From contig MU603997.1 of assembly GCA_025201845.1 (NCBI GenBank), forward strand, positions 1-64,000: DNA of 64,000 bases. Reading direction: 5' to 3'. Both the position numbers and the translations under genes were made by a program. Positions 1 to 64,000 of this stretch are shown one piece after another (within the stretch, counting starts at the first letter, position 1; the number at the start of each line of letters is the position of its first letter). The DNA is from Martensiomyces pterosporus. Taxonomy: Eukaryota > Kickxellomycota > Kickxellomycetes > Kickxellales > Kickxellaceae. Under the pieces are notes generated by a model. The model saw nothing but the letters and a program-made list of their open reading frames with translations. It was not told where the DNA came from and did no database searches.

Positions 1-275
1 GACATGAAGGCAGCAAAGCGCCAGCGCAAAGGCCATGTGCATCCACAGCCTTGACAACGACCATCCGGAACGATTATCGTCGTTTCCAACCTGCACCAAC
101 TGCTTCCCATGTAGAAGCAGTGGGGTGCACAAGATGCTGGACATTTCCAGGTGAGTGTGAATGTCAGTGAACTTCACTTGTTGTCTGCTCTGTCTGCAGC
201 GAAACCAAAAGTGCTAATACGTTTGACTTTTTCGCCACCCATAGCAGCAGCAGAGCCAAGGAAATGGGCGCAAAG
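1..275. other. Left-edge flank, no supported gene
   Basis: No complete gene is visible. On the plus strand a short open stretch, rich in Lys, Arg and Gln, runs from the window edge to a TGA near base 54. It could be the tail of a plus-strand gene entering from the left, convergent with the J-protein gene, but it is too short to judge. A GTGAGT and a CTGCAG about 50 bases apart near 150-199 resemble splice sites, but no coding frame supports them. Confidence 0.3.
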
Positions 276-1001
276 CTATGGCCGCGTGTGGCCCTGCGTC
301 TCAGCATTGCTATCGTCGGCAACACGAATGACATGGGATCCAGCCCATGCGATGCCAAACACGGCGGCAAATACGATGCACAGCTCATAGAACTGGTAGA
401 ACGTGACCTGCGTCGGGGTGAAGCTGCTCTTTCCAGCAGCCTCACGCGCATATTGCCCAATGTCCTCGGCCTTCTTCTTGATGTCCTGATAGTGCTTGCG
501 CTCCCACTCCTCAAAGTTCGACTTGACGCGCTGCCCGTTGCGCGTATGCTGCGTGTACGTGCCTGATGGCCGTGTATACGACGAACCCGCCTGCGGGCTT
601 GAGCGTTTGGCTGAGGAGTACTCGCCACTGCTAGTGAATGCCGAGTTGTGGTACCGGTGCGGCGCGGATGATCTTCCAGAGTACCCGCCAGAGCGTATCT
701 GCAGTGTCCTATCGTACGCGCGGCGGCTTTGCTCGCTGCCCAGAACAGAGTAAGCCTCGTTGAGCTTGAGGAACTTTTGGTGTGCCTCGTCCGAGCCCTG
801 GTTCTTATCGGGGTGCCATTGCATGCTGCTCTTGTAGAACGCCGACTTTATCTCGCTTTGCGTGGCCGATGTTGGCACGCCGAGAATTGCGTAGTGGTTT
901 GCTCTATGCACGACACCCAGTCTGTGTGATGCATGAAAGGCACGCATGGCGGCGGCGCTGTGAGCCAGCGCTGGCGGGCTACGGCTTAGCAGCGAAAACA
1001 T
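276..1001 (-). CDS. Mitochondrial-type J-domain (DnaJ) protein with C-terminal membrane segment
   Basis: A 241-residue single-exon protein. The N-terminus is rich in Arg, His and Ser with almost no acidic residues, as in a mitochondrial presequence. A J domain follows at about residues 36-100 with the intact HPD tripeptide at 63-65, so it should stimulate an Hsp70 ATPase. A Ser/Tyr/Gly-rich linker leads to a charged helix (about 160-190) and one hydrophobic span at about 204-226, leaving a short polar tail. A J domain followed by one C-terminal membrane anchor resembles DNAJC30-type proteins, though I cannot assign orthology. The 256-base gap to the TRAIP-like gene upstream on the same strand serves as its promoter. 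The ATG at 1001 is chosen because it gives the presequence; Met19 is an alternative. J domain is certain by motif; location is inferred. Confidence 0.85.
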   Translation of the reverse strand: MFSLLSRSPPALAHSAAAMRAFHASHRLGVVHRANHYAILGVPTSATQSEIKSAFYKSSMQWHPDKNQGSDEAHQKFLKLNEAYSVLGSEQSRRAYDRTLQIRSGGYSGRSSAPHRYHNSAFTSSGEYSSAKRSSPQAGSSYTRPSGTYTQHTRNGQRVKSNFEEWERKHYQDIKKKAEDIGQYAREAAGKSSFTPTQVTFYQFYELCIVFAAVFGIAWAGSHVIRVADDSNAETQGHTRP

Positions 1002-1256
1002 TATCCTCCCCTCTATGCAAATTAGCGTCTAGATTTATACGAGCGCAGACAGTGTATCCGAACGGAGTGAAAAAGGCGTCGATATATTACACATGTGTTT
1101 ATTAACAAAAGCGGATAAAGGAAAGAGGGGTGCGGAGGCAAAAGCAGTCGTGCTTGATCCGTGCTCTCCATAAGCAGCAGGAGCGAGGGGTTTTGCTGCA
1201 ACCAACAAGGGGCCATTGGCGAGCGGCTATTGGCTGGCTTGTAGGCGCACGGAAGT

Positions 1257-2755
1257 TCACGGCTTTTTGGCTCCAAAGTTGATCTTGGCCTGGATGACGT
1301 TGCCGCTCCTGCTGTTGCTGAATCGGCGGCGAGATCCTCCCATGCCATCCGACACCGTCGCTGACGCGGGTTTTCTAACTGCCTTGGTTGCGCGCTCGTT
1401 TTTCTTTGCATCCCTCGCTGCCATGGTCGAGTAAGCTGGACCTAAGAAATCAATGTCCATGGAGAATGTAAAGTCTCCTGGCATGACCCCAGCCTTTGAT
1501 CTGGCAGAGACTGCAAAAGGGTTCTTGGTTTGACTGCTGCTGGCGCCGCTGGAACCGTTGCTGCCGCTTATTCTGGTTGGCAGGACCGTTGGCCTGGCAG
1601 CCGCTACTTTCGCAGCTGCTGTGCTGGAGGCATTGCTGGCTGTAGATCCGCCGGATTCAAACTCTGACAGTGGCACATCGAACGTAGGCATGAGCCTTGC
1701 GGCTGGCTTCGAGGTGCCGAGTTTGTTCCATGGATGTACGGGTGCGCGACCAATGGACACTGGGCCATCATCTCCCAGGTCCGTTTCCTGGTCCGAGCTT
1801 GACGCCAAATCAACCTTTGGAATCGTGCTGGCAGTAGAATCCATGGCACTCGGCCGCTGGGCTGAGCCAGCATCCTGCGACACTGCTGGTGCCCTTTCGA
1901 GTGCAGCCACCCGAGCGGCAAACTTCCTGTTTAACGATGCCAATGTGGCATTACGCGTCCGCTCCTTTCTGAGCGACCGCATGAGCTGCTCGCTTGCTGC
2001 GCGCACATCCCCCATTCCTTTGACAACCTGAATCTGCTCTTGGAGCTCGGCTTTGAGCTGAGCCGCCTGTGACTCGAGCAGCTCTATTTTGCTTTCCTTC
2101 TCCGCAACATCGCCCTCCAGCTTCATGACCCTCATCTTGCGTCGCGCCGCTGAATTCTTGGCCGCCGTGGCCTCCTCTTTAAGCTTTTGCGACCTGAGCG
2201 CCTCTTCAGTATGCTCCAGCTCCTTGAGCGAGTACTTTTCTTCCAGCGCTTTGCACCGCTCGCGCAAGCTCTTGCTCTCCGCTTGCGCTGCCTCGACGTT
2301 TGCACACAGTGTTTTGATGATCTACATACACGCGCTCCAGAAACAGGAAAGCAGATATCTTGAGATCAAAGGACATGTATCCAAGTGCAATAGTAGCACC
2401 AACAGCGGCTGCTCTGGTGGTTTACCTTGTTGCGGTGTTTGACTTGAAGGCTATCGCCTTCCTTTTGTGGATGGCTATTTCCTGCTGCTGCATCCTCCAC
2501 TTCGTCGGCTTCGAAGTAGAGAGCGATTGGATCGCCATTCTGTTTCGATCGGCAGGTAGGGCAAGTACTGCGGTTTGACTGCGCCAGCCAAGCGCCGATG
2601 CACCCTTGGTGGAACACATGGCCGCACTGCAGGACTGACGGCCGGTCCTGCCAGTCCCCGTTTGTACCAACAGCAGGGCCAGCACCACCACGTGCACCAG
2701 CCTTGAGTCTGTCAATGTGCTCAAAGAGCTTCTCGCAGCAAATAACGCACGACAT
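1257..2755 (-). CDS. TRAIP: TRAIP-like RING-H2 E3 ubiquitin ligase
   Basis: Two exons, complement(2426..2755) and complement(1257..2321), joined across a 104-base GTAAAC...TAG intron with the frame kept; 464 residues, close to animal TRAIP. Exon 1 carries an N-terminal RING-H2: Cys3, Cys6, Cys44, His46, His49, Cys52, Cys65, Cys68, with a long Gly-rich loop between the first two cysteine pairs. Exon 2 opens with about 130 residues of heptad-rich coiled coil, then a Ser/Ala-rich disordered region and a basic C-terminus ending in a Q-A-K-I-N-F element. TRAIP family ligases ubiquitinate the stalled replisome (CMG) and bind PCNA through a C-terminal PIP box; the tail here sits where that box should be but is one residue short. 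RING plus coiled coil is seen; the family call rests on order, length and the tail. Confidence 0.78.
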
Positions 2756-3004
2756 TGGTGCGCGCTGTTGTATACAGATAGCGATGCAAAGACAGCACAA
2801 TGAAGCAAAAACAGGTAAATGAATAGCGTAGACACAGGAAACTCGATGCGCAGCCCGGATATCCGGAGATGACACTGCATTCAGTCACACCATCCAGCTT
2901 GTGGGTAATTAGCATCAAAAACCATGCGGATGGATATATTCTATTTTGATGATCGCAAGCAATGTCCGCTAAGAAACAGGAGTATATGAGCTTCGCTCTT
3001 TGCC

Positions 3005-4600
3005 TTACTCGGGTTTCCGAGCCCATTGGCATGTAGGCAGGTTGTAGCTCTTGATCATCCAGTATGGCCGCTTGATTCCCCTCCAAGTTTCTTCGTCCAT
3101 CACAACATCGCTCGAGACCTGCGAGTACTCAGTGCTAACCCCGAGTTTGAGCAGATCAGCGCGAGCAATGTGGCAGTAGACGTCGTGGAAGAGCTTGTGG
3201 TCGCCGCCAAGCCCGTTGAAGAAGCTGTAGACTCCATCGGGCTGGCGCAGAATCGGCCTCAGGCCACTGGCATCGTCGCTTTTGAAAATGGCCTTGTGGA
3301 AGTCGTCCAGGTCCTTGTAGAATTCGCCAAATGTGTCAAAGAAGATGCTGTCATATGGCCCCAATGCGCGGATCTCGTCCAGCTTGTCCTGCCATCTGCC
3401 AAACAGAATATGCACGTTGGGCTTCTTGTCCCAGCCCTCGTCCTTCATGTGTTTGTAGACATCCGGGTGGGCCTCGACAATGACGTGCTTTCCGGGGCCA
3501 AGCTCCTGAAGCGCCGTGTCAATGATGCCCATTCCAAAGCCTACAAAGCGCAAAGCAGAGAGGTGGCAGAAAGAGGTGTGCAAGGTGGCTTTTGAGCCCA
3601 ACATTCGAATGCAGCAAGTCACACACGAAACTCAGAGTTTGCACCCCATGTTTTCTTGTTCCTGCAGTTGCAACCTCGGTTTTCGGCCCTAGTGGTCGCT
3701 TATATTCGCTTGATTTCTCTCGCTGGCGAAACTTACCGACATTGAGAACGACGCTGTCGGGCCTGGAGCATATTGTCTTGGCGTGGAGCTCCATGAGTGG
3801 TGCTTCCCAGCTCATCATGACGCCGTTCTTCTCGGCATCAACAAGCCGATCGCCACTGTATTCAACCGGCTGCGACAAGTAGTCCTCGTTGGCAGCCTTG
3901 CCATCGGATGGCTCGTCGCTGCTGAACAGCCGCAGTACCATTTCGGCGCGAATGCCAGCCTGCACAAGCGCTTCGTAGACAGCATCATGGCCGCCATTTT
4001 CAGCATAGTCGCCTGCAGTATAGCTGCCGCTGTCAAGCGAGTTCCATGGAATACCTGATTCTAGCACGAATCTACACACAGCAAGGTGCTCCACGCAAAT
4101 ATGAGGCATGTAGGTAAGAGGGGTGAGCTGTGAGGGATTGCCACCGCGCAGAAGGTAATTACCATATTGCTGTTCTATTTTTAGAACGCTGACATGAGCA
4201 AAAAACGAGGGTTTGTGCATGGGCTCTTTGTGGTCACCAAGCCATCTCTGGACATCTAGGCCACAGCAACGCACACAACGCAGCCATACTCGCCGGTACA
4301 AGCCAGCGATTGGCACAGGCGCGCAGTGTGCATGTGCGTATAAGATTTCTTGAATCCAGCCCAACACAAGACAGGCCAGATGACTTACTTCACCGTGTCG
4401 ACATCGCCACTGGCAGCTGCAAAGTGGAGCGCAGTGCGCCCGGTTTCATCAGTGACAAATATTTCGGCGCCTTCGTCGACCAACTCCTTTGCACGCTGGC
4501 TGTTCCCCTCGTAGCAAGCAGCAAGAAGCAGCGCCTCCTTTGACGCGCCTCCTTTGTCCTCCTCCTGCTGCTGCTGCTGATCCTTAGAAGTCTCGGACAT
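3005..4600 (-). CDS. RMT2: Protein arginine N5 (delta)-methyltransferase RMT2
   Basis: Three exons: complement(4389..4600), complement(3737..4071), complement(3005..3540). All introns are GT-AG and the phases close exactly, giving 360 residues. Exon 1 starts with a Gln-rich stretch and an ankyrin-like repeat (GRTALHFAAASGDVDTV) that continues across the first intron. Exons 2-3 hold the SAM-binding methyltransferase fold: motif I reads VLNVGFGMGIID, assembled across the second intron, followed by an acidic strand end (VEAHP) and the YDSIFFDTFGE segment. Yeast Rmt2 methylates the delta nitrogen of an arginine in ribosomal protein Rpl12 and has the same ankyrin-plus-methyltransferase plan at about 410 residues. 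The first intron, at 317 bases, is the longest of the gene. Function is by strong family resemblance. Confidence 0.9.
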
Positions 4601-6068
4601 TTTCTGGAGCCTGGGCCAAAACGACAGAAGGAAAAAGGCAAACGCTGGTGAAAATTTTTGGGTTGAATGGCAGCCAGTTTGAAAATAATGACGCTAATCC
4701 AAATACTCCAAATCGATGCACAAAGCGGTTTTGGGAAAAGCGGTGTGTGTTGACCGGCTCCGCAAATAGATCCTGAGCCATGCCTAAAATTAGCCTGATG
4801 CATGCTGCTGGAGCCACCAGTGAAGCAGGCAGACGCGTGGCCCTGAGGTCAGTGCCTCAGGGCTGGCAGGGGCGGAAAAACGATGCATCTGCAAAGGATG
4901 TGGGCGACCTTGAGGGTCCCCGCCGACGTTATTCCGCAACTCTGTGCCAGTAAAAACACCGACAGGAGGCAGGGGAATCCACAAAAAGAAGCGGCAGCGT
5001 GTGCGCGAGATGAGATAACCGTAAGCAATCTGCTCAACTACGCACTCCCGCTCCCCCTTCTCCATACCCTAAGCGCTCACAGCTACCGCCACGAGTCAGC
5101 TTGAAAAGTGTTGCTACCTGTACCACTGGCTAGACAAGCGGGCTAGTCGCTGGCCCAGCAGGCCACAGTAGTGATTACAAATTGACACCAGCAAGGTAGC
5201 GCTTACAACGTAGCCCAACTGGCGATAACCTGCTGCTGTGCAACAGCACCTTGGATGACCCATCCCATGCACAAATTGCAAGCGAAGAAATAAGCCGAGC
5301 CATGTCACATCGATTATGCAGTGCCCAGGTCTGGTGCCTGGCACGATTTGTGTAAGCATCAGCTTCCTGCCAAGCAGGTGGCCTGCAGGTGTGATTGCCT
5401 GTGTTTACTGTTGTCATTATTTTCTGGTTTTCTAGACCTGTCATTCGTAGGTGCACGCCAAGGTGCCAATGCCCAAGGTGCTGAAACTGCAGAGGCGCTG
5501 CGCTTCCAAGAGGAGTGGAAATCAAGGTCCGCTTTAGCCATACGGCAGGGCTGGGCAATACTGGGCACCCCGCGCTGGTCGCTCTTGCATAGGACATTGC
5601 TGCTGCATCAACTGATCTGTCTGTGAGCAAAGCGAGGCAGGCAGCCCGAGCCACAGGCGAGCTGTATCGCTCCTCTGTCCTATCATATCCATCCCCCACC
5701 GGCTGCGGCCCTAGAGCTTACTGGAATATCTGCAGCCTAGCAAGCAGTGCTTGCGTTGAGCCCGGTGGCGTATTGCAGCGTGCATCTGTGGCCGTACGGC
5801 ATACTTGCTCTCTCTCTCTCTCTGGCTATGCCCGAAGTACCACTCTTGCGCTTGTGTGCCAAGAATCTCAAAATCTATATAATCTCTATCTGATCCCCTC
5901 TCCTCTCGCTCCGCCCAACTTTTTGCCCTAGCGCAAAGATTCCTCCTCGCCCACTCCACTCTGACTTTTTTTTACATCCTTTGCTTTTGCTTGCCTCTGA
6001 GCCTTCTTTTGACTGGCACCTTGCAACGATCGTGCATTCCATAACACCGAGTTTTGACACGAAGCAGA
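4601..6068. other. Intergenic: RMT2 promoter and promoter/leader of the small Cys/His gene
   Basis: No supported gene in about 1.5 kb between two divergent genes. Open frames here have no recognisable features. The plus-strand part from about 5800 has a (CT)n run (5808-5823), a TATATAA box (5876-5882) and a pyrimidine-rich leader. A plausible branch/pyrimidine/TTCTAG acceptor lies near 5430-5441 on the plus strand, so an unrecognised leader exon is possible. I found no tRNA-like B-box here. Confidence 0.5.
5876..5882 (+). promoter_or_regulatory. TATA box for the small Cys/His gene
   Basis: TATATAA followed within 40 bases by a CT-rich initiator region (CCCCTCTCCTCTCG). It lies about 190 bases upstream of the ATG at 6069, and the sequence between is pyrimidine-rich with no earlier long frame. 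The arrangement suits a strongly transcribed short mRNA. Confidence 0.55.
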
Positions 6069-6287
6069 ATGGCCATGCTCCACAAGCACCACGACGCTGG
6101 AACCAATGCATGCTGCCACAAGCAGCACCGCGGCTCAGCAGCAGCTGGCAAGACGCCGCAGTTCGCGTGCAGCCAGAACTACTACCACATCTGCCAGGAA
6201 TGTGGCTTCTACACAACCCACGTATCCGACAAGAACCTCCATATTGTATATACCGGTCACAACAGCTGGATAGAGACCTGGGTGTAA
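6069..6287 (+). CDS. Small Cys/His-rich protein with one C2H2-like finger, unknown function
   Basis: A 72-residue protein I do not recognise. The N-terminal third is rich in His and Cys (His5, His7, His8, Cys15, Cys16, His17, His20), Cys34 follows, and the C-terminal half has C42-x2-C45-x12-H58-x5-H64, which meets the spacing of a C2H2 zinc finger. An aromatic tail (NSWIETWV) ends the protein. The ATG at 6069 is preferred to the upstream one at 6054 because its A of CAGAATGG context follows the leader directly. A TATA box and CT-rich leader upstream, and a pyrimidine-rich 3' flank, support transcription. It could be a metal-binding or nucleic-acid-binding peptide, or the last exon of something longer; no partner is suggested by the neighbours. 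Confidence 0.5.
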   Translation: MAMLHKHHDAGTNACCHKQHRGSAAAGKTPQFACSQNYYHICQECGFYTTHVSDKNLHIVYTGHNSWIETWV

Positions 6288-7285
6288 TAGCTCCTCGCTG
6301 CCTCATCGCCCAAAACGCACCTGTATAGACAACACGTCTCTTTCCCTAGTCAATTCCCCTCCATCCTTCTTCCTTGGCCAACCCGACGTTGCACATGTTC
6401 TTCTCTTCTCTCTCGCCCCTGTGCTTTTGCCACTCGATACTGTTTTTTGCTTCACCCTGTCTGCGTTTGCAATATGCCCTCCTCTTCGCACCGCGCAAAC
6501 TCGGGCGGCTGAATCTCCAATTTGTCATCCAGCCAGCAGATATCGCTCTTCTGGCTAGCCATCTGACAAATCCGACGCATCGCTGCAGTGGGCGCTGTGC
6601 CTAGCTCACCAAGATCACGGAAGACGCTCTAATTTACATTGCAGATCGAATAACGGATAACCGAGGGAGTTTATTAGCGTAAGACAGAGCAAAACATGTT
6701 TCTGGAGGGATTCGCACAGCATTCGGGGAGTAAGCGCTTTGGTACCGGCGGAAGGACTCCATCTCGCGTGGCGGCATCGCAGTAAGGAAAAATGCTTTCT
6801 CGCAAGTAATACGGAATTCATCCACGTTTGCAAATTGCGCGTATACGAAGGCGGACCTTGCTCGGCAGGACACCCGAAACGCAGCATGCGTCAGCACCCC
6901 TCTCTATAATTAGCATTAACTTCACATTCTCATACATGTCTATTACATGTGTGCCACAGCACACATGCATTAATTTCTATATCCTTTTATTTGGTATATT
7001 AAGACTAAGCTGATCCGACGATTCTAATACGCTTCAGGCAACGCTGCTCACACAATGGAGGTGTCTAGTGCTCGGGCCAAGCGCCGCTCCACAAAGCACC
7101 ATCAGCTGGATCTTGCCCAAAAGATATCCGCAACGCCAGTCTATAAAGGGCAATTGTGACGACCAAGTGGCACCGCCAGACAACCATGAGCACCTTGCCG
7201 GAGAGCTGCTAGATCCAGACCACCAAAGCCATCCTCATCGCCGCATTGCCGCCTGAAAAGAGACACGTCAGATCCGGAGGGGTGC
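6288..7285. other. Intergenic, convergent 3' flanks
   Basis: About 1 kb between the small Cys/His gene (+) and COX9 (-). It begins with a pyrimidine-rich stretch (6330-6420) and becomes AT-rich around 6900-7000. I see no gene, RNA or repeat. A minus-strand frame of 87 codons at 6634-6897 has no features that would support it. Confidence 0.5.
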
Positions 7286-7468
7286 TTACTTCTCCGAAGC
7301 GCGGCCGTTCTTAGCGTAGTAGTTGTCGATGCGCTGGAGGTGCTTGTCAAAGTAGTGCCAGTAGACGGTGGCCACAGCGAGTCCGCCGCCAAGACCGATA
7401 GCGAGGTCGCGGGTAACGCGTCTCTTGAACAGACCAACGATAGGCTTCAGGGGAGTGGCAGAGGGCAT
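7286..7468 (-). CDS. COX9: Cytochrome c oxidase subunit VIIa (COX9 type)
   Basis: A 60-residue protein with the layout of yeast Cox9 (59 residues): short N-terminus, a basic KRRV motif at about 15-18, one membrane helix (about 21-40) with Gly-rich start and VYWHYF end, then a charged intermembrane-side tail with YYAK. It is a small structural subunit of respiratory complex IV in the inner mitochondrial membrane. The coding part has no intron; a leader intron is proposed separately. It is divergent from MON1, sharing a 580-base upstream region with a CACGTG element. Confidence 0.85.
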   Translation of the reverse strand: MPSATPLKPIVGLFKRRVTRDLAIGLGGGLAVATVYWHYFDKHLQRIDNYYAKNGRASEK

Positions 7469-7476
7469 TTTCTTTC

Positions 7477-7662
7477 CTACAAATTGGAAAACGCAATCGA
7501 TGCAGAGCAGGACGAATTAGTGCATAGCCACGAATCCAGGTTTGCTGTCCTTCATTCCCGAATTTAACGTCCCGAGGTCTGTCGCTGCGTCCTGATCAAG
7601 CGCGGTGCAAATCCTGGCTCCTGAATCTAAACCGTCGTGCAGCTACAGAAATCAACACTTAC
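7477..7662 (-). other. Putative 5' leader intron of COX9
   Basis: On the minus strand GTAAGT (complement of 7657-7662) and a TTTGTAG acceptor (complement of 7477-7479) bracket 186 bases ending 8 bases before the COX9 ATG. This would be a leader intron. It is inferred from splice-site sequence only. The remainder of 7469-8048 is the divergent COX9/MON1 promoter region. Confidence 0.45.
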
Positions 7663-7905
7663 AGATTTGGATTTCGACACCTAAAAAAATAGAAACAAGG
7701 AGAGTCAAACGAGTGTTCGCAACAAGTTGAAATGAGAAGGAAAAAGAAAGGCGTTTGAAGGCAGCAGCGCCAGAATCCTCCAAATCCACAAATTCAAGGT
7801 CGCTGGCAGGGCTGGCCAGCCGTCCTCAGCCCACCGCGGGCCGATGGGGCACGCTTTATCGTGCTGATAAGTATAGCTAATCCCTTGATAAGTGCGCATC
7901 ACCGA

Positions 7906-7913
7906 TCACGTGA
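7906..7913. promoter_or_regulatory. CACGTG E-box palindrome between COX9 and MON1
   Basis: TCACGTGA, a perfect palindrome with a CACGTG core, lies 142 bases upstream of the MON1 ATG and upstream of COX9. Basic helix-loop-helix factors such as Cbf1 bind this core in yeasts. A second CACGTG sits at a similar distance upstream of OCT1. Function is inferred. Confidence 0.35.
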
Positions 7914-8048
7914 AGCGGGCGGCTGAGCACGTCACCAGGAAAGAAACGCGGCAGCAGGCGGCCAAGAGGCACACCGCATCTAAAAGCACCCTTTGGCTCC
8001 TCCGCCCTTTCTGCGGTTTACTTTTCCACCTGATGAGCAGATGGCACG

Positions 8049-9380
8049 ATGGCCACCACAAGCGAATTCGGCCAACCAGGCGGCTCTGCACATGAGCCGG
8101 ACACAGCAGCAAACGGTGTGCTTGACGAGGACCTTGGCGCAGACAAGCTAGAGGACTTTACCTCGCCCGAGTGGCGAGAGCACAGCAGACACTTTCTCGT
8201 GCTGAGCAGCGCTGGAAAGCCCATTTACAGCCGGTACGGCGACGAATCACAGCTATCGCCCTTGATGAGTGCAATCCAGGCAATCATCTCGACTTTCACC
8301 GACATGAGCGACCCAGTGCGGTCGGTGACCATGGGCGGCCACACAATAGTATTCTACACGAACGGCCCGCTCTACCTGATGGCTGTGTCGGATAGCGGCG
8401 ACCCGGCAGAGCTGCTGCGTGGCGAGCTGCAGTATCTGCATGGCCAGATCGTGCATATACTGACGTCGGCACAGCTGACAAAGATATTCGAGCAGCGCAG
8501 CAACTTTGACCTGCGGCAGCTGCTTGGCGGCACAGAGGGGATAATAGACCAGCTGGTCGATAGGATGGACGTGGATTTTAGCTTTGCGCTGGGATCGCTC
8601 GATACCCTGTGGATGCGGTACAAGCTAAGGGAGAGAATTGGGAAGGCTCTGCTGGCCGCTCGGCCCAAGGGTCTGCTGTATGCAATGGTGGTCTCGGATA
8701 TGAAGCTGGTGACGCTTGTGCGGCCAAGAAAACATAGCCTGCATCCGTCGGATCTGCTCTTGCTGTTCAATATGGCGACTTCAAAGACGTTCCTCACGGG
8801 CGAGCATTGGATGCCCGTATGTTTCCCGCGGTTCAACGACCAAGGGTTCTTGCACGTCTACTTGAACTACATCACGCCCACCACGGCGCTCATCCTGGTG
8901 TCGGCCGACCGCGATAGCTTCTTCTCCATGACCGAGTGCCGTGCGCGTATTGTCGACGACCTATCAGCAGATGACACGCTTCAGCGGCTGGATGACGCTG
9001 CTGCTCAGCGGGCACTGCGTCCGCATGAACTGGGTGCCAGGGGACTGCTGCAGCTGTATTACAAAAGCAAAACGCGTGTGCAGCACTTTGGCACGCGGTT
9101 TGCCGATGGCGTTACGGAGGACCAAAAGCGAAGGACCATCAATGCGTATAAGCGCCTAAGGCTGTATATGACCGGCGGCGGCACGCATCCCTTGCGCATC
9201 GTGTACTGTCGGTGCGGTACGGGCACTGTATTGGCATGGCAGTCGAGTGGGTTTGAGCTGTATGCGTCGGTTGTGGCTGCTATGGACGTGAAGAGCATGA
9301 TCCGCCTGGTGAACTCTGTCCTGGAGTGGATCAGGCATGAGGAGGACCATCTGTTTGTGATAAACTCTCCGAGCTACTAA
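8049..9380 (+). CDS. MON1: MON1, subunit of the Mon1-Ccz1 Rab7 exchange factor
   Basis: A 443-residue single-exon protein. After an acidic N-terminus it has the first longin-type block (EHSRHFLVLSSAGKPIYSRYGDE, about 44-66), the conserved TIVFYTNGPLYLMAVS strand region, and further longin folds ending with IRLVNSVLEWIRHEEDHLFV near the C-terminus. Mon1 with Ccz1 activates the Rab7 homologue Ypt7 on late endosomes, vacuoles and autophagosomes. It is shorter than yeast Mon1 (644) because the disordered N-terminal extension is short. The ATG at 8049 is the first in frame after the leader. Nothing looks broken. Confidence 0.92.
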   Translation: MATTSEFGQPGGSAHEPDTAANGVLDEDLGADKLEDFTSPEWREHSRHFLVLSSAGKPIYSRYGDESQLSPLMSAIQAIISTFTDMSDPVRSVTMGGHTIVFYTNGPLYLMAVSDSGDPAELLRGELQYLHGQIVHILTSAQLTKIFEQRSNFDLRQLLGGTEGIIDQLVDRMDVDFSFALGSLDTLWMRYKLRERIGKALLAARPKGLLYAMVVSDMKLVTLVRPRKHSLHPSDLLLLFNMATSKTFLTGEHWMPVCFPRFNDQGFLHVYLNYITPTTALILVSADRDSFFSMTECRARIVDDLSADDTLQRLDDAAAQRALRPHELGARGLLQLYYKSKTRVQHFGTRFADGVTEDQKRRTINAYKRLRLYMTGGGTHPLRIVYCRCGTGTVLAWQSSGFELYASVVAAMDVKSMIRLVNSVLEWIRHEEDHLFVINSPSY

Positions 9381-9556
9381 AGCGGGTAATCAGCTGCTCA
9401 TAAATGCATGTACAGTCCAAACACACCTTGCGGCTGCTGCAGTACTGCTGGAACAAGGCAGTGGCAGAAAATTAGCGGATAGTGATGGCATGTGTATTTG
9501 TGGCTAAACGTGACAGCGGGAAAGTGAACGCTTCTCCATTGCTGGAAAGAGGGGCT

Positions 9557-11215
9557 TCAATGCTGCGCATCCTTTGACACACGCCACACATGGGCGGGCA
9601 GGCGCTCAAGCTGGAGCACAGTGGGCCGGATGAAGATGTAGAATATGCACAGCGCAAACAGGATGCACGACGTAGACACGACGTAGTATCCGTCCCAGTG
9701 CACGTCACATACACCTCCGTCCTTTGTGCATTGGTCGCGGTCCTCCTGCGTGGCGCACGAGTACGAGGCAACGCCCTTATCTGGGGGCATCATGCATGTG
9801 GCACGAGTGAAGTAGTCCACCGAGCGCATGACAAAGTAGACCGGCCAAGTGCCGCCAAAGTTGCTCAGCGTGTTGAGCAGCGTCATGTAGGTTCCGCCAA
9901 TGACTGGGTCTGCGATCTGCGTGATAAACGCCGAAAAGCCGACAAACTGGATTGTGTTTGCCATGGACGCAGCCACCTTTGTGAGTAGCACGATGTAGAA
10001 GTACCCAGTGGTCAGCCCGTCCTTGGGGAAGAAGTGCACGGTGGCCATGCTCAGCGCACAGCAGACGAGGCGCACGACAAAGGCGATGCGCCATGGCTTC
10101 ATCTTGCTTGCTCCGCGGCTCCACCGCGCAGCATAGTAGCCAAAGAATATTTGCACAGGGAAGTCTATGAGCACGGTCAGCGCCATGTCCTCCTTGTGCA
10201 GGCCTCGCTCAATGAGCTTGAGCTGCGTGACGGCGTCATTGGGAATGAACCCGATTTTGGCAAAGAACAGGACCACGATGAGCTGCTTCATGTGCGGCAG
10301 CCTGCAGATGCGCCAGATGGTCTTGTAGGTGTCGACAATTCCGTAGTCGTCCTCCGACGACGAGTACTCCACTTTGACAAAGATGAGGTACAGGGTGACC
10401 AGCACGTAGGCCAGGGCCCAGAATGCCATATAAGGGCCGAGCTGCAGGAATCCAGCCTCATGCGGCGTCGAATAAATGTACTTGTTGCTGAACTCGGTGG
10501 AGTTCAGGGCCAGAAACACTGTGAACGAGAGGAAGAAGCCGCAGTTGAGGCCCACGGTCTGGCAAGTGGATGCGTAAGACAGGTTCTCCTTGGACAAAAG
10601 CGTAAGCGCCCACCCATCGACGGCGATGTCCTGCGTGGCGCTCAGAAACACGATGGCCAGAAACATGTACATGATCTCGTGGATGTTTCCCGCCGGATCA
10701 CGCATAAGACCGTCGATGTGCGACCCAAGCCACCAGAACAGCACCGCAACAAGGAGCTGAATTGGCACTATCCACGACTTTCTGCGGCCGAACTTGCGAT
10801 CGTACAAGGAGTCAACAAACGGCGACCAAAAGAGCTTGAGCGAGTACGGGTACCCAGCCAGCGAAAACAGGCCCACCTGTGCGTAGCTCAGCTTCTCCTT
10901 GAGCAGGAACGGAATGCTGCCGTGTGCCAGTCCCAGGGGGACCCCCTGCAGCCAGTATAGGGCGATCAAGAGGATGATGTTGCCAAAGTCCTTGTTGGCG
11001 TAAAACTCGCCCCACTTGCTACTGATGCGACTCAGCACGCCTTTTGGCTCGTAGGATGCTGGGTCTTCTATCTCGAACGCTTGCTTGCGCACGGGCGAGC
11101 GGCTGCGCGGAGTGCCGATGGCGATTCCTACGTCACTGTCGTCGCTACCTCCTCCATTGCTGCTGCTGATGCCGTTAGGCGTGTCTCGGCCGCGGCTCCG
11201 TGCCTTGTCTGCCAT
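9557..11215 (-). CDS. Acetyl-CoA transporter, SLC33A1/AT-1 family
   Basis: A 552-residue polytopic membrane protein close to the 549 residues of human SLC33A1. A hydrophilic Ser/Arg-rich N-terminus of about 75 residues precedes 11-12 hydrophobic spans. Family blocks are plain: LYWLQGVPLGLAHGSIPFLL, KLFWSPFVDS, the RRKSWIVP loop, and the ATQDIAVDGWALTLL segment. Animal members move acetyl-CoA into the ER lumen for protein and ganglioside O-acetylation; the substrate of fungal members is less certain. A Cys-containing lumenal loop occurs near the C-terminus. The minus-strand leader upstream probably contains an intron (11373-11524). The family call is strong; the substrate is inferred. Confidence 0.9.
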   Translation of the reverse strand: MADKARSRGRDTPNGISSSNGGGSDDSDVGIAIGTPRSRSPVRKQAFEIEDPASYEPKGVLSRISSKWGEFYANKDFGNIILLIALYWLQGVPLGLAHGSIPFLLKEKLSYAQVGLFSLAGYPYSLKLFWSPFVDSLYDRKFGRRKSWIVPIQLLVAVLFWWLGSHIDGLMRDPAGNIHEIMYMFLAIVFLSATQDIAVDGWALTLLSKENLSYASTCQTVGLNCGFFLSFTVFLALNSTEFSNKYIYSTPHEAGFLQLGPYMAFWALAYVLVTLYLIFVKVEYSSSEDDYGIVDTYKTIWRICRLPHMKQLIVVLFFAKIGFIPNDAVTQLKLIERGLHKEDMALTVLIDFPVQIFFGYYAARWSRGASKMKPWRIAFVVRLVCCALSMATVHFFPKDGLTTGYFYIVLLTKVAASMANTIQFVGFSAFITQIADPVIGGTYMTLLNTLSNFGGTWPVYFVMRSVDYFTRATCMMPPDKGVASYSCATQEDRDQCTKDGGVCDVHWDGYYVVSTSCILFALCIFYIFIRPTVLQLERLPAHVWRVSKDAQH

Positions 11216-12217
11216 GCGCTTTTTCTTGCTTTTTGCTTTTGGCGGCTTTGCCTGTTTGGCGGCTTGTTTCTGCTGCCGCTTACGTAACGTGGTTTGCTGC
11301 TGTGTTTGAATGCTTGCTGTCTACCGAGCAAAGTCGTAATTTGGCCACCAAAGCACAAGCAAAGAGTGTCGGCTGTCAACAAAATGAGGTGATGCAGAAG
11401 TGGAAGAGTAAAAGCGAAAGCAGGGGAAGGGGAGTAGAAAGCCTCTAACGCCACCTAGGCTGGCAAATAGACACGCTTAGTGAAAGCCAGGTGCAGGGGC
11501 TGTATACTCGTGCTACACACATACCATAGAGGTCAGTCAGACCGCAGGAAACGGCGCGATGCTGCTTCTGCTGCTTCTGTCGTTGAGAACAGCCTGGGGC
11601 TGGCTTGTGATTCTCGCTAGGCGCTCAAGCCGGCTTGTTTGAGCGGAATGGCTTGGAGAGGAATACGTGTGAAGGGAGGGAGAGGAGGCGAGGGTGCAGG
11701 GTGTATGTCGTAAGAGCTTGTAGTGTCGTAAGGCGTAGAAGGAGTAGAGCAAGACAAGTGTACGGCTGCTTGTGTAGACGTGGACGGAGAAGGGAAGGCT
11801 AGCGGGCAAGTCGCCACACATGCTTTGGCGCCAGCCATTGCTGCCTGGTGGCCATGTGCTGGTGTTTCCAGGGCAGAGGCCCCTTATTTTCGCCCCCTGA
11901 TGCTCGCTTACAAATGCGAGCCAACCAGATGTGACTGCGTGGCAAGGGCTTGGACGGTGCGCTGCCGCACTTGGAAAAGTGGCCCCCGCCAATTCAGCCG
12001 AGCTGCAGATGTCCGCGCATATTCCAGCTTGTGTGCATTAAAAAAGTCAAGCGACTTTCCGTGATATTGTTCAGCTGTCGCAGAAAGAAAATGGCGCCGT
12101 ACAAAAGAGGCAGCACTCTAGTAGTAAAGATAAGAAGGGCAGATGGATGGACTGCTGAGAAACGGGCAACTGGTGTGATCCATCACGCAACGGCGGTGCC
12201 CTAGGATGACTTGAAAT
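11216..12217 (-). other. Leader and promoter region of the acetyl-CoA transporter, with a putative leader intron
   Basis: No coding gene supported. On the minus strand a pyrimidine-rich leader-like stretch (about 11640-11720) is followed by ATG|GTATGTGTG (donor near 11524) and, after a pyrimidine-rich run, TTGACAG (acceptor at 11373-11375). This proposes a 152-base leader intron 158 bases before the transporter ATG. Frames in the stretch are low-complexity Ser/Pro/Thr. The part above about 11900 is 3' flank of the repetitive surface-protein gene. Confidence 0.4.
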
Positions 12218-15200
12218 TTAACCTGATTCCTCTTTATCGCTCTCATCATCGGTATCAGCACCAACACCAGCATCCATATCGCCACCATTAGGATTTGAGT
12301 CGTCCTCCATGCGCGATACCGGCGCAGGCCCATTGCGGCCATACCCAGAGGTGGAGCTGTACCCAGAAGCGGAGCTGTACCCAGAGGCGGAGCTGTACCC
12401 AGAAGCGGAACTGTACCCAGAAGCGGAACTGTACCCAGAAGCGGAACTGTACCCAGAAGCGGAACTGTACCCAGAAGCGGAACTGTACCCGGCGTTGCTG
12501 GCACTGTAGATGTTGTTGGAACTGGCAGTATTGGTCTCGATCGACTCAAACACCACATGCGAGAGCTTTCCACAATTTGAGCCGGTTCCATAAGCCACAT
12601 ACTCCGTGTGCGTGTGCTGGCCAGGCTTACATGGCGGAGCCGTGCCAGTCTCAACAGACTCGATCACAGCACAGGTGTTTCCGCAATCGGTTTGGACGGA
12701 TTGATAGACCGTGTGCGTGTTCTGGTTGCCCTGTGGCAGAATGTTGGTCTCGATAGACTCGATCACAGCACAGGTGCTTCCGCAATCGGTTTGGACTGAC
12801 TGGTACACTGTGTGTGCCTTCTGGCAGCCAGTATTCTGGACAGCTCCTGTTTCGATAGACTCGATCACTGCACACGTGTTTTTGCAGTCAGTCTGGATGG
12901 ACTCATACACTGTGTGCGCGCTTTGGCCGCACTTGCTGCTCTTTCCATGCTTGCCACTCTTTCCGCGCTTGCCGCTCTTTCCGCGCTTGCCACACTGTCC
13001 ACACTGTCCGCTCTTGCCCGAGGCATGGCCAGTCTCAACCGACACTAGCTCAACGCAACTGTGGCCACCGCAGCCGTCTGACTGAACCGATTCGTAGACA
13101 GTGTGCACGGGACCAGTGCATGGTGGTGCAGGACCAGTCTCAATAGACTCGATCACAACGCTAGAGGGCTTGGAGCACCCGCAGGAAGCACCCGAATCAA
13201 TCGATACAAACACACTGGCTGTAGAGTGCGGAGACCCGTTCGATGGGTTGCATCCACAAGACTTGGACGGCTTTTCGCACGATCCGCCACTGGTGCCCAC
13301 AGACACCAAGACCGTATGGCAGCTAGCAGCCTTCTTGCCACATGTGCAGTGCTTGCCGCACTTGCATCCCTTGCCGCCCATTCCGCCGCACTTGCACTTG
13401 TCGTTTCCACAGCTAGGACAACCACCGTTGTTGCTGCTGGCAGTGTTGGACTCGACTGACTGGTACACATAGTGGGTCATTGGGCCCTCGCTTGAGTATT
13501 CAGCAGAGGCGGGGCTGGCAGAGCTGCTGTAGTAGCCTTGCTCAGACGAAGTGGGACTAGCGGCGTACGAAGTGGGACTAGCAGCGTACAAAGTGGGACT
13601 AGCAGCGTACGAAGTGGGACTAGCGGAGTACTGTGCCAGGGGGGTAGACTCCTCGTCTTCGGAATCAGAGCCGCCATCGGCATTGCTGCTTGTTTGCATC
13701 TCGAACATCTCCTTGCCGCCCAAGGTTTCCACGCACTCGTCATTTCCACTAACGATCGACAGAATCGCACGTCCAAAGCAATCGCAGTCATCAGGCGGCG
13801 CAGCACACCCCTTTGAGCAGCAGTCTGCGGATTTGGAGTGGTGGCCGGTATGCGAGTGCGAGCCTTTGCTCTTGCTCTTGCTCTTGTGTGTCTTTGTGTG
13901 CTTGTGCTTGGACTTTGACGAACCGGCCTCGCATGAGTCGCTGCTGGTGGGCTCGCACGAGTCGGATGAGTCAGACGACTTGCACTTCTTGTGCTTGTGC
14001 TTGGACTTTGACGAACTGGACTCACACGAGCTAGGCTCACACGAACTGGGCTCACACGAATTGCTGCTGGTGGGCTCGCACGAGTTAGACGACTTGCACT
14101 TCTTGTGCTTTTGCTTCTTCTTCTTCTTGTGCTTCATGCATCCGGACTCGCCGTCAGAGTCACAGCAGCTACCATTGCTGGGGCAGACAGATGGCTGCTT
14201 GTGACAGGCGGATGGCTGTTTGTGGCACTCAATGGAGACGAGCACAGTGTGCGTTGGAGTTTCGGCACTGGGAGATACTGGAGGGGCAACATTGCAAGGC
14301 GGAGGCATTGAATTGCAGTACTTTGGTGGTGGTGGTGGAGGAGGCGGTGGCGGCGGTGGCTGGTAGCAGTTAGCCTTTACGTTGGCAAAGTTCTGCATGT
14401 TCGAGGACACGACTGTCTGCACAGACGTGATCACCTGGATGAACGGCATTGATTGCTGGCTCATCGAGACAGCCGACCCGGCAACAAACGCCTGGGGCAT
14501 GGGCGATGACTGCGTGATGGTAAGCGTGCTGACGTAGGTCAGCATCTGCGGGAACAAAAGCAGTTGCTCAGCAGCAGACGTCTGCTGCGGGGAACCCTGA
14601 GGCTCTTGCTGCACGGAGGCAGGGAGCGGCTGAGACTGCGTGCCATATGCCGTGGCGATGCAATATGTCTGAGTGACAGCAAGATTGGCAATGTCGCGCG
14701 AGAATGCCTCGGGCTGGTCAAAGTTGCTGGTGCCTGTGGCGTAGCTGATGACCTGGCTGAACGTCTGAGGGAACTGGTTGGGCTGAGCACTGGTGCTTTC
14801 TGCGTATCTCTGAAGGAAACTGCCGTCGGCGTTGTACTCCCCGTCCCTCGCCACCAGGTTAAGGCCGCGTGGGCGGGACCCAGTCTTGGATCTTACGGAT
14901 GTTGGGCCATTCGCCATAGCATCTATGGCCGATTTCCTGATGGCTGCTGCGTTTTCTGAGAGCAGCTCTACGGTGCTGCTCAGGTCAAGGTTTGCTGTTT
15001 CGGTGGACTGGACAGCCGAGTCGATCGATGCGTTGTGACCCACCTTCTTTGGACCGCTCTTTTTACCTGCGGCTGGTGCAGCCCTTTTGCTTGGCTTGGG
15101 GTTGACATCCAAGTTCAGCAGGCGGATCCTGTTGGAGTTGTAGAACGCATTTGGTCGAGTAGCAGCATCGTCGCCTGTAGAAGCAGATGTGGAGGCATCA

Positions 15201-16033
15201 GCATCTGTATCAGCTGCTGAGGCGGCTGTGGATGAGATGGAGTGCGATGCAGAGACCGCGGCATCTATTGACGATGGGCCGTCATCGGAGGAGACATTCG
15301 TGCCCTCACTGGCAGTACTGTCTTCATCTGCTTCGGTTTCATCCTCGGCAGTTGCACTGGTGCTTGGCGCTTGAGCGGCAGTGCTAGCGTCTTGAGTTGG
15401 CAGGAGTGGGTTGGCTGGGAATCTAACCTCGGTGTTTCCTGCTCTGAGCGGACCACATCTAACGTGGAACGGTCCCTCCTGGTAGCAAGTCAGCCCAGCG
15501 CCGCACATAAAGGCGACCTGCTCGCCGTTGATACACCTGGTGAAAGCAGCGCTGGTACCGTCAGCAGCACTGCACTTGAAGGCGCCTGGCGTGCATGTGC
15601 TGTTGCTTACGGCCACGCCACAGAAGATCCCCTGTCCATCCTGGTAGCAAACGGACTGTCCGCCACACACAAACTCCTGGGGCTCTCCGTTGATGCACCT
15701 GTAGTACTGCGCGCCCTTGCCATCTTCAAACTTGCACTTTGCTGAGCCCTCATTCGAGCAGAGCTCGGGGATCGCGCCTGCACTGATGCCAGCCGATGAG
15801 GTGGCATTTTCGTCCCGCTCGGTAGGCACCAGATCACCCACGCCGACTCCACAGTAGACGCCCTGACCCAGCTGGTAGCAGAACATGCCTTCATCGCACT
15901 GGTGTGCCTCGTGGCCGTTGATCCTGTATCCACGTCCGAGGCCGTCAGCAAGGTTGCATTTGTACTGCTGAGCACAGGCCACATGCCACAAAGCTAGCGG
16001 TGCAATGCCCAAAGAATTGAGCCAGTATTTCAT
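12218..16033 (-). CDS. Secreted, Cys-rich modular repeat protein with CBM19-like modules
   Basis: 1271 residues, not recognised as a named family. The ATG at 16033 is chosen because it opens a signal peptide (about 21 residues, ending AQQ); the frame extends 73 codons further upstream without support. In order: three Cys modules (about 24-190) with the pattern C..G....YRCINGE...CG....C.....G..C, resembling CBM19 chitin-binding modules; an Ala/Ser/Asp-rich region; a middle section with poly-Pro (12 prolines); Lys/His/Ser and CEPSS-type repeats; four YAASPTS repeats; a CxC-dense patch near 868-897 like a metallothionein; about seven degenerate HTVYxSVQTDCxxTCAVIESIETG repeats; and eight GYSSAS units before an acidic tail. 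Most likely a cell-wall or spore-surface protein (inference). TATA-like sequence lies near 16098-16118 on the minus strand. No GPI signal is evident. Confidence 0.75.
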   Translation of the reverse strand: MKYWLNSLGIAPLALWHVACAQQYKCNLADGLGRGYRINGHEAHQCDEGMFCYQLGQGVYCGVGVGDLVPTERDENATSSAGISAGAIPELCSNEGSAKCKFEDGKGAQYYRCINGEPQEFVCGGQSVCYQDGQGIFCGVAVSNSTCTPGAFKCSAADGTSAAFTRCINGEQVAFMCGAGLTCYQEGPFHVRCGPLRAGNTEVRFPANPLLPTQDASTAAQAPSTSATAEDETEADEDSTASEGTNVSSDDGPSSIDAAVSASHSISSTAASAADTDADASTSASTGDDAATRPNAFYNSNRIRLLNLDVNPKPSKRAAPAAGKKSGPKKVGHNASIDSAVQSTETANLDLSSTVELLSENAAAIRKSAIDAMANGPTSVRSKTGSRPRGLNLVARDGEYNADGSFLQRYAESTSAQPNQFPQTFSQVISYATGTSNFDQPEAFSRDIANLAVTQTYCIATAYGTQSQPLPASVQQEPQGSPQQTSAAEQLLLFPQMLTYVSTLTITQSSPMPQAFVAGSAVSMSQQSMPFIQVITSVQTVVSSNMQNFANVKANCYQPPPPPPPPPPPPKYCNSMPPPCNVAPPVSPSAETPTHTVLVSIECHKQPSACHKQPSVCPSNGSCCDSDGESGCMKHKKKKKQKHKKCKSSNSCEPTSSNSCEPSSCEPSSCESSSSKSKHKHKKCKSSDSSDSCEPTSSDSCEAGSSKSKHKHTKTHKSKSKSKGSHSHTGHHSKSADCCSKGCAAPPDDCDCFGRAILSIVSGNDECVETLGGKEMFEMQTSSNADGGSDSEDEESTPLAQYSASPTSYAASPTLYAASPTSYAASPTSSEQGYYSSSASPASAEYSSEGPMTHYVYQSVESNTASSNNGGCPSCGNDKCKCGGMGGKGCKCGKHCTCGKKAASCHTVLVSVGTSGGSCEKPSKSCGCNPSNGSPHSTASVFVSIDSGASCGCSKPSSVVIESIETGPAPPCTGPVHTVYESVQSDGCGGHSCVELVSVETGHASGKSGQCGQCGKRGKSGKRGKSGKHGKSSKCGQSAHTVYESIQTDCKNTCAVIESIETGAVQNTGCQKAHTVYQSVQTDCGSTCAVIESIETNILPQGNQNTHTVYQSVQTDCGNTCAVIESVETGTAPPCKPGQHTHTEYVAYGTGSNCGKLSHVVFESIETNTASSNNIYSASNAGYSSASGYSSASGYSSASGYSSASGYSSASGYSSASGYSSASGYSSTSGYGRNGPAPVSRMEDDSNPNGGDMDAGVGADTDDESDKEESG
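12347..12490 (-). repeat. 18-bp coding minisatellite, 8 units (GYSSAS)
   Basis: Eight head-to-tail copies of an 18-base unit (plus strand AGAAGCGGAACTGTACCC). The last five read on the plus strand are identical and the first three differ by one to four bases. Translated on the minus strand they give GYSSAS repeated, the first-encoded or last unit variants reading GYSSTS. The identity gradient points to recent unit duplication. It lies inside the repetitive surface-protein gene, near its C-terminus. Confidence 0.95.
13548..13631 (-). repeat. 21-bp coding repeat, 4 units (YAASPTS)
   Basis: Four tandem 21-base units (plus strand GAAGTGGGACTAGCGGCGTAC and near copies) encode YAASPTS, with Ser or Leu substitutions. 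It is a second, shorter minisatellite in the same gene, located upstream in the protein of the metallothionein-like patch. Confidence 0.92.
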
Positions 16034-16837
16034 CTTGTGGCCAAGAGAAACGAGCAGGAAAGGATAGTGGTGTTCTGGTAGTGGGATGTGATGCAGCAAG
16101 CAAATATAGTTATATGGCAAGATTGGGTAGCAACTGAGACGAATGTAGAGTGCAGCAGCCGAGGGAAATGTGGTAATCGTGGTGTGCACAGTCGACCAGG
16201 AAGAGAAAAGGGGAGTCAGAGGGATTGGGGATGGACTTGGTGAGCGTAGCACCCCTAGTAAATAGCACCAGCACTAGCACTGTTGGAAATAGAGTGGAAC
16301 CCAGGCCTCTAGGATATCTCCAAAATTAGCCACAATGTCTGGCATGCTGGAGCTGGCAAGGCGGTCTAGTAGAGAAACCGCGGCAGGAGAGAGCGAGATG
16401 CTATTCTCGACAGCCCCAACTTCCTCGCTAGAAAATCCCAAACAACGCGGTTACGTCTGCCGGCCACATGCTCGTATTTTTGACACATACATGGAGGCAC
16501 TGCCCTGGCTGGTACATGTGCATCAAACCGATACTATTTTCCGAACACTGCGTTTACACCTTAGCAGCCAGCAGCGCGCTACTTCACTCTCTCCCCCCGC
16601 ATCTGTTTACAACAGTAACAGCACTCGCCCACTCAAACAAACATGTCTCCGCGGCTACATTCTGTACTGCCATCTGAACTCTGCTGAACCAACGGCCGTG
16701 CTCCTCAGTGCAGCAGCTGTCTTGCTCAGATGAGACAGCGTGTCTGAGTGGATGTAGTGTGCATTAGTTGGAGAATACGTGAGCTAAAAAGGAGACAAGA
16801 TGCAGTTGCAAGTCCGACATGGAACAAATGCGCGTGG
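16034..16837. other. Surface-protein promoter and 3' flank of the GLTSCR1-domain gene
   Basis: Both flanking genes are on the minus strand. 16034-16250 is the leader/promoter of the repetitive surface protein, with a TATA-like ATATAACTATATTT on the minus strand near 16098-16118. The rest, including a plus-strand 132-codon frame at 16335-16733, has no features supporting a gene. Confidence 0.45.
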
Positions 16838-18844
16838 TTACTTAGGAAGGTCAGGCATGCCAGGCCGCCATGGTGGAAGAGGATGTGCTTTAGGTGTATG
16901 CGGCGGGGCTGGTCCTCCGGCAATTGCGCTTTGCAAAGCAGCACTTGCTATTCCGGCACTGCCTCGGGACATCATCGCAGACGAAATGTTTCTCTGCAGC
17001 TGGGCATCCTGCATCTGGTCTAGCTGGTGCCTAGCGTCGCTTATCCGATGGTTCTCGATCTGAATGCTGCTGATGTCGTGGCACCCCTGTGAGCCTTCTT
17101 TTATTAGAATGCCGTCATAGCGGTTGGCCAGCCTTTTCAGCCTCGCAGCTAGACTGCCCGATGACGCAGCGACCGCCTGGTCCTCTCGCGTGATCCCCGA
17201 GTCTATCACCCCATCGAGGTACTGGAACACGTGGAACGGCAGCAGCCGCTGGATAACATCCCGTGTGCCACGAAACGGCGTGCGCCAGTCGGGGCTCCGA
17301 ACCATCTGGTGGTCCATGGCCAGTGCTTCGCGGAACCGCCGACCGACTTCGGTCTCATGCTTAATTTCGTCTAACTGCTTCCTGCGCTCAGCCAGCGGCA
17401 TGCGTGTGACGCGATTCAGGTCGGGGTGTGTGTGTTTCACAGGCCGCTGTGGATTTGCCGCGCATTCGTCTGCCTTGCCCACTGACGACGCCTCGATGTG
17501 TGGTTGCGGCCCGCCTCCTGGTGTCCACGTCGGCCGTTTCTTCACTGAGTACTTGCCAGTCTTGTTATATTTCCGCTTTTTCGTGGGTGTAGCCGCACTC
17601 GGGGTGGGTGGGTGCATGACACCATCAGTCTCGGCACCGGAAACGCTGTCTGCCGAGGGCGACACCTCGCCCGAATGCGGCCTGGACCCAGGTGTCGGCG
17701 TTCGTAGGCCGCCTGTATTTACGCCCAGGTTGGGTCCTCTGCCCGCCTTTACATCCTGCTCGCGCATGCTTGCCAGCTGGGATGCCTGCGACTTTGTCAG
17801 CGCCTTGAGAATATGCAAGAGCATATCCGGGTCCCTGGTATCCTCAGCATGTCCACCACCACCATTGGATTTCACGATGGCGCTCAGCTCCACTGGAGGG
17901 CTCAGCTTCCGCAGGATTTCAGCTGGGCCATTCAGCAGCTTCATATACGCGGATCGGTACATTTTTTCCAACGCAGCCATTTGCGGATTTGCTGCTGTTG
18001 TCGGCGCAGCTCCCGTGCTGTGTAGTGGTGCCTTTTTTGTCGGCGCTGATTGGCTTTGTTGCTGCCTTGTGGCTGTGCCAGATATTGATTTTGGTGTCGT
18101 GGGCGAGGATACAGAGGGTGATCTTGGCGCCCTTGCCGCTGTGCTCGTGTTCATATGTGAATGTATCTGTCGTGGAGCTATGCTGGGCAAGATGGGCCGT
18201 GGTCGGACTGGCTGCATCGAGTTTTGTGCGGTGCCTGCGATAGTGCCCAATGGCTGATTCCGAATTTGCTGAGCAGTCGTCGGTTTCATTGCTGGTCCAA
18301 CGCCTGCAGCAGGGCCCGGAGGTGGGGTGCCTGGCAGCCCTGGGCTAGAACTTGCACTTCTCATTATTGATTTGGGGGCGCCCTGCGGCCGCGTTCCTGG
18401 ATGCACTGCCGGTGTGTGGCTCCCATACGACTGAGTGCTGTTTCGCATACGCTGAATCTCATTCATGACTTTTGTTCGCTGCTCGGGCGTCAGCGACGAC
18501 ACTGGCATGTTTCCCGGAAGCCGGTATATGATTGTGCTTTTCTGGCGAACAACTTCAACCGTAACGCCTGCAACAACGATCCGCCGCAGCAGCTGCGTCG
18601 ACCCAGGTGCTGTGGATGGCGGAGGGCGGGGTCTGCCGGCAGGTCTGTATACCGACGCAAGTCTAGGCAGCGGCGCCGCAGCAGCTTGTGTTCCTCCATT
18701 CTTCACCACTGCTGCTGCTGGTCCACCGGGCAGCGGGCTGGACCTATGGGTACCAGCGCTGTGTGGTGTGGTTGCGCCATGCGCTACTGTACCCGCTGCT
18801 TCTTTTTCTAGTTCCGGCGTAGCTGGGTCTGGCGGGGTCGACAT
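16838..18844 (-). CDS. GLTSCR1/BICRA-domain protein, putative SWI/SNF-type remodeller subunit
   Basis: A 668-residue, mostly disordered Pro/Ser/Thr-rich protein. Near residues 80-130 a conserved block reads VVAGVTVEVVRQKSTIIYRL followed by LTPEQR. A Lys/Arg-rich TKKRKYNKTGKYSVKKR stretch is probably the nuclear signal. At about 470-560 is the GLTSCR1-type domain: helix LAERRKQLDEIKHETEVGRRF, then DHQMVRSPDWRTPFRGTRDVIQRLLPFHVFQ, the hallmark of GLTSCR1/GLTSCR1L. In mammals this region anchors the protein in the non-canonical BAF (SWI/SNF) complex with BRD9. A similar role here is inference; no bromodomain is present in this protein. The ATG at 18844 is taken, with 18856 possible. Confidence 0.75.
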   Translation of the reverse strand: MSTPPDPATPELEKEAAGTVAHGATTPHSAGTHRSSPLPGGPAAAVVKNGGTQAAAAPLPRLASVYRPAGRPRPPPSTAPGSTQLLRRIVVAGVTVEVVRQKSTIIYRLPGNMPVSSLTPEQRTKVMNEIQRMRNSTQSYGSHTPAVHPGTRPQGAPKSIMRSASSSPGLPGTPPPGPAAGVGPAMKPTTAQQIRNQPLGTIAGTAQNSMQPVRPRPILPSIAPRQIHSHMNTSTAARAPRSPSVSSPTTPKSISGTATRQQQSQSAPTKKAPLHSTGAAPTTAANPQMAALEKMYRSAYMKLLNGPAEILRKLSPPVELSAIVKSNGGGGHAEDTRDPDMLLHILKALTKSQASQLASMREQDVKAGRGPNLGVNTGGLRTPTPGSRPHSGEVSPSADSVSGAETDGVMHPPTPSAATPTKKRKYNKTGKYSVKKRPTWTPGGGPQPHIEASSVGKADECAANPQRPVKHTHPDLNRVTRMPLAERRKQLDEIKHETEVGRRFREALAMDHQMVRSPDWRTPFRGTRDVIQRLLPFHVFQYLDGVIDSGITREDQAVAASSGSLAARLKRLANRYDGILIKEGSQGCHDISSIQIENHRISDARHQLDQMQDAQLQRNISSAMMSRGSAGIASAALQSAIAGGPAPPHTPKAHPLPPWRPGMPDLPK

Positions 18845-19683
18845 CGCATTAAGCACAGGCTACAAGCGCTTCAACGATTGTTGTTAATGAGCTGTACGCG
18901 AATGCACCTTTGCCACCACGCGTTTGCTGTGTATGCGCAATTTCAAATACGGCTGGTGAATTGTCGCTGTTTCTATGGGATAGAGTCAGGGAAGGAGAAG
19001 CAGGGAAGAAGAGGAGAAACGCGTTCATTTTCTGTTGAGCGGCTGCACAGTAAATATTTGCGTTTTCTCCAAGGCGGCCGATTAAACAAGAGCATGCAAA
19101 AGGCAACTCGAAAGCGAGCAGGAAAGGCCAAGGGCCGCTGATTCCTGTGTCGCTCTTGCTGCACATACCTCCTGTAGCTGGCCAAGTTCAGCTCGCTCTC
19201 GTTCCTGTCGCTTCCGGCTTCTGCCTTTTATTTTTCGTTGCGCGTTTGAATAAAATAGAGCGGAATGCCTGGTGTTTTCTGCGCGCCTAGCCAAGGCTCC
19301 GAACAACCACTGCCAGGCACCAGAGGTGTGCTTTTTTCCCCACTGCCGTATCTGATCAGTGGATTAGCACAGGCATGATCGCCTCGTTTGGCGGCAGACG
19401 GCAGAATCACGTGGAACGGGAGAGCGGCTAATTTGAAGCGTCCGATGGCGTCTGCGCAAGAGCAGCCTTTACCAGGCCGTGCTGTTTTGTCATGTGCGAT
19501 TCGGAAGCCAGCTTTAAATGCGGCAGCTGAGTCCCCAGGAGCAGGCCACCCGCAGCTGCATTGCCTCCCTGAACAGTGCCTTTTCTTTCCCAGCCACACC
19601 CCTACACGCTTTATACGGTTATAGGACTGCGTTTGCACAAGCGAGACCCGTCTGCATTCTCTTTATCGAAGGCTGCGACCAAG
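18845..19683. other. Divergent promoter region, GLTSCR1-domain gene / thioesterase
   Basis: About 840 bases between divergent genes. No coding or RNA feature is supported. The frame of the thioesterase extends upstream to 19576 through an ATG, but that extension has no conserved character and would hide nothing targeting-like. A pyrimidine-rich TTTTCTTTCCCAGCC lies at 19580-19594. Confidence 0.45.
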
Positions 19684-20700
19684 ATGACAGATAGCGCAGC
19701 ATCGACAAGCACCGGCGATTCCGTTGACGACTCAAACACCTCCGCCTTCAACGAGCGCACTCTCGAGCTAGAGGAGATTGGGCCCGACACGTACATCTCC
19801 GTTGACCTCTGGAAGCCCAAGGGCAACCGTGGCGTGTTTGGGGGCCAGGTTATCGGCCAGGCGCTCTCCGCAGCGGCAAAAACTGTGCACAGCCCGTACC
19901 GCTGCAACTCGATCCACTGCTATTTTCTGGCACCAGGCGACAACTCGGAGATGATCGTGTACGAAGTCCGCCGAGTCAGGCAGGGGCGGTCGTTCTGCTC
20001 GCGCTTGGTCATTGCCAAACAAAAGGGCCGTGTCATATTTATGGCAACTGCCAGCTTCCAGCGGCCAGAGCCCTCGTCATTAAGCCACCAGTATGTGATG
20101 CCCGAGGCGCCTGCCCCAGAGTCGCTCGTTAGCCGCGAGGAGTTTGTGCGTATGACACAGAAGCGCCTGAACACACAGCTTGTTGATAGCGACAAGCTAA
20201 GCGAGATGGACGTGCTGCCTGTAGAAACCAGGTACATCCCAACTGCACAGGACCAAAGGGGCTTGCCTTCGCGGATGATGTGGCTGCGCGCCAAGGGCGA
20301 TATGAGCGGCTTGGGTCATTGCCACCACCAGAGCATGCTAGCGTATGCGTCCGATTTTGGGCTCATTGGCACCGCGCTAAGGCCGTTCCAGATTGGCCAG
20401 CCGGGCTCTAAGCGCAAGCTCGGGATGCTGGTGAGCCTGGACCACACAATCTGGTTCCACGAGCCATTTAGAGCTGACGAGTGGATGCTCTATGTGATGG
20501 AGAGCTCGCGCACTGCTAGCGGGCGTGGGCTGGCGTTTGGCAGGATCTACAACCGCGACGGCGTCCTTATAGCATCAACTGCGCAAGAAGGCGTTGCTCG
20601 TGCGGCAGACATTGACACGGACCACGAGACTCTAGAATTCGCTCATAAGGTTGACCGCATCCACCCAACTGCCGCTGTGAATAGCAGCGCTAAGCTGTAA
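19684..20700 (+). CDS. Peroxisomal acyl-CoA thioesterase II (TesB/ACOT8 type)
   Basis: 338 residues with two hot-dog folds, as in bacterial TesB and yeast Tes1. The first carries RGVFGGQVIGQAL and the IHCYFLAPGD strand; the second has YASDFGLIGTAL, whose Asp is the family catalytic position, LDHTIWFHEPF, and the ending GRGLAFGRIYNRDGVLIASTAQEG. The last three residues are AKL, a functional variant of the PTS1 peroxisomal signal. It should hydrolyse acyl-CoAs in peroxisomes during beta-oxidation. The ATG at 19684 (AAGATGA) fits the family start; an upstream ATG at 19576 in frame adds 36 unconserved residues. Followed at once by the inverted-repeat cluster. Confidence 0.92.
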   Translation: MTDSAASTSTGDSVDDSNTSAFNERTLELEEIGPDTYISVDLWKPKGNRGVFGGQVIGQALSAAAKTVHSPYRCNSIHCYFLAPGDNSEMIVYEVRRVRQGRSFCSRLVIAKQKGRVIFMATASFQRPEPSSLSHQYVMPEAPAPESLVSREEFVRMTQKRLNTQLVDSDKLSEMDVLPVETRYIPTAQDQRGLPSRMMWLRAKGDMSGLGHCHHQSMLAYASDFGLIGTALRPFQIGQPGSKRKLGMLVSLDHTIWFHEPFRADEWMLYVMESSRTASGRGLAFGRIYNRDGVLIASTAQEGVARAADIDTDHETLEFAHKVDRIHPTAAVNSSAKL

Positions 20701-20737
20701 ACCTGATGGTGATGGAGCTGATGTATTTCCAGTAAAC

Positions 20738-20868
20738 CTAGTTAAGAGCTAAGAAACTAGAAGAGTCCCCATAGCGGGGTTGGCTAAGGAGCACAAGAAA
20801 CCATGTCGCTGGAACGACAGGAGACTAAGCTAACACATGTCGTCCCGTACGGGTGTCCAGAGGACACC
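20738..20868. other. Cluster of small inverted repeats, possible structured RNA or element end
   Basis: Within 131 bases I can pair: CTAGTT 20738-20743 with AACTAG 20755-20760; CCCC 20767-20770 with GGGG 20776-20779 (loop ATAGC); GTTGGCT 20779-20785 with AGCTAAC 20828-20834 (one G-U); nested inside it TGTCG 20804-20808 with CGACA 20815-20819; the palindrome CCCGTACGGG 20844-20853; and GGTGTCC 20852-20858 with GGACACC 20862-20868 (loop AGA). Some overlap, so not all can form together. No known RNA family is recognised; hammerhead core motifs are absent. It starts 37 bases after the thioesterase stop and 150 bases before the assembly gap. Confidence 0.5.
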
Positions 20869-21023
20869 TGTGAGAGATAGCCACTGCATATGAATACCCA
20901 TGCCATCCAGGAGAGCCCGTGAATAAATTACCTAGGCACTGTTGTTGCTCCTTGGTGCCGGCCTCGCAACATGGACCTGCAAAACTCCTTGAACTCTAGA
21001 CCGCGGTCGGCAAAGGTTCTTGG

Positions 21024-21508
21024 NNNNNNNNNNNNNNNNNNNNNNNNNNNNNNNNNNNNNNNNNNNNNNNNNNNNNNNNNNNNNNNNNNNNNNNNNNNNN
21101 NNNNNNNNNNNNNNNNNNNNNNNNNNNNNNNNNNNNNNNNNNNNNNNNNNNNNNNNNNNNNNNNNNNNNNNNNNNNNNNNNNNNNNNNNNNNNNNNNNNN
21201 NNNNNNNNNNNNNNNNNNNNNNNNNNNNNNNNNNNNNNNNNNNNNNNNNNNNNNNNNNNNNNNNNNNNNNNNNNNNNNNNNNNNNNNNNNNNNNNNNNNN
21301 NNNNNNNNNNNNNNNNNNNNNNNNNNNNNNNNNNNNNNNNNNNNNNNNNNNNNNNNNNNNNNNNNNNNNNNNNNNNNNNNNNNNNNNNNNNNNNNNNNNN
21401 NNNNNNNNNNNNNNNNNNNNNNNNNNNNNNNNNNNNNNNNNNNNNNNNNNNNNNNNNNNNNNNNNNNNNNNNNNNNNNNNNNNNNNNNNNNNNNNNNNNN
21501 NNNNNNNN
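21024..21508. other. Assembly gap (485 N)
   Basis: A run of 485 unknown bases. It interrupts a minus-strand reading frame and lies beside the inverted-repeat cluster, so an unresolved repeat is a likely cause. Confidence 0.99.
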
Positions 21509-22149
21509 GCGGTGTTGCGTTTCATCGTCGGCAGGTTCATGTGCATGGCTGCCAGCCCAAACTCGCGCTCCTTTGAGTCTCTGCCATTTGTGGCATAGAT
21601 TGCGCGGTAGTTTGTGTAGGTGCCATCTCGCGTGCGGGCGATGCCCAGTGCGTAGAGCATCAGGGCAGTGGTCTGCTTCGTGATCTATGCATCCGGGTGT
21701 GCTGTGGCGAGTATCGTGATGAAGTGGTGCTTGAATGGCCCTTTGATCCGCTCTAGTTGAAAGGGGACTGTGTGGGTGTTGATAACCTTCACCACACAGC
21801 ATGCAAGGTGCGTCATAGGTAGTTTCTCGAATTCTTGACGCGGCAGGTTTCCTTGTATTTGATCCTCATGGCGACCTCTGTTTGGGAGTTACCGTTCACA
21901 CTTAAGCCTAAATTTGTGAAGCATAATACCCGTACCAGCGTGAATGCCCCTCTGGTGGTGTGCACACCTTACAGCATTTGTAAACCACAGTCGTTCACGG
22001 TTGTCTTTGCTGCAAAGCCAAACCTGCATCAAGCGTTCCGTTTCACCCACTTGAAAACCACATATAGGTGCAAAGTCGTCTGCATCCAAAGCCCCAGCGC
22101 ACACAGCTTCCGATAAGATCACCCGCACACCTGGCTGTGCTCCCTACTA
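21509..22149 (-). pseudogene. Decayed open frame beside the gap, possibly a mobile-element relic
   Basis: One minus-strand frame stays open from a TAG near 22147 to the gap, except for two in-frame stops, TAA at 21889-21891 and a TAG at about 21685. The pieces look protein-like and non-repetitive: an upstream piece with FQVGETERLMQVWLCSK and NAVRCAHH, a middle piece with FQLERIKGPFKHHFIT, and a last piece with LMLYALGIARTRDGTYTN running into the N run. Beyond the gap one frame reads TFADRGLEFKEFC, ending at a TAA at 20928-20930. I recognise no family. GCATAG before the last piece could be a splice acceptor, so a multi-exon gene is possible, but two stops plus an adjacent gap favour a relic of a repeated element. 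Confidence 0.4.
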
Positions 22150-22191
22150 ATGCGTGTGATTTGGTAGTAAACTCTACGATCTAATCATTGT

Positions 22192-22197
22192 CACGTG
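22192..22197. promoter_or_regulatory. CACGTG element upstream of OCT1
   Basis: GTCACGTGC lies 148 bases before the OCT1 ATG, matching the position of the CACGTG upstream of MON1/COX9. Functional meaning is inferred from the core alone. Confidence 0.3.
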
Positions 22198-22339
22198 CAA
22201 ATTGCCTTGCAAAGGCGGTAGCCCGCATTTTTCACCTGCCTCGGAAGCAGGGGCCTTTGCTTCCTCCCTGTCGCTCTAGTCAGCCATTTTTGCCCACGCC
22301 TTACACTTTTGTCCTAGAATTATCATTTGTTAGAGTAGA

Positions 22340-24790
22340 ATGCTTCTGCAGAAGGCACCGCGCTTGCCAAGAAGGCTGTTTACATGGAGGGCTGGCACTA
22401 GTGCGCGCTCATTTACACTAGCTCGCGACCGCACGCCAAAAAGAGGCCTGCAAACAGTCACATCGCCTAATTCCCACCAGGCGACAAATGAGGAGGATGT
22501 GTCGCTGCGAGACGTCTTTGACCTTCCGACCCAAACAACAATGGGCTCGTATTGGTTCCACCGTGGACAGCCCACGGGCCTGCTTATGGAGTCGCGGTTT
22601 GTGTCGCCAAAGTCGTTCCGTAAGGCCGGAAAAGAGGCAGTTGCAGAGGCGGAGGCACTGCTGCAAAGAGCGCTTTCAGCACAAGCTGCTGAGGATAAGC
22701 GCAATGTGGTCAAGTGTCTTGATCAACTGAGCGATGCACTCTGTCGTGTGATGGATGTGGCGGAGCTTGTCAGGCAGGTGCATCCCGATGAGAGCTGGCA
22801 GATGGCTGCAGATGAGGTGTATGCAGGGATGTTCGAATACATGAATGGGCTCAATACCCACGTGGGGCTGTACCGGAAGCTGGTCGAGATTATGGAGGAC
22901 CCTGAGATCAGTGCGTCGTTTAGCCCTGTCGAGCATGAGGTCGCACTGTCGTTTAGGAGGGACTTTGAGCGTTCAGGTATCCACTTGTCAAAGAGCGCGC
23001 ATGCGCAGTTTGTGCAACTTTCTTCGGATATCCAGGACTTGTCGCGAGAGTTTTTCAGATGCCAATCAGCTGGACCGCAGAAGGACCGCCTAGTGCCAGT
23101 GCCCTTCGACCACTTACGAACGCTGCCATCACAAGTGGCCATGTCGGTTTTGCAGTCGTCGAAAACGTACAAGCGCAAGGACGGCGCTACCATGGTCGAT
23201 TTGCTGCCTGACGACTACACTGCGCATTATATCCTGCGTGACTGTGGCCATGAGCACACGAGAGAGGCGGTCTACCGCGAGTGGCAGCGTGGGTCCTCAA
23301 AGGCAGTCAGCGCACTCGAAGGTTTGCTGGAAAGACGGCTGGCGCTGTCGCACACTGTTGGCTACTCGTCTTTTGGAGACATGACGCTTGATGACAAGAT
23401 GGCCAAGTCACCCAGCCATGTAGATGAGTTCCTGCGCGGCTTGGCACAGCAAGCACAGCCTCGGTGGAGCGCTGTTGCAAATTCACTGTATATGGACAAG
23501 GTGCGCTCGCAAGGCCCCGGTGTGCCGGGACAAGAAACCACACTGTTCCCCTGGGACCGCGAATACTGGATAAGCAAACAGCAGATGGACAGCGGAGCGC
23601 TGCCTTCTCTGTCGCACTACTTTAGTCTCGGCCGTGTGGTCCTTGGGCTCTCGCGTGTGTTCAAGAGCCTTTATGGCGTTGAGCTCCGTGCGGCAACCCC
23701 ACAGCCAGGTGAGATCTGGCACCCTGAAGTAAGGAAGCTGGAGGTTGTTGGTGAAAGCGGGCAGCTTTTGGGTGTTGTTTATTGCGACGTGTTCTCCCGG
23801 AGCAGCAAGGCGCATGTTGGTGCAGCTCATTTCACGGCACGCTGTGCTCGTCGTGTCGACGACGATGTTGCTGTCAGCCCGACCAGCGCTGGGCACTCGG
23901 GCCAGACGGTTGTCGAACGTGAGGGCAAGCGCTTCCAACTGCCGGTCGTGGTGCTGATATGCGACTTCCCTGCACCAGCTGAGGGCTCGCCACCACTTTT
24001 GAGCTGGAGCAACGTGGAAACCATCTTCCACGAGATGGGGCATGCCATGCACTCCATGCTTGGCCAAAACGGATTCCACAATGTGGCTGGTACTCGGTGC
24101 CCGGTTGATTTTGTCGAGCTGCCGTCGATCCTCATGGAGCACTTTGCGCGCTCGCCACATGTGCTCTCGCTTTTTGCTTCGCACTACAAGACCGGTGCTC
24201 CACTGCCTCACGACCTGATCCACAAGCATGCCGAGCAGCGGCGCCGGTATTCCGCTCTGGACATGCATGCACAGCTGTTCATGTCGGCACTTGACCAGCA
24301 CTACCACTCCAGCGTGCTTGACCCAGAAGGCACCGTTCGCCCGGGGTGGTCGACCAGGTCGCTGGCCAGCCTGCACAATGACCCAATGCTCAATAGCGAG
24401 GCAAGCTCGTCGCTGTTTGCGTATGTCGAGAACACCAGGTGGCAGTCGCGGTTCACACACCTTATCGGATACGGTGCCTCGTACTATGCCTACCTGTTTG
24501 ACCGTGTGCTGGCTGGGCAAATCTGGGACCGTGTGTTTGAGGGCGACCATCCGTTTCCGCCATCAAACAGCGCTGGAAATGTCACATCTGGCGGCAACCC
24601 GCTTAGCCGCGAGGCTGGCGAGCGGTTCAAAAACGAGGTTCTTCGCTGGGGCGGTGGCCGCGATCCGTGGAAGTGTGTCGCTGCTGTTCTCGATAACGGA
24701 AAGACACCCCACAGCGAGGTCGACGCCGTGTCGCAGGGAAGCAAATCTGCTATGCGCACTGTGGGCAGCTGGCGACTTCCCGACATGTAG
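22340..24790 (+). CDS. OCT1: Mitochondrial intermediate peptidase
   Basis: 816 residues, single exon, M3 family metallopeptidase. The N-terminal 35 residues are Arg/Leu-rich without acidic residues, a mitochondrial presequence. The catalytic zinc site reads FHEMGHAMHSM with His564, Glu565 and His568; the third ligand Glu593 is in VDFVELPS. The C-terminal lobe has the GYGASYYAYLFDRVLA substrate-binding loop typical of the family. The enzyme trims an octapeptide from the N-terminus of many matrix proteins after the main processing peptidase. Length matches yeast Oct1 (772) and fungal relatives. All zinc ligands are intact. The next gene (TPR protein) is convergent, 213 bases away. Confidence 0.95.
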   Translation: MLLQKAPRLPRRLFTWRAGTSARSFTLARDRTPKRGLQTVTSPNSHQATNEEDVSLRDVFDLPTQTTMGSYWFHRGQPTGLLMESRFVSPKSFRKAGKEAVAEAEALLQRALSAQAAEDKRNVVKCLDQLSDALCRVMDVAELVRQVHPDESWQMAADEVYAGMFEYMNGLNTHVGLYRKLVEIMEDPEISASFSPVEHEVALSFRRDFERSGIHLSKSAHAQFVQLSSDIQDLSREFFRCQSAGPQKDRLVPVPFDHLRTLPSQVAMSVLQSSKTYKRKDGATMVDLLPDDYTAHYILRDCGHEHTREAVYREWQRGSSKAVSALEGLLERRLALSHTVGYSSFGDMTLDDKMAKSPSHVDEFLRGLAQQAQPRWSAVANSLYMDKVRSQGPGVPGQETTLFPWDREYWISKQQMDSGALPSLSHYFSLGRVVLGLSRVFKSLYGVELRAATPQPGEIWHPEVRKLEVVGESGQLLGVVYCDVFSRSSKAHVGAAHFTARCARRVDDDVAVSPTSAGHSGQTVVEREGKRFQLPVVVLICDFPAPAEGSPPLLSWSNVETIFHEMGHAMHSMLGQNGFHNVAGTRCPVDFVELPSILMEHFARSPHVLSLFASHYKTGAPLPHDLIHKHAEQRRRYSALDMHAQLFMSALDQHYHSSVLDPEGTVRPGWSTRSLASLHNDPMLNSEASSSLFAYVENTRWQSRFTHLIGYGASYYAYLFDRVLAGQIWDRVFEGDHPFPPSNSAGNVTSGGNPLSREAGERFKNEVLRWGGGRDPWKCVAAVLDNGKTPHSEVDAVSQGSKSAMRTVGSWRLPDM

Positions 24791-25003
24791 CATCCCTTTT
24801 TGTTGGCATACTGGGAGTCAAGGATTCTGGACAATAAAACACAATGCTCCGAAGGCGCAGACATTGCTGCAGTCGGCGGCTATCTGTATCTATTCTGCGG
24901 CACTGTTCCATATTCAATTCCACACGCAGCAAACCGCATCGAGTGTATATGCAGTGTTTTATTTTGCGCTATTAGCATGAGCATGCTGCCTGGCAGCCAT
25001 AAA

Positions 25004-26128
25004 TTAGTCGTCCTTTGCTACAAGCCACCACACAATAGCGACACCCACAGCAGCGACAGCAAGCTCGACTAGTGTGTCAGCGATGTCCTTGCGAGAGATC
25101 TTGAGCTGGATCTTCTTTGGCGTGCGGCAGCTGTTGTCATCGCAGTAGTCCTCGTCGCTGTCCACGTCCTCAACTGGTGCCTGCTCGTCATTTTCGCTCT
25201 TGCCGTCCCCAGCTCTCTTCTTTTCAGCAGAGCCACTTTCAGTATCGGTTTCGCTTTTAGCAGCGGCGTTCTTGCGGCGACGGAGCCGCTTTTCGACATA
25301 GTCGACGCGCGACTCGACTTCCTCCAACAGACTCCTTACCTGCTCGTTCTGAGGCTCCAGCACAGCAGCGTGCCTCAGCACAGCCCGTGCCTGCTCAATC
25401 TTGCTCTCGTTGCTGAGAATAAGCCCCTTCATGTAATGGCCCTTGACCCACTTTGGTTCCAGCGCAATGCACTGGTCGGCGTGCTTCAGAGCCTGGGACC
25501 AGCGCTTCATCTTTATCAGCGCCATGCACGCGTTGCTGTGCAGCTTTGGGTTATACATGTCGTACCCGAGTCCGTTCTTGTAGTACTCCAGTGCCCGTGC
25601 CCATTTACTCTGCTTAAACTCGACGTTGCCCTTCTCCTTCCACTCCTCCGCCGTCTCGCGGTCCCTTGCCGCCAGCTTTTCATAGTCGGTGCCGTCGGCA
25701 TTGGCGTCCTCGCCGTCATCAACTCTATCACGGCCCAGCTTGTGCTCAATAGCGTTTTTGCGCATCAGCGCGCTCTTTGCGTCCTCCAGGCGACCCAGCT
25801 CCTTGTACGCCTTGGCCATCCGCATGAGGGCCAGGGAGTGGACAGTGGTGCAGCCCTCGTCTGCGTGGGCATCGACGTCGGAGTTGAGGAAGTTTAGCAC
25901 CTTTTCGCAGTCCTCAATAACACCGGCGTATTTCTTCAGCTGCAGTCGACAGGTGGCTCGGGAGAGCAGTGGCAACGGCGACTGGACAGGGAGCGCACAG
26001 AGCTCGTCGAATTTGGCTAGGGCGCCGTCAAAGTCCTGCTTTTCGATAAACTCCTGCGCTTCTGCCAGAAGCACCGCTGGGTCTGGCGGCGGCGCCTGCG
26101 GCTCTTGCTTCAGAAAGGAGAACACCAT
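25004..26128 (-). CDS. Tail-anchored TPR protein
   Basis: 374 residues, single exon. The N-terminal half has one tetratricopeptide-like region (about 20-125, including DFDGALAKFDELC and a LALMRMAKAYKELGRLEDA helix pair). The second half has a canonical TPR cluster at about 165-275 (EEWKEKGNVEFKQSKWARAL, HSNACMALIKMKRWSQALKHA, KGHYMKGLILSNESKIEQA). The NVEFK and KxxxR-type positions resemble Hsp70/Hsp90-binding TPR clamps. An acidic, Lys-rich linker precedes one hydrophobic helix (about 350-369) that ends only four residues from the C-terminus, so the protein is probably tail-anchored in the ER or outer mitochondrial membrane with its TPRs in the cytosol. The client or chaperone partner is inferred. 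Confidence 0.75.
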   Translation of the reverse strand: MVFSFLKQEPQAPPPDPAVLLAEAQEFIEKQDFDGALAKFDELCALPVQSPLPLLSRATCRLQLKKYAGVIEDCEKVLNFLNSDVDAHADEGCTTVHSLALMRMAKAYKELGRLEDAKSALMRKNAIEHKLGRDRVDDGEDANADGTDYEKLAARDRETAEEWKEKGNVEFKQSKWARALEYYKNGLGYDMYNPKLHSNACMALIKMKRWSQALKHADQCIALEPKWVKGHYMKGLILSNESKIEQARAVLRHAAVLEPQNEQVRSLLEEVESRVDYVEKRLRRRKNAAAKSETDTESGSAEKKRAGDGKSENDEQAPVEDVDSDEDYCDDNSCRTPKKIQLKISRKDIADTLVELAVAAVGVAIVWWLVAKDD

Positions 26129-26533
26129 GGTTGCAGAGGAGAAAAGCAGAAAGAAATGCGGAATTTGTTTGGCAGATGAGAAGGGAGGCGAGATGCGGAA
26201 GTCAAAGCGATGGCTTGATGGTTTCAGTTTTTGCGCCTCCTTTCCCCAGATGAACAGTATGCATGCACCGGCTCGTCCTTTCGTGGCTCATGCCTCTTTC
26301 CAGCTGCAACGACCTGCTCCTTTGGGTACAGCAGCTTTGGGCGAAGAGAGGATACTTGTGAATTTATACTAGGAGTGGCATGAAGGAGAGAACACGAAAG
26401 GGCTTTGTAGGAATAGTAAAGAGAAGAGAAGCAAGCAGGGGATGCCAGTTCAGCGCCGAGTGTATCTAGCGATCAGACAGGCAAGACACGCAGCCCTCTT
26501 TGAGAGGCCGAATGGCTGGAGCTGGAGCTGGAT
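26129..26533. other. TPR-gene promoter and 3' flank of the NDUFB10 gene
   Basis: 405 bases. No gene or RNA is visible. A purine-rich plus-strand stretch 26360-26440 (pyrimidine-rich on the transcribed strand) is consistent with the leader/promoter of the TPR gene. Confidence 0.45.
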
Positions 26534-26971
26534 CTAGTCCTTCTTCAAGAATGGCGGGCGGCCACCCATCTGTGCCTCGGGAAGCTCCTTAAGGTAGCGC
26601 TCTACGAGGCCGCGGCAGTTCTGCATGTGATTTACGCTCTCGCGGTGGTAGCATTCCGTCAGCTTCTCGCGCACGATACGCAGCTTCATGATCTTCACCC
26701 ACTGGTCGCGAACAATACGGTCCCTGTTCTCAAAGAGAGCTACAAAGTACAGCAAGCCATTTTCAGCACAGGGTGCAGGTGTTAATTTGTGCGCTCAGAG
26801 TCATGCCTGGAAGCAAACGAAGTGCCCCTGTGTTGACGCTCTCTTCTAGACATGCCCCGCAAGGCGCTAGACATGGCTCTCTCGTAATTCACAGATTCCA
26901 AACAACGTACCCGTGCGATCGGCTGTGTACAGGTTCTCGCGGGTGGCCTTGACTCCAACGTTCTCGGACAT
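26534..26971 (-). CDS. NDUFB10: Complex I accessory subunit, NDUFB10/PDSW type
   Basis: Two exons: complement(26911..26971) and complement(26534..26739), joined by a 171-base GTACGT...GTAG intron that splits a Ala codon and keeps frame; 88 residues. The core reads NRDRIVRDQWVKIMKLRIVREKL, then the cysteine pair C-x11-C in CYHRESVNHMQNC and a helix LVERYLKEL. NDUFB10 (PDSW) carries the same VxEkLxxC...EGxNxxxNC block with a disulphide in the intermembrane-space arm of complex I. The protein is shorter than animal NDUFB10 (about 170) and matches the compact fungal form. It is divergent from FCF2 with a 340-base shared promoter. Family call is by the cysteine block. Confidence 0.75.
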
Positions 26972-27311
26972 GATTGCAAGCCGTGGCAGTAGAAATTCGG
27001 TGGATTGGAGAGATTGGAGCAAAGAAGTGTGCCGATTAAGAACACGGAGCAATAGTAGGTGTAAAGGCGAGCAAGCCCTGGCTTTGACTTGCAGCGCATA
27101 CAGAGCAAAGGCGCTCTATCTCTGTCGCAGATATCGCCTGGCTGATGATCTGAACCACGCCATGATCCCCGCGCCAGCATCAAATCAGGGTGATCCGAAA
27201 GAAAAAATGAACCACTTTAGCCGCCAACACATATTTTCTGCCAGCTGGGGTTTCTTTGCTCAATTTACACATTTTCCACACATATATACATATACATTCA
27301 CGCCCGCGCAA
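26972..27311. other. Divergent promoter, NDUFB10 / FCF2
   Basis: 340 bases between two divergent start codons. AT-rich CACATATATACATATACATTC at 27280-27300 just before the FCF2 ATG is the only notable sequence and may supply a TATA element close to the leader. Confidence 0.45.
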
Positions 27312-28088
27312 ATGTCGGACAGCACGGCTGCAGTGTTCAACACAGATGACAGCGACCTCGACCTCTTGCTTGATCAGGCAAAGGTAACGCTGGCGCGCAA
27401 AGAAGAGGAGGCACAACGGGAGAAGAAAGCCAGGGCAGCCGCGCAGTCAAGAGGCGCCAAGGCAGGCAGCAAGCCCGCTGCACTCTCCGTGCCACTGCGC
27501 CTAGACGTGGGCGAGGGCATCGCAGACTCGCTGTTTATCAAAATGAACAGCAGGACAGGGGTAGCCAAGCTCGATCTCGACAAGGTATACCGCAGCGAGC
27601 AAGGAGGATCGTCGTCGGCGAAGCCGGCAGCTGAGATCGAGGCGACTCGAAAGGACCCGACCATCAAGGGCAAGACGGCCAAGGAGATTGCCGATGAACG
27701 CGCAAGCACCGCAGGAAGCAAGTGGTTTGGGATGAAGGCGCCGGTGCTTACGCAGGAGGTGAAGAACGACCTGCGGGTCTTGCAGCTGCGCAATGTCCTC
27801 GATCCTAAGAGGTTTTACAAGAAGAACGCGAGCAGCGGGAAGATTCCAAAGTACTTTGAGACGGGAACCATCATCGAGGGCGCCACGGAGTTCTACTCGG
27901 GCAGGCTGACGAAGAAGGAGCGCAGGAATAACCTGGTGGACGAGCTGCTCGCGGACAAGCAGGCCAGGGACTACTTCAAGCGCAAGGTCAGCGAGATCCA
28001 GACGCACAACGCGAGTGGCGGAAAGAGCTGGTACAAGGGCAGCACTAACTACAAGCCCAAATCCAATTTCAAACGCCAGCGCAAATAA
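27312..28088 (+). CDS. FCF2: Fcf2, pre-rRNA processing factor (DNTTIP2 C-terminal domain)
   Basis: 258 residues, single exon. After an acidic N-terminus and a charged coiled stretch it carries the Fcf2 domain at about 130-245: KWFGMKAPVLTQEVKNDLRVLQLRN, LDPKRFYKKN, IPKYFETGTIIEGATEFYSGRL, then TKKERRNNLVDELLADKQARDYFKRK and a basic tail. Yeast Fcf2 is a nucleolar component of the small-subunit processome needed for early cleavages of pre-rRNA. The ATG at 27312 sits after a short AT-rich leader (GCAAATG context). Length is close to yeast Fcf2 (217). Confidence 0.93.
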   Translation: MSDSTAAVFNTDDSDLDLLLDQAKVTLARKEEEAQREKKARAAAQSRGAKAGSKPAALSVPLRLDVGEGIADSLFIKMNSRTGVAKLDLDKVYRSEQGGSSSAKPAAEIEATRKDPTIKGKTAKEIADERASTAGSKWFGMKAPVLTQEVKNDLRVLQLRNVLDPKRFYKKNASSGKIPKYFETGTIIEGATEFYSGRLTKKERRNNLVDELLADKQARDYFKRKVSEIQTHNASGGKSWYKGSTNYKPKSNFKRQRK

Positions 28089-28494
28089 ACTAGGGAATCA
28101 GCGTCTTTGTTGGCTTCTGCTTGCCACAGCGGCGGCTGCAAGGGCAGTGCTTGCATGGCTGGATGATGGCTGCAAAGGAAGCGGCTGCAGGGGAGCCTGG
28201 AGCGTGCATGTGCCCATGGCGCCCCTTGGCGCGGCTGGCGATCGGCGACTGCGCATTGCCCATTGTGCAATTGTGGCAATGGCTGCCACGCGCCCCTCGC
28301 ATGCCCGCTTATTGTGCAATTGTAGCCCATTGCGCCGACATGCGCATTGCAACAAGCGTGTGAACCGCGACGCCGCATGTGGCAGTGCTCGATAGCTAAA
28401 TACAAACAGACTTGCATGATGCATTGGGGCATAGGAAATAGAGCAAAGACACCCTGTATATGACAAAAAGTGTGTAATGAAGGCGCGAGCTGGT
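28089..28494. other. Convergent intergenic region with a dyad and repeated motif
   Basis: 406 bases between FCF2 and the P-protein gene. It holds the dyad CATTGCC...GGCAATG at 28254-28281 with a nested ATTG-TG-CAAT, and a second copy of ATTGTGCAATTGT at 28310-28322. These could be 3'-end or transcription-collision signals. No coding frame is supported. Confidence 0.45.
28254..28281. repeat. Nested inverted repeat in convergent 3' flank
   Basis: CATTGCC (28254-28260) pairs with GGCAATG (28275-28281), and inside it ATTG (28262-28265) with CAAT (28268-28271). The 13-base ATTGTGCAATTGT recurs about 49 bases downstream. Confidence 0.6.
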
Positions 28495-29311
28495 TTACTG
28501 GTAGTTCTCCAGGGGAGGGCACGAGCAAACGAGGTTGAGGTCGCCATAGGCGTCGTCGATGCGAGAAACGGACGGCCAGAACTTGCGCTCCTTGAGGTAG
28601 GGCAGAGGGTAGGCGGCGCGCTGGCGGGAGTACGAGTGGCTCCACTCCTCAGCAGAGACCTTGGAGATGGTGTGCGGGGCGTTGGTGAGGATGTTGTTGT
28701 CTCTTGGCTGCTTTCCCTCCTCAATCTCGCGGATCTCCTCGCGGATGGCAATCATGGCGTCGCAGAACTTGTCGAGCTCCTCCTTGGACTCGGACTCGGT
28801 GGGCTCAATCATGATGGTGTTGGGCACGGGCCACGACATGGTGGGCGGGTGGAATCCGTAGTCCTGCAGGCGCTTGGCGACGTCGATGGCCTGGATGCCG
28901 GCGGTCTTGCCGAAGGGGCGCGTGTCGAGGATGAACTCGTGCGCGCACATGCCGTTCTCGTTGGTGAACAGGATCGAGTAGTGGTCGCGCAGGCGGTTGG
29001 CCATGTAGTTGGCATTGAGGATGGCGGTCTTCGACACCTCGGTCATGCCGCGGCCGCCGAGAAGCTTGACGTACGACCAGGTGACCGGGAGGACCCCGGC
29101 GGATCCGTAGGGCGCGGCAGCCACAGGGCCGACGGTGCTCTGGGGGGTGCCGTCGGCCTTGACGAGCTCGGGGTGGCCGGGCAGGAAGGGCGCAAGGTGC
29201 GACTTGACGCAGATGGGGCCAACGCCAGGGCCGCCGCCGCCGTGGGGGATTGCCAGGGTCTTGTGGTTGTTCAAGTGGCAGACATCGGCACCCATGTGGC
29301 CGGGGCTGGTA

Positions 29312-29349
<38 letters not shown>

Positions 29350-30337
29350 CACCTGTCCACCGCTGCTGTGGACGATCTCGATGGCGCGCAGAACGCCCTC
29401 CTCAAACACACCAAAGGTCGAGGGGTAGGTGATCATGACGGCTGACAGGCTGTCCGCGTGCTTGGTGGCCTTGGCCTCGAGGTCGACGAGGTCGAGGTTG
29501 CCCTTGGAGTCGCACTTGACAATGACGACCTTGAGGCCAGCCATGACAGCCGAGGCGGGGTTGGTTCCGTGGGCGGACTCGGGAACGAGGCAGATGTTGC
29601 GGTGGCCCTGGCCCTGCGACTCCTGATAGGCGCGGATGGCGCGGAGTCCAGCGTACTCGCCCTGGGCTCCGCTGTTGGGCTGGACGGTTGTGGCATCCAT
29701 GCCAGTGATCGCAGCAAGGTCCTCCTCGAGGTCCCTGATCATCTGGGCGTAGCCCTGGGTCTGCTCGCGGGGGGCGAAGGGGTGGATCTGGCCGAACTCG
29801 GGCCACGTGATGGGGATGAGCTCGGTGGTGGCGTTGAGCTTCATCGTGCACGAGCCAAGCGGGATCATGGCGTTGGCGAGCGACAGGTCCTTGTTCTGGA
29901 GCTGGGTGATGTAGCGGAGCATCTCGGTCTCCGAGTGGTAGCGGCTGAAGACGGGGTGGGTCAGAATGGCGCCCTGGCGCGAGAGGCCGGTGGGGATGGC
30001 AGCAGACTCTGCCGCCGTGAGCGCAACGCTGGTGGCCAGGGTGTCCAAGGCAGAGGCGTCGCCGCCAAAGATCTCAACGAGCTGAGCGAGCTCTTCGCGA
30101 GTGATGGCCTCGTCGAGGGTCACGCCAACGGTCTGGGCGTCGATGCGGCGGAGGTTGATGCGGCGCTCGTGGGCGCGAGCATGCACCTCGGCGGCCGACG
30201 AGCTGTCAGCGATGCGGATGCGCAGGGTGTCAAAGTACGAGTCGTTCTCGACCTTGTGGCCGGCAGCAGCGACCGATGCAGCGAGGACCTGGGTGAAGTG
30301 GTGGATGCGGTTGGCGATGGCCTTGATGCCCTCGGGG

Positions 30338-30375
<38 letters not shown>

Positions 30376-31027
30376 GAGAGCCTGGGCAGTGCAGATGTTG
30401 GACGAGGCCTTCTCGCGGCGAATGTGCTGCTCGCGGGTCTGGAGAGCAAGGCGGTACGCGCGGTTGCCCTCGGCGTCGCGCGAGACACCGATGATGCGGC
30501 CGGGAACACGGCGCTGGTTTGCGGTGGTGGTGGCAAAGAAGGCAGCGTGGGGGCCACCATAGCCCAGGGGAACGCCGAAGCGCTGCGTGTTTCCAATGGC
30601 AATGTCGGCGCCAAACTCGGCAGGGGGCTGGAGGACTGCCAGCGACATCAAGTCAGCAGCAACGACGAGCTGGGCGCCCTGGCCGTGGACCTTGTCGGCG
30701 AGCGACTTGTACTCGCCAATGTTTCCGTAAGTGTCGGGATACTAGCGACATCGAATCAGTACAGCAGGCAGGTGTGATAGTGCATGCAGGCCTTGCGTTG
30801 TTAGTAGCGATCAAGTGGGCAAGCAATCTCTGTTCAGCACCAAGCGCGCTGCAAGGAATGGGGTGGCGCACTGGGCTTTGATGGCAGCACGCGCGATTGG
30901 CAGGAGGCCTTGCAAGAGCAGCAGGCGTCCGAGAAACGCGCCCAGCCTCTGAAGGGCAGCGGGGGGCGTGGAGGGGCGGAGATCGAGCCAATAAGATGGT
31001 AGTGATAACGGGTAGCAAATGCAGGAG

Positions 31028-31063
<36 letters not shown>

Positions 31064-32002
31064 GCGCACAGTGGGAGAAACCGTTGGGATTCGCGCAACA
31101 GTAGCAGCAAATGCAGCACAAGCTGGGGGAGGGGCTGTCCTCTGGGAACTTACCGAAACAAGGACACCGGCAAGGCGGTCGCCAAGCGAGGCAAAGTCGA
31201 AGGTCTTGTAGTCGCCCACAATGATCTCGGCGCCAAAGCCCTCAGCGCGGGTGCGGAGGACCGCGAGCGTCTGTGGGTGGCAGTTCTGGTCGGCAAAGAA
31301 GGCGTTGCGGGTCTTCTTGCGCGAGGCGTTGAGGCACACAACAAGGGCCTCGCCAGCAGCAGTGCCCTCATCAAGCAGGCTGGCGTTGGCGGCAGGGAGG
31401 CCGGTGAGATCGGTGACGACGGTCTGGAAGTTGAGGAGGCTCTCGAGGCGGCCCTGGGAAATCTCGGGCTGGTAGGGCGTGTACTGGGTGTACCACCCGG
31501 GGTTCTCGAGGATGTTGCGCAGAATGACAGGGGGAACAACAACGTCTGTGTATCCGGTTCCAATGAACGTGCGGAAGACCTCGTTCTTCTGCGCAATCTT
31601 CTTGAGCTTGGCCAGAAGCTCCCTCTCTGCGTACTCGCCGTCGGCGATGTGCAGGGGCTCTGCCAGGCGGATGCTGTCGGGGACGGTGGCTGAAATCATC
31701 TCGTCCAGAGTCTTGAATCCCAGGGCCTGGAGCATGGCGTCGACGTCCGAATCGCGGGGCCCGTTGTGGCGCCTCAGGAAGGTGTCCAGAGGAGCGTACG
31801 CCTGGGCAGCAGCGCTTGCGCGAGAGGCGTCAGCAGCAGCATCGGCAGCAGTGGTCGAGGCGGCCGCGGCAGCAGAGGCCTGGCGCGGCTTGAGTGTGTG
31901 GAGGAGAGCAGCGCGGAGCATGGTGGCTGCGAGGGCAGTGCGGGGCGTGCTGGCAAGCTTGGCCAGAGACTGGGCCCTTGAAGTGGTCGATCTGGAGAGC
32001 AT
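28495..32002 (-). CDS. GCV2: Glycine dehydrogenase (decarboxylating), P-protein of the glycine cleavage system
   Basis: Two exons: complement(31154..32002) and complement(28495..30741), joined in phase 0 over a 412-base intron; 1031 residues. An Arg/Ala/Ser-rich N-terminus of about 60 residues acts as mitochondrial presequence. The N-terminal half contains the [19 protein letters not shown] and [19 protein letters not shown] blocks. The C-terminal half has the PLP site [16 protein letters not shown] with Lys777 as the aldimine lysine, and HNN/Gly-rich contacts nearby. It decarboxylates glycine and passes the aminomethyl group to H-protein in the mitochondrial matrix. Size matches human (1020) and yeast (1034). 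The intron contains a (CA)15 repeat. Exon bodies have strong C/G third-position bias, suggesting high expression. Confidence 0.96.
31032..31061. repeat. (CA)15 microsatellite in the P-protein intron
   Basis: Fifteen CA dinucleotides on the plus strand (TG on the transcribed strand), inside the only intron of the P-protein gene, about 95 bases downstream of the donor. Confidence 0.95.
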
Positions 32003-32701
32003 GGCTAGTGTAGGCGGTGTGTAGCTGGTGTTAATTTTGGCTGGTGCGCAGCAGGGCTGAATAGACGGGGGTGAGGACGAGAGGCGGCGAGACCGACAAG
32101 TCCAAGAGTTATTATCGGGCTGGAACGAGAAGGATCGAAGGAGAACAGAGAGGAAATATTTTAGAGCGGCTGTGGAGAGGAGTGGAGCGGGGTGGTAGCA
32201 AGCGTGAACACGGCGTTTTAAGCAGTTTCCCTCCTGTCTGCTACCCGCTCGCCCAGTCGGTTGATTGCTGGCATGGGAAAGTAGTGTGTGCATCAAGCTT
32301 TTTTGCGCACACGAATTTTTTTTTTTTTAACTCGGTGGAACATTATCGCCAATGCGCCCGGCCTTTCTTTATTTCACCGCCAACGCCCTCGGGCTCATGC
32401 TCGCTGGCCCCCACTCCCACTCGCTCCACCTGGGATTTTCCTGTGCGCGTTCCACCCTGCCCCTTTTCAGCCAGCCGGCCTTCCGTTCTGGGCGTATGCG
32501 CGTGCCTCCCCTATCTGGGGTGCAGCCAGAGCGCCGGGCGTTCCACCCGGCCAGGCTGCTGTGACTGCCTTGCGGCGAATTTCTCTGCTGGGCTGGCGGC
32601 CAATATACCTGCCAGCCCTCGCGCGCGCCAGTCCCCCATTCGGCGCCTCTCACAAAATCCCTCCCACCCGCTGCTGCTACCCTGCTGCTTCAATATCGCG
32701 C
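32003..32701. other. P-protein promoter and possible leader of a small plus-strand gene
   Basis: 699 bases. The left part is the promoter of the P-protein gene. A T11 run lies at 32319-32329. Pyrimidine-rich CACAAAATCCCTCCCACC at 32650-32667 resembles leaders seen upstream of other genes here and supports, weakly, the small frame starting at 32702. Longer plus-strand frames through this stretch look like low-complexity Pro/Ala translation and are not annotated. Confidence 0.4.
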
Positions 32702-33013
32702 ATGGCGCTTGTTGTTATTTCACAGTTAGCAAAAATAGACGCCCTATTTGCAGCTGCACTCAAGGATGGCCTGGCAGAGGCTGTCCGGCGAGCACACCCC
32801 AGTGCCGCCGACCAGGACGCGCTTTCTGCCGCTGCTGCCATGTTCGTGTGCCACCGCAGCGATCTTGGACGCCTCTTCAAACGTGACGCCTCCCACGACA
32901 AAAAATACCACCGTGCTGCTGCCATGGCTGGTTGCTGCCTCGCCGGCATGCCGCCTGTGGTGGCCAGTGCTCACACTTGCATCGTTTCCGCTGGTGCTGC
33001 CGCCGCCAGCTGA
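32702..33013 (+). CDS. Possible small protein, unknown
   Basis: A 103-codon frame I do not recognise. It begins with a leader-like pyrimidine stretch and GCGCATGGCG, and the protein starts as a convincing amphipathic helix (VVISQLAKIDALFAAALKDG, then LAEAVRRAHPSAADQDALSAA). A Lys/His-rich RLFKRDASHDKKYHR segment and an Ala/Gly/Cys-rich hydrophobic end follow. The helix-like opening argues for coding; the end looks less natural, so an intron or a shorter reading frame is possible. The antisense frame (32677-32949) looks worse. Treat as a candidate only. Confidence 0.3.
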   Translation: MALVVISQLAKIDALFAAALKDGLAEAVRRAHPSAADQDALSAAAAMFVCHRSDLGRLFKRDASHDKKYHRAAAMAGCCLAGMPPVVASAHTCIVSAGAAAAS

Positions 33014-33510
33014 CTTGCCCGAGAGAAAGCGCCTTCTACAGCATGCCGAGCATAAACGAAAAAGCAGGTGACAGCAGTCAGCCAAAGCCCCGCCTTTAGA
33101 TTGGCAGTTCCGTGCCTGCGGTTGTGCCACAGGGTTCATCTGCAGGCCTGTTGCTGGCATTGTCTGCCCACCAGGCATCTGCCTGCATGCGCGTCCTGCC
33201 GTGCTGCTGCTGTTGCACAGCGCCTCCACCACAAAACAAAACAGAAGTAGAAGCAGCAAGGAACGCAGAGACGCATTGTATGCCACTTCTGGCTGCCAAA
33301 TCAAGACACGCAGACATCGATGGTGCAAATCTGGCGTGGCTTTGAGCAGCATCGCCTAGATGGCCTGTTGATAAGGGAGACATGTCGCTGAGCCCCGGAT
33401 TCAACATGACATGCATGCATGCAAATGTGCATGCAGGTCCAAGGCAATTGTGTGTGCACGTGCGATGCCATCCCTTGTTGACTACCATGCACCATCGTTC
33501 ACTCGCTTGC
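33014..33510. other. Intergenic, 3' flank of the SM-like gene
   Basis: About 500 bases with no supported gene. CATGCATGCATGCAAA at 33410-33425 with a further TGCATGCA nearby forms a short self-complementary stretch; otherwise only low-complexity CTG-rich sequence is seen. Confidence 0.4.
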
Positions 33511-35583
33511 TTACCCAAGCCCCTTCAGCAAACTGGCTGCCGCTGCCGCCGTTCCCTGCTCAGCATGTACAAGGTCGTGTGCACCACTTCCGCTGACCAC
33601 CGCTTTAGCCACACGAACAAGCAGCGGCGAGTACGCTCCGTCCAATCCGTGGGAAAGCCCTGCTATCTGCTCCCACTGCGTCAGCCCGTTGCGCTGCCCG
33701 TCGCTCACAGCCACCAGGTCTGCATATGCCATCAGCTGCCTGGCCCACCGATCTGCGCTCGTGCGCACATCTTGCGCTGAAACAAAGCCGCTCCTCCTTG
33801 ATGCCTCCCGATAAACAGCCTCGTAGTCTGCCGCCAGCCGCTGTGCTGCTAGCGTTTTCTGGCTCGATGGCACTCCAACTCTGGTCGGCGCCAGAAGAGA
33901 CGCCGCCGCCAATACCACTCCAGGCGCCGGCGTGTGTCTCAGCAGCCACCTTGGCACCAGCTCCTCGAGGCAGCTGTCACGTGGCTCGCTGCTGCCCACA
34001 CACCGCTCGATCATGCCAGCAGACACGGGCGGAATGCTTGACAGAACCTGGTCCCATGCTGCCTCCATCTCAGCCTCGGCCTCGTCTGCCGTGCTGTTTT
34101 CGCCGCCATCGCCCTCGGAGCTATCGCGCCGGCTGCCATGCTCGCTGCCCCTCCTCGATGCAGCCGCTTCAGCCAACGAGTCCTTGATGCCGCCGAGCAC
34201 AAGCTTCAGCGTCTTCTCTGCGCTCTCGATCTCGCTCCAGTGCTCCTGCACCCGCACCTTCTCCATCGCCACCACAGACTCCGCAATTCCAACCAGCTCG
34301 CAGCTTTCGTCCATCGCCCGCGGCTGAGCCTTATACGCCTCGATCAGCTGCTGGAGCTGGCCAGACGTCACTTTTCCCATCATTGGCGGCAATGCCTCCA
34401 CAATCGAGCCGTCCACGGCTGCTAGCCTGCTGACGAGCTCACGCCGGAGAATCTGCAGCCCAGCGGTTCTTTCTTGCATCAAAAACGCCTCCCACAGATC
34501 AAGCGACTGGCCCGACTCCGCGTCTTCCGCCTGACTTGCTTGAGCCGACCTGAACGATGCCAGAAGCGGCAGCGCATCTCCGTCCCGTGGTAGCGCGCGA
34601 TTCAGCTGGTCAAGCAGATTGTTGCTGTGGTGCAATGGCGAGACAAGATCCAGCGTCCGATCGAGAACTACAACTGTCGCGCTGCTTGCCTTGCGAGAGC
34701 TGCTTGAGCCACTGGTGTTTCGCGATATGCCAGCACAGCGCCGTGCGATTCTGCGTGCTGTGTCTCCGAGCGAATAAAAGTCGCCATCCAGACCGAGCCC
34801 TTGAAGCAGCGACATTAAGTTTAGCGAAACTCGATCGACCTGCTTTCGAGTGCTCTCTTCCATCCCGCCATCAGCACTGCCACGCTGAGGAGCAGCCGCC
34901 AAAAACCCAAAGCCATCTCCGTCCTTTGCCGCGCCGGGTGCAATCGCAGGGAATACTTGGCTGGTGCCAGGGGCGACAAACATGCTGTCAGACAGCGCGA
35001 GCATGCCAAGCATGGGAGCTGTGTCGATCTCAGCCGCTAACTCCTCGCCCAGCGCACTCACGCCAGTCAGTCTCTGTCCTGCCCTTAGCCATTCAAATAG
35101 CATGCCCTTTACAGCATCTGCGGTGAATGAAGCAGTAGTGGCAGCGGCTTCAGGAGGGAACACTGCCACCACGTCATGCCATAGTGCTTCGGTTGTCGGC
35201 ACACACAGCGTGCATTTGGAATACGCACGACTTGCCAGCACGCGCTCAATCGCGGGCAAACACGTCTTTGGCCAGTCCACCGACCCAACCAAGAACAAGG
35301 CATGCTCGCCGTCAGGCAGCAATAGCTGCTGCTGAGCCTTGCCATCAGCCGCTGCCCGCTTGCCCGTTTCGAGGAGTCTGACATTTCGAGCACGCAGCCC
35401 TCCCCCAGGCAACGGCTGCAGCAGCCCCAGGATTCCTCCACGCACTGCCGCATTGATAGTCTGTAGAGCGACTGCATCAGCGTAAATTGTCGTGCTGAGT
35501 CCCTGTGAGTGTGCATCCAAAAGCCCATTCAGTACACTGCCTGCCTGCCTCAGCAGAGAGCCCGCGTCTTCGCTCTGTAGCAT
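33511..35583 (-). CDS. Sec1/Munc18-like protein, SCFD2 type
   Basis: 690 residues, single exon. The centre has the SM-type strand VVVLDRTLDLVSPLHHSNNLLDQLN at about 305-330, the most recognisable block and one shared with SCFD2. Before it are a strand and helix series (HALFLVGSVDWPKTCLPAIERVL; SMFVAPGTSQVFPAIAP); after it a helical region with TAGLQILRRELVSRLAAVD and VTSGQLQQLIEAYK, then an acidic Ser/Glu-rich insert, and a C-terminal helix bundle. Canonical SM proteins control SNARE assembly; SCFD2 is a divergent branch with an unclear role. Low similarity to Sly1, Vps45 or Vps33 motifs argues against those. Family assigned from one strong block and overall plan. Confidence 0.65.
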   Translation of the reverse strand: MLQSEDAGSLLRQAGSVLNGLLDAHSQGLSTTIYADAVALQTINAAVRGGILGLLQPLPGGGLRARNVRLLETGKRAAADGKAQQQLLLPDGEHALFLVGSVDWPKTCLPAIERVLASRAYSKCTLCVPTTEALWHDVVAVFPPEAAATTASFTADAVKGMLFEWLRAGQRLTGVSALGEELAAEIDTAPMLGMLALSDSMFVAPGTSQVFPAIAPGAAKDGDGFGFLAAAPQRGSADGGMEESTRKQVDRVSLNLMSLLQGLGLDGDFYSLGDTARRIARRCAGISRNTSGSSSSRKASSATVVVLDRTLDLVSPLHHSNNLLDQLNRALPRDGDALPLLASFRSAQASQAEDAESGQSLDLWEAFLMQERTAGLQILRRELVSRLAAVDGSIVEALPPMMGKVTSGQLQQLIEAYKAQPRAMDESCELVGIAESVVAMEKVRVQEHWSEIESAEKTLKLVLGGIKDSLAEAAASRRGSEHGSRRDSSEGDGGENSTADEAEAEMEAAWDQVLSSIPPVSAGMIERCVGSSEPRDSCLEELVPRWLLRHTPAPGVVLAAASLLAPTRVGVPSSQKTLAAQRLAADYEAVYREASRRSGFVSAQDVRTSADRWARQLMAYADLVAVSDGQRNGLTQWEQIAGLSHGLDGAYSPLLVRVAKAVVSGSGAHDLVHAEQGTAAAAASLLKGLG

Positions 35584-35708
35584 TTTTGCAAGCAGCCAAG
35601 TGCTAGACGCCGCGTCTTGCTTTGAAGTGTAAAAGGAAAAAATAACTGAAAAGAGCTGAAAAGCAGGCGGGGAAACAAGAAAAGAAAAAAGGCTGAGTGC
35701 GCGTGTGG

Positions 35709-36308
35709 TTAGTATGCCGCCACGAGCACTGCTGCTATGAGGGCTGCTGCTCCTGGCACACCGCGGACAAGTGCGGTTTCAGCCGCACTGCTGTCGGCGA
35801 CCAGGCTGATGTTGCCACCGCCCTGAGCCTTGTTTCGGCGACCGCCCACGCCGCCGCCGCCGTCGCTCGCCCACTGGTCGCTGCCTTGGCCATCGGTGTC
35901 ACTGCCCTTGCTAGCCTTTGGCTGAGACGGGGGCGGCGGGGCAGCAGCCTGGCTTTGGGGCACAACACTCGGTGCCTGCTCGTCAGCCTCGATCTTTGCT
36001 GGTCGCGTCATCCGATCCATCAGCTCGCTATTGTACTCCCTGCCGTTCAGCGCGCCGCAAAAGATCTGGACCTGTATCTCCTGTATTGTACGGCTCTCCG
36101 AGTCTGGGCAATTGTCGTAGCAGGTCAAGATCTTCTTCTGGCTGCTGCACTTGCACTCCCAGTTGTCGTACTCACAGCCCTTGAACTGCCGCTGCTGCAT
36201 GACCAGACACGCCTCCAGGATGTTTTGTGCGCGGCAGCCGCTGCCTGCCATTACACCCGTGCCAAAGAGACAGACTGCCGCAGCAAGTATACCAAGACCA
36301 CGCACCAT
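35709..36308 (-). CDS. GPI-anchored secreted protein with an eight-cysteine domain
   Basis: 199 residues. Signal peptide (about 1-21), then an 8-Cys domain: Cys25, 34, 45, 52, 54, 63, 67, 84, including DNWECKC and TCYDNCPD. This matches a fungal family of small GPI-anchored Ser/Thr-rich proteins in which C-x-C and TCYxNCP are the signature; it differs from CFEM in spacing. A Pro/Ala/Ser/Gly-rich stalk follows, and the end has a Ser-Ser-Ala region then a hydrophobic tail (about 183-199), a GPI attachment signal. It is expected on the outer plasma membrane or in the wall; ligand unknown. The ATG at 36308 opens the signal peptide. Confidence 0.78.
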   Translation of the reverse strand: MVRGLGILAAAVCLFGTGVMAGSGCRAQNILEACLVMQQRQFKGCEYDNWECKCSSQKKILTCYDNCPDSESRTIQEIQVQIFCGALNGREYNSELMDRMTRPAKIEADEQAPSVVPQSQAAAPPPPSQPKASKGSDTDGQGSDQWASDGGGGVGGRRNKAQGGGNISLVADSSAAETALVRGVPGAAALIAAVLVAAY

Positions 36309-36906
36309 ATCCGTGTACTCCCAAATGCGCTCTATTTCTTTGCACTAGCAGCTGCAAAGGATGTGGTGGGTATCTTTCGTGTTGCCAAAACAAGGTCGAT
36401 GTGTGCGTGCCTGTGGATTGCTGAGAGCAGAGAAGCGAGGGGATGCTTCAAACAAGGTGTATATCGCTGGGGAGACGAGCCAAGGAATACACACAGTTCC
36501 TTACCCATCTTTGTTGACTGCGATCAAACCCCTGGAGCGAGGGAGAAGAGGAGGTAAATGAACTTTGCTGGCCACGGTGACATAATGCGGCAATTAGTCG
36601 GACAGTATGGTTACAAGCTGCAATATCCTCACAGCGCGCTTCGCATTAAAACTGCCTGATATATCGCACACGCGGCCATCGAGCCATGTGCTGTGTTTCG
36701 CATTTCGTAGTATTAAATCAGCATTTTGAGATATTGCTGTCTGCCTGTGATGCCCAAGAAGGCTCCACAAGGGCTTGGAGCTAAGCAGGAAAAATGCCGA
36801 GGAAGTACGATTCGTGGTTTATTTGGGCAAGCCGGCCAATATTGAATCGGCCATTGTAGAAGGGCAAGTACAGCAAATGAATGAAATGAAGCTAGGTATG
36901 AGGGGG
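36309..36906. other. GPI-protein promoter and CEF1 3' flank
   Basis: About 600 bases. No gene or RNA is supported; frames are short and featureless. AT-rich AGTATTAAATCAGCATTTTGAG at 36709-36730 is the only compositional feature. Confidence 0.4.
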
Positions 36907-39333
36907 CTAACGAGCCAGCTCCGCTGCCAGCGCATTTCTGCGATCCAAAAGGGCCTGGTACTCGCTCTGCAGGTGGCTCTCGCGCGCCTCCACTGAGCGA
37001 AGCTCCTCCTCCGCCTTCTGGATCCTGGCCGGAATAATTGCTTGCTCTGACGCGTACAGGCCGCCAAATGCCTCCGTGTCCAGCTTCGTTTGCTCAAACT
37101 CTTTGTAGGCAGAGGCAATCTTGTCGTCGAGTAGTCTTGAGCGCGTCTGGTAGCCGCCCAAAACCACGCCTAGCTTACGCTCTACCTTTGTTGCGCGAGC
37201 AGCCTCAGCTGCCATTAGCTCACGCCGGTGGGATAGATCCAGCCGATGCTTCTCGATCCAGTCACCGCTGCTTACAGACTGCGCCGACACAAACCTTTTG
37301 GCCTGTGGCAGCCACGTCCCGGCACTTTCAGCGTCGCACCAAGCATCATCTGCAAGTGGAGCGCCAAGCTTGCTGAACAGCTCGTGTGTCTCGGGTGGTG
37401 AACTCTCCATCTCCCGGTCAACAAGCGCTCGGGCATCGCTCAGAAGGCTGTCTGGAATATCGTCAAGAGCGGCGTCCGACTGCTGTGATGCACGTAGCGG
37501 CGGAACGCCAGGCACAGGGTATCTCCTGGCGTCGTGCAGTATCAGTGAACGCATTTCAGAGCTGATCAGCTCCAGAACAGAGGAAGGCACCGCCGAATCG
37601 CTGCAAACTACAGGCAGCACCCCCGCCGGGATGGTACTGGGCCGAGGGAGGTTGAGCTGCACGCACTTGCTGCGTCTGCGCAGCTCTGCTTCGAGCGCTG
37701 CCGCGCGAGTTTGTTCCTGCCGGCGCTCGACGTCCGCCTGATCCTCTACTGTGGCTGCTTGGCCGCCATCGTCAGCAGATGCGGCGCTGGCTGCTTCTTC
37801 GACTTGTGGCACAACGATTTCAAACTCGTTTTTGGGCTTTGGAAGCGAAGCCAGCTTGCGAGCGAGCTGCTCGCGTAGCCCACGACCAGCCATTTTACGT
37901 TCTCGAGGCGTGGACTCTACGCCATGGACAGGCGTGTTCAGCCCAAGCTCGTCGCGAACAGGGTGTGCGCCATGTGGCCCACCAGCCGGAGCAGCTGGAG
38001 CCTGGCGTAGCGACGAGGCCAGCGGGTTTGGAGTTGCCTTGTCTGACCCGCGCGGCAAGGTGCCATGGAAGCCTGTGCCTGGCCCAACAGGCACTGGCCC
38101 ACTAGCCTCGCCGCCAAGCAGCGGCGTCGCCTGAGCAGCCATGGCGCGCTGAGCCAGCGCCTCGTTCATGATGCGATTGGACTGTGCAGGGGTGCGCGGG
38201 GTGCGGGCAGCAATGGCTGATGGAGTCTCAGAGTAGTTGCCAAGCAGCGACCCCGAAGACCCCCCACCATCAGTGCCAACCAGCTCGCGCGCCAGGCTCC
38301 CTTGCTGCCCAAGCTTTGCGATCGTCTCCAGCTCGGCGTCATCGACCTGGGGGCTTGGCAGCACAAGCTTCTTGCGCTTTGACACCTGCTCTGCCTCTTC
38401 CTTCGCTGCAAAGGCCTCGACTGTGCGTTGGTCTGATGCACGAACAAAGGCGACGCTGCCTGGCCCTTTACCCTTGTTGTCCCGCTTCCGCTTGGCCTCC
38501 TTTCGCACGTCGTCCTCGCGCTCCAGGCGGCTCTTTGTCTCGAGGCTGTCAAGGAACCTGCCCTTTAAAGAGTCGGGCCCGCTGCTGGCTCGAGAGAGCT
38601 CCTCAGTCGTGTCGTAGAATCCAGGCACCGCCTTTGTCTCGAACGGAATTTCGGCATTGTAATCCATATGCCTGACTTTCTTCTTCTTTTTCACCTCCAC
38701 GCCGGCAGCCTTCAGCTCGCGGCGCTTTTGGAGTGTTGCCAGCCTGCGTGCCTCCTCCAGCTGGCGCTCACGAGCCTTGCGCTTTGCCTTTTTCCCCTGA
38801 GTATTGGCCAACCTCGCGCGCGCCTCGGAAAGCATGTCCTTTTCATCCTCGTCCATGTCGACCGGATCAGGCCGTGCAGGCTTTGTCTCTGGGTTTGGGT
38901 CAATCTCTCCAGGCCGCAGTCTGCGTGCATCATGGGAGGACGCTGCAGCCTGCCCCTCGCTGCCGACTTCGCCACGCAGGCCAAATCCGTCATCCTCGCC
39001 TGCTGTGCGTGCTTCTGCCTCGTCAAGCAGCCGCTGGTACCGCTCGAGGCACTGTGCAGGCGCACGCCCGACTATCGGAGCAATTGTTCGCCACTGCGTG
39101 GGCATAAGCTTGGCCAGATGCAAGAGCTTTTCATCCTCCTCCTTTGACCACTCTGTTTTCTTGATGCTGGGGTCCAGCCACTCGTACCAGCGTGCCTTGC
39201 ACTGCTTGGGCGTTTTGCGCACAAGCAGCGAGGAAATGCGCGCCCACTGCGTCTTTCCGTACTTCATGACAGCCGCCTTGAGGATCTCATCCTCTGTGTT
39301 TTTCCACACACCACCCTTTAGATGTATTCTCAT
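36907..39333 (-). CDS. CEF1: Cef1/CDC5L, Prp19-complex splicing factor
   Basis: 808 residues, single exon. Two Myb repeats open the protein: GGVWKNTEDEILKAAVMKYGKTQWARISSLL (residues 7-37) with KQCKARWYEWLD, then WSKEEDEKLLHLAKLMPTQWRTIAPIVGR with QCLERYQRLLD. A basic, acidic and coiled stretch follows, with the AKRKARERQLEEARRLATLQKRRELKAAG helix and the HMDYNAEIPFE motif conserved in CDC5L. Disordered middle, then a C-terminal coiled coil (about 700-808). The protein is a core scaffold of the Prp19/NTC complex in spliceosome activation. Length is like human CDC5L (802), longer than yeast Cef1 (590). The start is fixed by the conserved N-terminal MRI-KGGVW. Confidence 0.96.
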   Translation of the reverse strand: MRIHLKGGVWKNTEDEILKAAVMKYGKTQWARISSLLVRKTPKQCKARWYEWLDPSIKKTEWSKEEDEKLLHLAKLMPTQWRTIAPIVGRAPAQCLERYQRLLDEAEARTAGEDDGFGLRGEVGSEGQAAASSHDARRLRPGEIDPNPETKPARPDPVDMDEDEKDMLSEARARLANTQGKKAKRKARERQLEEARRLATLQKRRELKAAGVEVKKKKKVRHMDYNAEIPFETKAVPGFYDTTEELSRASSGPDSLKGRFLDSLETKSRLEREDDVRKEAKRKRDNKGKGPGSVAFVRASDQRTVEAFAAKEEAEQVSKRKKLVLPSPQVDDAELETIAKLGQQGSLARELVGTDGGGSSGSLLGNYSETPSAIAARTPRTPAQSNRIMNEALAQRAMAAQATPLLGGEASGPVPVGPGTGFHGTLPRGSDKATPNPLASSLRQAPAAPAGGPHGAHPVRDELGLNTPVHGVESTPRERKMAGRGLREQLARKLASLPKPKNEFEIVVPQVEEAASAASADDGGQAATVEDQADVERRQEQTRAAALEAELRRRSKCVQLNLPRPSTIPAGVLPVVCSDSAVPSSVLELISSEMRSLILHDARRYPVPGVPPLRASQQSDAALDDIPDSLLSDARALVDREMESSPPETHELFSKLGAPLADDAWCDAESAGTWLPQAKRFVSAQSVSSGDWIEKHRLDLSHRRELMAAEAARATKVERKLGVVLGGYQTRSRLLDDKIASAYKEFEQTKLDTEAFGGLYASEQAIIPARIQKAEEELRSVEARESHLQSEYQALLDRRNALAAELAR

Positions 39334-39761
39334 CTTTCAGAAGCGATCCAGAAAAGCAAGGTAAAATGATGTGTATTTGTTGAATGTGAGTATACTGCGT
39401 GCGCGATGGCGCGTGTTGCATTTCTGCCGCTTGCTGGCTTCATTTCCCTGGATTTTACGAGGCATGGCGGCAAATGCACGCATATGGGCGGGTAGCATGC
39501 ATTCACGCGATGGCTCGGTTCGGTGATCGAGTCGCTGCACCCAGCAACCCATGGCTGCTGTTTTGTGACGACAGATTAGGTTTAGCATGGCAGTGCACAA
39601 ATGTGCTCGTTTAGATGCAGCAGTAACAGGCAATATAGCTGCTATCCTGTGAGTACTGCCAAGGTGGTGATGAGGAATCCAGTAGATAGTTTGACGCGCT
39701 TTTCCCTGCTTTTAGCACAATTACAATATCCACTACAAAACACACACCACTAAACACCAAC
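39334..39761. other. Divergent promoter, CEF1 / GILT
   Basis: 428 bases between divergent starts. The end nearest the GILT ATG is A/C-rich (CACTACAAAACACACACCACTAAACACCAAC) as in unstructured fungal leaders. No RNA or repeat is seen. Confidence 0.45.
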
Positions 39762-40783
39762 ATGCTTGGGGTGCTGCTCTCTTATAGTCTGGTTCTGCTT
39801 GCAGGCGTGTCTGGCCTAGTCAACCAGGACATATTCCTGATGTCGAAATGTCCAGGTGCGTTCTTATAGATGTGCAGGGGTGCATGCGGATTTCCAACGG
39901 CGTTGCTCGCTAACCCATTTACACCCACGCATTTCTTGCCTGTAGATGCAGCGAGGGCAATGCCAGATTTGGCAGCAGTGTGTAAGCAGAACAGCGCCAC
40001 TACACCTCACAGCTTTACGCATGCCGTGTGCATCACACTAATACCAGAGCAAACCTGTAGACTATGACAACAGGCCGTATCTAAACATGAAATTCAGCTA
40101 CATAGGAACGCCCAGCAACTCTAGTAGATATGGAGTGGCGTGCCCACATGACGACTCAGGTAATTAAAACAAATTCAAATGCGTTCTCTCGAGTGTCCAC
40201 ACATCGTGCTGGGGATGCAGTCGCTAATTCTTCTCCCGCTCAAATGCACTTCCGTTTTTATACAAGGGTGTCATAGAGGTAAAGTATATAATTTACGCTG
40301 AAAGCCGCATTGTCTACAAAGCCGCATGCATGAGTATCAATGTCGCTGATACCGCTCAGCAGTAATTATACGCAGCTGTAGTGCTTTGGGAATATTCAGC
40401 AGCTGTGCGTCCAGGAGAAGACTAGTCCCGAGGAGACGCTGCAGTTCATCCTGTGCCAGCAGCGCGTGTCTGAGCAGATAGGGACATATGTGCTGTTTAT
40501 GCAGTGTCTTCCGGCATCGCCAAAATGGACGCAGATCGTGAGGTGCGCACTGGGCCCAGAGGGGAGGCAGCTGCTGCTTGCAAGCACAGCCTTTAGCGAG
40601 CACAGCGGCGCCAAGATATCGCTGACGTTCTCGTTGAACGGGTCAAAGAGGTGTGTCTATGACTCGGGCCATTGGATAGCCTCTGAGGAAATGTGTCCAG
40701 GCGGCGCTTCAGTTTCAAAGTTCTCCAGATCCATAAGGGGCCTTGCCGAAGAGCAGCACCACCAGCGGATTCCGTACGTGTGA
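39762..40783 (+). CDS. GILT-family (gamma-interferon-inducible lysosomal thiol reductase-like) protein, four exons
   Basis: Exons 39762-39855, 39946-39981, 40061-40159 and 40382-40783. Exons 1-3 join in phase over GTGCGT...TGTAG and GTAAGC...TGTAG introns. The product starts with a signal peptide (VLLSYSLVLLAGVSG), then DIFLMSKCPDAARAMPDL, MKFSYIGT, the C-x-H-x3-E-C block CPHDDS(E)C, FGNIQQLC, and a C-terminal half with RCALGPEGRQLL and FSLNG matching GILT proteins, which reduce disulphides in acidic vesicles. About 210 residues expected. Two oddities: the active site here is Cys-Pro-Asp-Ala instead of CxxC, and the last junction is out of phase by two bases with GT-AG (donor 40160, TAG at 40379-40381). 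Retaining AG would restore the expected Glu. Possible indel or broken allele. Confidence 0.75.
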
Positions 40784-41169
40784 GGTAGCTGGAACACCGC
40801 CCCAGACCCCGCCTCGCAGAAGCGGCTGTCCTGCCGCTGCACAATAGATGTTTACTGTAGCTGCGCGTCCAAAAATAACCCTCCGCTGAAACAAGAAGAG
40901 CAACTCTAACAAAAGCGCAGCAGACGCAAAAAGTGACTATGCGTGCTTTACTATTGCCTCCTTCACCAAGTCACATGCAGGTCGAGATTTTGTCCACACA
41001 CAACTAACTATAGGGGCCTGGTGTGGAAAACCCCTCTACAGCCCTCAAGGCGATTTAACCAGAACCCCCATCAGCTGCGCCCAATCAGCCTATTATAGGA
41101 CTTTTTTTAAAAATATATATATTCGCAGCGGAAGACTGGCGTGAGGAAGGCAAGGCCGGGCCAGGACAG
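40784..41169. other. Convergent 3' flanks, GILT / parvulin
   Basis: 386 bases with no gene. A T7-A-rich stretch (ACTTTTTTTAAAAATATATATATT) at 41100-41123 lies just downstream of the parvulin stop on its strand and may hold its 3'-end signal. Confidence 0.45.
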
Positions 41170-41529
41170 TCAGTTCTTGCGGCCCTCGACCATGATGATG
41201 TGGTACCCAAACTGCGTCTTGACAGGCGGGTTGGTGTAGATCGGCTTCACGCATGTGCTGGGCTGCAGCGCAAACGCAGCGTCCTGGAAAGCGCCAACCA
41301 TCGATCCGCGAACCATCCAGCCCAAGTTGCCGCCTTGCTTGGCCTTGTCTTCGGAGAACTGGGTGGCCACCGTGTCGAAGCGCTCGCCGGCTTCGAGCTT
41401 GGCCAGGGCCTCCATAGCCTTCGAGTGCTTCTCGCAAAGAATATGCCTGACACTGACCGCGTTGGCTGCCTTGAGCTTTGTGTCCTTGCTATCGCCGCCC
41501 TTGGCTGCTCCGCCCTTGTTTTTGCCCAT
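41170..41529 (-). CDS. PIN4: Parvulin-14 type peptidyl-prolyl isomerase (PIN4)
   Basis: 119 residues. A basic Gly/Lys-rich N-terminus ([16 protein letters not shown]) precedes the rotamase fold: [40 protein letters not shown], then FQDAAFAL and [15 protein letters not shown]. This is the layout of human PIN4/Par14 (131 residues), a nuclear isomerase linked to ribosome biogenesis and chromatin. It lacks a WW domain, so it is not Pin1. The ATG at 41529 gives the family start; frames extending upstream are unconserved. It lies in tandem with prefoldin 4, 265 bases downstream of it. Confidence 0.92.
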
Positions 41530-41793
41530 TGCAGGATCGAATAGCCCAGAAGCGGTGTATAAAACTAGAGGCGTATAAAGGTGTGTAAGAGGGGAGGCGC
41601 AAAGGCCGCTGCCCTGGCACACGCATGAAAAGCGCACTTGTGTTTGCTGGGTCTGTTTTGGGAAACCTAGCCCCAGACCACCAGCCATGCGCAAAGGTGC
41701 ATGTGATGTGGACAGCTCAGTGGCTATTATTGATCTACATGAAGAAGAGAGGCGAAGCGGGAGTGGGTGCACAGGAGAGCTATCTAGCAGCAG

Positions 41794-42320
41794 TCAGTTC
41801 TTTTCGAGGTTGATCGCTCGCCCAAACTTGGCATACAGAGCCTTCTTGAGGTCTCCCATCTCGGAGGTGATGGCCGAGATCTGGCTGTCTAGCTCATCAA
41901 CACGCGCGTCAATGCCGCTCTTGTCCTTCTCAACACGGTCTTGCGCGTCCTCCAGCGACATCAAGACAAATGCATCACCGATCTTGTAAGGGACGGGCTC
42001 GTCGTCGTCTAGAAGCTCAATCTCCATGGCCAAGTCGTCCAGGTACTCCTTTTCGGTCTTTTGGGCCTTGTACTCATCCTCCAGATGCTCGAGCCGCGAG
42101 TTCAGCTTGCTGAACTGGTTGATGCGCCGCTGGTCCTCCCAGGTAACCTCGACGTCGCGCTCCTCGTCGCGATGGAGCTACAAGCACGAACATGAGGAAT
42201 TGCTATGAATATTTAGCTGGCTTCAATCGGCGCACTTTGCAGATGCAGGAGCGGGCTAGTACAGGTGCAGCGCGGGGCTTGCTCTGAAGCACGTACCAGT
42301 GGGAAATTTCCAGAAGACAT
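41794..42320 (-). CDS. GIM3: Prefoldin subunit 4
   Basis: Two exons: complement(42297..42320), only 24 bases encoding eight residues, and complement(41794..42177), joined in phase 0 over a 119-base GTACGT...TGTAG intron; 135 residues. The protein has the beta-prefoldin plan: helix VTWEDQRRINQFSKLNSRLEHLEDEYK, the QKTEKEYLDDLAMEIELLDDDEPVPYKIGDAF hairpin region, and a second helix ending ALYAKFGRAINLE. The DEPVPYKIGDAF and YAKFGxxINLE blocks are diagnostic for subunit 4. Prefoldin hands nascent actin and tubulin to the CCT chaperonin. The tiny first exon would be missed by frame-only annotation. It is divergent from the Derlin gene. Confidence 0.93.
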
Positions 42321-42626
42321 TGTCTACACGCGCCTCTTCTTTCAAAAGGTGGATATCAAGTCGAAAAGCGGGGGTTCTACTGGCGCACGGCGGCCGTGCT
42401 CAGACACTACTGAAAACAAAACGCTAGTGGCGGTGGTGCGTGGGTTATAGGATTGGCGCATGAAGCGAACATGTCACCAAGCCATTGGCTAGCATGTGCA
42501 CTGGCGCTCTGCTGGCAACCTCGCTGCCTTTGCCCTTGCCCAGGGATACCCTTGCTCTCTCTTTTCTCTTTTCAGCAGCTGCCTTCATTTGCCTCAAAGT
42601 AACATTGCGCCAATAAAACAATAACA
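42321..42626. other. Divergent promoter, prefoldin 4 / Derlin
   Basis: 306 bases between divergent start codons; nothing coding. The Derlin-proximal end is AT-rich (CAATAAAACAATAACA) directly before the ATG. Confidence 0.45.
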
Positions 42627-43406
42627 ATGGTGAGGTCGGCTGCAGCAGCAAACAGGTCTGGCGGGGCAAGCGAAAACCACATTGTGCGGTGGTACACCTC
42701 GCTTCCAATTTGCACACGCATCGTCCTCACGGGCCTGGCTATATTCACGCTGGGAGCAGGAAGGCTAATCTCGCCCTTCCTTTTGCCGCTCTACTGGCCG
42801 CTTGTGTGGGGAAGGTTCGAAATCTGGCGCCTGGCCACGGCGTTCTTGTGGGAGGAGCTGAAAATCAATGGCCTGCTGAGGATATTCTTCTTCTACAGGG
42901 ACTCGCTCGACTTGGAGACTCAGGAGTTTGGAGGGCGGACTGCGGACTACGCGTGGTTCCTGATGGTGTGCATGGGACTGATAGCAAGCGTCTCGTGGAT
43001 CACACACACGGTGGTCCTCACTAAGGGGCTTCAGCTGGCTGTCGTCACGCTGTGGTCGTTGCACCGGGCGGAGCAGATTGTCAGCTTCTTCATGGGCTTC
43101 AGGTTCCCCGCAGCCTACCTGCCCTATGTCGTGATGGCGCTCGACTATGTTGCCAACCATGGAGCTACGCCATACGCTATGATTTATGGATGGATTGCTG
43201 CTCGAGTCTACTACTACTTGGTGGTTGATCTGCCTGCTCGGGGCGGCATCAACTACATTCCAACTCCGCAGTTCCTGTACAGGATCTTTGGCCCAGTAAA
43301 CACCATTGGCGCAGGCCCCAGTGCTACTGCAAGCACCACGGGTCCCCAGACCTACCAGAGGCCAGGGGGTGGCCACTACTGGGGCAGCGGACGGCGTCTT
43401 GGATAG
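42627..43406 (+). CDS. Derlin (Der1-like ER-associated degradation protein)
   Basis: 259 residues, rhomboid-like pseudoprotease. The N-terminal cytosolic helix leads to YTSLPICTRIVLTGLAIFTLGAG (membrane helix 1), the loop WGRFEIWRLATAFLW containing the conserved W-R motif, the FFYRDSLDLETQEFGGRTADYAWFLM segment with the conserved Gly-Arg and Asp-Tyr, and further spans. No catalytic Ser/His is present, as expected for a Derlin. The C-terminus is Gly/Pro-rich (HYWGSGRRLG), a position that in Derlins carries a Cdc48/p97-binding SHP box; the GHYWGSGRRLG ending is compatible with it. It forms the retrotranslocation channel for misfolded ER proteins. Convergent with TRS20, 107 bases apart. Confidence 0.93.
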   Translation: MVRSAAAANRSGGASENHIVRWYTSLPICTRIVLTGLAIFTLGAGRLISPFLLPLYWPLVWGRFEIWRLATAFLWEELKINGLLRIFFFYRDSLDLETQEFGGRTADYAWFLMVCMGLIASVSWITHTVVLTKGLQLAVVTLWSLHRAEQIVSFFMGFRFPAAYLPYVVMALDYVANHGATPYAMIYGWIAARVYYYLVVDLPARGGINYIPTPQFLYRIFGPVNTIGAGPSATASTTGPQTYQRPGGGHYWGSGRRLG

Positions 43407-43513
43407 CTAACGCTGTCGTTTCGAGTGTTTGGTTTCTTATTATTAATACACTGCGCTCCTGTTATTTGCGAGCAGCTGCCAAAGCGAGCGCTGAGTCGTC
43501 ATTTGCCTTGAGC

Positions 43514-43915
43514 CTACAGCAGATACTTTCTCGCCAAGGCGCTGACCTTGGTGTCAAATGCCTGCGACTGAATTGGCGTGTTGGCGGTGTAGAAGGGGTT
43601 GAGGAGCGTCTTGAGGCACAGCTCATGGCAGTCGACAAAGAACGACCGGATAGCATCATCGGCCTTCGCCTCGTGCAGCAGCATCAGCCGTACGTTGCTG
43701 GGCAGCACGTATGCAGAGACATTCCATTCGTTGTATCGGTCAACCGTCTTCAGGTAGCATGCAGTGCTCATAAACTGGGCGTCGTCGACTAGGTCCAGCG
43801 CTGCGTGCACTACGAATTGGTTGAGGTACTTGCTCTCGTCCCGCCGCACTCCAAACTCGGCCTCGTACAGCGGCGAGTCGTTGGTCCCAACTATAGCAAA
43901 ATAAAATGTTGACAT
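43514..43915 (-). CDS. TRS20: TRAPP subunit Trs20/sedlin (TRAPPC2)
   Basis: 133 residues, single exon, matching the 140-175 residues of the family. Opening FYFAIVGTNDSPLYEAEFG is the sedlin signature, followed by LNQFVVHAALDLVDDAQF, the LKTVDRYNEWNVSAYVLPSNVRLMLLH stretch, and the C-terminal helix with NPFYTANTPIQSQAFDTKVSALARKYL. It is a longin-fold subunit of the TRAPP vesicle-tethering and Rab-exchange complexes at ER-Golgi and late Golgi, and bridges TRAPPII/III parts. The ATG at 43915 starts the conserved block. Divergent from symplekin. Confidence 0.95.
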   Translation of the reverse strand: MSTFYFAIVGTNDSPLYEAEFGVRRDESKYLNQFVVHAALDLVDDAQFMSTACYLKTVDRYNEWNVSAYVLPSNVRLMLLHEAKADDAIRSFFVDCHELCLKTLLNPFYTANTPIQSQAFDTKVSALARKYLL

Positions 43916-44235
43916 GAACAGACGTGCGACTTGCTCCTTCGCTGGGTATAAAATGCGATGGTGTGCGAGGCAGCTGTAAAAAAAATATGAATGCACGAAG
44001 AGAGGAGAGCCGCCAAACCGCAAACCTCAAAAGCACAACACTGCCGCAGTGTCGCTGAAAGCCCCCTGCTCCCTGTCCCCACGAGTTGCGCGTTGCCGCC
44101 CCTCTTGTGCTCGAATATTTTTTTTGCCATTTCTTTCTCAACAAAATCTGAAAACTCGCACCGCTCTATTTTTCGTTTCCGAACTGCAAATCCACTGCTG
44201 GCCGAGATACTAAACACAAGCACGCGGAAAGACTA
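43916..44235. other. Divergent promoter, TRS20 / symplekin
   Basis: 320 bases between divergent start codons. T-rich TATTTTTTTTGCC at 44116-44128 is notable; no coding or RNA feature is seen. Confidence 0.45.
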
Positions 44236-47200
44236 ATGGCGAGCGAAGCGGATGCCCAGGCATCGAAGCATGCGCAAGAGCTGTACGATTTGGCTGTAAG
44301 CGAGTCTCCGCTGAATCGCACGCAGCTTGACCACCTGGTTGACTTTGTACGCGCGAATCCAACGCTTCTGTTCTCCGAGTACTTTGACAAAGGATACAAT
44401 GCCACCGAGGTGGCCGTTGGAGCATGGCATGGCCACGCCGGCCCGCAGGAAAACGACGAGTCGATAGCCTTTCTATCAACGCTGGGGTCCTGGGGGTGGG
44501 CGGTGATGGAGGACACTGTTTGCTTGAAGCCGCCTACGAAGCAGCTGTTCAAAACAAAGTACCCACAGCTGATCGACAGGTTCCTCAACATCGCCGAAAG
44601 AACGCTGAAGGACATGGAGCACACGCCCGTGCAGATTGTGCGCCGCTCTATTCAGGCGCTGACCCGTTTCTGGCCCCAGCTGTACAGCCTCTGCATAGAT
44701 GACGACGATGGGGACGAGGTGATGTGGTCGCGGCCCTTTGAGAACATGAGGCGCCTAGCGAGCTCGGTTCACCAGATCGCTCAGCAGTCAGACGACCCCG
44801 CTATGCTGGTTCACCTGGTCAAGTTCCTTGAGGTCGAAGCGACGATATTCTCGCCCGTGCCAGCGAACGGTGCAAGCAAGCAGGGCGCAGTAGGCATCGA
44901 TCAATGCCCAGACCCCCACCCGTATTTGGCCAGAGCCCAGCTGGAGGACTGGGGCTCGTCAGCAAGGCAGCTGCTAATGACGCTGCTGCCCAGCAGCGAC
45001 ACACCGCGTCTGTTCAACACGTCGTTCATCACAGCCATCATCAACTCTGTCGTGTATTTGATGAACCTTAGACCGCAGTTTGTCGACCTGCTTCTGGGTC
45101 CGCTGATGGGGTGGTATGAGGCAGCCAACTCGTCTCATCCAATGATGAGTCCCTCGCAGTCTACGATCATCAACAAGACCCTGCGAATTTCGCTCTTTCA
45201 GCTTTATCGGCGTCCGTACATGGGCGCGCACATCGAGCCGCTGGAGAATGCGATGGATAGCCTGAGCGGTCCGGAGTGGGTTGCTTGGCAGGCGCGCCAG
45301 GCCAGGATCAAAGAGCGGGAGGAGCGCCAGCGGGCGAAGGAGCGCAGTCGGATGTCGAGGCAGCAGCAGCAGCAGTTGCAGCAGCAGCAGTCGCAGCAGG
45401 AGCAAGGGCGGCGCCAGCGTCCATCAAGGTGGGTGCCCGCAAAGGAAGACGAAGAGGATGAAGAGAGCATGGCAGATCAGCCAGCACCTTTGCTCCCTGG
45501 TGCGAGCAGTGGCTTTGCTGGTGTGCCGCCGCCACCACCACCACCGCCTCTCCCAGCGAATCTTGAGGCCATGCTCGAAATCCTAAACAAAAACAAGCTG
45601 GCATCGCGGCTCATGCCTCCAGGGCCAGGAGAAGAGCGCGGGCAAAAGAGACCGGGCCCCTCGCCAGCGCACGCAGGTGAAGACGAGGATGAGGATGAGG
45701 ACGAAGAGCAGCAGTTCCGCATGCTCGAGGAGAGTGCCAAGCGCGTCAAACTGGACTCGGGCGATGCAGCGGCACCGCCACTGGAGCAACCAGCTAGCGT
45801 GCCTGCTGCAACCCACGATGCACGCTTGGCCGACACTGCGACGGCCACTACAGGCCCGCCTCAAACCGCTGCCGATGCGGAGATGGAGGAGGAAATTCGG
45901 GCTGCCTTGCACTCCGGCCCGTTCGAGCTACCACCAGCAGAGGATATGACGCCGGAGACTTGCAGTGTGCAGATCCAGCAGGCCTTGGAGCGAGTTGTGG
46001 CGGGCAGCAAGGCCATTCGAAGGCTTATTGAGACCAAAAACATGCAGTCGCTCGATGTCTCAAGCAGAGGCATGCTGTCTCCTGCCCAGCACCAAGAGCA
46101 TCAGCTGCAGCAGCACAGGGATATCACCGAATCGGGAGTTAGAAAGGTGCTGCCAAACGGCCAGAGCACAAACGCTGGCATCCTGGAAGACTCGATGCTG
46201 ATGCTTGTCCGACTGATCTCCAACTGCTATATTTTATGCTCGGGTGCTGACCAAGCATACGACGCTCGGCCGGCCATGGGGCCGGACTCGTCGTGGTCTC
46301 GGATCCACTCTTGTGTCGAAAGCGTGCTCGATTACATTCTCGAGGCGCCTCGGACACATTACGGCTTAGCGCAGCTGCTTCTCTACGAGATGTGGCTGGC
46401 TGTTGTGATAGCTGATCCCGAGATGAAGCAGGTTCCCGAGCAGGCAGGATCAGAGTACTCTGCGCTCTCTCTGTACTTGAACTGGTGCCAGCGCATATTC
46501 GGCCGCATCGTCGAGTGCTCGGCGGAGCACGTGCTAGCGCAGGAGAAAGCACAGGTTGTCCCCGACAGCGCACCCGGCGGCACCGAGACTACTGGCGGCC
46601 CGCTTGCCAGCGGTGGCGTGCTGGCAGGTGGGAGCAGCGGAGCAGGCGTTCCATTGCCCCAGCAGCACCAGCAAAAGCAGGGTGACCGCCTGATGCTCGA
46701 CTTCATCATCGATGTGCCATACCTTGCGCCGCAGCTGCTGAGAAAACTCCAGGGATACTTGAGCGATCCGAGGACGGCGCTGGCTGGGATTGCCACACTC
46801 AAGGATGCGATTGCGCTGAGGCCGCCTTTGCTCAAGGAGGGCCTCGAGATCCTACTTACTTACAGCGCGCACCCGCAAAAGGAGACGCGGACAGCATGCA
46901 TCCTGGCGGTCAAGAAGTACTACATCAACTCGCCGTTTTCGTCGCTGATCGAAAAGCTTGCCAAGACTGCGATCAAAAGCGGTGTCGCTGATGCAGCGTC
47001 TCGAACCAAAGAGCTGGAAGCGAGTGTCGCGGCAGCAGCAGCAGCGGTGCGCGAAAAGGCTGCTGCTCCGGGTGCTGCTCAGGCTGCTGAGGAGGGCGGT
47101 GCTAGCAAGCAGCAGCAGGCAGAGGGCGAGAGTGGCAGCGATGCGCAACACGACCCGCGCGCCGAGATACTGGCGATGCGCAAAAATGGCGAAGCGGAGA

Positions 47201-48150
47201 TCGAGGCGCACCTAGTCAGCCATGCCGAGCTGTTTCTGGCGCTGTGCACGCGGAATATGGACCTGTTTTCAGAGATATTCGACATATTCGTGGCGAGTCC
47301 ACCGCTGGTGCAGGCAATTATTCAACGCATCATTAAGCCGCTTGTACGCTCGACTGCACGGACGCCGGCAAAATTCATACCGGCTCTTGAGCGGTTCCCC
47401 AAGGGCGCAGAGAATTTTGCGCTACGCGTGATTATCCTTCTTACGCTCGACGTTGCCCCATCGCCAGAGCTCGTTCAGACGGTTCTCAATCTGTTTGACC
47501 AGCGCGGGCTGGGTGCTCAGTTCCTGGTAGTGGTCGCCAATGGGATGGAGAAGGACGAAATCCAAAAGCGACTCCCAGCGGTCCTCGGGTTGCTCGACGG
47601 CACTGAGGCACAGCGTGGCCTTGTGAGAGAGTGCTTCAGCCGGTTGATGCGCCCGTATGGAGGGCGACCGAGCCGCCTAAGCCCCACGCAGCTTCTAATT
47701 ATGCTGCACGATGACCTGGGCGTTGGAGCCGAGAGGACGATGGAGGCTATCCAAGTCTGCGTGGACATGGACAAGGTGTTTACGCCGCAGATTCTCGCTG
47801 CAGCGCTGAAGATGATGGTTGAAATGCCGGACGTGCCGCCGCTTGTGATGCGCACTGCCGAGCTCTGCCATCGGCGGAACCGCAGCATCACTGGGCTGAT
47901 CATTGGCCTGCTGTCGAATCTGGTTGCACGCAAGGTGTGGGAGATGAACGGGGTGTTTGAAGGATTCGCCAAGTGCTGTCTGAGCCTGGTGCCAGCAACG
48001 CTCAGCCTGATGCTTTCGATGCCTGCCGAGCCATTGAAGCAGATGGTCAGCATGGAGCCCAGCCTCACTGCACATTTGCACGAGTATGTGCAGAAGATGC
48101 CCGAGAGCAAGCGTGAGAGGTTCAAATGGCTTATAGGCGCCAGTGGCTGA
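44236..48150 (+). CDS. SYMPK: Symplekin/Pta1, scaffold of the mRNA 3'-end processing complex
   Basis: 1304 residues in one exon. The N-terminal region is HEAT-like: LDHLVDFVRANPTLLFSEYFD, AERTLKDMEHTPVQIVRRSIQALTRFWPQLYS, and SFITAIINSVVYLMNLRPQFVDLLLGPLMGW match symplekin, with the segment that contacts Ssu72. The middle is low-complexity: poly-Gln (45361-45403), Pro-rich and acidic runs. The C-terminal half has the symplekin C domain: FSEIFDIFVASPPLVQAIIQRIIKPLVRS, KFIPALERFPKGAENFALRVI, FSRLMRPYGGRPSRLSPTQLLIMLH. Symplekin holds together CPSF and CstF for cleavage and polyadenylation and for histone mRNA ends. Length is like human symplekin (1274). Confidence 0.93.
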   Translation: MASEADAQASKHAQELYDLAVSESPLNRTQLDHLVDFVRANPTLLFSEYFDKGYNATEVAVGAWHGHAGPQENDESIAFLSTLGSWGWAVMEDTVCLKPPTKQLFKTKYPQLIDRFLNIAERTLKDMEHTPVQIVRRSIQALTRFWPQLYSLCIDDDDGDEVMWSRPFENMRRLASSVHQIAQQSDDPAMLVHLVKFLEVEATIFSPVPANGASKQGAVGIDQCPDPHPYLARAQLEDWGSSARQLLMTLLPSSDTPRLFNTSFITAIINSVVYLMNLRPQFVDLLLGPLMGWYEAANSSHPMMSPSQSTIINKTLRISLFQLYRRPYMGAHIEPLENAMDSLSGPEWVAWQARQARIKEREERQRAKERSRMSRQQQQQLQQQQSQQEQGRRQRPSRWVPAKEDEEDEESMADQPAPLLPGASSGFAGVPPPPPPPPLPANLEAMLEILNKNKLASRLMPPGPGEERGQKRPGPSPAHAGEDEDEDEDEEQQFRMLEESAKRVKLDSGDAAAPPLEQPASVPAATHDARLADTATATTGPPQTAADAEMEEEIRAALHSGPFELPPAEDMTPETCSVQIQQALERVVAGSKAIRRLIETKNMQSLDVSSRGMLSPAQHQEHQLQQHRDITESGVRKVLPNGQSTNAGILEDSMLMLVRLISNCYILCSGADQAYDARPAMGPDSSWSRIHSCVESVLDYILEAPRTHYGLAQLLLYEMWLAVVIADPEMKQVPEQAGSEYSALSLYLNWCQRIFGRIVECSAEHVLAQEKAQVVPDSAPGGTETTGGPLASGGVLAGGSSGAGVPLPQQHQQKQGDRLMLDFIIDVPYLAPQLLRKLQGYLSDPRTALAGIATLKDAIALRPPLLKEGLEILLTYSAHPQKETRTACILAVKKYYINSPFSSLIEKLAKTAIKSGVADAASRTKELEASVAAAAAAVREKAAAPGAAQAAEEGGASKQQQAEGESGSDAQHDPRAEILAMRKNGEAEIEAHLVSHAELFLALCTRNMDLFSEIFDIFVASPPLVQAIIQRIIKPLVRSTARTPAKFIPALERFPKGAENFALRVIILLTLDVAPSPELVQTVLNLFDQRGLGAQFLVVVANGMEKDEIQKRLPAVLGLLDGTEAQRGLVRECFSRLMRPYGGRPSRLSPTQLLIMLHDDLGVGAERTMEAIQVCVDMDKVFTPQILAAALKMMVEMPDVPPLVMRTAELCHRRNRSITGLIIGLLSNLVARKVWEMNGVFEGFAKCCLSLVPATLSLMLSMPAEPLKQMVSMEPSLTAHLHEYVQKMPESKRERFKWLIGASG
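45361..45403 (+). repeat. CAG-rich poly-Gln tract in symplekin
   Basis: About 14 CAG triplets with TTG, TCG and GAG interruptions encode a Gln-rich stretch in the disordered middle of symplekin. A candidate for length variation. Confidence 0.9.
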
Positions 48151-50043
48151 TAGCAAAGCACGTCTCTGTACAACAGCAGCAAGATTGTGCTGGCCATCCT
48201 TGTGCGTTTTGTGTGAGTGCACATGCTTTCGTGCTGGTGCTGCCTCTCCGTAGGGGTTTCCCAGCTAAAATTTCGCGTTGGTGTTGCTGTTGCTGTTTTT
48301 ATAGCTGCTGCTAATGTAATTTTTCATTTTACTACCTTTACCAACCATGGCTGCCTCCAAGCCCTTCAGCAGGCGAGCGCCTGTGCTCTACCTGCTTGCT
48401 GTCGCCTTGTAGCTATAGACCACTAGCGCCTGTCTGCTGACAATGCATCGGAATGAGCAGCTGGCCTTGTTGTTTTTAGCGAGTGAAACCACAATCGATA
48501 TGCTCTGCCAAATCCGGGCATGTGACGTATTTGTGCATGAATGATCGACGGTCCAGACAGTCCGGTCAGTTCAGCCCGCGAATAGCACAAACAGCGATGC
48601 TTTAGGTTTATGTGTAGGACCACATGTTAAGGTAGCAACTGGCACTGGAGCACCAGCCGTATAGTAGCAGCATGCTTCTCGTTTATACATCAAAACAGTC
48701 CTTTTTTGCCGTAGCGATCCCGTGCAAGGAACAGAGTGCGGCCAATAGCGTTTGCAGCGTGTGCATGGTGCTAGCGCACGTAGTGGGCATCCACCAAGCG
48801 AGAAAGCCGCTGCTGACTGGTCTTGGCAGGAAGGCGTGTGCGTGCGTGAGGGTAGGCGCCATTAATCAAACCGCTCAGTCGCTTTTCATCTCGCGTTTCC
48901 CAGCAAAGCACGAGCTCGTTTGGCGATCCGTCAACAAATGTGGCCAGAGGCACTCGGATAGAAGGGCAGTAGCAGCATGAATGCGCACAAAGAGGCATCC
49001 GCATGTGGACACGGATGAAAATGTTTGTTAGCAGCAGGAGGCGTAATCAACCACCAAGGCACCGTGCAAACGGTGGATACTGCCAAGAGGCTATATGGAC
49101 ACCTGTATATATGCGCTTCCGTGTCTACGCCTGTGGGCAGGCGGATGAGTCTAAAAATAGCTGCGTGGGAGGTGCTGGTCAGACTGCATTATTAGCTCGT
49201 GCCAGGTTTAGACAGCCTTTGTGTGCAAAGGGGCTGGGGCGTATATACATAGGTGTGGGGGTGCGCGTCTGAGGGCGGCGAGATTTCAAGCAAAAAAAGA
49301 ACAGCGGCGATCGCTCGAGTCAGCTCTGTTGACGTCTGCCAGAGCGCTTTTTTTTTTTTTTAGGAGTGCAGAAGGCTGGCGGGTGCAGCAGCCAATTGCG
49401 TTACGCCTGGTTTTTCATTCTCAAGCGCACGGCCAACGTTTGCGTAGCAAGACCAGCGCCAGAGGCACCCAGACTCCGTGGTGCATTTGCTACGGCTTTG
49501 TGTGCATTTTTGTGCGCTGGCGAGCAGGCGGTTTGCTGGCTTGGGCGTCATTTCCCGGTTCTGGGGACGCCTTGCTCGCGTCTCTCCCCAAAACGCCCGC
49601 TCGTAGGCAGACAGCACACAGCAGCAAACCCAACGCGCCGCTTGCCAGTTGGGTGGGAGGGGAGGGTGTTCGGGCGGCTTCAAACCCCTCCCCTCTCGCT
49701 TGTTCAGCCTTCCGGGTCAATTGAATATAATAGCAGACTTGCACCTCCTTCGCCCGGCTTCTGCTCCTTTTCCCTTTCCTCTTTCACTCTCCCATCTCTC
49801 AGCTTGCCTTGCATTTCATTTTTGTGCCGCCTCCCCGCCACTTCTCTTTCCTTTTCACGCCTGCCCGTGCGCACCGCTTTCAGCAGACAAAGGTCCATCT
49901 CTTCGCGTTGACGCGGACTGTCTTGGCCTGCTGGAAACAGATAATTGCATTTATCCTTATACAAGTACTTATACAAGCACGTGTACGCACGCGCAAGCGC
50001 TTCGCACCCCCGCCCCTTCACACACCCTCCTCTTTTTCCAAGC
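48151..50043. other. 1.9-kb gene-free stretch upstream of the LPMO-like gene
   Basis: No frame here is protein-like. The proximal part is the LPMO promoter: a T13 run at 49350-49362, TATAAT in GAATATAATAGC (49726-49731), then a strongly pyrimidine-rich leader (about 49745-49860) and a CACGTG at 49978-49983. A 21-codon frame in a good start context (48347-48412) encodes a hydrophobic peptide but ends in TAG without a splice donor. The long non-coding upstream region suggests complex regulation of the secreted protein (inference). Confidence 0.5.
49726..49731 (+). promoter_or_regulatory. TATA-like box of the LPMO-like gene
   Basis: TATAAT in a GAATATAATAGC context, followed about 25 bases on by CT-rich initiator sequence, 318 bases upstream of the ATG at 50044. 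Confidence 0.45.
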
Positions 50044-51150
50044 ATGCCGTCAATTATCAGCAAGCTGGCTGCTATTTGCGCCGTAGCGACATCTGTGCTG
50101 GCTCACAGCTGGGTCGACTGCGTCAAATACGACCCCATCAACAAGACCTGCCTTGGATACCCGCGCGGCTACCCTGGCCGCCAAGATGTCAACATCAACA
50201 CCGAGTACACATACCTGTTCAGCGGCTCGCCAGCCCACCAGGCCATGTGCAACACCATGCAGCAGTCCGGCGTTTCGTACTCGGCAAAGTTCCCCATGGC
50301 CACTGCGCAGCCCGGCGAGACCATTTACACCACCTGGGAGGAGAACGGCCACCTGAACAACGCCAGCCCAACCGAAATCAAGGTCCTGTACTACTCGGAC
50401 GCGAGCAAGGAGTTCATGGATGTCACCGAGAAAGACACGGCCAAGGTCGCGGGCACCATGAAGTTTGCCACCGATGGCAACTGCTACAAGCCCAACGACC
50501 CCAACTCTGTGTGCTTCGGCAGCTGGACTGTTCCCGAAGACCTGCAGCCCGGAAAGGTCTACCACTTTGTGTGGTTCTGGTACTTCAACGCCAACCCGGC
50601 GGGGCAGTGGTACACCACCTGCTTCGACGTCATGGTCGCCGACCAGTCGCATGTCGTCAGCGGCTCGAGCAACCTTGCCTCCCTCTTGGGCAGGGGTGAG
50701 CCTTCGCTGGACTACGCCTGGGGCGTCACCAGCAAGATCACTGCTCAGATTAACGATGTCTCCCGCCTTAACAGCGGCAACAGCACTGGCAGCAACCAGG
50801 AAATCGCCGTCGTCCCGCATGCCGCTGCTTCCTCGGCTGCCTCGGCTGCTGCTGCTCCCTCTCCCGCAACAAGCTCTGTGTATTTGCCGACTGGCGACAG
50901 TGGCCGTAATCCCGACCCAGCAACTGCCGCTCCAGCTCCAATCCCCGCTGCCCCGACCCAGCCAGTCTCCTCGGCTCCTGCTCCTATGCCAGCGGCTCCC
51001 ACCACTACTCTGGCGCCCGCCTCTGCTGCCTCTGCCGCCTCTGCCGCTCCCGCCCCTGCACCAGCTAGCGACACCATCTACACAATTCCCAACCCACTGA
51101 AGCCTAACAGCACGCTCAAGTGCCGTCGCAGGCGCCGCCCGGCGCACTAA
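50044..51150 (+). CDS. Secreted LPMO-like copper protein with Ala/Pro stalk
   Basis: 368 residues. Signal peptide 1-20 ending LA, so the mature protein begins with His21 in HSWVDC, as needed for a copper histidine brace. A second histidine, His103 in EENGH, and Tyr190 in QWYTTCFDVMV fit the other two copper positions; HFVWFWYFNANPAG precedes the Tyr. The HSWV start, YPRG, ENGH and YTTC blocks resemble a widespread fungal family of lytic polysaccharide monooxygenase-like proteins; I cannot assign an AA number. After about residue 205 comes an Ala/Pro/Ser/Thr-rich stalk, then YTIPNPLKPNSTLKC and an Arg-rich end. Substrate unknown. The long 5' region suggests regulated expression. The ATG at 50044 opens the signal peptide. 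Confidence 0.72.
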   Translation: MPSIISKLAAICAVATSVLAHSWVDCVKYDPINKTCLGYPRGYPGRQDVNINTEYTYLFSGSPAHQAMCNTMQQSGVSYSAKFPMATAQPGETIYTTWEENGHLNNASPTEIKVLYYSDASKEFMDVTEKDTAKVAGTMKFATDGNCYKPNDPNSVCFGSWTVPEDLQPGKVYHFVWFWYFNANPAGQWYTTCFDVMVADQSHVVSGSSNLASLLGRGEPSLDYAWGVTSKITAQINDVSRLNSGNSTGSNQEIAVVPHAAASSAASAAAAPSPATSSVYLPTGDSGRNPDPATAAPAPIPAAPTQPVSSAPAPMPAAPTTTLAPASAASAASAAPAPAPASDTIYTIPNPLKPNSTLKCRRRRRPAH

Positions 51151-51398
51151 AGCCGGCTCCCATGCTTCCTGAGCGATTTTCTGTGCAGTAGATAGATTTG
51201 CGTGTCCGATATAGCTAGCGTCTCACTCTCCTCATTCCCTGCGTTATTCTTTCCATTCCTTCTTATGAACCCAAAGGCTGCCAAGCTGTACCCCACATTT
51301 GCAGATTAGCGTGGCTCTGTCGTCAGCTGGTGTCGGGGAAGAAGGCATGTTTAGCAGTTGAAACCAAAGAAAAAAAGCTGTGGACTCGGCCGCTGTCA

Positions 51399-52473
51399 TT
51401 ACTTCTTGTAGTCCTTGGGGCCAAGCATGTTCTCCGGACGCACCCACTGGTCAAACTGCTCCTCGTTGAGCGAACCAAGTGCAATCGCTGCCTCCTTCAG
51501 AGTGGTGCCCTCCTTGTGAGCCTTCTTGGCAGCCGCAGCGGCGTTGTCGTAGCCAATGTAGGGGTTCAGAGCAGTGACAAGCATAAGCGACTCGTGGAGC
51601 AGCTTGTTGATGCGCTCTCTGTTCGCGTGGATGCCAGCAACGCAGTTCTTGCGGAAGGAGACGCTGCCGTCAGCCAAAAGACGCACCGAGTGAAGAACGT
51701 TGTAGATCATCATGGGCTTGAACACGTTCAGCTCAAAGTGCCCGTTGGCTCCGCCGACAGTCACCGCAGTGTGGTTGCCCATCACCTGGGCGCAGAGCAT
51801 CGTCATCGACTCGCACTGAGTGGGGTTGACCTTGCCAGGCATGATCGACGATCCAGGCTCGTTCTCGGGGAGCTGGAGCTCGCCCAGGCCGCAGCGGGGG
51901 CCGCTGCCGAGAAGGCGGATGTCGCTGGCAATCTTGAACAGAGACACAGCGATGGTGTTCAGCGCCCCCGAGGCCTCAACCAGAGCATCGTGCGCAGCGA
52001 GGGCCTCGAACTTGTTGGGGGCCGAGGTGAACTTGTATCCAGAGATGTTGGAGATCTCCTCTGCCATGCGCTGGTCGAATCCGGTGTAGGTGTTCAGTCC
52101 GGTGCCGACGGCTGTGCCACCGATGGCCAGCTGCGAGAGGCGGGGAAGGACAGCCTCGATGCGGTCGATCGCGTTGGTGAGCATCTGGGTGTATCCCGAA
52201 AACTCCTGGCCAAGGGTCAGAGGGGTGGCGTCCTGGAGGTGGGTGCGGCCAATCTTGATGATGTCGGCAAACTCCTCCTGCTTCTTCTGGAACGCATCGC
52301 GAAGGTCCCTCAGAGCCGGGATAAGGCGGCGGTTGATTTCTGTCACAGCAGCGATGTGCATGGCTGTGGGGAAGGTGTCGTTGGACGACTGGCTCTTGTT
52401 GACGTGGTCGTTGGGGTGGACGGGCTTCTTCGACCCAAGCTCGCCACCAAGGATCTCGATGGCGCGGTTGGCA

Positions 52474-52508
<35 letters not shown>

Positions 52509-53306
52509 CGAGCCAGTCTGCCAAACAACAAGGGGGAAGTGGTCCATGAGCTTGCCGTCAATCACCTCCTGGGCTGCCTGCTGAATGGCATCGCTGGCAG
52601 TGGCATCAAGACCAAAGTCGCGGTTGACGGTAGCAGCAGCCTTCTTCAAGACGCCCATGGCCTTGATGACGGCATCGGGCATGCGGTCGGTGTCGGCGCA
52701 GATGTCAAAGTTCATCTTGGAGCGAGCGGTCTGGCACCCGTAGTACTTGTCAGCCGGAACCTCGAGCTCGCCCATGGTGTCGCGCTCGAGACGCACCTTC
52801 TACAGAGCAGATCAAGTTAGAGAAAGAGGAAAAGCGCGTGGGCAGGGTTAGCACAATATGCAGGCATGTTGCAGTCACCAGAAGCGGGGCTTTTGTTGGT
52901 TGGGGCTCCCCCTCCTTATCTGGCCAGCTGGCTGCTGTAGAGACGCTTTACCGAGAACTGGGATGCAGAGGCAGAAAACGCGCGAGCGGCTCCCGAGGAG
53001 GTCGTCAGCTTAGAGGACGCTTGGGCGCCAGAGAGGATGGCCTGGCGGAGCTAAGTCGGCGAGAAGTCGAGCAGGCGGCGAGGATGGAGGAGGGCAGCGT
53101 GCGTCGGTGGTAGGTGAAGTGCGTGGTTGCATGGTTTAGTATGAGTAGCCTTCAGAGCGATAGCTGGCTGTTTCTTGGCTCCATTTTGCCAGTGCTGCAA
53201 AGTCTTTGGGTGCTGTTTGCACCTCTTTTATTATTATTATTAAAAAAGAGGCAGCTGCTACTCCACTTACCGCGCCGTTCTTGAGAGCTGGTCTGATGGA
53301 AGCCAT
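51399..53306 (-). CDS. FUM1: Fumarate hydratase, class II
   Basis: Two exons: complement(53271..53306), twelve codons, and complement(51399..52799), joined in phase 0 over a 471-base GTAAGT...TGTAG intron; 478 residues. Family blocks: [59 protein letters not shown], and the signature [15 protein letters not shown] at about 327-341. It interconverts fumarate and malate in the TCA cycle. The N-terminus is short ([12 protein letters not shown] before the core) and an in-frame stop lies upstream, so no long mitochondrial presequence is encoded in this model. Localisation to the cytosol, or an alternative first exon for mitochondria, cannot be decided here. Confidence 0.95.
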
Positions 53307-53797
53307 GGCTTGGAGAGCAGGAAGCGAGTAGCGTGTGGGAAGGGGAGAGTAGCCTCACAAATGGCTGGTTGCTAATAGAAGGGTGGTAAGGCAAAGAGAA
53401 GAGAGAGCAGGCTGAGGGGCTGCCTGCCTTTCCCTGGTGGCCCTTGCTCGCCAGCACATGCGCGCTGCTGCCTGTTGGTTATCAGGCCCACCTGGCCTTC
53501 AATGTCCCCTGGCCCCGATCCACGCAAACCCTCCGACGTCTCCGAGTCGCTCTTTGTGCACACACGATGTCGATAAGGCTTCCGCGATGAGCCGATTACC
53601 AGAGAGGATCAAGAGCAGGCGGGCTTCCGCATGCACAGCGGCTGATGGCGAGCAAAAAAGGCAGCCAGCCCATTTTTGTTAGCGGTGCCGCATGTTCTCG
53701 CTCTGCAGATTTGCTGCCCGTTTTCTGCTTGCCATTTCAACTCCTGCATTTGCCTCAAGCACAGCAGCCGCTGCAACACATACGCACAGACGCGCCG
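53307..53797. other. Divergent promoter, fumarase / CMC1-type gene
   Basis: 491 bases. The frame of the CMC1-type gene extends upstream to an ATG at 53645, adding 51 hydrophobic residues not expected in the family. No RNA or repeat is seen. Confidence 0.4.
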
Positions 53798-54154
53798 ATG
53801 GACCCCGAGGAGATAGAGCGGCTAAAGACGCCTGGGCCGCCAGTGGAGGCGCCGGAATTGTCGCCTAGCCTTCGCCTGGCGTCGCTTACGCGGCGAGAGG
53901 AAAACACAGTTATTGACATGCGGCGGAAGCACGCGTATGCTCGGTGCGCCGAGGCCATGCGCCTGTTCTCAGAATGCAGCTCAAAGTACACCATTGGCGT
54001 TGTATGGAACTGCAAGGTGCAGAAGGAAATCATGAACGAGTGCCTGCGCCGCGCGAACACCGTCGACGATATGGACCGCGCCCGGTCGATCTACGTGCAC
54101 GAGAAGCAGCTCCACATGAAGGAAAAGGAGAACAAGCCACGCACGCTTATTTAG
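53798..54154 (+). CDS. CMC1: Twin CX9C protein, CMC1 family (cytochrome c oxidase assembly)
   Basis: 118 residues with an exact twin CX9C motif: Cys50-x9-Cys60 and Cys72-x9-Cys82, the coiled helix-coiled helix fold imported into the mitochondrial intermembrane space by Mia40. An N-terminal acidic/Pro-rich arm, then REENTVIDMRRKHAYARC before the first pair, and a Lys/Glu-rich C-terminal helix. Cmc1 family proteins assist Cox1 maturation in complex IV assembly. The ATG at 53798 is taken for the typical 110-120-residue length; an ATG at 53645 would add an unusual hydrophobic segment. Assignment to CMC1 versus the near relative CMC2 is by length and motif only. Confidence 0.75.
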   Translation: MDPEEIERLKTPGPPVEAPELSPSLRLASLTRREENTVIDMRRKHAYARCAEAMRLFSECSSKYTIGVVWNCKVQKEIMNECLRRANTVDDMDRARSIYVHEKQLHMKEKENKPRTLI

Positions 54155-54318
54155 AGCCCTTGCCGCGTTCTCTTGCTGCCACACTCGCCTACAGTATCCT
54201 CTTTACACAAAAAAGCGGTGCATGTGGGTGCCATATTTCCGCATCGCCATCAAACAAGTTCAAATTCCAAAAAAAAAAAAAAAAACTAAACACAGCGACA
54301 GAAAAGTGTTTGGCGTAG

Positions 54319-56532
54319 TTGCTTTACTTGAGGTTATTGAAATCCACACACATGTGCGCAAAGCGGCACAAAAGCCAGGAAGGCGCAGTCGATCGGCGAG
54401 AGTATCTGCCGACTGGTGAGCGGATCAGTGCGGCGCCGACGCGAGAATCAGAGCGCTCAAAGAGGATCGATGGCGGTCGCGGTGTGGCCGGAGCTGAAGC
54501 TGGAGCGGGATTTATACGCAGCTACTACAGCGATGCCACCACAGCTGGCTATAATGCGGGGCAGATGCACACGTGTGAGCTGAGGCGCCGGCTACCGGTG
54601 TTCAAGCATCGGATGAAGATATTGTACGCGCTGGAAAAGTACCGCACATTGGTCGTCGTTGGCGAGCCAGGTTCGGGCAAGTCGACGCAGCTGCCGCAGT
54701 ATCTATATGAGGCTGGGTGGGCTGCTGACAACAAGACCATTGGGTGCACGCAGCCGAGAAGCATCGCTGCAGCAATGCTCGCGCAGCGCGTATCTGAGGA
54801 GATGGGCGTCGATCTGGGCACAGCAGTGGGGTATTCGGTCAGGTTCTCCAACGCATGCAGCCGAGAAGCAACGCGCATAAAGTATCTTACCGACGGAACT
54901 CTGATACGCGAGTGTCTGGCTGATCCCCTGCTGAGCGAGTACTCGGTTGTTGTTGTCGATGAGGCTCAAGATCGCAGTCTCGCTACAGACACGCTCCTTG
55001 CCCTGCTAAAGAAGATCCAGCAAAAGCGCAGCGACTTTCGAGTCATCGTTTCCTCAGCTTCGATAGATGCCGGGCGATTCAAGGATTACTTTGAGTCCAA
55101 TGTGGCTGCAAGCTGGTCGCCACAGGATAGCGCGGCCACAATAGTGTCAATCTCCGGAAGGCAGTTTCCTGTTGACACCCACTACCTCAACGCACCATGC
55201 GAAGACTACTTGGTGGCTGCCGTGGAGACGGTGCTCAGCATCCACAAGAACGAGGCCGCAGGAGACATTTTGGTGTTCCTGCCAGGAAAAGATGACATTG
55301 ACGCTGCGATAGCGAGCCTTGAGGAATGCGCCAGCGCAGGCCGCAGCTCCCTTGCTATCCTTCCCGCCCCGCTCTATGCTGGTCTCTCGACAGAAGGGCA
55401 GCAGCTGGTCTTTGATCCAGCACCGCATGGGATGCGAAAGGTGGTTTTGGCAACAAACGTCGCCGAGACGTCAGTGACTTTGGACGGCATCGCTTATGTG
55501 GTGGACTGTGGGTTTGCCAAGCAGCGAGTATTTGATCCTGCATGCGGCATTGACAGATTGGCGACTCTTCCCATCTCTAAATCCTCAGCAAAGCAGCGGG
55601 CAGGAAGGGCAGGGAGAACGCAGCCTGGCAAAGTCTACAGGCTTTACACGCATGCTGCGTTCAGCTCCAGCGTGTTTCCTGACCACAGCGTCCCCGAGGT
55701 GTGCAGGCTCTCGCTGGCGTCTATGCTCCTCACGCTGAAGGCACTGGGTGTTGGCAACCTGGTGCGGTTCGACTATTTCCAGCCTCCACCACCGGCGCTT
55801 CTGTCGCATGGGCTGGAAATGCTTGCCAGTCTGGGAGCCATTAGCCCGCAAACAGGAGTGCTCACACCGGCATTTGGGCTGTATTTAGCAGAGCTTCCGC
55901 TGGAGCCTGCGCTCGGCGCATGTCTGCTGAACAGCGCGCGGCAATACAGCTGCGCCAAGGAGGCCGTTGCTGCAGTGTCGATGATATCCGTTGGGAACCC
56001 GTTTGTTGTCCCAAGCAGCCAGCGTGCCGAGGCAGCGGAGGACAGGCGTAGTTTTGTGGTCCAAGAGGGCGATGTCTTGACACTCGTCAATGCCTTGCTT
56101 GCGTACCAGAGTGTCCCAGCCCGGCGCAGAAGCCAATGGTGCCGTCTGCACTTCCTGAACCCTAGAACCATGGATCAAGCAGACCGCATCAGCAGACAGC
56201 TTCAGGGGTACATCGTCAAAATGGGATACCAAAATGTGCACAGCTCGTGTGGCCGCGACTTTGCGCTGCTTCAGAAATGCCTGGTGTCTGGGTTCTTTGC
56301 CAATGCCGCAAAGCTAGAGCCACATGGTGCATACCAACTCCTCAGAGACGGCGGCAGTGGTGTCCTGGTGCACGCACACCCGACGTCGGTCTTCTTCTCA
56401 GAGAGTGCCAAGCCCCAGTATGTCGTCTTTGCTGAGGCCATGGATACCACAAAGGTGTACATGAGGAACATAACCGCCATTGATCCAGGCTGGCTCTCTG
56501 AGATAGCCCCACACTACTACTCAATAAAGTGA
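54319..56532 (+). CDS. DHX35: DEAH-box RNA helicase, DHX35-like, with DEAQ in motif II
   Basis: 737 residues, single exon. Motif I is GEPGSGKST (115-123, Lys121); Ia TQPRS; motif II reads V-V-D214-E-A-Q217-D, Gln in place of the His of DEAH; motif III is S246-A-S248 instead of SAT; motif V ATNVAETSVTLDGIAYVVDCG; motif VI QRAGRAGR (426-433). A helicase-associated and OB-fold region follows, ending TTKVYMRNITAIDPGWLSEIAPHYYS, matching DHX35, a spliceosomal helicase found in catalytic complex C. The family identity is clear from the whole; the motif II change is unusual. N-terminal start is uncertain: ATG 54319 or 54352. An A16 run lies at 54269-54284 upstream. Confidence 0.88.
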   Translation: MLYLRLLKSTHMCAKRHKSQEGAVDRREYLPTGERISAAPTRESERSKRIDGGRGVAGAEAGAGFIRSYYSDATTAGYNAGQMHTCELRRRLPVFKHRMKILYALEKYRTLVVVGEPGSGKSTQLPQYLYEAGWAADNKTIGCTQPRSIAAAMLAQRVSEEMGVDLGTAVGYSVRFSNACSREATRIKYLTDGTLIRECLADPLLSEYSVVVVDEAQDRSLATDTLLALLKKIQQKRSDFRVIVSSASIDAGRFKDYFESNVAASWSPQDSAATIVSISGRQFPVDTHYLNAPCEDYLVAAVETVLSIHKNEAAGDILVFLPGKDDIDAAIASLEECASAGRSSLAILPAPLYAGLSTEGQQLVFDPAPHGMRKVVLATNVAETSVTLDGIAYVVDCGFAKQRVFDPACGIDRLATLPISKSSAKQRAGRAGRTQPGKVYRLYTHAAFSSSVFPDHSVPEVCRLSLASMLLTLKALGVGNLVRFDYFQPPPPALLSHGLEMLASLGAISPQTGVLTPAFGLYLAELPLEPALGACLLNSARQYSCAKEAVAAVSMISVGNPFVVPSSQRAEAAEDRRSFVVQEGDVLTLVNALLAYQSVPARRRSQWCRLHFLNPRTMDQADRISRQLQGYIVKMGYQNVHSSCGRDFALLQKCLVSGFFANAAKLEPHGAYQLLRDGGSGVLVHAHPTSVFFSESAKPQYVVFAEAMDTTKVYMRNITAIDPGWLSEIAPHYYSIK

Positions 56533-56613
56533 GCAAACCGGTCTGGGTCCTCAATACAAACAAACATGTGTATTGCGTGTGTAAGGAGAAGAGGGGGCAC
56601 TAGCAACGCGCAA

Positions 56614-57751
56614 CTAGTGCTTCTTGGGCAAAATGCGAGGCTTTGGGATCCGCTTGGCGACTTCGGCCTTTGTCAGTCGATGCACGGCGTCCTTGGATGC
56701 CAGATATCCGATGCCAGAAAGAACAGTTGTCGTCCCCGTCAGCCACTGCAATCCAACCAGGCCAGCAAAGTCTGCTGGGATGCCCAGCACAGGGGATGTG
56801 AGCGTGGCTGCCATCAGAAGGAGCTGCAGCGCAGTGTTCCACTTGCTGATCCGAGTGGGTCTGACCTCGACAGACGGGATGGAAAGGTCAAAGTACCTTT
56901 TGAGCGTTTTGGGGGCTGGCAACGTAGCCCACCTGATAAAAAAGGCCGCCAGCGAGAGCGCGACGTCTCTCCCAATGATAACTGCCGCCAGCGGCGTGGG
57001 CAATAGCCCGCCATACGTTAGGGCTACAGTCAGCGTAGTCATCAGAACCTTGTCAGCGGCTGGGTCAATGATCGAGCCAACAAAGGTCTGCATGTTGTAT
57101 TTGCGAGCAATGTACCCATCCAGCGCATCGGTCAGCCCAAACACAACACACCCGCCTAGCGCCCACGCATACTCCTGCTGCACGATAAGATAGCCGATGT
57201 ACGGCGAAGAAAGGATGCGTGCCATCGTCAGCGCATTCGGGATGGTTGCAACCCTTTCGTGGTGGTCCTGAACAGCAGGCATCTGCGTCTTGCTGCTTAC
57301 TTCTGGCGCTTCGCGCTTCGCACCTGGCTTCTCAGCTTCCATTGAGTATGGCGACTTTTGCAGGCGGCTGGTGGCATGCACACGCAGCAGACCTCGTTGC
57401 CGAAAGTCGATCGAGCGGCGGTTCTGTGCTAGTCTGCAGACATGGCTTTGGTAAGAAATCCGTGCTGGCGAGGTAGATATCCGTAACGACCGTATCTGCG
57501 ATCCAAGCAGCGAGCTGGCACTCCCCAGCGACCTTGAATCGGGGCGGGTGGTCCTACTGGCATTGCTGCAAACGGGTTATAATACAGGGCAGCAGAGTGA
57601 GCCAAAAGGGAGGAGGAAAGGCGTGGATGTAGATAAAGGGGAGCCGGCGGCACCTGTTTCCCAAAAGCAAACCGCCAGAATCCCAACCAGAGGCTACTTA
57701 CCATAGCGCGCTCACGCATAAACGCCCTGAATTTCCAGCTCCAAAGACCAT
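56614..57751 (-). CDS. CRD1: Cardiolipin synthase (CDP-alcohol phosphatidyltransferase)
   Basis: Two exons: complement(57702..57751), 50 bases, and complement(56614..57565), 952 bases; a 136-base GTAAGT...TTTGCAG intron splits a Cys codon (TG|C) and the total is 333 residues. The first exon and the beginning of exon 2 encode a long Arg/Ser-rich presequence (SRSLGSASSLLGSQIRSLRI, CRLAQNRRSIDFRQRGLLRV), as expected for a mitochondrial inner-membrane enzyme. The catalytic CDP-OH-P motif is D-ALDG-Y-IAR-(8)-G-x3-D-x3-D at about 160-188 (TDALDGYIARKYNMQTF, then VGSIIDPAADK). It joins CDP-diacylglycerol and phosphatidylglycerol to make cardiolipin. Four to five membrane spans. The start was missed by a one-exon reading. 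Confidence 0.88.
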
Positions 57752-58039
57752 GGTTCCGCGGCCAAGCTCCTTTGAATGGCAATTGGACAACAGAGCCGGA
57801 AAACAAAAAACAAAAAAAGAAAGAGAAGAGGTGGGAGAAGCCGTTTGGCAGGCTCTCATGAACCAGAAGCAGGCAGTGCTAGCATTGTTTGTGCAGGTGG
57901 CAGCCGCCGGGGAACTATGGAGTAAAGTGCTGATATCAGATGGCTGCCATTTGGCGACAAAAGATGGCGATTGAAACGGAGCACAGGCACTGATTGCAAG
58001 CAAAAAAAGACGCTGCTTTTGCTACTTTAGACAGGTGTT

Positions 58040-59761
58040 CTACTCGGCAAGAATAAAAGGCACGTATTCGATGTCGTTGACTTCCTGGGCTTCCCACAGA
58101 CGCCGGTTCTCCCGCCGGCGGTCTCCTCGCCTCCGTGCCAAGATAATGGCAAACAAAAGCCCTAGCAAGCCAACGCTTGTCGACAGTATGAATGCATCGC
58201 GGTAGCATCCGCCCTTGGCGCACTTTGACGGGTCCTGGTCGGGCAGGTTCGAGTCATAAATATAGCCAAAGAACGCACCGAGTCCCTGTCCGCTGAACCC
58301 AATGCATGCGCTGGTCAGCCCCCAGTTGGATCCAAAATGGCGCGTGCCAAACCAAACGCTGACCAGGGTCGGCACAAACCCGAAAATAAGCCCATAGCTT
58401 AGGCCAGTCCATGCGCTGCCAACCCACAGCATCGTGAGGGTTTCTGCAGAGCCAAGGATCACCTGGGACACCGCCATGCTGAACACAACCACGACAAGAA
58501 TGCCGCTGCGCGGGAGGTTCCACATGCGCTTGCAAGCATCCGCAACTATGCCGATGCCCAGGCGTCCAATGAAGCTGCCCAGACTCACTGTAGCGACATG
58601 GTGGTTGATCAGGCGCTGCGCCGTGCTAGGCTCCGGGTTGTCGACAGACGAGTAGTACAGCGCGTTGACGATCGTTCCGACGTTGTTGTTGTAGAACACA
58701 CCGATGCCTGCGCAAAGGAAAAGCACCAGAGCCAGCAGCTGGGCTTCGGGATCAGCTATGTAAGCGAGCCCACCCAGATCTCGCGCCGTGTCGTAGTCAA
58801 GGCCGTCTGGGTTGCTGGGCTGGCGGACACCAGGCTGAGTGCTGCTGCCGGTTGTACCAGTGCCAGCTGGAATCGTGTCTGTGCTGTTAGCGGCACCAGA
58901 CTGCGGCTCGTTGGGCCCTGCCTCGGAGGCGCCCATCTCGGCTGCGCTAGATTCGACATCCAGACCCGGCGCTATGGCGCTGTACCCGGCGGCGCCATTA
59001 TCCTTTGGCATGCTGGAATGGGCATGGATCAGCAGGCCTTGCTCTTCGGCGTCAGAGATCGACTCAGATGCATAGTCGATGCTGCTTGAGGCAGCGTCGC
59101 CGCCAGCAGTGCCAACCACAAACCCCTCAGGGATACCGCGACGGTGGCGACTGGGGCCAAACCCAACCACCGAAAGGCTGAGCGCAGCAAATGCGGATGC
59201 TCCGAGGCCGAGGTACGACAGGAACTTCAGATACCCAAATGTGTCGGGCGTGTCGCCGACAGCAAAGAACAGCGTGTTTATGTGGGACAGCACAAAGGGA
59301 GACAGGCCAAAGAACGCAATGCACAGGGAAACGGCGCTGCCGCGGTTCTGCTTAAAGTTCTTTGTCGTTGTTGTGACTGCTGCCATGTTCGCCGCCTGAG
59401 CAGCCAGCCCAACCAGCACCATATAGCCTGCGAGCACTAGCCAGTGTGGCAGAGCGACGGCTCCGCTGTATGTGTACGCCAGGGCTGAAAATGCCGCGCA
59501 AGAGGTGGCTGCTGCAAAAACAGACAGCACTCGGGGGCCTGCAGTGTCTGCCGCCCACCCAAAGAGCGGCCCCGAAAGCAGGAGTCCATAGTTTGCGGAG
59601 ATGGCCACCACGTTGCTCTGTGTGCTGGTCAGGTGCAGCCGCTGAGAGAGCGCCGGGCCGTACGTTGAAAACAAATACACTGTGCCTGCTGTGGTCGTAG
59701 ACAGACATGCCCCCAGCATGGACACTGTTCGCAGCCAGTGCCGCTGGCTGCGCGACGTCAT
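58040..59761 (-). CDS. Nodulin-like/MCH1-type MFS transporter
   Basis: 573 residues with 12 predicted hydrophobic spans in two halves. The N-terminal half (TVSMLGACLSTTTAGTVYLFSTYGPALSQRLHLT, ANYGLLLSGPLFGWAADTAGP) is the Nodulin-like signature of monocarboxylate-type MFS proteins, such as yeast Mch1. A long acidic Ser/Ala-rich cytosolic loop (about 230-340) separates the halves and carries DSYESIS-like runs. The second half has NNNVGTIVNALYYSS and GSFIGRLGIGIVADACK. Substrate is unknown; yeast Mch1 is not a proven carboxylate carrier. The ATG at 59761 precedes SRSQRHWLR before the first helix; the longer frame to 59851 is less likely. Confidence 0.82.
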   Translation of the reverse strand: MTSRSQRHWLRTVSMLGACLSTTTAGTVYLFSTYGPALSQRLHLTSTQSNVVAISANYGLLLSGPLFGWAADTAGPRVLSVFAAATSCAAFSALAYTYSGAVALPHWLVLAGYMVLVGLAAQAANMAAVTTTTKNFKQNRGSAVSLCIAFFGLSPFVLSHINTLFFAVGDTPDTFGYLKFLSYLGLGASAFAALSLSVVGFGPSRHRRGIPEGFVVGTAGGDAASSSIDYASESISDAEEQGLLIHAHSSMPKDNGAAGYSAIAPGLDVESSAAEMGASEAGPNEPQSGAANSTDTIPAGTGTTGSSTQPGVRQPSNPDGLDYDTARDLGGLAYIADPEAQLLALVLFLCAGIGVFYNNNVGTIVNALYYSSVDNPEPSTAQRLINHHVATVSLGSFIGRLGIGIVADACKRMWNLPRSGILVVVVFSMAVSQVILGSAETLTMLWVGSAWTGLSYGLIFGFVPTLVSVWFGTRHFGSNWGLTSACIGFSGQGLGAFFGYIYDSNLPDQDPSKCAKGGCYRDAFILSTSVGLLGLLFAIILARRRGDRRRENRRLWEAQEVNDIEYVPFILAE

Positions 59762-60230
59762 GGCGGATGCCGGAAAAGTGCTTGGCGTGGTTCGTACAGA
59801 TGGGCAGCCGCAGGCAGGCCAAAGAGTGCAGGAGATAGCAGCTAGCTGCAAGTAGGCCAGCTAGACTGGTGCGCGATATCTACAAGAAGCGGGCAACAGG
59901 CAACACAGGCTGGTTGGCTCGTTGGGATGGACACGTCAAAGCTCAGGCAAACCACACAGGGGTTTAGGGGCAAGATAGAGGTTGAATGGAAAATGCTGAA
60001 TTCAAATGCAAGCAGCACGAACAGTAAAACGAGACAAAAAAAAATAGATGAAAAAAAATAGATGGAAGCAGAGGCAAAAGACAGGAAAGACACGCAGGAG
60101 TCATGCTGCAAGCAGCACCTGGGATCATCGCCATTGAGGCTGAAATAGTGCTGGCACCCAGCAGGTACGTGTGAGCATGTGGCCATTCCTTGGATCGCCT
60201 CCCCCCATTTGCACGCTCACACGCCTTTGC
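59762..60230. other. MFS-gene promoter and kinase 3' flank
   Basis: 469 bases between two minus-strand genes. Plus-strand A-rich stretches (AAAAAAAAATAGATG repeated at 60037-60062) mark a T-rich transcribed strand. No gene or RNA is seen. Confidence 0.45.
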
Positions 60231-63200
60231 CTACATGTAGGCAGCCCAGCCAATGTACATCTGAAACAGCCGTGCTGGACTGGTAGCCTCGCGAATGAGC
60301 TCGTCGACTTGGCCCTCGACCGAAAGGGGCACGAAGCCCCCATACAGTATTCCTTGCAGCTTTCGGCTGATTTTTTGCAGGCACTGCGCAGCCTGCTCGT
60401 TGGGCTGTCCGGTGTCCTTGCCTGACGCTGCTCGGCTAGACCGGGTTGCGCGCTTGCTCCACTCGACGAGCGGGTCATGGAGAAACGCCTCCAGCACCGA
60501 CATCAGGGCATCCCTGTGCTCGCGCAGGAGCCCCAGCGTCATCTCGCATGTCCTCCTGAATGTGCCCTCATACCCCGTGACGCCCATTGCATCCACCATG
60601 TTGTGCGTCAGGCGGAACGGCACCTTCTCTGGCTTTTCCAGCGTCATTCCCTTTTCAAACAGGCAGTTGAAATCGACGTGGACAACTCCGCCGGTGCTCT
60701 CGTCCAGCAGAATGTTCTCACAGTGCCGGTCGCCCAGCCCGAGCATGTGGCCCACCATGGACATCACAGCTGCAGTGCGGGTGAAGTTTGTGCGGCTGGC
60801 GAGCCAGCGCGCTGGGTCCGGGAACGACTGCAGGAACCACTCGTGCAGAACCGACGGGAAGAGTGGCAGCAGGGTGTTTGTAAACAGCTCCTCATGCGAC
60901 GGGCTGTTCTTGTCCAGAATCGACTTCACTTGTGTCATCGAGATGGCGACTCCGTGCGCCTTGTAGAGACTCAGCAGGACATGTCTGATGCCTGTTGTTG
61001 GCCCAACCCACTGGATCAGGCCGCACTCCTCGTTCAGCGGCACCACGGCGTATGTGCGGATGTGCAGCCCGCGCTTGTGCGTCTGCGAGTTTGCGCTCAG
61101 CAGCTGGTTGATCATCGAGTTGAACTCCATCAAGCGCGCATCCTTGCGCAGGTCGTCCTTCGGCTTGCACAGGAAGCGGTAGCTGCGCCCGTCGCTGCCA
61201 ATGATGACGATCTTTTTGGGCCGCTGGAGCGAGCGCATAACCTCGATTTCGTCGGAAAAGCTGCTGATCGTGGGCAGGTCGCCCGAGAATGGCTGGTGCA
61301 GCATCGCGCGCTGGGAGGCAGTGTGTGCATTGCCGCCCACCTCTGCGCTTCCCACAGAGCCGCTCCACAGAGACGTCAGTGCTAGCTCGTACTCGGCGCT
61401 GCTTGCCGTGTCTGGGAGCGATGGCACTAGGCTGCTTTGCAGCGGGATGACAATGTCAAGAGGAGTGCTCCTGGCCAGTGCCTTGAAGTCCTTGGCCATG
61501 TGCATCGCTGTGGCTGTGCGGCCCGGAGGCACAGCGTTGCACAGGCCCAGCAGCAAATCGGTCAGCTTCGACGCCTGCTGAATGAGCCCGCCGACGCCCC
61601 TTGCGCGGCTTCGGCCGCCAGAGTTGCCCATTGCCTCGGGCCCGTGTGCAGCGCGCGCTTTGGCCAGAATCACGTTGCATCTCTCTGAGCGCGCAGCATA
61701 CGTTGATCGCTGGACCCCCATGAGCTGCCACAGCGTCTGCTGCGGGTACAGCTCAAGAACGCTCAGGATGATGCTCTCCAGCACAGAAAACACCTCCTCG
61801 TTCGGGTGGCAGATGCGCGACACCAGCTGCGACAGGACCACAAGGAAGCTGTATGCCGGCAGGCGCCTTGCCATGTTGCTCATCACCCTGTTTGTCGTCT
61901 TAAACCTCTCGACCAAGCGGGTGTTCTTGGCATCCGCGGGGTTGAGGATGTTTGCGCCAAAGTCGAGCCAGACAGTCAGCAGGCGCGGCAATGCCTGAAA
62001 TAGGAACCGCGAGCTGTAAATAACGGTGCGGCTGTAGTGCCTGATCACATAGTATTGCAGCGAGGCCAGCTGCAGGTTGCGGTGGTCGTGCTGAGCCTTT
62101 GACGTGTGCGACGAGTCCTTTTCGCTCAAAGTCGTAAACAGGCTGTCGTACAGGCGGCCCTGAGCATAGTGGACCCTGTCGCTCTCTTGAGTGCGCATAA
62201 TTCGGTCGTAGCGCGCAAGCAGCACCGATGTGCTGACTGCGTTGGTCGATTCCTGCCAGCGCGATAGGAGCAGCGACGCCTTAGTGAACGCCGCCTTGGC
62301 CTCCTCGATTTCCTGGGTGAGCTGGAGCGGATCGTGGGCGCCCTTGTCATGCGTATCCGAACCCAGCGACTGCACAGCAACCCCACCAGTGAATGTGGAG
62401 CTCACGCACTGCTCGTTGTCGCCTCGTATCTTCAGCTTCTCCGACAGGCAGTCGACAACACGGCCCATCTCCGACATGGCGTCGGCCGAGTGGCCCTCAT
62501 CCCACAGAATCTGGGCGCGCTCTGCCTGCAGCGAGGCAAGCAGCGCAGCCGACGCTGGGCTGGCGAGCTCGGCATGCATCAGAATGCCAAGCGCGGTTGA
62601 GCGGAACCCAGCAAGTCGAGCCAGCTGCGCTGCCTGCAAGTGCGACAGCGCTGTTTGCCGGCTGATTGTCTCTGCACATGCCGCGTAGTTTTCCTTGGAG
62701 GTGCTCCCGGCACAGCTGTCAAGCAGCATGCTGTACAGACGCGTGTGGAGCGCCAGCACTGGCTCTTGTACGTCGTATATTGGCGGGAGACAGGCCATGC
62801 GAGCGCCCCACTGCTCCGCTAGGCTGCAGAGTGAGCTGGGAGAGATGGCGGATGCACTGTTTTCCTTGCCCCCAGAGATATCCACATGTCTGGCAAGCAG
62901 CCCGATGTCTCCCAGCATGTGCGTGTGGATATCGATGGGTGCAGCGCTTGCGCCAGACACCGAGTGCACATTGCCAGTTGCCAGTCTGCGCAGCGTGCTG
63001 CTCTCGGCAATGTCGCTGCCTGCACTCTGGAACGCCAGACTAACCAAATCAACAGTGGATAGGCTAGACAGGCCACTGCCGGCTTGCGTGTCGCGCGCTA
63101 CGTAGGCACTCAGAGGTAGTGGCAGCGACACGCTGCCAATGTCGCTATGGTGGTTGTTGATGTGCGCCAAAAGCACGCTGGTGAGGGAGTCAAAGGAGCA

Positions 63201-64000
63201 TGTGGTCTGAAGATCGCGGCCAGCAGCGGCTACTGGGCTGCTTGTGCAAATGGCTGCCTCTACCCAGTCCCATTTCCCGAGTCTCCAGGCAGCAGCAAAG
63301 CAGGCTGTGTTGAGCTGTTTCTCGTCATCGCTCTGAGGATGCAGCTTGTACAAGTCTCTGGATGCTGTCCAGGCACCCTCCCACTGCCCCATGCTCTGTA
63401 GGCAGCGGATCCACCCCTTCTGGTACTCCTCGCTCCCAGGCTGCGACCGAAGCAGCGACTCGTGGCCAATCAGTGCGTGGGACCAGTTGCCCTCGATTTC
63501 GTGCTTCAGGATCGATAGCTTGTGGTCCGCTTGCTTACGACACGATGCAGCGCCTGCCACTCCATCGACGTCACCCGTGTTGAAATAGAGCTCCTGGATT
63601 CTTGCCACTGTCGAGTCATCCACGCTGCGGAACAGCGTTGGGTACTTGCCAAAGGCATCCTCGCGTAGCGACAGCTCTGTGTGCAGTATGGCGCGCTCAA
63701 ACTGGCCGCACGAGTTGGCAGCCTCAGCGATCATTGAATGCGGGACCGATTCGACCAGCGAGAGCAGCGCTTGCTCTTCGGGCGTGGCGCTGGGCATCTT
63801 TGAGTCCTTTCGGCTGCTGCGCTTGCTTGCCATTCTAGCTGCCTGCTGGGTGCGAACGTTGCTGCTCAGCATATCTAGCAAGTCAATCACTGCCTCCTTG
63901 CACAGCCGCCATTGATCTATGGGCATTCTCACCAGCTCAGAGTCGCTGGATAGCACCGCTCGAATCTCGTCTGAAACCACGCTTATACCGGCGCTGCTCG
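60231..64000 (-). CDS. MEC1: ATR/Mec1-type PI3K-like checkpoint kinase, C-terminal part
   Basis: Partial: the frame is open to the right edge, so the 5' part lies outside the window; at least 1256 residues are present. Most is FAT-type helical repeat (for example QQTLWQLMGVQRSTYAARSERCNVIL). The kinase domain has PKKIVIIGSDGRSYRFLCKPKDDLRKDARLMEFNSMINQLL (ATP-binding lobe), the catalytic loop GDRHCENILLDESTGGVVHVDFNCLFEKG at about 60650-60745, and VPFRLTHNMVDAMGVTGYEGTFRR. The last 32 residues are a FATC domain ending GWAAYM. ATR/Mec1/Rad3 signals single-stranded DNA and stalled forks. DFN in place of DFG is normal for this family. No introns are visible. Confidence 0.95.
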   Translation of the reverse strand, partial: SSAGISVVSDEIRAVLSSDSELVRMPIDQWRLCKEAVIDLLDMLSSNVRTQQAARMASKRSSRKDSKMPSATPEEQALLSLVESVPHSMIAEAANSCGQFERAILHTELSLREDAFGKYPTLFRSVDDSTVARIQELYFNTGDVDGVAGAASCRKQADHKLSILKHEIEGNWSHALIGHESLLRSQPGSEEYQKGWIRCLQSMGQWEGAWTASRDLYKLHPQSDDEKQLNTACFAAAWRLGKWDWVEAAICTSSPVAAAGRDLQTTCSFDSLTSVLLAHINNHHSDIGSVSLPLPLSAYVARDTQAGSGLSSLSTVDLVSLAFQSAGSDIAESSTLRRLATGNVHSVSGASAAPIDIHTHMLGDIGLLARHVDISGGKENSASAISPSSLCSLAEQWGARMACLPPIYDVQEPVLALHTRLYSMLLDSCAGSTSKENYAACAETISRQTALSHLQAAQLARLAGFRSTALGILMHAELASPASAALLASLQAERAQILWDEGHSADAMSEMGRVVDCLSEKLKIRGDNEQCVSSTFTGGVAVQSLGSDTHDKGAHDPLQLTQEIEEAKAAFTKASLLLSRWQESTNAVSTSVLLARYDRIMRTQESDRVHYAQGRLYDSLFTTLSEKDSSHTSKAQHDHRNLQLASLQYYVIRHYSRTVIYSSRFLFQALPRLLTVWLDFGANILNPADAKNTRLVERFKTTNRVMSNMARRLPAYSFLVVLSQLVSRICHPNEEVFSVLESIILSVLELYPQQTLWQLMGVQRSTYAARSERCNVILAKARAAHGPEAMGNSGGRSRARGVGGLIQQASKLTDLLLGLCNAVPPGRTATAMHMAKDFKALARSTPLDIVIPLQSSLVPSLPDTASSAEYELALTSLWSGSVGSAEVGGNAHTASQRAMLHQPFSGDLPTISSFSDEIEVMRSLQRPKKIVIIGSDGRSYRFLCKPKDDLRKDARLMEFNSMINQLLSANSQTHKRGLHIRTYAVVPLNEECGLIQWVGPTTGIRHVLLSLYKAHGVAISMTQVKSILDKNSPSHEELFTNTLLPLFPSVLHEWFLQSFPDPARWLASRTNFTRTAAVMSMVGHMLGLGDRHCENILLDESTGGVVHVDFNCLFEKGMTLEKPEKVPFRLTHNMVDAMGVTGYEGTFRRTCEMTLGLLREHRDALMSVLEAFLHDPLVEWSKRATRSSRAASGKDTGQPNEQAAQCLQKISRKLQGILYGGFVPLSVEGQVDELIREATSPARLFQMYIGWAAYM

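What the first reader, a model, noticed from the sequence alone, without database searches (positions are those of the whole stretch)
12218..16033. Large secreted mosaic protein combining CBM19-like modules, metal-binding patch and several minisatellite domains
I know no family with this order: three chitin-binding-like Cys modules, poly-Pro, Lys/His and CEPSS repeats, YAASPTS repeats, CxC-dense patch, about seven HTVYxSVQTD...AVIESIETG units, and GYSSAS units. It is likely a surface adhesin or wall protein under strong repeat turnover, possibly lineage-specific.
Basis: partly seen in the sequence, partly recalled or inferred. Interest (0 to 1): 0.75.

Follow-up and report, generated by a model that had tools for sequence, protein, structure and literature searches.

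The report
Unnamed secreted wall-like protein of Coemansia
This is a real, large, apparently secreted fungal protein, one of an unnamed family so far found only in the genus Coemansia, built from chitin-binding-type modules, metal-binding-type stretches and a recurring strand-like motif, and it may be part of the cell or spore wall.

Summary
It is not a one-off: 12 other proteins found here, all labelled Coemansia and 'hypothetical', share its parts in the same order as far as their models reach (two partial models lack the Cys modules). The C. erecta model is fused to the GLTSCR1 gene that lies next door in the window. No Pfam or NCBIfam family covers it. Modules b and c resemble this genome's own CBM19 domains in profile and cysteine spacing, and the modelled fold resembles peritrophin-A/CBM14; the usual Trp is missing, so chitin binding is unproven. 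The minisatellites differ between species, which supports turnover. No GPI tail or membrane segment shows in the window protein. Best reading: a secreted, non-enzymatic matrix protein docked on chitin, with a metal- and disulfide-cross-linkable C-terminal half. It would work like, without kinship to, animal chitin/His-rich hard-part proteins. Function is inferred. It is an undescribed family made of known kinds of parts.

The parts
12218..16033 (-). whole coding sequence, single frame, 1271 aa, stop included
15968..16033 (-). signal-peptide-like N-terminus, aa 1-22 (cut expected near ACA-QQ)
   Evidence: hydropathy (best 11-mer 1.68; 2.39-2.69 in relatives with an N-terminus) and conserved end before KC; no predictor run, cut site inferred
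15842..15964 (-). module a, aa 24-64, reduced CBM19-like module with four Cys
   Evidence: in this protein the profile covers only positions 30-47
15617..15760 (-). module b, aa 92-139, six-Cys CBM19-like module (spacing 7-12-9-5-8)
   Evidence: Pfam CBM_14 below cut-off
15452..15595 (-). module c, aa 147-194, six-Cys CBM19-like module (spacing 6-12-9-5-9)
   Evidence: mean identity 0.74 in 8 proteins
14255..15451 (-). low-complexity linker, aa 195-593, Ser/Ala/Asp then Pro/Gln rich, with a poly-Pro run near its end
   Evidence: mean identity 0.39 in two stretches, many gaps
14222..14254 (-). conserved 'anchor' copy of the strand motif, THTVLVSIECH, aa 594-604
   Evidence: mean identity 0.76, no gaps in 8 rows
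13790..14221 (-). Lys/His/Cys/Ser-rich stretch with KHKHKK and SCEPS repeats, aa 605-748
13664..13789 (-). short conserved CFGRA[VI]xS segment, aa 749-790
   Evidence: (11 of 13)
13546..13631 (-). YAASPTS minisatellite, 21-bp unit, 4.1 copies
13340..13396 (-). metallothionein-like patch CKCGGMGGKGCKCGKHCTC, aa 880-898
   Evidence: no Pfam family
12524..13477 (-). strand-repeat region with THTVYESVE-type units, aa 853-1170
12927..13015 (-). GKRGKS array; aa 1006-1032 are nine uninterrupted Gly-X-Y triplets without Pro, collagen-like, seen in this protein only
   Evidence: Pfam Collagen below cut-off
12638..12916 (-). three clean doublets HTVY[EQ]S[IV]QTDC...CAVIES[IV]ET, aa 1040-1132
12342..12490 (-). 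GYSSAS minisatellite, 18-bp unit, 8.3 copies
12221..12316 (-). acidic hydrophilic C-terminal tail, aa 1240-1271; no GPI-type hydrophobic end

Best explanation
A secreted, non-enzymatic matrix protein of the Coemansia cell or spore wall. Shown by sequence: uninterrupted gene, signal-peptide-like start, CBM19-like modules, conserved order of parts, no GPI-like tail or transmembrane segment in the window protein. Inferred: the N-terminal modules dock the protein on chitin. The Pro/Tyr/Gln/Ser-rich linker acts as a flexible spacer whose length drifts by minisatellite expansion. The Lys/His/Cys stretch and CxC patch bind divalent or copper-type metal. The THTVYESVE[TS]xC units pair as short beta-strands, most with a Cys just after the strand, so that neighbouring chains can be joined by sheet contacts, disulfides and metal. 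The result would be a cross-linked, chitin-anchored layer.
For: Domain order shared with Coemansia relatives, all 'hypothetical'. The modules (mean identity 0.71, 0.59, 0.74) are conserved while the linker and tail drift (0.39, 0.34). CBM19 profile match in 8 of 8 N-termini, 23.3-42.5 bits against at most 10.2 in 800 shuffles; cysteine spacing equal or near to that of the three own-genome CBM19 domains measured. The top four of 17 fold rows are peritrophin-A/CBM14 proteins. No transmembrane segment or GPI-like end in the window protein. KH-type runs in 12 of 13 proteins and a CxC patch in 8 of 13 (together). 103 strand units, Cys at position +10 in 71, drawn as paired strands in the model.
Confidence: 0.45

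Rival explanations
1. A secreted metal scavenger or buffer. The His/Cys segments hold Zn or Cu outside the cell and the modules keep it on the wall, in the manner of a zincophore or extracellular metallothionein.
For: CxC patch in 8 of 13 (together) and KH-type runs in 12 of 13 proteins.
Against: The two immediate neighbours tested are an acetyl-CoA transporter family gene and a GLTSCR1 gene, no metal transporter. No Pfam metallothionein match. P0003 lacks the patch and the window protein has no KH-type run, so metal sites are not strictly kept. The strand repeats are left unexplained.
Confidence: 0.2
2. A surface adhesin whose repeats extend and vary the cell surface.
For: Long Ser/Thr-rich protein with fast-changing minisatellites and repeats drawn as beta strands.
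Against: No GPI-like tail or transmembrane segment in the window protein; no adhesin domain over cut-off (the nearest, an elastin-binding model on P0002 at E 0.27, is far below its cut-off).
Confidence: 0.15
3. A secreted shield or lectin-like binder. The modules bind something other than own-wall chitin, for example exposed chitin fragments or polyphenols, as the three-module protein EHEP binds tannin.
Confidence: 0.12
4. Low-complexity sequence under little constraint, attached to a functional CBM19-like head.
For: Linker, repeats and tail diverge and differ in length; different minisatellites in different species; the collagen-like run is in the window protein only.
Against: The order of parts, the anchor copy (0.76 identity, no gaps in 8 rows), the CFGRA segment and the CxC patch persist. 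The three window doublets differ from each other by 9, 10 and 6 synonymous against 7, 6 and 5 non-synonymous codons of 26, so they are not young copies; that ratio alone shows only mild constraint.
Confidence: 0.08

Closest known systems
CBM19 (Pfam CBM_19, PF03427) domains of other secreted proteins in the same genome
   Same: Six-Cys spacing 7-12-9-5-8 in module b and 6-12-9-5-9 in module c, against 7-12-9-5-8, 7-12-9-5-8 and 9-11-9-5-8 in the three own-genome domains measured; profile match in 8 of 8 N-termini.
   Different: Below Pfam detection, without the usual Trp, three copies on a long protein with no enzyme domain found; module a has only four Cys.
Peritrophin-A/CBM14 proteins, especially EHEP of Aplysia (three such domains)
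   Different: Different Cys spacing (EHEP: C-x15-C-x5-C-x9-C-x12-C-x5-9-C); Pfam CBM_14 match below cut-off.
RTMP1 of chiton radular teeth; squid-beak chitin-binding and His-rich proteins
   Same: Works-like analogy: Gly/Ser-rich repeats, a chitin-binding-like region and a His-rich region in one protein (RTMP1; PMC6351634, passages); chitin-binding plus His-rich protein families in beaks (PMC9716703, one passage).
   Different: Animals; no sequence relation was tested; the passages seen do not mention Cys modules, a CxC patch or strand repeats of this kind.
Fungal copper metallothioneins
   Same: CxC-rich patch (resemblance recalled, not a test).
   Different: Embedded in a long secreted-type protein; no Pfam metallothionein match.

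Membership tests
CBM19 (Pfam PF03427) | Pfam CBM_19 profile match over its cut-off | tested here: not met
   No CBM_19 match for the protein, its N-terminus or single modules; the gene is not among the 12 own-genome CBM_19 matches.
CBM19 (Pfam PF03427) | Six-Cys spacing of the family as seen in this genome | tested here: met
   Modules b and c, not module a; compared with 3 own-genome domains.
CBM19 (Pfam PF03427) | Relation to accepted CBM19 domains through a closer profile | tested here: met
   Profile of 7 own-genome domains over Pfam's cut-off: 23.3-42.5 bits on 8 of 8 N-termini, 800 shuffles at most 10.2. In P0001, P0003 and P0005 module a matches only the last third of the profile.
CBM19 (Pfam PF03427) | Chitin binding | not testable with these tools
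   Needs a pull-down; the usual Trp is missing.
CBM14 / peritrophin-A | Pfam CBM_14 match over cut-off | tested here: not met
   19.2 bits against 22.1 for the three-module stretch; 17.4 and 14.9 for modules b and c; 1 of 8 members of alignment A2 listed.
CBM14 / peritrophin-A | Fold | tested here: inconclusive
Metallothionein | Family profile match | tested here: inconclusive
   No Pfam match of the 38-aa patch; short Cys-rich families are poorly caught by profiles.
Collagen | Long Gly-X-Y run, Pfam Collagen over cut-off | tested here: not met
   Nine triplets, no Pro; 11.8 and 17 bits against 27.2.
GPI-anchored fungal adhesins / wall proteins | C-terminal GPI signal (hydrophobic tail) | tested here: not met
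   Last 30 residues mean hydropathy -1.6, acidic.
Family seen here (Coemansia secreted repeat protein) | N-terminal modules, anchor THTV copy, KH/Cys stretch, CFGRA segment, THTVYESVE repeats in this order | tested here: met
   the window's KH/Cys stretch is Lys-rich without a KH-type run. P0007, P0008 and P0011-P0013 are partial models and cannot show all parts.

The most novel reading that the evidence does not exclude
Coemansia fungi have a sclerotised wall layer of a kind not described in fungi as far as I know: a single protein that anchors to chitin, binds metal through His and Cys, and self-assembles through a beta-strand repeat (19 residues apart in most relatives, doublets in the window protein) into a disulfide- and metal-cross-linked sheet, a fungal counterpart reached independently of squid-beak and tooth matrices.
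Probability: 0.13. Interest if true: 0.75.

Novelty: new variant of a known kind. Interest (0 to 1): 0.42.

Why it matters
[quoted passage not shown] The eight paper searches made here turned up nothing that names this protein. It gives a concrete, conserved candidate for a genus-specific wall protein, a defined repeat that can be made as a peptide and tested for assembly and metal binding, and a case where CBM19-type modules sit on a protein without an enzyme domain. If the cross-linking reading is right, it would be a fungal analogue of animal chitin/metal hard parts.

Tried and rejected
Pfam on the whole protein and pieces, and NCBIfam on P0001, P0002 and P0005: only matches below cut-off (Collagen, CBM_14, Methanobactin, elastin-binding EbpS, nickel/cobalt efflux and others), apart from GLTSCR1 on the fused P0003. 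The Collagen match is on a real run of nine Gly-X-Y triplets, but it has no Pro, is far below cut-off and is in no other family member, so collagen membership was rejected. Sequence search of solved structures: nothing meaningful. Structure of the repeat region: model too poor (pLDDT 42) and its Foldseek rows not significant; the top row, the functional amyloid FapC at E 1.8, is not used as evidence. A second copy of the repeat region in the same genome: none found beyond the gene itself. Tree of 10 N-termini: three of seven inner branches well supported, but the window protein and C. spiralis are on long branches, so the place of the window species is unsure. The species was not settled; Coemansia or a close relative is inferred from the homologues and the neighbouring gene.

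Papers: ten searches. Eight bear on whether the protein or its setting is in print (name no lineage). No listed title or abstract start describes this protein; two searches listed 15 of 30 and 15 of 22 papers. Only listings were read there, apart from passages of PMC10386755. Searches looked for the analogues. No paper was read whole.

Limits and results against: the protein search missed P0003, a relative already found, and searches scored only the about 8000 candidates sharing most words, so absence outside Coemansia is not proof. The first shuffle control (300 shuffles, best 6.2) took the wrong stretch for P0003; it was redone with 800 shuffles on the right stretches (best 10.2). P0010 has a hydrophobic stretch over the transmembrane threshold at 485-489; it is the array that looks frame-shifted. 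Rows dropped: the conservation table used 8 of 13 proteins, leaving out the partial P0007, P0008, P0011, P0012 and P0013; the tree used 10 of 13; the profile test used 8 of 13. In the full-length scan with a 5-bit floor module a drops out in the window protein, and P0011, P0012 and P0013 show no module; P0011 lacks the N-terminus, while P0012 and P0013 begin with a signal-like sequence, so true loss or gene-model error is open. One of the 12 own-genome CBM_19 matches (L015) was not looked at. The ends of P0004 and P0006 leave the repeat pattern and look like broken models.
Full report
What is there. Window 16033-12218 on the minus strand is a single open frame of 1271 aa starting at the first in-frame ATG. 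The window lies in a 17.4 Mb, 216-contig genome. The gene stands between an acetyl-CoA transporter family gene (Acatn, 9557-11215) and a GLTSCR1-domain gene (16838-18856).

It is a family. Three protein searches gave 5 of 7990 scored candidates, 6 of 288 including the query and 12 of 7991. Together these are 12 distinct proteins besides the window's, all labelled Coemansia (C. erecta, spiralis, furcata, asiatica, aciculifera, biformis and six numbered strains) and all 'hypothetical' at NCBI. The C. erecta model (P0003) begins with a stretch 47% identical over 131 residues to the GLTSCR1 gene beside the window gene, and Pfam finds GLTSCR1 in both. The simplest reading is a gene-model merge of two adjacent genes, hence the same neighbourhood; a true fusion is not excluded. 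The search has known misses (P0003), so restriction to Coemansia is the current picture, not proof.

The repeat. A strict pattern finds 103 units in 13 proteins, 1 to 19 per protein and 8 in the window's. The consensus is T-H-T-V-Y-E-S-V-E-[TS]-x-C: His 103 (fixed by the pattern), Thr before it 83, Val 86, Ser 85, Glu 89, and Cys at +10 in 71. The commonest spacing is 19 residues (29 of 90; next 20, 6 times). The three clean doublets are 73-79% identical in DNA, with 9, 10 and 6 synonymous against 7, 6 and 5 non-synonymous codon differences of 26, so they look older than the GYSSAS minisatellite (18-bp unit, 96% match). AlphaFold draws the units as paired strands, at low confidence.

Other conserved parts. 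A KH-type run occurs in 12 of 13 proteins, not in the window's, which has a more Lys-rich version. A C[FC]GRA[VI]xS segment occurs in 11 of 13; the two without it, P0008 and P0012, end before it. A CxC patch at the place of the window's occurs in 8 of 13 by the two patterns taken together; P0003 lacks it, and P0007, P0008, P0012 and P0013 stop at or before it. Some members have a further CxC-like stretch just before the CFGRA segment (P0002, P0004, P0007, P0011). Among 8 proteins that reach through most parts, mean pairwise identity is 0.71, 0.59 and 0.74 for the three modules, 0.76 for the anchor copy, 0.56 for the CFGRA segment and for the CxC patch (21 pairs), 0.49 for the KH/Cys stretch, 0.46 for the signal-like start, 0.45 for the repeat region, 0.39 for the two linker stretches and 0.34 for the tail (10 pairs).

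Turnover. Short arrays differ from species to species: ASPTSYA and GYSSAS in the window, GYQSQPG in C. spiralis, YGSQGP in RSA 486, YxASSNSPY in C. furcata, YSAQPS-type in RSA 2050. The window protein alone also has nine Gly-X-Y triplets. Several arrays are rich in Tyr with Ser, Gln and Gly, which suggests that a Tyr-rich spacer is re-made rather than a given array kept; this is an impression, not a test.

How it most likely works. It has a signal-like start, no GPI-like tail or transmembrane segment and no enzyme domain found by Pfam. Docking by the modules and cross-linking by Cys, His/Cys-metal and strand pairing explains the parts together; none of these activities has been measured. The closest working analogies are animal hard-part proteins: RTMP1 of chiton teeth (Gly/Ser repeats, chitin-binding-like region and His-rich region in one chain; PMC6351634, passages) and squid-beak chitin-binding and His-rich proteins (PMC9716703, one passage). 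This is analogy, not kinship.

Verdict. It is an undescribed family of known kinds of parts in a new arrangement.

Noticed in passing
P0010 (C. asiatica), residues 486-550: An ALAMALK array stands where P0009 has YGSQG repeats; it reads like the same minisatellite in a shifted frame, with the usual frame back by CECGHSSTHTVYVS. Either paired frameshifts in the array or an assembly error.
   Followed up: no
P0012 and P0013 N-termini: These two Coemansia gene models go from a signal-like start almost directly to the linker, without the six-Cys modules; true loss or wrong gene model.
   Followed up: no
window 12936-13018, minus strand (aa 1006-1032): Nine uninterrupted Gly-X-Y triplets without Pro, a small collagen-like insert found in none of the 12 relatives.
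   Followed up: partly
L002, minus strand 1099-1740 (own genome contig C7): A short 213-aa protein with a signal-like start and three Trp-containing CBM19-like modules and little else; a simple counterpart of the window protein's head.
   Followed up: partly
L004, L005, L011 (own genome): Frames ending in near-identical CBM19 domains begin HMEF/HMTF/HREM after a signal-like stretch, as AA11-type lytic monooxygenases do (recalled, not tested); the domain may be shared by recent duplication among secreted enzymes.
   Followed up: no
window 60231-63980: Frame with ATR-type HEAT, FAT, PI3/PI4-kinase and FATC domains, an ATR-like checkpoint kinase; ordinary.
   Followed up: no
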